Of a stretch of DNA of 38,804 nt, positions 1-38,804 are shown one piece after another. Below the pieces are notes generated by a model, which saw only the letters and a program-made list of their open reading frames with translations, was not told where the DNA came from and searched no databases. Made by a program: the position numbers and the translations under genes. The number at the start of each line of letters is the position of its first letter. The stretch's first letter is position 1. Source of the DNA: Microbacteriaceae bacterium (GTDB lineage Bacteria; Actinomycetota; Actinomycetes; Actinomycetales; Microbacteriaceae); assembly GCA_022701925.1 (NCBI GenBank), contig JAKONM010000141.1:1-38804 (forward strand), given 5' to 3'.

Positions 1-2
1 CG

Positions 3-233
3 CTCGGCGCGCTGTTCGAGCGGGTCTTCGTCTCCGGCGAGCTGCTGCTGCTGAAGCCGGACCCGGCGATCTACCGCTACGCCGCGGAGGCCCTGGCGAC
101 GCCGCCGGAGGACCTGGTCTTCATCGACAACCGCGAGCCGAACGTGCGCGGTGCGGAGTCGATCGGCGTCACGGGCCACGTCTACACCGACCCCCAGCGC
201 CTGCGCCGCTTCCTGGAGGCCCTGGCCGCCTGA
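3..233 (+). CDS. HAD-like hydrolase, C-terminal part (truncated by window start)
   Basis: Open frame from the window edge: LGALFERVFVSGELLLLKPDPAIYRYAAEALATPPEDLVFIDNREPNVRGAESIGVTGHVYTD...; K-P-x-x-x-I-Y and FIDN(R) motifs of HAD subfamily IA. Confidence 0.8.
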   Translation, partial: LGALFERVFVSGELLLLKPDPAIYRYAAEALATPPEDLVFIDNREPNVRGAESIGVTGHVYTDPQRLRRFLEALAA

Positions 234-293
234 TCCCTCTCCCTGCCCCGGCACGGCGGGACTACCGGGAGGGTCTCGGGACTTGCAGACACC

Positions 294-1355
294 GTGAGCC
301 TGCTCTTCTCCCCCATCCGCCTGCGCGGCACCGAGCTGCGGAACCGCCTGTGGATCGCGCCGATGTGCCAGTACTCGTGCGAGGCCGGGGACGGCGTGCC
401 CGGCGACTGGCACCTGGTGCACCTGTCCGCGCTCGCCCGCGGCGGCGCCGGCCTGGTGCTGACCGAGGCGGCGGCCGTGTCGCCGGAGGGCCGCATCAGC
501 CCGCAGGACGCCGGCGTCTGGGACGACGCGCAGGAGGCCGCCTGGACGCGCATCGTGCAGGTCGTCCACGACCTGGGCGGGACGATCGGCGTGCAGCTGG
601 CCCACGCCGGCCGCAAGGCGTCGACCCGGCGCCCGTGGGACCGGCCGCAGGGCTCGGTGCCGGCGTCGGAGGGCGGTTGGACCGCGGTCGCCCCCTCCGC
701 CGTGGCCTACCCGGGCTACGCCGAGCCGGAGGCGCTGACCGAGCAGGCCGTCGCGACCGTGGTCGAGGACTTCGCCGCCGCGACGGCCCGCTCCGTGCGC
801 GCCGGCTTCGACGTGCTGGAGGTGCACGCGGCCCACGGCTACCTGCTGCACCAGTTCCTGTCGCCGCTCAGCAACACCCGCGACGACGCCTGGGGCGGTC
901 CGCTCGAGCACCGCGCGCGGCTGCTGCTCGACGTCGTGCGGGCGGTGCGCGCCGAGGCGGGCGACCGGCCGGTGCTGGTGCGCCTGTCGGGCACCGACTG
1001 GACGGAGGGCGGCTGGACGATCGAGGACACCGCCGTCGTCTCGCGGTGGGCGCGGGAGGCGGGCGCCGACCTGATCGACGTCTCGTCCGGCGGCAACGTG
1101 CCGGCCCGCATCGCGACCGGCCCCGGCTACCAGGTGCCGCTGGCCGGGCGGGTGCGCGACGCGGGGCTGGTCGCCAGCGCCGTCGGCCTGATCACGGAGG
1201 CCGAGCAGGCCGAGCAGGTGCTCGCCGAGGGCCGCGCCGACGCGGTGATGATCGCCCGCGCCGCCCTGCGCGACCCGAACACGCCGCTGCACTGGCAGCA
1301 GCGCCTCGACGGCGCGGCGCCCTGGCCCGCGCAGTACGAGCGCGCCGCGGTGTGA
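294..1355 (+). CDS. NADH:flavin oxidoreductase / Old Yellow Enzyme family (YqjM-like)
   Basis: LFSPIRLRGTELRNRLWIAPMCQYS, QLAHAGRKAS, HAAHGYLLHQFLSPLSNTRDDAWGG motifs. Confidence 0.93.
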   Translation: MSLLFSPIRLRGTELRNRLWIAPMCQYSCEAGDGVPGDWHLVHLSALARGGAGLVLTEAAAVSPEGRISPQDAGVWDDAQEAAWTRIVQVVHDLGGTIGVQLAHAGRKASTRRPWDRPQGSVPASEGGWTAVAPSAVAYPGYAEPEALTEQAVATVVEDFAAATARSVRAGFDVLEVHAAHGYLLHQFLSPLSNTRDDAWGGPLEHRARLLLDVVRAVRAEAGDRPVLVRLSGTDWTEGGWTIEDTAVVSRWAREAGADLIDVSSGGNVPARIATGPGYQVPLAGRVRDAGLVASAVGLITEAEQAEQVLAEGRADAVMIARAALRDPNTPLHWQQRLDGAAPWPAQYERAAV

Positions 1356-1362
1356 GGCGACC

Positions 1363-1392
1363 GGCGCCCCGCACCGACGGGTGCGGGGCGCC
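1363..1392. terminator. Perfect 13-bp stem / 4-nt loop hairpin between convergent genes
   Basis: GGCGCCCCGCACC-GACG-GGTGCGGGGCGCC between the OYE-family gene and the CNNM gene; bidirectional terminator candidate. Confidence 0.7.
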
Positions 1393-1398
1393 GCCGGA

Positions 1399-2460
1399 TC
1401 AGCGGCGTCGCCCGGCGGGCACCGCCTCGCGGCGGGTCGCGTCCTGCACCTCGCCGACCAGCTCCTCGATGACGTCCTCGAGGAACAGGACGCCGCGGGT
1501 CGCGCCGTCCTCCTCCACGACGCGCGCCAGGTGCTGCCCGCCGCGCCGCATGGACGCCAGCGCGTCCTCCAGCTCGGCGTGGGCCAGCACGCTGGTCAGG
1601 CGGCGCACGAACTTGCCGGGCACCGGCACGTCGACCTCGTCGTCGTCCAGGTCGAGCACGTCCTTCAGGTGCAGGTAGCCGGTCGGCTCGCCCTCGTCGT
1701 CCACGATCACGTAGCGGGAGAAGCCGTTCTGGGCGACGGCGCGCTCGAGGTCGGCGGGCGTGGCGCCGACCGGCAGACCCACCAGCTCGGCCAGCGGCAC
1801 GCTGACGTCCGCGACCCGCTTCTCCGTGAACTCGAAGGCCGCCGTCAGCGTCGGGGAGGCGTCGTCGAGCGTGCCCTCCCGCCGGGAGGTGGCGACGATC
1901 GTCTCGACCTCGTCGATGGTGAAGGCGCTGGTCGCCTCGTCCTTCGGCTCCACCCCGACCAGCCGGACGAGGGCGTTGGTCACGCCGTTCAGGGCGAAGA
2001 TGAGCGGCCGGAAGACCCGCTCCACGAATACCAGGGGCTGCGCCAGCAGCAGCACCGCCCGGTCCGGCACGGAGAACGCCAGGTTCTTCGGCACCATCTC
2101 GCCGAACACCACGTGCAGGAAGGTGACGATCAGCAGCGCCAGCACGAAGCCGATGACGCCGACCACCTCCTCGCCCAGGCCGACCGCCTCCAGCGGGACC
2201 TCGAGCAGGTGGTGGATGGCGGGTTCGGACACCTGCAGGATCAGCAGCGAGGCGACCGTGATGCCCAGCTGGGTCGTCGACAGCATCAGCGTCGCGTGCT
2301 CCATGGCGCCGAGCGCCACGCGCGCGGAGCGCTTGCCCTGCTCCGCCAGCGGCTCGATCTGCGAGCGCTTCGCGGAGATGACGGCGAACTCGCTCGCCAC
2401 GAAGAAGGCGTTGACCGCCAGCAGCACGACCAGCCACGCCAGCCCGGCCCAGTCGCTCAT
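1399..2460 (-). CDS. CNNM (DUF21) / CBS-domain hemolysin-family protein, paralog 1
   Basis: MSDWAGLAWLVVLLAVNAFFVASEFAVISAKRSQIEPLAEQG..., LGITVASLLI, GEMVPKNLA, CBS-domain region. Confidence 0.9.
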   Translation of the reverse strand: MSDWAGLAWLVVLLAVNAFFVASEFAVISAKRSQIEPLAEQGKRSARVALGAMEHATLMLSTTQLGITVASLLILQVSEPAIHHLLEVPLEAVGLGEEVVGVIGFVLALLIVTFLHVVFGEMVPKNLAFSVPDRAVLLLAQPLVFVERVFRPLIFALNGVTNALVRLVGVEPKDEATSAFTIDEVETIVATSRREGTLDDASPTLTAAFEFTEKRVADVSVPLAELVGLPVGATPADLERAVAQNGFSRYVIVDDEGEPTGYLHLKDVLDLDDDEVDVPVPGKFVRRLTSVLAHAELEDALASMRRGGQHLARVVEEDGATRGVLFLEDVIEELVGEVQDATRREAVPAGRRR

Positions 2461-3800
2461 ACCTCGGCCGCCAGGCTCTCGCGGTTGTTCGCGGGCGCGT
2501 CGGGGTCGGCGCGGAAGCGCAGGCGGTCGATGCGGCGGCCCTCCATCCGCAGGACCTCCAAGGTGCCCTGCTCGACGGCCACGGTGTCGCCGACGCGGGG
2601 CAGGCGGCCGAGCTCGCCCACGACGTAGCCGGCCACGGTCTCCCACAGGCCCGACTCGGGCACGCGGACCCCGGCCTCCTCGCGGATCTCGTCGGGCCGC
2701 AGGATGCCGGGGAAGGTCAGGGAGTCGCGGGCCCGCACCACGCCGGCGCGGGTGCGGTCGTGCTCGTCGACCAGGTCGCCGACCAGCTCCTCCACCAGGT
2801 CCTCCAGGGTCGCGACGCCGGCGGTGCCGCCGTACTCGTCGATGACCACGGCCATCTGGTAGCCGCGGCCGCGCAGCTCGCCGAGCAGCGCGTCCAGCGT
2901 CATCGTCTCCGGCACGCGCAGCGCCTCCTGCTCGATCGCCCCGACGGGCACGTCGGCGCGGCGGTCGCGCGGCACGCCCATCGCCTGCTTCACGTGCACC
3001 AGCCCGACGACGTCGTCGACGCCCTCGTCGCCGGTCACGGGGAAGCGCGAGAAGCCGGTGCGCCGTGCCAGGTCCAGCACGTCGGCCGCCGACGCGCTGC
3101 GCGCCACGGTGCTCAGCCGGGGCCGCGGCGTCATAACGTCCGCCGCCGTGTGCCCGGAGAAGTTCAGCGTGCGGGTCAGCAGCGTGGCGGTGTCGCTGTC
3201 GAGCGCGCCCTCCAGCGCGCTGCGGCGCACCAGGGAGGACAGCTCCTGCGCCGTGCGGGCGCCGGACAGCTCCTCCTTGGGCTCGATGCCGAGCGCGCGC
3301 AGCACCCGGTTCGCGCTGCCGTTCAGCAGGCGGACCGCGGGCTTGAAGACCGCGGTGAACCCGCTCTGGAACGGCATCACCAGCTTCGCGATCTTCACGG
3401 GCAGGGCGAGGGCGAGGTTCTTCGGCAGCAGCTCGCCCAGGATCATCGAGATCACGGTCGCGATGAAGAGGCCGAGCACCGCGGCGACCGGGCTGACGAC
3501 GGCCTCCGGCACGCCGAGCGCCCCCAGCGGCACGCCGAGGAAGGCGCTGAGCGCCGGCTCGAAGGTGTAGCCGGCCAGCAGCGTGGTCAGCGTGATGCCC
3601 AGCTGGGCGCTCGACAGGTGCGTCGAGGTGATCTTGAGCGCGGCGATGGTGCCGGCGAGCCCCTTCTCACCGCCGCGCTCGCGCGACTCGAGGTCGGACC
3701 GGTCGATGTTGACCAGGGCGAACTCGGCGGCCACGAACAAGCCGGTGCCGAAGGTCAGCAGCAGGCCGACGCCGAACAGCAGCAGGTCGGTCCAGAGCAT
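2457..3800 (-). CDS. CNNM (DUF21) / CBS-domain hemolysin-family protein, paralog 2
   Basis: MLWTDLLLFGVGLLLTFGTGLFVAAEFALVNIDRSDLE..., GELLPKNLA, VIDEYGGTAGVATLEDLVEELVGD; 4-bp overlap with paralog 1. Confidence 0.92.
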   Translation of the reverse strand: MLWTDLLLFGVGLLLTFGTGLFVAAEFALVNIDRSDLESRERGGEKGLAGTIAALKITSTHLSSAQLGITLTTLLAGYTFEPALSAFLGVPLGALGVPEAVVSPVAAVLGLFIATVISMILGELLPKNLALALPVKIAKLVMPFQSGFTAVFKPAVRLLNGSANRVLRALGIEPKEELSGARTAQELSSLVRRSALEGALDSDTATLLTRTLNFSGHTAADVMTPRPRLSTVARSASAADVLDLARRTGFSRFPVTGDEGVDDVVGLVHVKQAMGVPRDRRADVPVGAIEQEALRVPETMTLDALLGELRGRGYQMAVVIDEYGGTAGVATLEDLVEELVGDLVDEHDRTRAGVVRARDSLTFPGILRPDEIREEAGVRVPESGLWETVAGYVVGELGRLPRVGDTVAVEQGTLEVLRMEGRRIDRLRFRADPDAPANNRESLAAEV

Positions 3801-3965
3801 CAGCGGGCTCCGGAGCAGCGGGGTGAGGGCGCGGGTGAGGGCGAACTGTCGTCCATCAGACCGCAGAGGCTACCGGTCGCGCCCGCGCGGCGGGGCGTGC
3901 GTCCGCGCTCGGCGAACCGCGCTGCACGCGCCGTCGCGCCGCCCGCCCCGAGGCCGGGCGCGGGG

Positions 3966-5402
3966 TCACCACCCGACCGGCAGCGGTTTGCCCTCCTCGT
4001 AGCCCGCGGCGGACTGCACGCCGACGACCGCGCGCTCGCGGAACGACGGCAGGTCGGCGGCGCCCGCGTAGGTGAAGGACGAGCGCACGCCCGTCGTGAT
4101 GGTGTCGAGCAGGTCCTCGACGCCCGGGCGCAGCGGGTCGATCAGGATGCGGGAGGAGGAGATCCCCTCCGCGAACAGGCGCTTGCGCGCCAGGTCCCAC
4201 GGGTCCTGGTCGCCGAAGCGGGCGCTGACCGCCTTGGTCGAGGCCATGCCCCAGCTCTGCTTGAACAGCGATCCGTCGTCGGCGCGCTCGAGCACGCCGG
4301 GCGCCTCGATCGTGCCCGCGAACCAGGATCCGATCATCACGGAGGAGGCGCCCGCGGCCAGGGCCAGCGCCACGTCGCGCGGGTACCGCACGCCACCGTC
4401 CGCCCACACGTGGGCGCCCAGGGCGTGCGCGGCCTCGGCGGTCTCGAGCACCGCGGAGAACTGGGGTCGCCCGACCGCGGTCATCATCCGGGTCGTGCAC
4501 ATCGCGCCGGGGCCGACGCCGACCTTGACGATCGTGGCGCCCGCGCCGACCAGGTCGCGGGTCGCCTGCGCGGTCACCACGTTGCCGGCGACGATCGGCA
4601 GGCCGAGGTCCAGGGCGGCCACCGTTTCGAGCGCCTGCAGCATCTGCTCCTGGTGGCCGTGCGCGGTGTCGAGCACCAGCACGTCGACGCCGAGGTCCGC
4701 CAGCCGGCGCGCCCGGCCCGCCGCGTCGCCGTTGACGCCGAGTGCCGCGGCGACCCGCAGGCGTCCCCGGGCGTCCAGCGCCGGCGCGTAGACCGCCTGG
4801 CGCACCGCGCTGCGGGGGCTGGTCGTGCCGGCGAGCACGCCGTCCTCCAGCACGACCGCGAACTGCCGACCGCTCGTCGCGAGCGCCGTGAACACCTCGT
4901 GCGGCCCGCCCGTCGCCGCGTCGAGCAGCACGTCGCCGCCCGACGCGAGGTCGCCGAGCCGCTGCCCGGGAGCGGCCGCGTCGATCGCCGCGGCGTCCAC
5001 CGCGCCGACGACCGCGCCGTCCGCGTCGACCAGCACGACGCCGCGATCGGGCCCGCCGGTGATCGTCAGCCGGGCGTCGAGCACCGCGTCGTCCGGGCTG
5101 AAGCGGAAGGCGCTGTCCCACCGCGGGGACTGCGCCTTCACCCAGGCGACCGCCTCGGCGAGCGCCGCCGGGTCCAGGTCCTGCGGCAGCACGCCCAGGC
5201 CGCCCCGGCGCGCCAGCGTCGCGGCCAGCCGGGGGCCGGTGACGGAGTTCATGTTCGCCGACACGACGGGCAGGGTCGCGCCCGTGCCGTCGTCGGGCTC
5301 CAGCGACACGGCCAGCCGGGACGGCACGTCCGACCGCCCCGGCACCAGGAAGACGTCGGAGTAGGTCAGGTCGTGCGCGGCCGGTGCCCCGAGGAATCGC
5401 AT
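3966..5402 (-). CDS. guaB1: GuaB1-family IMPDH-related protein (GMP reductase-type)
   Basis: MRFLGAPAAHDLTYSDVFLVPGRSDVPSR..., CBS-like insert, VKVGVGPGAMCTTRMMTAVGRPQFSAV, MIGSWFAGT. Confidence 0.88.
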   Translation of the reverse strand: MRFLGAPAAHDLTYSDVFLVPGRSDVPSRLAVSLEPDDGTGATLPVVSANMNSVTGPRLAATLARRGGLGVLPQDLDPAALAEAVAWVKAQSPRWDSAFRFSPDDAVLDARLTITGGPDRGVVLVDADGAVVGAVDAAAIDAAAPGQRLGDLASGGDVLLDAATGGPHEVFTALATSGRQFAVVLEDGVLAGTTSPRSAVRQAVYAPALDARGRLRVAAALGVNGDAAGRARRLADLGVDVLVLDTAHGHQEQMLQALETVAALDLGLPIVAGNVVTAQATRDLVGAGATIVKVGVGPGAMCTTRMMTAVGRPQFSAVLETAEAAHALGAHVWADGGVRYPRDVALALAAGASSVMIGSWFAGTIEAPGVLERADDGSLFKQSWGMASTKAVSARFGDQDPWDLARKRLFAEGISSSRILIDPLRPGVEDLLDTITTGVRSSFTYAGAADLPSFRERAVVGVQSAAGYEEGKPLPVGW

Positions 5403-5486
5403 GTCCGAAACGGTATCCACACCGCTCCCGCCCGGGGCGGCCGGGCGTAGCCTGGGGAACCGATCGCGGAGTCGGGCGGAACAAGG

Positions 5487-8400
5487 GTGGCGGATCAACA
5501 GGTGTCGAACCAGCTGACGGGGACCGAGGAGGGCGCGGGGCAGGAGTTCGGCGCGAACGAGTGGCTCGTGGACGAGCTCTACGAGCGCTTCACGGCGGAC
5601 CGGGACTCGGTCGACCGGTCGTGGTGGCCGGTGCTCGAGGCCTACCGGCCGGTGGACCCCGACGCGGTGCTGCACCCGCACGACGCGCCCGCCGAGGGCG
5701 CCGACGGCCCGATGTCGGAGGCCCCGGCCGAGCAGCCGGCCGCCGCCACGACGCCGTCGACCGCCGACGTCGGCCCCGGGGCCTCGAACAGCGACGCGGT
5801 GCCCCTGGCGCCCGCCGGCTCGCTGCCCCGCGACGAGCCGGTCGGCCGCGCGACGCCGCAGGCCGCGGCCGCCGCCCGCACGCCGGAGCCCGCCCCGACG
5901 GCGAACACGAGCTCGACCCCGGCGCCGGACGCGATCGGCGACGCGGAGACCAGCACCCCGCCGGTGCAGCGCAGGCCCTCGCAGGCCACGCAGAAGCAGC
6001 CGGGCGCCAGCCGCCCGATCCCGGCGGACGCGCCCACCCACGGCACACGGCAGGGGGTCGCGAACGACGACGTCGTGGTCCCGCTGCGCGGCATGGCCAA
6101 GTCGCTGGCCGTCAACATGGACGCGTCGCTGGCGATCCCGACCGCGACCAGCGTGCGCACGATCCCGGCGAAGCTGATGATCGACAACCGCATCGTCATC
6201 AACAACCACCTGCGCCGCGCCCGCGGCGGCAAGGTCAGCTTCACGCACATCATCGGCTGGGCGCTGGTCAAGGCGCTGACGCGCTTCCCCGGCCAGAACG
6301 TGCACTACGCCGAGGTCGACGGCAAGCCGTCGGTCGTGCAGCCCGGCCACATCAACCTGGGCCTCGCGATCGACATGCCGAAGCCGGACGGCTCGCGCGC
6401 CCTGCTGGTGCCCTCGATCAAGCGCGCCGAGACGATGCACTTCGCCGAGTTCGTCGCGGCGTACGACGACCTGGTCAAGAAGGCCCGCGGCAACAAGCTG
6501 ACGCCGGAGGACTTCGGCGGCACGACCCTGTCGCTGACGAACCCGGGCGGCATCGGCACCGTGCACTCCGTGCCGCGCCTGATGAACGGCCAGGGCTGCA
6601 TCATCGGCGCCGGTGCGCTGGAGTACCCCGCGCAGTTCCAGGGCGCCGCCGAGAAGACCCTGATCGACCTGGGCATCGGCAAGACCATCACCCTGACCTC
6701 GACCTACGACCACCGCGTCATCCAGGGCGCGGGCTCGGGCGAGTTCCTGAAGATCGTGCACGGCCTGCTGATCGGCGAGGAGCAGTTCTACGAGGAGCTG
6801 TTCGCCGCGCTGCGGGTGCCGTCCGACCCCATCCACTGGGCGCAGGACCTGAACCTGGACCTCGCGGACCACGTCTCGAAGACGGCCCGGGTGCAGGAGC
6901 TCATCAACGCCTACCGCGTGCGCGGCCACCTGCTGGCCGACGTGGACCCGCTGGTCTACGCGCAGCGCTCGCACCCCGACCTCGACATCCGCAACCACGG
7001 CCTCACGTTCTGGGACCTGGACCGCGAGTTCGTCGTCGGCGGCTTCGGCGGCAAGCGCGCCATGAAGCTGCGCGAGGTGCTGGGCCAGCTGCGCGACTCC
7101 TACTGCCGCACGGTGGGCCTCGAGTACATGCACATCCAGGACCCGGAGCAGCGCCGCTGGTTCCAGTCGGCGGTGGAGCGCGCCTACGCGAAGCCCACGC
7201 ACTCCGAGCAGATGCGCATCCTGGGCAAGCTGAACCAGGCGGAGGCGTTCGAGACCTTCCTGCAGACCAAGTACGTCGGCCAGAAGCGGTTCAGCCTGGA
7301 GGGCTCGGAGAGCCTGATCTCGCTGCTCGACACCGTGCTGCAGCGCGCCACGGACGAGGACGCGCTGGACGAGGCGGCGATCGGCATGGCCCACCGCGGC
7401 CGGCTGAACGTGCTGACGAACATCTGCGGCAAGACGTACGGCCAGATCTTCCGCGAGTTCGAGGGCACGCCCGACCCCCGGTCGCAGCAGGGCTCGGGCG
7501 ACGTGAAGTACCACCTGGGCACCGAGGGCGAGTACGTCTCCGCCACCGGCACCACGCTGCCGGTCACCCTGGCCGCCAACCCCTCGCACCTCGAGACCGT
7601 CGACGGCGTGCTCGAAGGCATCGTGCGGGCGAAGCAGGACCGCGACCCCGTCGCGACCTTCCGGGTGCTGCCGATCCTGATCCACGGAGACGCCGCGGTG
7701 GCCGGCCAGGGCGTCGTGGTCGAGACCATGCAGATGTCGCAGCTGCGGGGCTACCGGACTGGCGGCACCATCCACGTGGTCGTGAACAACCAGATCGGGT
7801 TCACGACCCCGCCGGACGACTCCCGCTCGTCGATCTACGCGACCGACGTCGCGAAGACGATCCAGGCGCCGGTGCTGCACGTGAACGGCGACGACCCCGA
7901 GGCCGTGGCCCGCGTCGCCGAGCTGGCGTTCGCCTACCGGCAGCGGTTCCACCGCGACGTCGTGGTCGACCTGGTCACCTACCGCCGCCGCGGGCACAAC
8001 GAGGGCGACGAGCCCTCGATGACGCAGCCGGTGATGTACCAGCTGATCGAGGCGAAGCGCAGCGTCCGCAAGCTGTACACCGAGGCCCTCGTCGGCCGCG
8101 GCGACATCACGCAGGAGCTGTACGACGACGCCCACCGCGACTTCCAGACGCGGCTCGAGCAGGCCTTCGCGGAGACGCACGACGCGCAGGAGCAGAGCGG
8201 TCCGGCCGTGGCGCCCGAGCCCGACGCCGACGCCGACTCGGTCGCCGACCTGTCGATGCCGTCGTCGCAGCAGGGCGACGGCGGGCAGCGGGTCGACACG
8301 CCGCAGCAGGTCTCGCCGGAGGTGCTGCAGCACATCGGCGACGTCTTCGCCGACGTGCCCGAGGGCTTCACCGTGCACCCCAAGCTGCAGGCCGTCATCA

Positions 8401-9461
8401 CCAAGCGTCGGGACATGCCGAAGACCGGCGGCATCGACTGGGCCTCGGCCGAGCTCTTCGCGATCGGCTCCCTGCTGCTCGAGGGCGTGCCCGTGCGGTT
8501 CAGCGGCCAGGACTCCGGCCGCGGCACGTTCACGCAGCGCCACGCGGTGCTGCACGACCGCGAGAACGGCGCGGAGTGGACGGCGCTGTCGCACCTGTCG
8601 GACGACCAGGGTCCGTTCTGGATCTACGACTCGCTGCTCAGCGAGTACGCGGCGCTGGCCTTCGAGTACGGCTACTCGGTCGAGCAGCCGGACGCGCTGG
8701 TCTGCTGGGAGGCCCAGTTCGGCGACTTCGTCAACGGCGCGCAGATCGTGATCGACGAGTACGTGTCGGCGTCGGAGCAGAAGTGGGGGCAGCGCTCCTC
8801 CGTGGTGCTGCTGCTGCCCCACGGCTACGAGGGCCAGGGCCCGGACCACTCGTCGGCGCGCATCGAGCGGTTCCTCCAGCTGGCGGCGCAGGACAACATG
8901 ACGATCGCGCAGCCGTCGACGCCCGCGTCGTACTTCCACCTGCTGCGCCGGCAGGCGGTCGCGCGGCCGCGCAAGCCGCTGATCGTCTTCACGCCCAAGT
9001 CGATGCTGCGCCTGCGCACCGCCGCCTCGAGCGCGGAGGAGCTGACCGCCGGCCGCTTCGAGCCGGTGATCGACGACGCCCGCATCACCGACGCCTCGGC
9101 CGTGACCCGGGTCGTGCTGCACAGCGGCAAGATCCACTACGACCTCGTGGCAGAGGCGAACAAGCGGCAGGACCTCACCACCGCGCTGGTTCGGCTGGAG
9201 CAGTACTACCCGGTGCCCCGCGAGGAGCTGCGCCCGGTGCTGGCGAAGTACCCGGACGCCGAGATCGTCTGGGCGCAGGACGAGCCGGCGAACCAGGGCG
9301 CGGCGCCGTTCGTGCAGCTGGAAGCCGTGAACCGCCGCTTCGAGGACGGTCGCGGCGTGCGCGTCGTCTCGCGGCCCGCCTCCGCGTCGCCCGCCGCGGG
9401 CTCCGCGAAGCGGCACGCGGCCGAGCAGGCCGACCTGGTGCAGCGGGTCTTCGCCCGCTGA
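5487..9461 (+). CDS. kgd: Multifunctional 2-oxoglutarate decarboxylase / dehydrogenase E1-E2 fusion (Kgd)
   Basis: GTG start; E2-like catalytic domain (TYDHRVIQGAGSGEFL) fused to ThDP-dependent E1 (MAHRGRLNVLTNICGKTYGQIFREFEG, HGDAAVAGQGVVVETMQMSQLRGYRTGGTIHVVVNNQIGFTT). Confidence 0.96.
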   Translation: MADQQVSNQLTGTEEGAGQEFGANEWLVDELYERFTADRDSVDRSWWPVLEAYRPVDPDAVLHPHDAPAEGADGPMSEAPAEQPAAATTPSTADVGPGASNSDAVPLAPAGSLPRDEPVGRATPQAAAAARTPEPAPTANTSSTPAPDAIGDAETSTPPVQRRPSQATQKQPGASRPIPADAPTHGTRQGVANDDVVVPLRGMAKSLAVNMDASLAIPTATSVRTIPAKLMIDNRIVINNHLRRARGGKVSFTHIIGWALVKALTRFPGQNVHYAEVDGKPSVVQPGHINLGLAIDMPKPDGSRALLVPSIKRAETMHFAEFVAAYDDLVKKARGNKLTPEDFGGTTLSLTNPGGIGTVHSVPRLMNGQGCIIGAGALEYPAQFQGAAEKTLIDLGIGKTITLTSTYDHRVIQGAGSGEFLKIVHGLLIGEEQFYEELFAALRVPSDPIHWAQDLNLDLADHVSKTARVQELINAYRVRGHLLADVDPLVYAQRSHPDLDIRNHGLTFWDLDREFVVGGFGGKRAMKLREVLGQLRDSYCRTVGLEYMHIQDPEQRRWFQSAVERAYAKPTHSEQMRILGKLNQAEAFETFLQTKYVGQKRFSLEGSESLISLLDTVLQRATDEDALDEAAIGMAHRGRLNVLTNICGKTYGQIFREFEGTPDPRSQQGSGDVKYHLGTEGEYVSATGTTLPVTLAANPSHLETVDGVLEGIVRAKQDRDPVATFRVLPILIHGDAAVAGQGVVVETMQMSQLRGYRTGGTIHVVVNNQIGFTTPPDDSRSSIYATDVAKTIQAPVLHVNGDDPEAVARVAELAFAYRQRFHRDVVVDLVTYRRRGHNEGDEPSMTQPVMYQLIEAKRSVRKLYTEALVGRGDITQELYDDAHRDFQTRLEQAFAETHDAQEQSGPAVAPEPDADADSVADLSMPSSQQGDGGQRVDTPQQVSPEVLQHIGDVFADVPEGFTVHPKLQAVITKRRDMPKTGGIDWASAELFAIGSLLLEGVPVRFSGQDSGRGTFTQRHAVLHDRENGAEWTALSHLSDDQGPFWIYDSLLSEYAALAFEYGYSVEQPDALVCWEAQFGDFVNGAQIVIDEYVSASEQKWGQRSSVVLLLPHGYEGQGPDHSSARIERFLQLAAQDNMTIAQPSTPASYFHLLRRQAVARPRKPLIVFTPKSMLRLRTAASSAEELTAGRFEPVIDDARITDASAVTRVVLHSGKIHYDLVAEANKRQDLTTALVRLEQYYPVPREELRPVLAKYPDAEIVWAQDEPANQGAAPFVQLEAVNRRFEDGRGVRVVSRPASASPAAGSAKRHAAEQADLVQRVFAR

Positions 9462-9477
9462 CCCGCTGCAGACGACG

Positions 9478-9513
9478 GACGCCCCCGCCGGTCCTCGGAC
9501 CGGCGGGGGCGTC
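9478..9513. terminator. Perfect 17-bp stem hairpin downstream of kgd
   Basis: GACGCCCCCGCCGGTCC-TC-GGACCGGCGGGGGCGTC. Confidence 0.75.
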
Positions 9514-9541
9514 GACGTGCACCGGTGTCACCGGTCGGGAC

Positions 9542-9570
9542 GGGCCGCGCGGCACTGCGCGGCGCGGCCC
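9542..9570. terminator. 9-bp stem hairpin at the end of rsrA
   Basis: GGGCCGCGC-GGCACTGCGCG-GCGCGGCCC, adjacent to the rsrA stop. Confidence 0.5.
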
Positions 9571-9812
9571 TAGTGGGCGATGGTGACGCGCAGGCTCGTG
9601 ACCACCTGCAGGCGCAGCGCCTCCGGCGCCGCGCCGTCCCGGCAGGCGCGCTTCACCGCGTCGGTCAGCACGCGGCCCACGTGGGCCTCGTCGGAGCAGT
9701 CGGTGCAGTTCGCCAGGTGCTCCGCGATGTCGGCGTACTCATCACGGCTCAGCTCCTGGTGCAGGTACTCCTCGAGCTCGGACTTCGCCTTCTCGCATCC
9801 GCAGTCGGACAT
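9570..9812 (-). CDS. rsrA: Anti-sigma factor RsrA/RshA-type, zinc/thiol redox sensor (ZAS family)
   Basis: MSDCGCEKAKSELEEYLHQELSRDEYADIAEHLANCTDC...; H-x3-C-x2-C motif plus N-terminal cysteines; directly downstream of sigR. Confidence 0.92.
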   Translation of the reverse strand: MSDCGCEKAKSELEEYLHQELSRDEYADIAEHLANCTDCSDEAHVGRVLTDAVKRACRDGAAPEALRLQVVTSLRVTIAH

Positions 9813-9819
9813 CGGACGG

Positions 9820-10623
9820 TCACGCTCCCTTCGGCGTCGCGCGGCGCGAGACCGCCCCGATGGCGATCCCCCGCTCCTGCGCGTAGTCGGTCAGTCGTTC
9901 TCGCAGCAGCCGGCGCCCGCGGTGCAGGCGGCTCATCACGGTGCCCACCGGGGTGTGCATGATGTCGGCGATCTCCTGGTACGCGAAGCCCTCGACGTCG
10001 GCCAGGTAGACGGCCATCCGGAAGTCCTCGGGGATCGACTGCAGCGCGTCCTTGACGGAGGAGTCGGGCAGGTGGTCGATCGCCTCGGCCTCGGCGGAGC
10101 GGGAGATGCGGCTGGCGGACGTCGTCGACGTCGCCTCGCCCAGCTGCCACTCCTCCATGTCGTCCGTGCTCGACTTGTAGGGGTCCCGCTGCTTCTTCCG
10201 GTACGTGTTGATGTACGTGTTCGTCAGGATCCGGTAGAGCCAGGCCTTCAGGTTCGTGCCCTGCGTGAACGACCGGAAGGCGCTGAAGGCCTTCACGTAG
10301 GTCTCCTGCACCAGGTCCTGCGCGTCGGCCGGGTTGCGGGTCATGCGCATCGCGGCGCCGTACAGCTGGTCGAGGAAGGGCAGCGCCTGCTCCTCGAACA
10401 GCGACCGCAGCTCCCGCTCGCCGGGCGCGGCGTCCGCGAGGGTCTCCTCGACCGCATCGCGCGCCTCGTCCTCGGCCTCGTCGACCGCCTGGTCGTCGAG
10501 CCTCGCGAGCGCCTCGCGGTCCGCCTGCTCGTCGTCGACCAGGGCGTCGTGCGCCTCGGCGTCGAGGGGGGACGGCTCCCGGCCGGCGGGCTGGGAACCG
10601 GGCTCGGATGCGGGTCGCGGCAT
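9820..10623 (-). CDS. sigR: ECF RNA polymerase sigma factor SigR/SigH (thiol-oxidative stress)
   Basis: [55 protein letters not shown]...; an in-frame upstream GTG at 10746 gives a 308-aa extended form. Confidence 0.93.
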
Positions 10624-10747
10624 GTCAGCGGAGTGTAGTTGCGGGGCGCCGGACGCCAGTGGGAAGCGGGCGACGCGAGGGTCGCCGACGAGGACTGCCG
10701 TCATCGCGCGCTCCCCTCGGTCCGACGCCCGGCCGCACGGCCGCACC

Positions 10748-10753
10748 TAGGGT
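10748..10753 (+). promoter_or_regulatory. -10 element for leaderless aroA
   Basis: TAGGGT followed by 7 nt, then ATG (10761). Confidence 0.5.
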
Positions 10754-10755
10754 GG

Positions 10756-10781
10756 AACCGATGCCCGCCGCCCCCTATTCC
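10756..10781 (-). promoter_or_regulatory. SigR/SigH-type promoter upstream of sigR
   Basis: Minus strand: GGAAT-(agggggcggcgggcatcg, 18 nt)-GTT; exact GGAAT-N18-GTT. Confidence 0.75.
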
Positions 10782-12089
10782 GCGTCCTCCTCCCCCGCCG
10801 CCTGGCCCGCCCCGACGGCGACCCGGCCGCTGAACGCCCTGGTGCGGCTGCCCGGTTCGAAGAGCCTGACGAACCGGGAGCTGGTGCTCTCCGCGCTGGC
10901 CGGGGAGCCGTCGCGGCTGCGGCACGCGCTGCTGGCCCGGGACACCCTGCTGATGGTCGAGGCGCTGCGCGCGCTGGGCGCGGGCATCGAGCAGCAGGGC
11001 GCCGACCTGGTCGTCGCCCCGGGCCCGCTGCGCGGCGGCACCGCGGTCGACGTCGGGCTGGCCGGCACCCTGATGCGCTTCCTGCCGCCGGTCGCCGCCC
11101 TGGCCGACGGCCCGGTGCGGTTCGACGGCGACGAGCGGGCACGCCTGCGGCCGATGGGCGGCACCGTCGCGGGGCTGCGCGCCCTGGGCGTGCGGGTCGA
11201 CGACGACGGCCGCGACGCACTGCCCTTCGCGGTCGAGGGGCGGGGCGCCGTGCAGGGCGGCGCGGTGCGGATCGACGCGTCCGCGTCCAGCCAGTTCGTG
11301 TCGGGCCTGCTCCTGGCGGGGGCGCGCTTCGCGGAGGGGCTCGAGGTGGAGCACCGGGGCGAGCGGCTGCCGTCGGTGCCCCACATCGACATGACCGTGG
11401 ACGCGCTGCGGCGGCGGGGCGTCGAGGCGTCCTCCGCGGTCGCGGGCGGCACGGGACGGTGGCGGGTCGCCCCGGGGGCGATCGCCGGCCGCGACCTGAC
11501 CGTCGAGCCCGACCTGTCGAACGCCGCTCCGTTCCTGGCCGCGGCCCTCGTGGCGGGCGGGCGGGTCGCGGTGGCCGACTGGCCGGAGTCGACGACCCAG
11601 GTGGGCGACCGGCTGCGGGAGTGGCTGGCGGCCTTCGGCGCCGCGGTGCACCGCGACGGCGGCGCGCTGGTGGTCGACGGCGGCGACGGCGTCGCGTCCG
11701 GCCGGCGCCTCGCCCCCGTGCACCTGGACCTGGGCGAGGGCGGCGAGCTGGCACCCACCCTGGTCGGCCTGGCCGCCTTCGCCGACGGCACCTCCGTGTT
11801 CAGCGGCATCGGCCACCTGCGCGGGCACGAGACCGACCGCCTGGCCGCGCTGGTCGCCGAGCTGACCGCGGTGGGCGTGCGGGCGGAGGAGACGGACGAC
11901 GGGCTGGTCGTGACCGGCGGCGCCACCCGCGCCGGCGACCGCCCGTGGGGCAGCTGGGCGGACCACCGCATGGCGACGACCGGCGCCCTGGTCGGGCTGG
12001 CGACACCCGGTCTCACGGTCGAGGACGTCGCGACCACCGCGAAGACGCTGCCCGGCTTCACCGACCTGTGGTCCGGGATGCTGCAGTGA
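10761..12089 (+). CDS. aroA: 3-phosphoshikimate 1-carboxyvinyltransferase (EPSP synthase)
   Basis: LPGSKSLTNRELVLSALAGEPS, GLAGTLMRFLPPVAAL, SWADHRMATTGALVGL. Confidence 0.96.
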   Translation: MPAAPYSASSSPAAWPAPTATRPLNALVRLPGSKSLTNRELVLSALAGEPSRLRHALLARDTLLMVEALRALGAGIEQQGADLVVAPGPLRGGTAVDVGLAGTLMRFLPPVAALADGPVRFDGDERARLRPMGGTVAGLRALGVRVDDDGRDALPFAVEGRGAVQGGAVRIDASASSQFVSGLLLAGARFAEGLEVEHRGERLPSVPHIDMTVDALRRRGVEASSAVAGGTGRWRVAPGAIAGRDLTVEPDLSNAAPFLAAALVAGGRVAVADWPESTTQVGDRLREWLAAFGAAVHRDGGALVVDGGDGVASGRRLAPVHLDLGEGGELAPTLVGLAAFADGTSVFSGIGHLRGHETDRLAALVAELTAVGVRAEETDDGLVVTGGATRAGDRPWGSWADHRMATTGALVGLATPGLTVEDVATTAKTLPGFTDLWSGMLQ

Positions 12090-13204
12090 GCTGGCTCGAC
12101 GGGCAGGACGACGACGAGGACGACCGGCCGTACGGCGGGTACGACGAGTCGGCCGCGAGGGTGCGGCCCAACCGCAAGGGCACCCGGCCGCGCACGAAGC
12201 AGCGACCGGCCCACGAGTCCGCCTCCACCGGCCGGATCACGACGGTCGACCGCGGCCGCATGCAGGTGCTGCTGCAGGAGGGCGCCGAGGGCGAGCACAG
12301 CGTGCAGGCCACCCGTGCCCGCGAGCTGGGCCGGCAGGGCGTCGTCACCGGCGACGAGGTCGACGTGGTGGGCGACCTCTCCGGCGAGCCCGGGTCGCTG
12401 GCGCGCATCGTGCGGATCGCCCCGCGCACGACGGTGCTGCGGCGCAGTGCGGACGACACGGACGAGGTCGAGCGCGTGGTGGTGGCGAACGCCGACCAGC
12501 TGCTGATCGTGGTCGCCGCCGCCGACCCCGAGCCGCGGCCGGCGCTGATCGACCGCTACCTGGTGGCGGCGTTCGACGCGGGCATCGACCCGCTGGTGCT
12601 GGTGACGAAGACCGACCTGGCGGACCCCGCTCCCCTGGTCGCCGAGTTCGCGCCGCTGGACGTCCACTTCGTCACGACCGAGCGCGGCGCCGACCTCGAC
12701 GGCCTGCGCGCGCTGCTGCTGGGCCGCACCACGGTGGCGGTCGGCCACTCCGGCGTGGGCAAGTCGACCCTGGTGAACGTGCTGGTGCCCGACGCGCACC
12801 GGGCGACCGGCGTGGTCAACGCCGTGACCGGCCGCGGCCGCCACACCTCGTCCTCGTCGATCGCCCTGCGGCTGCACGCGACCGAGGCGGAGCGGCAGCG
12901 CGGCCTGCCCGCGGCCGGCTGGGTGATCGACACCCCCGGCATCCGCTCGTTCGGGCTCGGCCACGTGGACCCGGCGAACATCCTGCGGTCGTTCGCCGCC
13001 CGCGCGCGGCCGGTGGAGGACCCGCCCGACGGCATCCTGCTGAAGGACGCCCACGACTGGGAGATCGTCGACCGCGTCGCGGGCGGCGAGCTGGGCGAGG
13101 CGGGCCGGCGCCGCCTGGAGTCCCTGCAGCGCCTGCTCGACGCGCAGGGCGGCCGGGTCGTCGGGGCCGACGAGCAGCCCCCCGACGAGCCCGACCGGGC
13201 CTGA
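12086..13204 (+). CDS. rsgA: Ribosome small subunit-dependent GTPase A (circularly permuted GTPase)
   Basis: VTKTDLAD (G4), GHSGVGKSTLVNVLVPDA (G1), DTPGIRSFGL (G3), in permuted order; GTG start overlaps the aroA stop. Confidence 0.93.
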   Translation: MSWLDGQDDDEDDRPYGGYDESAARVRPNRKGTRPRTKQRPAHESASTGRITTVDRGRMQVLLQEGAEGEHSVQATRARELGRQGVVTGDEVDVVGDLSGEPGSLARIVRIAPRTTVLRRSADDTDEVERVVVANADQLLIVVAAADPEPRPALIDRYLVAAFDAGIDPLVLVTKTDLADPAPLVAEFAPLDVHFVTTERGADLDGLRALLLGRTTVAVGHSGVGKSTLVNVLVPDAHRATGVVNAVTGRGRHTSSSSIALRLHATEAERQRGLPAAGWVIDTPGIRSFGLGHVDPANILRSFAARARPVEDPPDGILLKDAHDWEIVDRVAGGELGEAGRRRLESLQRLLDAQGGRVVGADEQPPDEPDRA

Positions 13205-13208
13205 GCGG

Positions 13209-13487
13209 TCAGACGGCGCTGCGGCGCGTGACCGCGCCGTAGACCAGCAGGGCGATGATCGCCCCGATGATCGAGCCGATGATGCCGGACGGCTGGATGA
13301 AGCCGTCCGCGGCGTCGCGGCCGAAGATCAGGTAGCCGAGGAACCCGCCGACGAACGACCCGACGATGCCGAGCACGATGGTCTTCAGGATGCTCATCGA
13401 CTGGCGGCCGGGGACGATCGCGCGGGCGATGAAGCCCGCGATCAGCCCCACGACGATGACGGTGATGACGGTGCCGAGGATGCCCAT
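13209..13487 (-). CDS. GlsB/YeaQ/YmgE-family small stress membrane protein
   Basis: MGILGTVITVIVVGLIAGFIARAIVPGRQSMSILKTIVLGIVGSFVGGFLGYLIFG... Confidence 0.9.
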   Translation of the reverse strand: MGILGTVITVIVVGLIAGFIARAIVPGRQSMSILKTIVLGIVGSFVGGFLGYLIFGRDAADGFIQPSGIIGSIIGAIIALLVYGAVTRRSAV

Positions 13488-13578
13488 GGCTGCTGCTCCT
13501 TCCGCGCACCGGTGCGGCGCGCACTGCCGCCGAGGTGGCGGCCGGAGCCCAGTCGAGCAGGACGGGGCCCTCCGCCCC

Positions 13579-13594
13579 ACACCCCCAGGGGTGT
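13579..13594. promoter_or_regulatory. 16-bp perfect palindrome, candidate operator
   Basis: ACACCCC-CA-GGGGTGT between divergent genes; its last base is the first base of the TAGTTT -10 element. Confidence 0.55.
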
Positions 13595-13599
13595 AGTTT
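13594..13599 (+). promoter_or_regulatory. -10 element for a leaderless response-regulator gene
   Basis: TAGTTT followed by 7 nt, then ATG (13607). Confidence 0.5.
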
Positions 13600-13606
13600 C
13601 CGCCGC

Positions 13607-14275
13607 ATGGACGCGGTGCTGACGAGGCCGATCACCATCACGCTCGTCGACGACTACGACGTCGTGCTCAAGGGCCTGGCGCACATGTTCGACGATCACC
13701 GCGATCGCGTCGTGGTGGCGGAGATCGACGCGAACGCCGAGCTGGACGACGTGATCGACGTGGTGCTCTACGACTCCTTCGCCCAGCCCGAGTCGGACCA
13801 GGAGCAGGTGGCGGAGCTGGTCGCGAACCCGCGCAGCGGCTGCGTCGTCGTCTACACGTGGAACCTGCAGCCGGAGCTGGTCGAGACGGCGCTGCGCATC
13901 GGCGCCAGGGGCTACCTGTCGAAGTCGCTGCCGGCTCCCGAGCTGGTGGAGGCCATCGAGCGCATCCACGCCGGCGAGGTCGTCGTCACCCCCTCCCCCG
14001 GCCGCGTGCGCAGCGCCCCGGGGCTCGACTGGCCGGGCCGCGAGCAGGGCATCACCGACCGCGAGTCGGAGGTGCTGGCGCTGATCACGCAGGGGCTCAG
14101 CAACGCCGACGTCGCGCGGCTGACCTACCTGAGCCCGAACACCGTGAAGTCCTACATCCGCTCCGTGTACCGCAAGATCGGTGCGGAGAGCCGCACCCAG
14201 GCCGTGCTGTGGGGCGTGCGCAACGGGTTCGCCCCCGACCACCGGCGCATCGACCACTGGCTCGGCGGGCCCTGA
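13607..14275 (+). CDS. LuxR/NarL-type DNA-binding response regulator (orphan, atypical receiver)
   Basis: Receiver-like N-terminus ITITLVDDYDVVLKGLAHMF...; C-terminal LuxR HTH ITDRESEVLALITQGLSNADVARLTYLSPNTVKSYIRSVYRKI. Confidence 0.9.
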   Translation: MDAVLTRPITITLVDDYDVVLKGLAHMFDDHRDRVVVAEIDANAELDDVIDVVLYDSFAQPESDQEQVAELVANPRSGCVVVYTWNLQPELVETALRIGARGYLSKSLPAPELVEAIERIHAGEVVVTPSPGRVRSAPGLDWPGREQGITDRESEVLALITQGLSNADVARLTYLSPNTVKSYIRSVYRKIGAESRTQAVLWGVRNGFAPDHRRIDHWLGGP

Positions 14276-14301
14276 CCGCGAGCGGCCTAGGCTCGGGAGC
14301 C

Positions 14302-15105
14302 GTGCCGAGCCACGACGACGACCTCGCCCTCGCCCTGCGGCTCGCCGACGCCGCCGACGCCGTCTCCCGCCAGCGCTTCCGCGCGCAGGACCTGACGGTC
14401 GAGACGAAGCCCGACCGCACCCCGGTCACGGACGCCGACCGCGCGGTGGAGCAGGGCATCCGCGACGTGCTGGCGGAGGAGCGGCCGGACGACGCGGTCC
14501 TCGGCGAGGAGTTCGGCGGCGGCCGGCAGCCCGGCCGGCAGTGGATCGTCGACCCGATCGACGGCACCACCAACTTCCTCCGCGGCCAGCCGGTGTGGGC
14601 CACGCTGATCGCGCTGGCGGTCGACGGGGTGCCCGTCGTCGGCGTCGTCTCCGCGCCCGCGCTGCACCGGCGCTGGTGGGCGGCGCAGGGCTCGGGCGCC
14701 TGGGCGGCGTCGCCCGACGAGGAGCCGCAGCTGCTGCAGGCGTCGCGGGTGCGCGACCTCGCGGACGCGTACGTCTCCTACAACGCGCTGCAGTACTGGG
14801 ACTCGGCGGGCTGGCTCGGGCGGCTGCTGGCGCTCACCCGCACGGCGTGGCGCGCGCGGGCCCTCGGGGACTTCTGGTCGTACATGCTGGTCGCGGAGGG
14901 CCAGCTGGACGTGGCCGGCGAGCACGACCTGCAGGTGTACGACGTCGCGGCCCTGGTGCCGATCGTGCAGGAGGCCGGCGGGCGCTTCACGTCGCTGGAG
15001 GGCGGGGACGTGCCGTGGGCCTCCACGGCGCTCGCGACCAACGGGCTGCTGCACGACCCGGTGCTCGACCTGCTGCACTCACATCCGGTCGACCCGCCCC
15101 GTTGA
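14302..15105 (+). CDS. Inositol monophosphatase family protein (histidinol-phosphatase-like)
   Basis: KPDRTPVTDADRAVE, LGEEFGG, WIVDPIDGTTNFLRG motifs; GTG start. Confidence 0.9.
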   Translation: MPSHDDDLALALRLADAADAVSRQRFRAQDLTVETKPDRTPVTDADRAVEQGIRDVLAEERPDDAVLGEEFGGGRQPGRQWIVDPIDGTTNFLRGQPVWATLIALAVDGVPVVGVVSAPALHRRWWAAQGSGAWAASPDEEPQLLQASRVRDLADAYVSYNALQYWDSAGWLGRLLALTRTAWRARALGDFWSYMLVAEGQLDVAGEHDLQVYDVAALVPIVQEAGGRFTSLEGGDVPWASTALATNGLLHDPVLDLLHSHPVDPPR

Positions 15106-15111
15106 CCTGAT

Positions 15112-15600
15112 GTGACCGCCAGCACGGACCCCGCGACGAAGGAGCCGTTCGAGCGCGTCGTCCAGGCGCACGGCGACGTCGTGTGGAAGGTGTGCCGGGG
15201 CCTGCTGCCCCAGCACGACGCGGAGGACGCCTGGAGCGAGACGTTCCTGGCCGCGATGCGCGCCTGGGACCGCTTCGACGGCGACCGCGTGCGCGGCTGG
15301 CTGGTGACCATCGCCCACCGCAAGGCCCTCGACGTGCTGCGGGCCGGCGCGCGGGTCGAGACCCGCGAGGACGGGCCGCCGGACCGCGCGGTCGAGCCCC
15401 CCGGCCGCGACCTGGACCTGTGGGCGGCGCTCGCGCGCCTGCCCGCGGCGCAGCGCGCGGCCGTGGTCCACCACCACCTGGCCGGCCTGCCGCACGCCGA
15501 CGTCGCGGCGCTGACCGGCAGCACGCCGGCCGCCGTGCGCAAGGCGGCCTCGGACGGCGTGCGCCGCCTGCGAGCCCTGATGACCGAGGAGCCCCGATGA
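15112..15600 (+). CDS. Sigma-70 family (ECF-like) RNA polymerase sigma factor
   Basis: DAEDAWSETFLAAMRAWDRFDGDRVRGWLVTIAHRKALDVLRA (region 2), sigma-4-like HTH ALARLPAAQRAAVVHHHLAGLPHADVAALTGSTPAAVRKAASDGVRRLR. Confidence 0.88.
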   Translation: MTASTDPATKEPFERVVQAHGDVVWKVCRGLLPQHDAEDAWSETFLAAMRAWDRFDGDRVRGWLVTIAHRKALDVLRAGARVETREDGPPDRAVEPPGRDLDLWAALARLPAAQRAAVVHHHLAGLPHADVAALTGSTPAAVRKAASDGVRRLRALMTEEPR

Positions 15601-16223
15601 CCGAGTCGACCCCGACCGAGGCCGCGATGCCGACCGTGCCCGCGACGCCGCCGCAGCGGCTGGAGGCGCTGCACCGGCGCCTCGAGGCGGCCGCGACCGG
15701 CGACGACGCCCCCGACGTGCACTACCGGCACCTCGACTCCGCCGTGGGCGGCCTGCTGGTGGCCGCGACCGAGCAGGGCGTCGTGCGGGTGGCGTTCGCG
15801 CGGGAGGGCGAGGACGCGGTGCTGCAGGCGCTGGCCGACCGGGTCGGACCGCGGGTGCTGCGGACGCCGGGCCGGTTGGACGCGGCCGCGGCCTGGCTGG
15901 AGGCGTACCTGGCCGGCCGCCGGCAGCCCTTCCCGCTGGCCCTCGACACCCGGCTCGCCCGCGGCTTCCGCCTGTCGGTGCTGGACCGCCTGCGCGAGGT
16001 GCCGTACGGCGAACGCGTCACCTACGCGCAGCTGGCGGCCAGCGCCGACGCCCCCAGGGCGGTGCGCGCGGTCGGCACGGCCTGCGCCACCAACCCGCTG
16101 CCGATCGTGATCCCCTGCCACCGGGTCACCCGGTCGGACGGCTCCACGGGCGCCTACCTGGGCGGGGCGGAGGTGAAGGTGCGGCTGCTCGAGCTGGAGC
16201 GGACGGGCCGGCTGCCGGACTGA
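15597..16223 (+). CDS. ogt: Methylated-DNA--[protein]-cysteine S-methyltransferase
   Basis: IPCHRVTRSDGSTGAYLGG active site; RAVGTACATNPLPI; ATGA overlap with the sigma factor. Confidence 0.95.
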   Translation: MTESTPTEAAMPTVPATPPQRLEALHRRLEAAATGDDAPDVHYRHLDSAVGGLLVAATEQGVVRVAFAREGEDAVLQALADRVGPRVLRTPGRLDAAAAWLEAYLAGRRQPFPLALDTRLARGFRLSVLDRLREVPYGERVTYAQLAASADAPRAVRAVGTACATNPLPIVIPCHRVTRSDGSTGAYLGGAEVKVRLLELERTGRLPD

Positions 16224-16233
16224 CCGCGGCGGC

Positions 16234-17685
16234 TCACACGGACCTGCGGTGCCGCAGGTCGGTCAGCGCGAACACCAGGGCGCCCAGCAGCACCACGAAG
16301 GCCAGCCCGCCGCCGCCCAGCACCGCCAGGTGGTAGTCCGGCAGCCGCGAGCCCGCCGGATCGGCGTTCAGCACGGTGAAGAAGACCGCGGAGGCGCCCG
16401 CGACGCCCATGGCGGTGCCGACCCGCTGCCCGACCTGCCCCACCGAGGCGGCGACGCCGCCCTGCTGCACCGGCACCTCCGACAGCGTCAGCGTCTGGTT
16501 CGGGGACACGACCGCCCCGCCGCCGGCTCCGGCCACCAGCAGCGCCGCGGCCATCAGCCAGGGCGCCAGCTGCGGCGGCGCCAGCACCGCGGCCGTCAGC
16601 GACAGGGCGAAGCCGACCAGGGCGATCACCAGCCCGACGACCACCAGCGCGCGGCCGTAGCGCGAGACCAGCCGGCCTGCCGCGTAGGCGGTGGCGGCGC
16701 TCGCGAGCGCGAAGGGGATGGTGACCATGCCCGCGAACACGGGGGCGAGCCCCAGCCCCTCCTGCAGGAACAGCGTGTTCAGCAGGAAGGTCGCGGGGCC
16801 GGCGGCGAACCAGGCGGTGGCCACCAGGATTCCGTTGCGGTAGGAGGCCCGCTCGAAGAGCCGCACGTCGACGGCGGGCGTGCGGCCGCCGGCGCGGTAG
16901 CGGCGCTCCCAGAGGATGAAGGCGGGCAGCAGCCCCGCGGCCGCGACCAGTGCGAGCCAGCGCAGCGGGCTGTCGCCGGGCTGCCCCGTCGTCAGGACGA
17001 ACGGCAGCATGAAGGCCACCACCGTCGCGCCGAGCAGCCCGATGCCCACGGGGTCCAGCGACTGCCGGCCCTGCTTCGGCGCTCCTCCGGGCAGCGTCCT
17101 CGCGGCCAGCACGAACAGCACCACCCCGAGGGGCACGTTCATCCAGAAGATGTACCGCCAGCCGTCCTGCTCGCCGCCGACGGCGATCAGGGCGCCGCCG
17201 ATCGTGGGCCCGAGCGCGGTGCCGATGCCGACGCTGGCCCCGTAGACGCCCAGGGCGCGCGCCCGCGCCTCCCCCTGGAACAGCTCCTGCGCCAGGCCCA
17301 GCACCTGCGGCATCTGCAGGCCGGCACCGATGCCCTGGGCGAAGCGGGCGACCAGCAGCAGCCCGGACGTCGGCGCGATCGCGCACAGCAGGCTGCAGAC
17401 GGTGAAGACCGCGAGCCCGATCAGGAACATGCGGCGGCGGGAGGTCACGTCGCCGAGCCGGCCGCCCGGCACCAGCGACAGCCCGAAGGCGAGCGCGTAG
17501 CCGGCGACGATGATCTGCAGCTCGGTGGGACCGGCGTCGAGGGCTCGGTCGATGGAGGGCAGGGCGACGTTGACCTTCGAGAGGTCGAGGATCGTCAGCA
17601 CGGCCACCGCGATGCTCACTGCGAACGCGCGCTTCTTGGCGCCCTCGTCCAGGTCCGCCGCCCGCTGCGCTGTTGCGGCGGTCAC
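16234..17685 (-). CDS. MFS transporter, DHA2 (drug:H+ antiporter, 14-TMS) type
   Basis: LDLSKVNVALPSIDRALDAGPTELQIIVAGYALAFGLSLVPGGRLGDVTSRRRMFLIGL...; GTG start. Confidence 0.9.
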   Translation of the reverse strand: MTAATAQRAADLDEGAKKRAFAVSIAVAVLTILDLSKVNVALPSIDRALDAGPTELQIIVAGYALAFGLSLVPGGRLGDVTSRRRMFLIGLAVFTVCSLLCAIAPTSGLLLVARFAQGIGAGLQMPQVLGLAQELFQGEARARALGVYGASVGIGTALGPTIGGALIAVGGEQDGWRYIFWMNVPLGVVLFVLAARTLPGGAPKQGRQSLDPVGIGLLGATVVAFMLPFVLTTGQPGDSPLRWLALVAAAGLLPAFILWERRYRAGGRTPAVDVRLFERASYRNGILVATAWFAAGPATFLLNTLFLQEGLGLAPVFAGMVTIPFALASAATAYAAGRLVSRYGRALVVVGLVIALVGFALSLTAAVLAPPQLAPWLMAAALLVAGAGGGAVVSPNQTLTLSEVPVQQGGVAASVGQVGQRVGTAMGVAGASAVFFTVLNADPAGSRLPDYHLAVLGGGGLAFVVLLGALVFALTDLRHRRSV

Positions 17686-17760
17686 GGTGCGCGACGGTAC
17701 GCCGGCCCGATGGGCGGCGCCTGACCGGCCGGGCTCAGGGCCGATGCGGTTGACTGCGGC

Positions 17761-18720
17761 ATGGCCGCTTCGTCCCCCGCCGTCGAACTGCAGGCCGGGC
17801 AGCGCTCGGTGCGGCTCTCCAGCCCCGACCGCGTGATGTTCCCCGCCGTCGGGGTGACCAAGCAGGAGCTGGCCGAGTACTACCTGGCCGTCGGCGACGG
17901 GATCGTCCGCGCCCTCCGGGAGCGCCCGTGCATGCTGCACCGGTACCCGAAGGGCCTGGAGGGCGCGAAGGTGCACCAGAAGAAGCTGCCGCCGGGCGCC
18001 CCGGCATGGGTGCAGACGGTGCGGGTGCACTTCCCCCGCTTCGACCGCGACGTGGACGAGCTGTGCGTGACCGACGTCGCCGACGTGGTCTGGGCGGTGC
18101 AGATGTCGAGCGTCGAGTTCCACCCGTGGAACAGCCGCCGCGCCGACGTGGAGCGTCCCGACGAGTGGCGCATCGACCTGGACCCGATGCCGGACGCGCC
18201 GTTCGAGCGGGTGCGCAGCACCGCCCGGGTCGTGCAGCAGGTGCTCGGCGAGCTGGGCGCGGTCGGCTGGCCCAAGACCTCCGGCGGCGCCGGCCTGCAC
18301 GTCTACGTGCGCGTCCGTCCGGACCACGGCTTCGAGGCGGTGCGGCGCGCGGCGCTGGCCTTCGCCCGCGAGGTGGAGCGCCGGGTGCCGGACGACGTGA
18401 CCACGACCTGGTGGCGGCGGGACCGCGATCCGGCCGCGGTCTTCCTGGACTTCAACCAGAACGCCCGCGACCACACGATCGCCGCCGCCTACTCCGAGCG
18501 CGGCACGCCCGACGCGCGGGTCTCGACCCCGGTCGCGTGGGAGGAGATCGACGACGTCGACCCGGGAGCGTTCACCGTGCGAACGGTCCCGGAGCGGTTC
18601 GCCCGCCTGGGCGACCTGCACGCGGGCATCGACGACGCCGTGTTCGACCTCGCGCCCCTGCTCGAGTGGGCCGACCGCGACGAGCGCGCGGGCGCGGAGA
18701 CGCCGCCCGAGGCGGACTGA
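17761..18720 (+). CDS. Stand-alone LigD-type polymerase/primase domain protein (archaeo-eukaryotic primase superfamily, NHEJ-related)
   Basis: RIDLDPMPDAPF, PKTSGGAGLHVYVRV, AVFLDFNQNARDHTIAAAYS motifs; no ligase or nuclease domain. Confidence 0.9.
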   Translation: MAASSPAVELQAGQRSVRLSSPDRVMFPAVGVTKQELAEYYLAVGDGIVRALRERPCMLHRYPKGLEGAKVHQKKLPPGAPAWVQTVRVHFPRFDRDVDELCVTDVADVVWAVQMSSVEFHPWNSRRADVERPDEWRIDLDPMPDAPFERVRSTARVVQQVLGELGAVGWPKTSGGAGLHVYVRVRPDHGFEAVRRAALAFAREVERRVPDDVTTTWWRRDRDPAAVFLDFNQNARDHTIAAAYSERGTPDARVSTPVAWEEIDDVDPGAFTVRTVPERFARLGDLHAGIDDAVFDLAPLLEWADRDERAGAETPPEAD

Positions 18721-18795
18721 GACGCTCCCCCGGAACGCCGGCTGACCGGACGGGCGAGGGACTCCTCAGCGGAACAGCGGCTCGAGCGCATCGGG

Positions 18796-19167
18796 TGGAG
18801 ATGGGGGGAATCGAACCCCCGTCCACTGCTGGAGAGCGACGTCTTCTCCGGGCGCAGTCTGCGTGTTTCGTTCTGCTCGGCCCCGATCCTTACCGCAGAC
18901 GGATTGCGATCGACAGGCCCAGCCCTGGTTCGAGTCCCGTGAAGCCCCAAGACAGAGCGTTCACAGCGAGCCTCCTAGATGACGTCGGCGACCGGAGCGG
19001 AGGCACCCCCGGGCCAACGGCGTCACACTGGCTGCTTACGCAGCGAGGGCGAACGCGGTGCGAGACTTACTGGCACCTGTTGTTTGTACGCATCGTTGAC
19101 GAGATGAGCGCACATCCTCGGCCCGCTTCTCGTCCCTGAACAGGCAATGTCGAAACCGATCATCCCC
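18796..19167 (-). ncRNA. ssrA: Transfer-messenger RNA (tmRNA)
   Basis: 5' GGGGATGATCGGTTTCGACA and 3' GTTCGATTCCCCCCATCTCCA form the tRNA-like acceptor and T arms; internal tag ORF ending FALAA-TAA (stop at 19036-19038). Confidence 0.95.
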
Positions 19168-19231
19168 GTACTGGGCGAGCGAGCCGCTGTTCCGCTGTGG
19201 AGTTGTTCCCCTCTCGGGGTGCGTCGAGTGT

Positions 19232-19258
19232 AACGGGCCGCACCGACGAGGTGTTCCC
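19232..19258 (-). promoter_or_regulatory. SigR/ECF-type promoter upstream of ssrA
   Basis: Minus strand: GGGAAC-(acctcgtcggtgcggccc, 18 nt)-GTT, about 65 nt upstream of the tmRNA 5' end. Confidence 0.55.
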
Positions 19259-19511
19259 GGGGATCGCGGGCGGGCTTCGGAGCGGCCTGCGGACAGGGTG
19301 AGGCGTTCGTGCGGCCGGGGGTCGGGCGGGGCCGCCGTCCTGTACCGCGCCAGCGGGGTCGCGACCGCTTCCTCCGCCCCGTACGGCATCGCGGCGTGCA
19401 GCACTGCGCTCGTGCCTTCCGACGGTCTCCGGGGCTTCGAGCAGGCGGATCCCCCGCATCCACCTGCTCGACGGCGCCGAGGCCGCTCGAAGGCCCGGCT
19501 CCCGGCTCACG

Positions 19512-19982
19512 TCAGAGCCGCAGCTCGAGGTACCGGCTGCTCGGGTCGTCGCGGTAGCCGGCGAACGGGCCGCACGGCGTGAAGCCGTGCCGCAGGTACA
19601 GCCGCACCGCGGGCTCGAAGAACGGCTGCGTGCCGGTCTCGAGGCGCAGCGCCGTCCAGCCGCGGCTGCGCGCGTGCGCGACCAGCTCGGCGACCACCGC
19701 TGCGGCCACGCCCCGGCCGCGGGCCGCCTCGGCGGTGCGCATCGACTTCACCTCGCCGGTGCCGTCGCCCAGGTCCTTCACGGCGCCGCACCCGAGCAGG
19801 GTGCCGTCCGCGTCGCGGGCGGTGAGGAACCGCACCTCCGGGATCGCGAGGCCCGCGGCGTCGAGCGCGTGCACGCTCTCCGGCGGCGAGGTGCGGCGCA
19901 TGTCCGTCAGGTGCTCCTGCAGCAGGACGAGCACGTCCGGCTCGAACGGGCTGCCCGGCGCGATCAGGCAGCGACCCGCCAC
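19512..19982 (-). CDS. GNAT-family N-acetyltransferase
   Basis: EVKSMRTAEAARGRGVAAAVVAELVAHARSRGWTALRLETGTQPFFEPAVRLYLRHGF. Confidence 0.9.
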   Translation of the reverse strand: MAGRCLIAPGSPFEPDVLVLLQEHLTDMRRTSPPESVHALDAAGLAIPEVRFLTARDADGTLLGCGAVKDLGDGTGEVKSMRTAEAARGRGVAAAVVAELVAHARSRGWTALRLETGTQPFFEPAVRLYLRHGFTPCGPFAGYRDDPSSRYLELRL

Positions 19983-19990
19983 CGGTCGGT

Positions 19991-20467
19991 CTACTCGCCC
20001 AGGTGGCGGCGGGTCGACATGGCCCGCTGCGCCTCGCGCAGGTCCTGCCGCTCGCGCAGCGCGTGCCGCTTGTCGTAGTCCTTCTTGCCCTTGGCCAGCG
20101 CCAGCTCGACCTTCGCCTTGCCGTCGTTGAAGTACAGCGACAGCGGCACCAGCGTGTAGCCGCCCTCGCGCACCTGCGAGTGCAGCTTCAGGATCTGCTG
20201 CTTGTGCAGCAGCAGCTTGCGGGTGCGCCGCGGCGGGTGGTTGGTCCACGTGCCCTGGTTGTACTCGGGGATGTGCACCGCGTCGAGGAAGGCCTGCCCG
20301 TTGTCGATGAACGCGTAGCCGTCCACCAGCGAGGCGCGGCCCTGCCGCAGCGACTTGACCTCCGTGCCCGTCAGCACGATGCCGGCCTCGACCACGTCCT
20401 CGATCGTGTAGTCGTGGCGCGCCTTGCGGTTCGTCGCGACGACCCGGCGTCCCTGCTCCTTCGGCAC
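19991..20467 (-). CDS. smpB: SsrA-binding protein
   Basis: [46 protein letters not shown]...; GTG start with AGGAGG Shine-Dalgarno. Confidence 0.97.
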
Positions 20468-20542
20468 GATGACACCTCCTGATCGGTCGCGCGTGCAGCC
20501 CGACAGCCTACCGCTGCGCGGCTCGGAGGGGCCCCGCCGTCG

Positions 20543-21457
20543 CTAGACCCGCAGGTAGCGGCTGATCGCGATGTTGGAGGACACCGCGGCCAGCACGACG
20601 CCCGCGCCGATCAGGATCGGCACCACCACCAGCGCCTCCGGCACCGTCACGAAGGCGATGTCGCGCTGCGCCTGCGCCAGGTAGCCCTGCACGAAGAACT
20701 GCACGATGCCCACCGTCGTGACGGCGGCGAGCACGGAGCCGATCAGCGCCGCGATGACGCCCTCGACGATGAAGGGCGTCTGGATGAAGCGGTTGGAGGC
20801 GCCGACCAGCCGCATGATGCCCAGCTCGCGCCGCCGCGAGAAGGCGGACAGGCGGATCGTGGTGGAGATCAGCAGGGCTGCCGCGATCAGCATCAGTGCG
20901 GCGATGCCCGCCGCGGTGATCGACGCCGTGTTCAGCACCGCGAAGATCTGGTCGAGCAGGCGGCGCTGGTCCGTGACCGCGTCGACGCCCGGCAGGCCGC
21001 CGAGCGCCTGCGCCACCGCGTCCGCCTGGTTCGGGTCCTTCAGGCTCACCCAGTACGCCTCGTTCAGCAGCTCCGGCGTCACGTAGTCGGCGACCGGGTT
21101 GCCCTTGAACTGCGTCTGGAAGTTCTTGTAGGCCTGCTGCCGGTCCTCGAAGTACACGTCCTTCACGAACGCGTTCACCGGAGCGCTCGTCAGCGCGGTC
21201 TTCACCGCCGCGATCTGGGCGTCCGTCGCGCTGCCGTCCGAGCAGTTCGCGCTGCGCACCGCGTCGTTGCAGAGGTACACGGCGACCTGCGCCTTGTCGT
21301 ACCAGTAGTTCTTCATCTGGCCGATCTGCAGCTGCATCAGCGCCGCCGTGCCCACGAAGGTGAGCGAGACGAAGGTGACCAGCACGATCGAGACGACCAT
21401 GGAGAGGTTGCGGCGCAGGCCGCTCGCGGCCTCCGACAGCACGAGTCCGAGTCTCAT
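20543..21457 (-). CDS. ftsX: Cell-division permease-like protein FtsX
   Basis: [63 protein letters not shown]... Confidence 0.95.
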
Positions 21458-22782
21458 GAGGACGGCCCCACCTCGTCGTCGCCCTTCACCTGGGGCGCGC
21501 GGAGGCCCAGGCCCTTCACGAAGTCCAGGTGGTCGGGCAGGTTGCCGCGGTGGCGCGCGGCGAAGCGCGCGGCGGCGTCCTGGTCGCCCGTGTCGTCCAG
21601 GTCGCGCTGCGTCACCGTGCGCGGAGCGCGCAGCAGCGGCGCCGCGTCGTCCTGGTCGTCCGCGGCGGGGCGGGAGGCGTCGGCGGCGGGCAGGATCGGG
21701 TTCTCCCCGGTCGGCAGCCCGCGCGTGCGGCGCTGCGCCGACACGGGCGCTGCGAAGAACAGCGAGCGGCCGTCGGCGTCGTCCTCGGCGGGGGCCGGCG
21801 GGGCGACGGGGGCGGCGCGCCACGGCGCGTGCTCCCCCGGCATCAGCACGGGCCCGGTGTCGGTGCGCACCCAGATCTCCGGCGCCGGCGGCTGCACCGC
21901 GACCGGCTCGGTGCGGGGCCGCGACGAGGCGGCGGGCCGCTGCACGGGCGAGGTGTCCGGACGGGGCGCCTGCCGGGGCACCGAGCCGGTGTCGAGGCGC
22001 TCCGCGGTCTCCTGCCGCAGCGCCGGCCGCGCCCAGGTCGGCGTCGCACCGGTGCGCGGGGCGCCCGCGGGCTTCTCCCGCTTCGGCAGCTTGATCGAGC
22101 TGGTGACGTAGGTCGCCTCCAGCTCGTCGCGGATGATGCGGCCCTGCACCAGCTCCACGACGCGCTTCTGCATCAGGTCGACGATGGTCACGTCGTGGGT
22201 CGCCATGACGACCGTCGTGCCCTGCGTGTTGATCCGCTCGAGCACCTGCATGATGCCCTCGCTGGTGCGGGGGTCCAGGTTGCCCGTGGGCTCGTCCGCC
22301 AGCAGGATCGACGGCTTGTTCACCACCGCGCGCGCGATGGCCACGCGCTGCTGCTCACCGCCCGACAGCTCGCCCGGGAAGTTCGACGACTTCTCCGCCA
22401 GCCCCACGGTCTCCAGCACGTCGGGCACCGTGGTCTGGATGAAGCCGCGGGACTTCCCGATCACCTGCAGCGTGAAGGCCACGTTCTGGTAGACGGTCTT
22501 GTTCGGCAGCAGCCGGAAGTCCTGGAAGACCACGCCGAGGCTGCGCCGGAAGTACGGAACCTTGCGGGTGGAGATCGTGGTGAGGCGCTGGCCGAGCACG
22601 TGGATCTCGCCGCTGGACGGGCGCTCCTCGCGCAGCATCAGGCGCATCAGGCTGGACTTGCCGCTGCCCGACGCGCCCACCAGGAAGACGAACTCGCCCG
22701 CCCCGATCTCGAGCGAGACGTCGTCGAGCGCGGGGCGCTGGGCGCCGCGGTAGCGCTTGGAGACGGAGTCGAAACGGATCAT
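21454..22782 (-). CDS. ftsE: Cell-division ATP-binding protein FtsE with a long disordered C-terminal extension
   Basis: [81 protein letters not shown]; about 215 extra residues after the ABC domain. Confidence 0.95.
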
Positions 22783-22897
22783 GACGGCTGCCACCATAGG
22801 TGCCCGATCCGGCGCGGGCGGTGCCGACAGGCGAATCCCATCGGTGGTGTTCACGCGATCCAGCACGGGCTCCGAAGCCGCCGCCGGACCCCGCCGA

Positions 22898-23107
22898 TCA
22901 GTCCTCCGGCGGGTGCGACGACTGGAAGCGCCGGATCAGCACGGTGATTCCGACGACGACCAGCACCGCGCCGACGATGCTGACGACGACCCACAGCGTC
23001 TCGGCCAGCCCGTCCGTCACGGCCAGCTGCGCGATCACGCCGACGAAGAGCACGAGCACGCCGCCGAGCAGCAGCGCGACGCCCGCGCGGGAGGGACGGG
23101 AGGGCAC
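22898..23107 (-). CDS. Small hypothetical membrane protein (69 aa)
   Basis: GTG start; [69 protein letters not shown]; two predicted TM segments. Confidence 0.65.
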
Positions 23108-23118
23108 GGCGGGCCCGA

Positions 23119-24237
<1,119 letters not shown>

Positions 24238-24287
24238 GGCGGTGGCGATGGTAGTCGTCGCGATCGGGGCGCTCCTCGCGGGCGGCG

Positions 24288-24293
24288 TACCCT
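24288..24293 (+). promoter_or_regulatory. -10 element for a leaderless MFS gene
   Basis: TACCCT followed by 7 nt, then GTG (24301). Confidence 0.45.
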
Positions 24294-24300
24294 TGCCCCA

Positions 24301-25572
24301 GTGACCGATCCCGAGCGCTTCCGGCTGGGATCGGCGGCACTGCCGGTCTACCTGCCCTCCCTGCTGTTCGCGATCGGCGAGGGCGCGGTGATCCCGATCA
24401 TCCCCGTGGACGCCGTGCGGCTCGGCGGGTCCCTGGCGCTGGCCGGCTTCACCTCCGCGCTGCTCATGGTCGGCACCCTGATCGGCGACCTGCCGAGCGG
24501 CTGGATCGTGTCGCGGGTCGGGGAGCGCAACGCGATGCTGGGGTCGGCGGTGGCCGCGCTCGGCGGCCTGGCGCTGTGCTGGCTGGCGCCCGTGCCGGCG
24601 GTGCTGGGCCTCGGCGTGCTGATCATCGGCATCGCGACCGCCTCGTTCGCCCTGGCCCGGCAGGCCTTCATGACGTCGTTCGTGCCGCTGGCCTACCGGG
24701 CCCGCGCGCTGTCGCTGCTCGGCGGGATGTTCCGGGCCGGCTACTTCGTCGGCCCGTTCCTGGCCGCCCTGGTCATCGGCCTCACCGGCTCCACCCGCGC
24801 CGCCTTCCTGATCCAGGGCGTCGCCTGCGTGGTCGTGGCGATCGTGCTGCTGGTGCTGCCCGACCCCTCCGCGGCCCTGGCCCGGCGGCGCCAGCAGGCG
24901 ATCCCCGCCAGCGCGCACGCGCCGCAGGTCGACGGCGTGGGCGGCGCGGTGGCCGAGCCGGTGCGCGCCGGCCTGCTGCGGACCCTGGCCTCCCATCGCT
25001 CGGTGCTGGCCAGGATGGGCACGGCGGCGGCGCTGATCGGGGGCCTGCGCGCCAGCCGGCAGGTGATCCTGCCGCTGGTCGGCGTGAGCCTCGGGCTGCA
25101 GGAGAGCAGCATCGCGCTGATCATCGGCGTCGCCGGAGCCGTGGACCTGGCGCTCTTCTTCACCAGCGGCCAGATCATGGACCGGTTCGGCCGGCTGGCC
25201 AGCGCGCTGCCCTCCATGATCGGCCTGGGGCTCGGCCACCTGGCGCTCGCCCTGACGAACGGGCTGCCCGACGCGGTGGGCTGGTTCATCGGCATCGCCA
25301 TGTTCATGTCGGTGGCGAACGGCCTGGGCAGCGGCATCCTGATGACGTTCGGGGCGGACCTGGCGCCGCGCCACGACCCCGCGCCGTTCCTCGGCGCCTA
25401 CCGCTTCACCGGCGACGCCGGCAACGCGGCCACCCCGGTGGCCATCGCCGCCGTCACCGCGGTCGCCTCCCTCCCCGTCGCCGCCGCGGTGATCGGCGTC
25501 GTCGGCCTCCTGGGCGCCGGCATGCTGGCGCGCTGGGTGCCCCGCTTCATCCCGCGGCCCGCCCGCGCCTGA
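24301..25572 (+). CDS. MFS transporter
   Basis: About 12 hydrophobic segments; [19 protein letters not shown] loop motif; GTG start. Confidence 0.88.
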
Positions 25573-25616
25573 CGCGCCCGCCCCGCTGCTGCCACACTCG
25601 CGGCGGGAGGTGCGCG

Positions 25617-26651
25617 ATGGGCTGGCGCATGCCGTCGGAGACCGCGGAGCACGCGAGGACGTGGATGGCGTTCCCGCGCGAGGGCAGGACCCTCGGTGGC
25701 ACCGCCGCGCTGCGCGAGGAGGGGTACGCGGCCTGGACCGCCGTCGCCCGGGCGGTCGCGGCGTTCGAGCCCGTGACGATGGCCGCCGACCCGAGCGAGA
25801 CGGCGCGGGCCCGCCGCATGCTCGGCGCGCAGGTCGAGCTGCTCGAGGCGCCGCTGGACGAGTTCTGGATGCGGGACGTCGGCCCGACCTTCGTGCAGGA
25901 CCTCGATCGGCGCGACGTGCTGGGCGCGGTCGACTGGGTCTTCAACGGCTGGGGCGCGCCCGAGTGGGCCGAGTGGCGGCTGTCCGCGGAGCTGGGCCGC
26001 ACGGTCGCCGCCGCCGCGGGCGCGGAGGTCGTCGCGTCGCCGCTGGTGACCGAGGGCGGGGCGCTGCACGTCGACGGCGAGGGCACCGTGCTGGTCACCG
26101 AGACCGTGCTGCTGGACCCGCGCCGCAACCCGTCGGCGGACCGCGCCGGCGTGGAGGCCGAGCTGGCCCGGACCATCGGGGCGACCCGTGTCGTCTGGCT
26201 GCCGCGCGGGCTGCACCGCGACTACGACGACTTCGGCACCGGCGGCCACGTCGACATCGTCGCCACGATCCCCTCCCCCGGCCGCGTGCTGCTGCACGAG
26301 CAGCGCGACGCCGGGCACCCCGACCACGCGCTCTCGGCGGCGCTGCGCGAGCAGCTGGCCGACGAGGCCGACGCGGCCGGCCGACCCTTCGAGGTGGTGG
26401 CGATGCCGGCGCCGGCGACGCTGCGCGACGCGCACGGCTTCGTCGACTGGAGCTACGTGAACCACCTGGTCGTGAACGGCGGCGTGATCGCCTGCGGGTT
26501 CGGCGAGCCCGCGGCGGACGCCGACGCGCGGGCCGTGCTGGCGGAGGCGTACCCGGGGCGGGAGGTCGTGACGGTCGACGCGCGCCCCCTGTTCGACCGC
26601 GGCGGCGGGATCCACTGCATCACGCAGCAGCAGCCCGCGCTCCGACCGTGA
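25617..26651 (+). CDS. Agmatine deiminase family protein
   Basis: [37 protein letters not shown], catalytic-Cys motif [12 protein letters not shown]. Confidence 0.93.
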
Positions 26652-28366
26652 TCCAGGTCGTCGAGGCGTCGATCGCCGACCTCCGGGCGGCGCTGCAGGA
26701 GGGCTCGACCACCGCGGTCGAGCTGGTCGACGCCCACCTCGCCCGCATCGACGCGTACGACGGGCCGGGCACCGCGACGGCGCTGAACGCGGTGCCGATC
26801 CGCAACCCCGCCGCCCGTGAGGAGGCAGCGGAATCCGACGCACGCCGCGTCGCCGGCCGGGTGCTCGGCCCGCTGGACGGCATCCCCTACACGGCGAAGG
26901 CGAGCTACCTGGTGCGCGGGCTGCCCGCGACCGCCGGCAGCCCCGCCTTCGCCGGGCTGGTGGCGCAGCGCGACGCCTTCGTCGTCGAGCGGCTGCGGGC
27001 GGGCGGCGCGATCTGCCTGGGGCTGACGACCATGCCGCCGATGGCGAACGGCGGCATGCAGCGCGGCCTGCACGGCCGGGCGGAGAGCCCGTACTCCCCC
27101 GACTTCCTGCCGGCGCCCTTCGCCTCCGGCTCGTCGAACGGCAGCGGCACGGCGACCGCCGCCTCCTTCGCCGCCTTCGGGCTGGGCGAGGAGACCTGGT
27201 CGAGCGGCCGCGGGCCGGCGAGCAGCAGCGGGCTGGTGGCCTGCACGCCCTCCCGCGGCGTGATCTCGGTGCGCGGCGGCTGGCCGCTCGTGCCGACGAT
27301 GGACGTGGTCGTGCCGCACGCGCGCTCCGTCGCCGACCTGCTGGAGGTGCTCGACGTCGTCGTCGCGGACGACCCGGATCCGCGCGGCGACCTGTGGCGC
27401 ATGCAGCCGTGGGTGCCGGTGCCCGCCGCCTCCGCGGTGCGCCCCGCCTCCTACCCCGCGCTGGCGGTGCGGGACGCGGCGGAGGCCGGGCGGGTGCTCG
27501 CCGGCGTGCGGCTCGGCGCGCCCCGGATGTTCCTCGGGACCGATCCGGATGCGGGCACCGCGGAGGCGCCCGGCATCGGCGGGCCGACCGGGCAGCGCAT
27601 CGAGCCGCGGCCGTCGGTGCTGCGGCTGTGGGAGGCGGCGCGGCGCGACCTGGAGGCGGCGGGCGCGGTGGTCGTGGACGTCGACCTGCCGATGGTGACG
27701 CGCTACGAGGGCGACCGGCCCGGTGCGCCGACCGTCGCGACGCGCGGCCTGGTGTCCCCCGACTTCCTGCGGCGCGAGGTGGTCGACCTGTGCGCGCTCG
27801 CCTGGCAGCAGTTCCTGGTCGACAACGGCGACCCGCGCCTGCACGACCTGGGCGAGGTCGACGGGTCGCGCATCTTCCCGCCGCCGCCCGGGTCCCTGCC
27901 CGACCGCTACGACGGCTTCGACGACGACCTGGCCGACCTGCCGGCCTGGCTCCGCGCCCACCGCGGGCAGCGGCTGCTCGACGTGCCGGGGCTCGCCGAG
28001 GGGCTGCAGGGCCTCGAGGAGACGCGGCGCATCGACCTGGAGGACTGGATGACCGAGCTCGGGCTCGACGCGATCGTCTTCCCCGGGGTCGCGGACGTGG
28101 CGCCGGCCGACGCCGATACGGACCCCGCCTCCGCGGACCTCGCGTGGCGCAACGGCGTCTGGGTCGCGAACGGCAACCTGGCGGTCCGGCACCTGGGAGT
28201 CCCGACCGTCACGGTGCCGATGGGGCTGCTGGACGACGTCGGCATGCCGGTCGGCCTCACCCTGGCAGGCCGGGCGTACGACGACGCCGCCCTGCTGCGG
28301 CTCGCCGCCGCGTTCGAGTCGACGAGGAGCCGGCGCTCCGCTCCCCCGCTCACCCCGCCGCTCTGA
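26648..28366 (+). CDS. Amidase-signature family enzyme
   Basis: PLDGIPYTAKASYLVRGLPATAGSPAF, SGSSNGSGTATAASFAAFGLGEETWSSGRGPASSSGLVACTPSRG (Lys / cis-Ser / Ser region); GTGA overlap with the upstream gene. Confidence 0.9.
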   Translation: MIQVVEASIADLRAALQEGSTTAVELVDAHLARIDAYDGPGTATALNAVPIRNPAAREEAAESDARRVAGRVLGPLDGIPYTAKASYLVRGLPATAGSPAFAGLVAQRDAFVVERLRAGGAICLGLTTMPPMANGGMQRGLHGRAESPYSPDFLPAPFASGSSNGSGTATAASFAAFGLGEETWSSGRGPASSSGLVACTPSRGVISVRGGWPLVPTMDVVVPHARSVADLLEVLDVVVADDPDPRGDLWRMQPWVPVPAASAVRPASYPALAVRDAAEAGRVLAGVRLGAPRMFLGTDPDAGTAEAPGIGGPTGQRIEPRPSVLRLWEAARRDLEAAGAVVVDVDLPMVTRYEGDRPGAPTVATRGLVSPDFLRREVVDLCALAWQQFLVDNGDPRLHDLGEVDGSRIFPPPPGSLPDRYDGFDDDLADLPAWLRAHRGQRLLDVPGLAEGLQGLEETRRIDLEDWMTELGLDAIVFPGVADVAPADADTDPASADLAWRNGVWVANGNLAVRHLGVPTVTVPMGLLDDVGMPVGLTLAGRAYDDAALLRLAAAFESTRSRRSAPPLTPPL

Positions 28367-28381
28367 CGTGCGCCGGTCCGC

Positions 28382-28819
28382 TCAGCCGAAGCGGGCCGCC
28401 GCGGTCGAGACCACCTGGATCGGCACCGTCAGCGGCAGCAGCGACGACACGATCGGCGGGTGCCACACGGCCGACACGGTGACGGCGGCGACGCGGCCGT
28501 CCGGCGTGCCGGCGGCGACCAGCCGCAGGTCCGTCAGGTCGGCGCGGTCCGCAGCGGCCACCGCGTCCGCGGCCGCGGCCCGCACGCGGTCGTCCTGCAG
28601 CCGCGGCCGCACCTCATCCCCCTCCACGACCACGTCGGCGACCCGGAACGACTCGGCCGCGGCGAGCGCTGCCCCGTCCGCCACGGTCAGCAGCCGCAGC
28701 CGGTCGAGGTGCAGGGCGGAGGCGCCCGCCGCGACGGCGACGAAGGACACGGCGATCAGGAACAGCACCAGGGCCAGCGGCAGCGCGGACCCCTCCTCCG
28801 CTCCGCCCCGCCCACGCAT
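28382..28819 (-). CDS. TadG/Rv3660c-neighbourhood-type pilus assembly protein
   Basis: MRGRGGAEEGSALPLALVLFLIAVSFVAVAAGASALHLDRLRLLTVADGAALAAAESF...; TadE/TadG-like N-terminal TM, last gene of the Tad cluster. Confidence 0.75.
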   Translation of the reverse strand: MRGRGGAEEGSALPLALVLFLIAVSFVAVAAGASALHLDRLRLLTVADGAALAAAESFRVADVVVEGDEVRPRLQDDRVRAAAADAVAAADRADLTDLRLVAAGTPDGRVAAVTVSAVWHPPIVSSLLPLTVPIQVVSTAAARFG

Positions 28820-29277
28820 CACGGCGCCGCCCGGAACATCGACACGCGCTGCACCGCCGCGGCCGACACCGGTACCGTGCCGAGCGCGTCCAGCGCGACC
28901 GCGGGCGGCAGCAGCGGCAGGGCGGCGGCGACGCGCACCGCCACCCGCACGGTGCCGCGCGGCGTGAGGCACCGGCCGGGGTCCGGGCGGCAGTCGACCG
29001 AGACGGCCGCGGCGGAGGCGGGCACCCGCCAGTCGGCCAGCGCCACCCGCACCGCCGCGTCCGCCGCCGCCCGGCCCCGCCCCTCGTCCTCGGCCAGCAC
29101 GATGCTGCGGGCCGCCTGACGAGCCGCGCCCTCCGCGGCGAAGGCGGCGCCCTGCAGCACCGCGGCGGTCAGCACCAGGTAGAGCAGGGGCACCAGCAGC
29201 AGGACGCCCAGCACGAACACCTCGATCGCGATCGAGCCCTCCTCCCCCCGCTCACGCCGCGGGTTCGAGGGCGGCAT
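28819..29277 (-). CDS. TadE-family minor pilin-like protein 1
   Basis: RGEEGSIAIEVFVLGVLLLVPLLYLVLTAAVLQGAAFAAEGAARQAAR. Confidence 0.8.
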   Translation of the reverse strand: MPPSNPRRERGEEGSIAIEVFVLGVLLLVPLLYLVLTAAVLQGAAFAAEGAARQAARSIVLAEDEGRGRAAADAAVRVALADWRVPASAAAVSVDCRPDPGRCLTPRGTVRVAVRVAAALPLLPPAVALDALGTVPVSAAAVQRVSMFRAAP

Positions 29278-29635
29278 GCCCCGTCACCTCGATCCCGTCG
29301 GCCGGTCCGAGCAGCCCGATCACCGGCAGCGGAATGCGGACGGTCACCGCGACGGCCGGCTGGCTCGCGAACGTCGTGCGGGCCACGCGGATCGAACGCG
29401 CGTAGCCGGCGCCGAGGCTGTCGGTGAGGATCCGGCGCGCCCGCTCCGCGCCGTCCGCCTCGCTGTTGCCCTCCACGGCCGCCCACCTGGCGCCCTCGGC
29501 CGCGGCGTCCAGGGCCGTGTTGCGCACCAGCAGGATCGCGCCGACCTGCAGCACGCCCAGCACGAGCACCAGCAGCACGGTGGACGACAGCAGGAACTCG
29601 ACCGGCGCGGAGCCGCGCTCGGCCTCGGGGCTCAC
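29252..29635 (-). CDS. TadE-family minor pilin-like protein 2
   Basis: MSPEAERGSAPVEFLLSSTVLLVLVLGVLQVGAILLVRNTALDAAAEGARWAA. Confidence 0.88.
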   Translation of the reverse strand: MSPEAERGSAPVEFLLSSTVLLVLVLGVLQVGAILLVRNTALDAAAEGARWAAVEGNSEADGAERARRILTDSLGAGYARSIRVARTTFASQPAVAVTVRIPLPVIGLLGPADGIEVTGHAALEPAA

Positions 29636-29817
29636 AGCCCGGAGACGCTCTGGATCGCCTGGTTGAAGAGCCCGGTCAGCGCCGGGCCCGCCACGCCCCA
29701 GAGCAGCACGACGAGGCCCGCGGTCATCATGGTGACCAGCACCCAGCCGGGCACGTCGCCGCGTTCGGCGTCGTCCGCGAGACCGCTGCTGCGGACGGGG
29801 TGGAGCAGGCTCTTCAT
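29632..29817 (-). CDS. Flp/DUF4244-like small pilin candidate (61 aa)
   Basis: MKSLLHPVRSSGLADDAERGDVPGWVLVTMMTAGLVVLLWGVAGPALTGLFNQAIQSVSGL; AGGAGG Shine-Dalgarno upstream; located between tadC-like and tadE-like genes. Confidence 0.7.
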   Translation of the reverse strand: MKSLLHPVRSSGLADDAERGDVPGWVLVTMMTAGLVVLLWGVAGPALTGLFNQAIQSVSGL

Positions 29818-29937
29818 CGGTCGTCCTCCTGGCTTTCGCGGGTTCGTCGGCGCCAGTGTGCCGAGTTCCCCGGGCCCGGGTCGGTCGTTGTCCACAGCCG
29901 CCCCGGTCGCGCCCGCGGCGGGCTCCGGGCGGGGTTC

Positions 29938-30037
29938 GCGGATCCGCAGTTCCTCCCCGACACGCCGGGGACCGAGCTCGTGCGCGCGGCGTGTCGGGCC
30001 GGTTCTGCGGATCGGCGAGAGGTCTGCGGATCCGCGG
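29938..30037. repeat. Intergenic palindromic repeat, copy 1
   Basis: 12-bp perfect inverted repeat CCCGACACGCCG (29956-29967) / CGGCGTGTCGGG (29987-29998), flanked by three GCGGATC(C)-type motifs. Confidence 0.75.
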
Positions 30038-30043
30038 ACCCGG

Positions 30044-30976
30044 TCAGAGGCGGGTCTGCAGGACCAGGATCCCCGGCCCCACCGCGAACGCGACCGTCGT
30101 CGGCAGGATCAGGAAGACCAGCGGCACCAGCATCGCGATCTCCTTCTTGCCCGCGGCCTCCAGCAGGTCGCGGCGGGCGGCCTCCCGGGCGTCGGCGGCC
30201 TGCACCCGCAGCACGTCCGCCAGCGGGGAGCCGCGCTCGAGCGCGCCGACCACGTGCGTCAGGCATAGGGTGAGGCCGGGTATCCGCAGCTCGTCGGCGG
30301 CGCGGGTCAGGGCGGCCGCCAGCGGCACGCCCACCGAGGTCTCGTCCACGACGGCGCGCAGCAGCACCGCGAGCGCCCCGGAGCCCACCTGCGCGACGCG
30401 GCGCAGGGCGTCGCGCACGCCCTCGCCGGCGGAGAGGCTCAGCGCCAGGAACTCGAGCACCGTCGGCAGCTCGCTCTCGATGCGCCGGGCCCGCCGATCG
30501 CCCTCGGCGGCCAGCAGGCGGTCGCGCAGCAGCGGCCCCGCGATCGCGCCGACGACCGGGCCGGCCAGCGCGGCGCCGGGCGAGCCGTTCGCGGCGGCGA
30601 GCGCGCCGAGGACCGCGCCGGCGACGCCGCCGGCCGCGGCCCAGACGACCTGCCGCAGCCGGTAGGTCTCCAGGGTCCACGGCCGCCCGGATCGCGCGAG
30701 CAGCAGCGCGGTGCGGCCGCGCCCGCCCAGCAGCCCGCCGAACAGCCGCTGGAAGGCGTCGAGCACCGGGGAGGCGACGACCCCGAGCACGCGGCCGGGA
30801 TCGACGCCCGGCGGGTGCGCCAGACGCTGCGCCTCCGCGGACACGTCGGTGAGGAACGGGGCGATGCGGGCGGCCAGCCGCGGCCGCGCCAGGGCGGGCA
30901 GCCGGCTCGAGATGCTCCAGAGGCCCAGTCCGATGCCGAGGCCGCCGGCCAGCGCGAACCACTGCGCGGCGGTCAC
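30044..30976 (-). CDS. Type II/IV secretion system F-domain protein (TadC-like)
   Basis: LPTVLEFLALSLSAGEGVRDALRRVAQVGSGALAVLLRAVVDETSVGVPLAAALTRAADEL...; GTG start. Confidence 0.88.
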   Translation of the reverse strand: MTAAQWFALAGGLGIGLGLWSISSRLPALARPRLAARIAPFLTDVSAEAQRLAHPPGVDPGRVLGVVASPVLDAFQRLFGGLLGGRGRTALLLARSGRPWTLETYRLRQVVWAAAGGVAGAVLGALAAANGSPGAALAGPVVGAIAGPLLRDRLLAAEGDRRARRIESELPTVLEFLALSLSAGEGVRDALRRVAQVGSGALAVLLRAVVDETSVGVPLAAALTRAADELRIPGLTLCLTHVVGALERGSPLADVLRVQAADAREAARRDLLEAAGKKEIAMLVPLVFLILPTTVAFAVGPGILVLQTRL

Positions 30977-31836
30977 CGGAACCACCTGCGGTCCTCCGGC
31001 AGCCGGCCGATGGCGAGCATCACGCGGTAGGCGGCCGCGGTCACGACCGCGGCGCCGGCGATCAGCACCGTCCCGCCCGGGGTCGCGTAGGCGGCAGCGG
31101 CCTCCGGACGGGTCGCCAGCAGGCCGAGCACGATCCACGGTGCGGCGATCCCCAGCTTGCCGGCGTTCACCACCCAGCTCTGCCGGGCCTCCACCTCGCC
31201 CCGCAGCGCGAGGTCCTGCCGCAGGTGCGCCGCCAGGTCCCGCAGCACGGCGGGCAGCTCGGTGCCGCCGACCTCCCGGGCCATGCGCAGCACCTCCAGC
31301 AGGCGGTCCGCCACCGGATCGGCGAAGTGCGCCTTCGCCGCGTCGAGCGCCGGGCCGACCGTGCCGCTGCGCCGCCACTCCTGCTCGAACTGGATGAAAC
31401 CCGGCCGCAGCCGCTCCGGGCCGGTGCGGCCCAGCGCCGCGACCGCGTCGGGCAGCGGCATCCCGGCCCGCACCGCCGCCACCAGGTGGTCGACCGCCTC
31501 CGGCCACAGCGTCCGGGCGGCCCGGGTGCGCGACCGGGCGCGCAGCCCGGCGATCGTCCACGGCGCGGCGCCGGCCACCGCCGCGGCCACGATCGCGCCC
31601 GCGGTCAGCGCCGTGAGAGCCAGCACGAGCGCGCCCGCGGCAGCGGCCAGCACCAGCGAGACGGCGACGAACACCGCGGGCGAGACGGCCTCGAAGCCGG
31701 CGCGGACCAGGCGGTCGGTGATCGCCGCGGCGCTGCGGCCGGTCCGCGTTCGAGGGGCGGATCCGGCCGGCCACAGCAGCGGGGAGAGGATCAGCAGCAG
31801 TCCCGCGCCGGCCAGTGCGCCGAGCGCCGGGATCAC
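30973..31836 (-). CDS. Type II/IV secretion system F-domain protein (TadB-like)
   Basis: LWPEAVDHLVAAVRAGMPLPDAVAALGRTGPERLRPGFIQFEQEWRRSGTVGPALDAAK..., EVGGTELPAVLRDLAAHLRQDLALRGEVEARQSW; GTG start. Confidence 0.88.
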   Translation of the reverse strand: MIPALGALAGAGLLLILSPLLWPAGSAPRTRTGRSAAAITDRLVRAGFEAVSPAVFVAVSLVLAAAAGALVLALTALTAGAIVAAAVAGAAPWTIAGLRARSRTRAARTLWPEAVDHLVAAVRAGMPLPDAVAALGRTGPERLRPGFIQFEQEWRRSGTVGPALDAAKAHFADPVADRLLEVLRMAREVGGTELPAVLRDLAAHLRQDLALRGEVEARQSWVVNAGKLGIAAPWIVLGLLATRPEAAAAYATPGGTVLIAGAAVVTAAAYRVMLAIGRLPEDRRWFR

Positions 31837-33062
31837 GCCGCCGCTCGCAGCAGCGCGACCGGGTCCACGCCGGCGGCCTCGAACTTCGCGGTGCGGGCGG
31901 GCAGGCCGCCCGTGGCCCGCAGCACGCCGTCCTGCAGGGTGAACAGGCGGCTCGCCTCCACCGCGCCGCCCTCGGCCGCCGGGGCGCTCAGCGAGCCGGT
32001 CGGTGCGAGCACCTCGACCACGCGGCGGCGCCCGGAGCGCTGCAGCTCGCAGTGCACGACCAGCTCGACCGTGGCGGCGACGGTCGGCACGACGAAGCCG
32101 GCGTCGATGTTGCGCCCGGCCAGCAGGGGCAGCGTCGACAGCTTCACCAGCGCGTCGCGGGCGGAGTTCGCATGGATGCTGCAGGCGCCGGGGATGCCGC
32201 TGTTCAGCGCGATCAGCAGGTCGAGCGCCTCCGCCTCCCGCACCTCGCCGACCACGAGCCGGTCCGGCCGCATGCGCAGCGCCTCCTTGATCAGGCGGCG
32301 CAGCGTGATCTCGCCGGTGCCCTCGAGGCTCGCCTGCCGGCACTGCATCGCCACCCCGTCGCGCCCGGGCAGCTGCAGCTCGAACGTCTCCTCGACCGTC
32401 ACGACCCGGTCGCCGGGCCGGCCCGCGGCCAGCAGCGCGTTCAGCAGCGTGGTCTTGCCCGCCTGGGTCGCGCCGGACACGAGCACGTTGACGCCGGCGA
32501 GCATCGACGCGCGCAGGAAGTCGGCGGCCTGCCGAGGCATCGAGCCGTGCGCCACCAGGGCGTCCAGCGTCATCGCGCTGCGGGAGAACTTGCGGATGTT
32601 CACCGCCCAGTGCCGCCGGGTGACGTCGGGGATCACGACGTGCAGCCGGGAGCCGTCTGGCAGCGAGGCGTCGACGAAGGGGCTCGAGAGGTCGAGCCGG
32701 CGGCCGCTGGGCGCCAGCATCCGCTCGACCAGGTCCCGCACCTCCTGCTCGCCGAGCACGATCGGCGTCAGCTCGGAGACGCCGCCCCGGGCCGCGAAGA
32801 CCCGCGTCGGCGCGTTGATCCAGATCTCCTCGACCGACGGGTCGTCGAGCAGCGGCTGCAGCGGCCCCAGCCCGGTCAGGTCCGCGACGATCCGATGCTC
32901 GGCCAGCCGCTCGTCGCCGATCAGCGGCACGTCGGCGGCGAAGGAGCGCTCCGCGTACCGCTGCAGCTCCTCCCGCACGGCGCCGCGCGGCGAGTCCCCC
33001 AGGGCGCCCCGACGCGCCCGCGACCGCACGGAGTCGGCGATCAGCTGCACGGGATCGGTCAC
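31833..33062 (-). CDS. tadA: TadA/CpaF-type secretion ATPase
   Basis: VSGATQAGKTTLLNALLA (Walker A), VVTVEETFELQLPGRD, LRMRPDRLVVGEVREAEALDLL, IHANSARDAL; GTG start. Confidence 0.95.
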   Translation of the reverse strand: MTDPVQLIADSVRSRARRGALGDSPRGAVREELQRYAERSFAADVPLIGDERLAEHRIVADLTGLGPLQPLLDDPSVEEIWINAPTRVFAARGGVSELTPIVLGEQEVRDLVERMLAPSGRRLDLSSPFVDASLPDGSRLHVVIPDVTRRHWAVNIRKFSRSAMTLDALVAHGSMPRQAADFLRASMLAGVNVLVSGATQAGKTTLLNALLAAGRPGDRVVTVEETFELQLPGRDGVAMQCRQASLEGTGEITLRRLIKEALRMRPDRLVVGEVREAEALDLLIALNSGIPGACSIHANSARDALVKLSTLPLLAGRNIDAGFVVPTVAATVELVVHCELQRSGRRRVVEVLAPTGSLSAPAAEGGAVEASRLFTLQDGVLRATGGLPARTAKFEAAGVDPVALLRAAA

Positions 33063-33186
33063 GGCGAGCAGTGTGGCGACCGCGCGGGCGCCGTGCGGCC
33101 GGTTGTCCACAGGCCCGACCACGCCGTCGCGGCGGGCTGCGCCTCCCGGCCGCGACCCCCGGGCTGGGTACACTGACCCCGCTTCG

Positions 33187-33266
33187 GCGGGAGTGGTGGA
33201 ACTGGCAGACACGCAGGATTTAGGTTCCTGTGCTTCGGCGTGAGGGTTCGAGTCCCTTCTCCCGCA
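33187..33266 (+). tRNA. tRNA-Leu (anticodon UAG); 3' CCA not encoded
   Basis: Acceptor stem GCGGGAG/CTCCCGC, anticodon stem-loop CAGGA-TTTAGGT-TCCTG, T arm GGGTTCGAGTCCC. Confidence 0.95.
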
Positions 33267-33327
33267 CCGCGGAGCGACCGCGGGCCCGCGACGGCCGCCG
33301 CGGGGGCACGGAGAACCAGGAGCTTCC

Positions 33328-34023
33328 ATGCAGGGCATGACCACCGTGCACGCGCTGATCCCGTTCCTGGACCCGGAGAACCTGATCCGCGCCTTCGGCC
33401 CCTACGGGCTGATCGGCATCTGCGTGATCATCTTCGCCGAGACCGGGCTCTTGATCGGGTTCGTCTTCCCCGGCGACACCCTGCTGATCATCACCGGGCT
33501 GCTGACCCACCTGGACCGGCCCGTGAACCTGGGGGTCAGCATCTGGATCGCCGCACCGGCGATCGCCGTGGCCGCCTGGCTCGGCGGCGAGTTCGGCTAC
33601 TACATCGGCAAGAAGACCGGCCCGCGCATGTTCGAGCGGCGGGAGTCGGGGCTCTTCAGCAAGAAGCAGGTCGACCAGACCTACAAGTTCTTCGACAAGT
33701 ACGGCGCCGTCGCCGTGATCCTGGCCCGGTTCGTGCCGGTCGTGCGCACCATCGCGCCGATCGCCGCGGGCGTCGGCAAGATGGACTACAAGAAGTACAG
33801 CCTCTACAACGCGATCGGCGCCGTCACCTGGGGCTTCGGCGTCACGTTCCTCGGCTTCCTGATCGGCTACAACGAGGTCGTCGCCGACTTCGTCTCGTCC
33901 TACATCGACGTGATCCTGCTGGCGGCGGTCGTGCTGTCCCTCGGCCCGACGCTCTACCACGTGTGGAAGAACCACCGCGAGGCCAAGCGCGCCGCGGCGG
34001 ACCCGGCCGTCTCGACCGACTGA
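33328..34023 (+). CDS. DedA-family (SNARE-associated / VTT domain) membrane protein
   Basis: FAETGLLIGFVFPGDTLLIITGLL, FFDKYGAVAVILARFVPVVRTIAPIAAGVGKMDYKKYSLYNAIGAVTWG. Confidence 0.95.
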   Translation: MQGMTTVHALIPFLDPENLIRAFGPYGLIGICVIIFAETGLLIGFVFPGDTLLIITGLLTHLDRPVNLGVSIWIAAPAIAVAAWLGGEFGYYIGKKTGPRMFERRESGLFSKKQVDQTYKFFDKYGAVAVILARFVPVVRTIAPIAAGVGKMDYKKYSLYNAIGAVTWGFGVTFLGFLIGYNEVVADFVSSYIDVILLAAVVLSLGPTLYHVWKNHREAKRAAADPAVSTD

Positions 34024-34044
34024 CCGGATCCGCCTCCGGCGGCG

Positions 34045-34647
34045 TCAGCGGCCCGAGGGCTCCTCGCCGCGGATCGCCGCGGCGAGCCGCGTGAAGGCGG
34101 TGCCGCGGTGGCTCACCGCGTTCTTCTCCTCGGCCGTGAGCTCGGCGGCGGTGCGCCCGTCCGCGCCGTCGGGCACGAACAGCGGGTCGTAGCCGAAGCC
34201 GCCCTCGCCGCGGACGCCGGCCGTCACCGCGCCGGGCCACTCCTCCTGCGTCTGCAGCTCCCCGTCGTCCGTCACGTAGACGGCCGCGCAGACGAAGGCG
34301 GCGGAGCGGTCGTCGGCGCCGCCGAGGCGCTGCAGCAGCAGGTCTCGGTTGTCCGCGTCACGCCCGGTGCCGGCGTAGCGCGCGGAGTGGATGCCCGGCT
34401 CGCCGCCGAGCGCCGTCACCGCGATGCCCGAGTCGTCCGCGATGGCCGGCAGGCCGGTGTGGGCGTGCGCCGCCCGGGCCTTGATCAGGGCGTTGGCGAG
34501 GAAGGTGTCGCCGTCCTCCACCGGGGAGGGACCGTCGTAGCGCACCAGCTCGACGCCGGGCAGCAGCGGGCCGAGGATCGCCGTCAGCTCCGCGACCTTG
34601 TGCGCGTTGCCGGTGCCCAGCACGATGCGGGGAGGCAGGCCGGTCAC
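34045..34647 (-). CDS. rdgB: RdgB/HAM1-family non-canonical purine NTP pyrophosphatase
   Basis: [79 protein letters not shown] start. Confidence 0.96.
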
Positions 34648-35390
34648 GCGCCCGCCTCCTGCTGCCGGCCGAGCGCCGCGGCCTGCAGCTCGGTCAGGCG
34701 GGCCGTGCCGCCCAGCGCCAGGTCGAGCAGGCGGTCCAGCTCGCGGCGGTCGAAGGGCGCGCCCTCCGCGGTGCCCTGCACCTCCACGAACAGGCCGCGC
34801 CCGGTGGCGACGACGTTCATGTCGGTCTCCGCGCGCACGTCCTCGGTGTAGGCCAGGTCGAGCAGGGGCTCGCCGTCGACGATGCCGACGGACACGGCGG
34901 CGACCGAGTCGATCAGCGGCACCGCCTTCTGCCCCACGAAGCGCTTGCCGCGGGCCCACTCGACGGCGTCCGCCAGGGCGACGTAGGCGCCGGTGATCGC
35001 CGCGGTTCGGGTGCCGCCGTCGGCCTGCAGCACGTCGCAGTCGAGCACGACGGTGTTCTCGCCGAGCGCCTTCGTGTCGACCACCGCGCGCAGCGACCGG
35101 CCGATCAGGCGGGAGATCTCGTGCGTCCTGCCGCCGATCCTCCCCTTCACGCTCTCGCGGTCGCTGCGGTCGTTCGTGGCGCGCGGCAGCATCGCGTACT
35201 CCGCGGTCACCCAGCCGCGGCCCTTGCCCTGCAGCCACCGCGGCACGCCGTTCGTGAAGCTGGCGGTGCAGAGCACGCGGGTGTCGCCGAAGGAGATCAG
35301 CGCGCTGCCCTCCGCCTGGCGGCTCCAGCCGCGCTCGATGGTCACGGGACGCAGGTCCTCGGGGCTGCGCCCGTCGCGTCGCTCGGTCAT
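34644..35390 (-). CDS. rph: Ribonuclease PH
   Basis: [83 protein letters not shown]. Confidence 0.97.
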
Positions 35391-36238
35391 GACGTCTCCT
35401 CTCGGGGCGGGGCGGGAAGGGTGATCGACCCGGTGCGCACCAGGTCGACGGCCGCGACCTCCGGCCCCAGGAATCGGCGGGCCAGGCGCAGGAACGACTG
35501 CTCGCTGCTGCCGGTGGCCTCGAAGCGGTGGTGCGGCGGGTGCGTCGCGGTGCGGAACAGGTCGTGCTGCTTCAGCGCCCGGTACACGTCGACCGCGGTC
35601 TCCTCCGCCGAGGACACCAGCGCGACCTCCGGGCCCATCACGACCTGGATCGCAGCCGACAGCAGCGGGTAGTGGGTGCAGCCGAGCAGCACGGTGTCGA
35701 CCTGCGCGGCCTTCAACGGCGCCAGGTACTCCTCCGCGGCCTCGAACAGCTCGGGCCCCGCGGTGACGCCCGCCTCGACGAACTCGACGAAGCGGGGGCA
35801 GGCGGCCTGCACGACGTGCACGTCCGGATCCGCGACGAAGGCGTCGGGGTAGGCGTTCGACCGCACGGTGCCCTCGGTGCCGATGACGCCGATGCGCTTG
35901 GTGCGGGTGCGGCGGGCGGCCGCGCGCACCGCGGGCAGCACGACCTCGACCACGGGGATGCCGGCGCCGTGGGTGAATCGCTCGCGGGCGTCGCGGAACA
36001 TCGCCGCCGAGGCGGTGTTGCAGGCGATGACCAGCAGCTTCACGCCCTGGGCGACCAGGTCGTCCATCACCGCGAGCGCGTAGGCGCGCACCTCGGCCAG
36101 GGGCTTCGGGCCGTACGGCGAGTGGGCGGTGTCGCCGACGTAGAGCACGGCCTCGTTCGGCAGCTGGTCGAGGATCGCCCGCGCCACGGTGAGCCCGCCG
36201 ACCCCCGAGTCGAAGACCCCGATCGGCGCGTCCGTCAC
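35387..36238 (-). CDS. murI: Glutamate racemase
   Basis: [54 protein letters not shown] start. Confidence 0.97.
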
Positions 36239-36246
36239 GGCGGTCG

Positions 36247-36252
36247 AGCCTA
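36247..36252 (-). promoter_or_regulatory. -10 element for leaderless murI
   Basis: Minus strand TAGGCT followed by 8 nt, then GTG (36238). Confidence 0.45.
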
Positions 36253-36288
36253 GGGGCCGCCGATCCGCGGCGTCCGAGCGCGCTGGAG

Positions 36289-36315
36289 GCCCTCCCGCAG
36301 CGGTCGCGGGAGGGC
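36289..36315. terminator. 10-bp stem hairpin
   Basis: GCCCTCCCGC-AGCGGTC-GCGGGAGGGC, downstream of the small membrane ORF on the minus strand. Confidence 0.6.
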
Positions 36316-36323
36316 GGCGGGGC

Positions 36324-36476
36324 TCAGTCGGCGTCGCGGCGGCGGACGGAGAGCACCAGCGCGGCGGCGAACGACATGAGCACGACGCCGACGACGCCCG
36401 CCGGCAGGTAGTCGATCGACGGGAACGGGGCGGAGATCTGGGTCGCGAAGAGGACGACGTCCTGGGTGGGGACCAT
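36324..36476 (-). CDS. Small hypothetical single-TM protein (50 aa)
   Basis: [52 protein letters not shown] followed by positive C-terminus; start codon uncertain. Confidence 0.55.
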
Positions 36477-36636
36477 CGGGAGGGCCTTCCGGGGGGAGAG
36501 GAGCGCTGCGGCCGGGTGCGCCGCGACGAGGCCCGGCGGGGTGTCCAGGGCCGCCTCCACGCTACGGAGCCGGGCCGCCCGGCCGCGCGCCCCCCTTCAC
36601 GGCACACCGGCGGCGGGGCGGCGGAGCCCGACTCCC

Positions 36637-36642
36637 TAGGCT
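36637..36642 (+). promoter_or_regulatory. -10 element for a leaderless nicotinate phosphoribosyltransferase gene
   Basis: TAGGCT followed by 7 nt, then GTG (36650). Confidence 0.45.
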
Positions 36643-36649
36643 CGCGGGC

Positions 36650-37945
36650 GTGACGAGCACCGCACTGCTGACGGACCGCTACGAGCTCACGATGGTCGAC
36701 GCCGCCCTGCGCGACGGCACGGCCGAGCGGCACAGCGTGTTCGAGGTCTTCGCGCGCCGGCTGCCGGGCGGCCGCCGCTACGGGGTCGTCGCCGGCACCG
36801 GGCGCCTGCTCGACGCGATCGACCGCTTCCGCTTCGGCGACGCCGAGCTGGCGTGGCTGGAGTCCGAGGGCGTCGTGGGCCCCGCGACGCTGGCGTGGCT
36901 GGCCGACTACCGCTTCCGCGGCGACGTCGCCGGGTACCGCGAGGGCGAGCTGTACTTCCCCTCCTCCCCCGTGCTGACCGTGGAGGGCGGCTTCGCGGAG
37001 GCCGTGCTGCTGGAGACGCTGATCCTCAGCGTGCTCAACGCGGACAGCGCGGTGGCGACCGCGGCGGCCCGCATGGTGTCGGCCGCGGGCGCCCGACCTC
37101 TGGCGGAGATGGGCGGGCGCCGCACCCACGAGCGCGCCGCGGTCAGTGCCGCGCGGGCGGCGTGGATCGCCGGCTTCCAGGCGACGTCGAACTTGGAGGC
37201 GGGACGGCGCTGGGGCGTGCCGACGATGGGCACGGCCGCGCACTCGTTCACGCTGCTGCACGACTCGGAGGAGCAGGCGTTCCGGTCGCAGATCGACACC
37301 CTGGGCGCCGGCACCACCCTGCTGGTCGACACGTACGACGTGCGTGAGGCGGTGGAGACCGCGGTTCGGCTGGCCGGCCCCGCACTGGGCGCGGTGCGCA
37401 TCGACTCCGGCGATCTGCAGACCGTGGTCCAGGAGGTCCGGTCGCAGCTGGACGCCCTGGGCGCGACGGGAGCGAGGATCACCGTGACGAACGACCTGGA
37501 CGAGTACGCGATCGCGGGCCTCGCCGCCTCCCCCGTCGACTCCTACGGGGCGGGCACCCGGCTGGTCGGCGGCTCCGGCCACCCGACCGCTGGCTTCGTG
37601 TACAAGCTGGTCGAGCGGGCCGACGACGACGGCACCATGCGGGCGGTGGCGAAGAAGTCGGTGCAGAAGGCCGGCAGCGGCGGACGCAAGTGGGCCTTCC
37701 GGCTGCTGGAGGGCGGCGTCGCGACCGCGGAGCGGGTGGTCGTGTCCGACGCCGAGCCGCGCGTCGCCGGATCGCGGCAGCTGACCGTGCCGCTGATGAC
37801 CGGGGGTCTGGCCGACCACGCCTTCGTCGGCGTCGCCGGGGTGCGCGCCGCCCGTGAGCACCACGCCGCAGCCGTGCGGGAGCTGCCCGCGGAGGCGATG
37901 CGGCTGTCGCCGGGCGACCCGGCGATCCCGACCGACCTCGGCTGA
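36650..37945 (+). CDS. pncB: Nicotinate phosphoribosyltransferase
   Basis: [94 protein letters not shown]. Confidence 0.93.
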
Positions 37946-37956
37946 CGGGGGCGGGC

Positions 37957-38066
37957 CTCTGCAGATCCGGACTTCCGACCCGACACGCCGCCTCCGCGGC
38001 GCGCGGGGCGGCGTTTTGCGCGAGGACACCGGATCCGCGGAAGCAGTCCGGATCCCCGGAGGATCG
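37957..38066. repeat. Intergenic palindromic repeat, copy 2 (diverged)
   Basis: 37964-37990 GATCCGGACTTCCGACCCGACACGCCG matches copy 1 (29941-29967 GATCCGCAGTTCCTCCCCGACACGCCG) at 23/27 positions; followed by GGATCCGCGG motifs. Confidence 0.65.
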
Positions 38067-38077
38067 GGAGGGGCCGG

Positions 38078-38344
38078 TCAGTCCTGCATGCGCTCGTAGA
38101 TGCGCTTGCAGTCGGGGCAGACCGGGAAGCGGTCGGGGTTGCGCCCCGGCACCCACTTCTTGCCGCAGAGGGCGCGCACCGGCTTGCCCGTCACCGCGGA
38201 CTCGACGATCTTGTCCTTCGGCACGTAGTGCGCGTAGCGGTCGTGATCGCCGTCCTCGGTGATCTCGTTGTTCAGCAGCTCCTCGAGCTCGCGATCGAGC
38301 GTGGAGGTGCCGCCGCCGGCCGGATCGGTCACGGAGTCCTTCAT
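38078..38344 (-). CDS. DUF3039 domain-containing protein
   Basis: ITEDGDHDRYAHYVPKDKIVESAVTGKPVRALCGKKWVPGRNPDRFPVCPDCKRIYERM. Confidence 0.9.
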   Translation of the reverse strand: MKDSVTDPAGGGTSTLDRELEELLNNEITEDGDHDRYAHYVPKDKIVESAVTGKPVRALCGKKWVPGRNPDRFPVCPDCKRIYERMQD

Positions 38345-38386
38345 GCCTCAAGGGTAAGTCGGACGGGCGCCGTCCCGGGTGCTCGA

Positions 38387-38804
38387 TCAGGCGCGCAGCG
38401 CCGCGGCCAGCAGCTCGGGTCCGCGGCGCTCGAAGGCCCGCCCGCCCACGGTCGTGCCGATCGCGAAGGCCGCTGCGCCCACGGCCAGCCCGGCCGCCAG
38501 CGACGCCCAGTACCAGCCGTCCCCGCCCTGCAGGCCCAGCAGCCCGAAGACGATCGCCGGCGCGGACAGCAGCAGCTGCGCCAGGAACAGCGCCGACTGC
38601 ACCAGCGCGGCGATCCCGCCCGCGGAGTTCGGCTGCTGGAACGGGGAGGCACCGGGACGCGGCACCGGGTACGGCAGCAGCGCGGAGGTGACGCCGCCGA
38701 GGCCCATGCCGGTCAGGAACAGGCAGCCGCCGACGCCGACCAGCGCGGCCGCGATCACGAGGTCGCCGGCGACATGGGCGCTGATCAGGGACGCAGCGAC
38801 CAGC
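38387..38804 (-). CDS. Multi-TM membrane protein, C-terminal part (continues beyond window end)
   Basis: Frame open to the window edge: LVAASLISAHVAGDLVIAAALVGVGGCLFLTGMGLGGVTSALLPYPVPRPGASPFQQPNSAGGIAALVQS...; hydrophobic. Confidence 0.65.
   Translation of the reverse strand, partial: LVAASLISAHVAGDLVIAAALVGVGGCLFLTGMGLGGVTSALLPYPVPRPGASPFQQPNSAGGIAALVQSALFLAQLLLSAPAIVFGLLGLQGGDGWYWASLAAGLAVGAAAFAIGTTVGGRAFERRGPELLAAALRA

Follow-up and report, generated by a model that had tools for sequence, protein, structure and literature searches.

Two predicted nested promoters and two predicted SigR isoforms at a sigR-rsrA locus of the Microbacteriaceae

Layout of the sigR-rsrA locus

The window examined here is positions 1 to 38,804 of contig JAKONM010000141.1 (assembly GCA_022701925.1, Microbacteriaceae bacterium), and all coordinates refer to its forward strand. 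The minus strand carries sigR together with an rsrA-like anti-sigma gene, and aroA diverges from them on the plus strand. In profile searches, the sigR product scored 313.2 bits against TIGR02947 (cut-off 251.55), placing it in the SigR/SigH family of ECF sigma factors. The product of the adjacent gene scored 51.2 bits against TIGR03988, under that profile's cut-off of 62.5, and contains the HxxxCxxC motif of zinc-binding anti-sigma factors in the form HLANCTDC. The features discussed below are as follows.

9570 to 9812, minus strand: rsrA-like gene for a zinc-binding anti-sigma factor (Pfam zf-HC2 above cut-off; TIGR03988 E = 9.7e-14)
9820 to 10623, minus strand: sigR, reading frame of the short isoform (TIGR02947, SigH_actino, E = 5.7e-94; sigma-70 regions 2 and 4)
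10621 to 10623, minus strand: ATG that begins the 267-aa short isoform, predicted to be leaderless (Shine-Dalgarno energy +1.9)
10632 to 10637, minus strand: TACACT, predicted -10 hexamer of sigRp1 (p1), housekeeping (SigA) type, inside the extension codons and 8 nt before the short ATG
10624 to 10704, minus strand: 27-codon N-terminal extension of SigR' (frame open in relatives; purifying selection on codons 2-8 only)
10702 to 10704, minus strand: ATG, best-supported start of SigR' (294 aa), an in-frame start led by a Shine-Dalgarno (SD) sequence in relatives
10711 to 10718, minus strand: predicted SD of the long isoform, GAGGGGAG (-11.4 kcal/mol to the anti-SD)
10744 to 10746, minus strand: GTG, earlier proposed as the long start, and predicted transcription start region of sigRp2 (p2), 9 nt after GTT
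10748 to 10753, plus strand: TAGGGT, putative -10 hexamer of the divergent aroA promoter, over the sigRp2 start region (TANNNT before the aroA ATG in relatives)
10756 to 10758, minus strand: GTT, putative -10 element of sigRp2 (spacer N18 here, N17-19 in relatives)
10777 to 10781, minus strand: GGAAT, putative -35 element of sigRp2 (sequence match; conserved in Microbacteriaceae)
10761 to 12089, plus strand: aroA (TIGR01356 E = 2.4e-103), its start codon within the sigRp2 spacer

A SigR-type promoter motif is conserved before sigR across the family

A sequence-only reading of this DNA had placed a GGAAT-N18-GTT promoter upstream of the sigR/rsrA pair, and we recovered it on the minus strand at 10781-10756 with a spacer of exactly 18 nt. 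The strict motif matched twice in the window, against 0.27 matches expected. We compared 92 distinct sigR loci of the Microbacteriaceae whose upstream sequence was long enough: 78 carried the strict form and 90 the looser form GGAA[TC]-N17-19-GTT, while 0.16% of shuffled 420-nt upstream regions held the strict motif; the loci are related to each other, so these counts are not independent. The looser form was also present in 60 of 71 loci from other families of the order and in 25 of 27 from other orders of the class, the latter being weaker evidence since a wide stretch was searched.

This genome has 16 occurrences of the strict motif. In the loci retrieved around them it precedes trxB, msrA, sufB, infC, rbpA, rpoD and a gene for a ClgR-like regulator (assigned with a profile score below its cut-off), and a DsbA-like gene, IMP dehydrogenase, an ADH-like oxidoreductase and MFS transporters also lie just 3' of a site. 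The motif thus stands before thiol-stress genes, the arrangement of a SigR/SigH-RsrA redox system. Known SigR targets include rbpA, clgR and sufB. In Streptomyces, infC and the genes for thioredoxin and methionine sulfoxide reductase have been described as part of the SigR regulon (PMC5472188), and the motif-bearing set as a whole appears typical of a SigR-like regulon. Family-wide conservation and this gene set together support the view, already put forward from the sequence, that the promoter before sigR is autoregulatory.

Some of these sites bear observations of their own. The second motif in the window (16808-16833, minus strand) lies 67 nt before an MFS-like ORF and may reflect either chance or a further SigR target. 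The IMP dehydrogenase site has an ATG 10 nt after GTT, a possible link between stress and purine synthesis. A SigR-type site also precedes infC, which encodes IF3, as it does in Streptomyces; the infC ORF found here begins inside the protein (profile position 57), and its true start may be non-canonical.

SigR' probably starts at ATG 10704

As the sequence-only reading had it, the GTG at 10746 falls nine nt after GTT and opens a 308-aa frame (9820-10746), 41 aa beyond ATG 10623. However, its SD energy is -3.4 kcal/mol, versus -11.4 at ATG 10704. SD-led in-frame starts were found in 86 of 91 Microbacteriaceae loci (the other 5 had no strong SD start), and among the candidate starts from GTT to the short ATG, the one with the best SD shares the sigR frame in nearly all family loci. 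Each of the six congeners compared has GTC or GAC in place of GTG 10746, and any start in the leaderless register after GTT occurred in 9 of 91 family loci. The in-frame GTG is therefore not conserved, and comparison with the congeners rules it out as the conserved long start.

We weighed the alternative that p2 mRNA starts at or next to GTG 10746 and directs leaderless synthesis of a 308-aa SigR', either in place of the 294-aa protein or together with it. The exact 9-nt distance suits this reading, as do the in-frame ATG or GTG codons 8-10 nt after GTT in 31 of 60 loci from other families of the order. Within this genome, an ATG or GTG stands at +9 or +10 after GTT in 5 of the 15 other SigR-type sites, where about 1 is expected, which suggests that leaderless mRNAs from SigR promoters may be common here. 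Against it stand the substitutions in congeners and the scarcity of starts in this register within the family, together with the strong, conserved SD at ATG 10704 and the selection described below on residues 2-8 as counted from that codon. We therefore consider a leaderless 308-aa product unlikely. The register of the near-leaderless GTG start first suggested has parallels both outside the family and at further SigR-type sites of this genome; the conserved long start is ATG 10704.

GTG 10746 is thus probably not the main long start, and the best-supported SigR' is a 294-aa protein initiated at ATG 10704. Because the conserved SD-led start is ATG 10704, the extension would comprise 27 aa rather than 41. 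A strain-specific 308-aa form from GTG 10746 is possible.

The extension frame is open, and its first codons are constrained

Conservation of the reading frame upstream of the short start had been set beforehand as a test, and the sigR frame proved open in 156 of 158 loci. Counting from 56 nt after GTT to 15 nt before the short ATG, we found 2 stops in 3183 codons of the sigR frame, whereas the other two frames contained 28 (of 3142 codons) and 57 (of 3084), together 85 in 6226, making stops ~20 times rarer in the sigR frame (p = 4e-13). At this locus an N-terminal extension in the sigR frame follows the SigR-type promoter.

Across 20 independent close pairs, pN was 0.044 and pS 0.117 for codons 2-8, versus 0.192 and 0.196 for later codons; the split between first codons and the rest was chosen after the alignment had been seen, and the Fisher test is modest (p = 0.016). 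Over the whole extension the codon-position counts (56/65/68) showed no clear third-position excess, and dN/dS was 0.83. The first residues are often of the kind M-A/T-x-A-x-L. The alignments indicate that the reading frame is maintained and its opening residues are constrained, while the remainder drifts in sequence and length. Such a pattern would fit a short N-terminal signal, for example a degradation tag, carried on a flexible linker.

These data bear on the idea that only the short protein exists, p2 serving simply for autoregulation and the open frame ahead of the short start arising incidentally in GC-rich DNA. Open frames are indeed common at high GC (the other two frames were open in 134 and 115 of the 158 loci), and pN about equals pS over most of the extension. 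Yet the ~20-fold depletion of stops in the sigR frame, the SD-led start that shares the sigR frame in 86 of 91 family loci and the purifying selection on the first codons all speak against it, and we judge this explanation very unlikely. The same open frame, conserved SD start and selection pattern support the earlier proposal that the SigR promoter specifies a longer SigR isoform.

An internal promoter is predicted to make the short isoform leaderless

In a count over 194 loci across Actinomycetes, made without preference for any spacing, TANNNT stood exactly 8 nt before an in-frame ATG 166 times; TANNNT-N8-ATG is present in 170 of the 194 loci. No locus had TANNNT at spacings of 3-7 or 9-12 before an in-frame ATG, and out-of-frame ATGs in the same loci showed no spacing-8 peak. 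The centre of the hexamer varies while its T-A-T is kept, forcing NTA codons, which make up 1.4% of comparable gene-body codons; since the loci were selected by the hexamer, the weight of this comparison lies on the single spacing and on the gene-body contrast. The short start lacks a strong SD in every TANNNT-N8-ATG locus, with no energy reaching -7. We saw no clear -35 element of p1 in the window. Outside the order, TANNNT-N8-ATG was absent from 16 of 27 loci, including a Streptomyces-like locus with a GTC start.

In mycobacterial promoters TANNNT is the common -10 motif, with its centre 7-12 nt before the transcription start; the genome concerned has many leaderless genes (PMC3898074). Both the short form of sigR and aroA show this pattern, with TANNNT at -10 distance and no SD, and TANNNT-N8-ATG looks by sequence like a housekeeping promoter that serves the short form separately, downstream of p2. 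Short AT-rich strings can imitate leaderless start signals, though not with one fixed spacing. We predict that the p1 hexamer inside the extension, overlooked in the earlier reading, is the second half of the switch and would make the short isoform leaderless.

Should TANNNT-N8-ATG be no promoter and ATG 10623 an internal methionine, only the long protein would exist. The long frame is open everywhere and the short ATG lacks an SD, as expected on this account; it leaves unexplained the single 8-nt spacing (170 of 194 loci), the variable hexamer centre and the retention of rare NTA codons, and a SigR made solely from its own promoter would have no basal source. We give this account very little credence.

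The predicted sigR and aroA promoters overlap

On the plus strand of the window (10748-10763), the aroA start lies within the sigRp2 spacer and the putative aroA -10 upon the predicted sigRp2 start region. Among 93 Microbacteriaceae loci, 86 have the aroA ATG inside the p2 spacer, and all 86 have TANNNT 7-9 nt before it. Because this places the aroA hexamer where p2 would begin transcription, use of one promoter would be expected to preclude use of the other. The single 8-nt spacing at the short sigR start, against 7-9 nt at aroA, is plausibly explained because indels there would shift the SigR' frame.

That GGAAT is kept only as the complement of aroA codons 6-7 (Tyr-Ser), GGAATA in the window being the complement of TATTCC in the aroA frame, is almost certainly wrong: GTT lies outside aroA yet is retained at N17-19, the GGAAT/GTT pair persists even where the spacer lacks an aroA start, and the motif precedes trxB, msrA, rbpA and other genes of this genome.

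A proposed two-promoter, two-isoform switch

Taken together, the comparative evidence makes it likely that this is a sigR-rsrA operon whose two nested promoters each determine a different isoform of SigR. In unstressed cells, housekeeping RNA polymerase would start at p1 (TACACT, 10637-10632), at or next to ATG 10623, yielding a leaderless mRNA for the 267-aa SigR, which RsrA would keep inactive. Under thiol-oxidative stress, RsrA would be oxidised and SigR freed, and p2 (GGAAT-N18-GTT) would fire from a start near 10746; on this mRNA the SD before ATG 10704 would direct synthesis of the 294-aa SigR' and amplify the response. Because the internal ATG 10623 has no SD, p2 mRNA should yield little short form, and p1 mRNA could not yield the long form; isoform identity would therefore follow promoter choice. 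By analogy with Streptomyces, SigR' would probably have a short life and be cleared by Clp proteases after stress ends; the clgR-like gene with its SigR-type site fits the same loop and is consistent with Clp removal of SigR'. The Streptomyces-like two-isoform feedback first proposed for this locus thus keeps its SigR promoter and its longer isoform, and probably loses GTG as main long start along with the 41-aa extension.

More tentatively, the arrangement might amount to an order-wide and purely transcriptional SigR isoform switch, a reading we think possible but not probable. A housekeeping promoter within the long-form codons would give a leaderless short form, and the SigR promoter a long form that is SD-led here and itself leaderless in other families. 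Leaderless initiation would then replace the weak Streptomyces GTC start as the brake on short SigR, perhaps in an IF3-sensitive manner given the SigR-type promoter of the IF3 gene here, and p2 firing would shut the aroA promoter.

The 8-nt spacing and the open extension lead to precise predictions, namely two transcription starts and two N-termini. The annotated start codons of sigR in these genomes should be revised. The aroA overlap predicts a link between thiol stress and aromatic amino-acid synthesis.

Comparison with known systems

The sigR-rsrA system of Streptomyces coelicolor, with SigR and SigR', was reportedly described by Kim et al. in 2009. As in that species, an upstream SigR-type p2 would serve the extended SigR' and a downstream p1 the short form of the same sigma/anti-sigma pair, and infC has a SigR-type promoter. 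As described in PMC5472188 and PMC4921905, the SigR-dependent p2 of Streptomyces gives an N-terminally extended, unstable SigR' and p1 the short SigR, both starts being led by ribosome sites. The Streptomyces short form begins at a GTC behind the ribosome site AGGAGGTG, and its extension is 55-58 aa long. Here, unlike Streptomyces, the short form has a canonical ATG without SD, 8 nt after the -10 hexamer and predicted to be leaderless, and the extension is 27 aa; no GTC start behind an extensive ribosome site is present, the energy at ATG 10623 being +1.9, and no family locus has a strong SD there.

Other actinobacteria share parts of this layout. Mycobacterium tuberculosis sigH and sigE likewise have two promoters each; for sigEp1 a leaderless mRNA is reported, and upstream of it lies a promoter of the SigE/SigH type. 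The leaderless promoter there is described for sigE, not for the SigR orthologue sigH, and the passages of PMC4921905 compared here, from which these points come, describe no nested long-isoform frame. The orthologous sigH-rshA pair of Corynebacterium glutamicum is likewise served by several promoters; unlike here, rshA has a separate promoter (PMC3489674) and the sigH ATG stands behind an appropriately placed ribosome site (PMC5472188).

In the literature compared, which did not include Kim 2009 and Kim 2012, we found no published description of a leaderless short isoform, of an order-wide fixed spacing or of the aroA overlap. While the switch itself is known from Streptomyces, its leaderless wiring, fixed spacing and aroA overlap thus appear to be new, with prior description in Kim 2009 or 2012 possible. 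The comparison indicates that the SigR/SigR' feedback design has been kept across an actinobacterial order with other translational wiring, the isoform being set by promoter choice.
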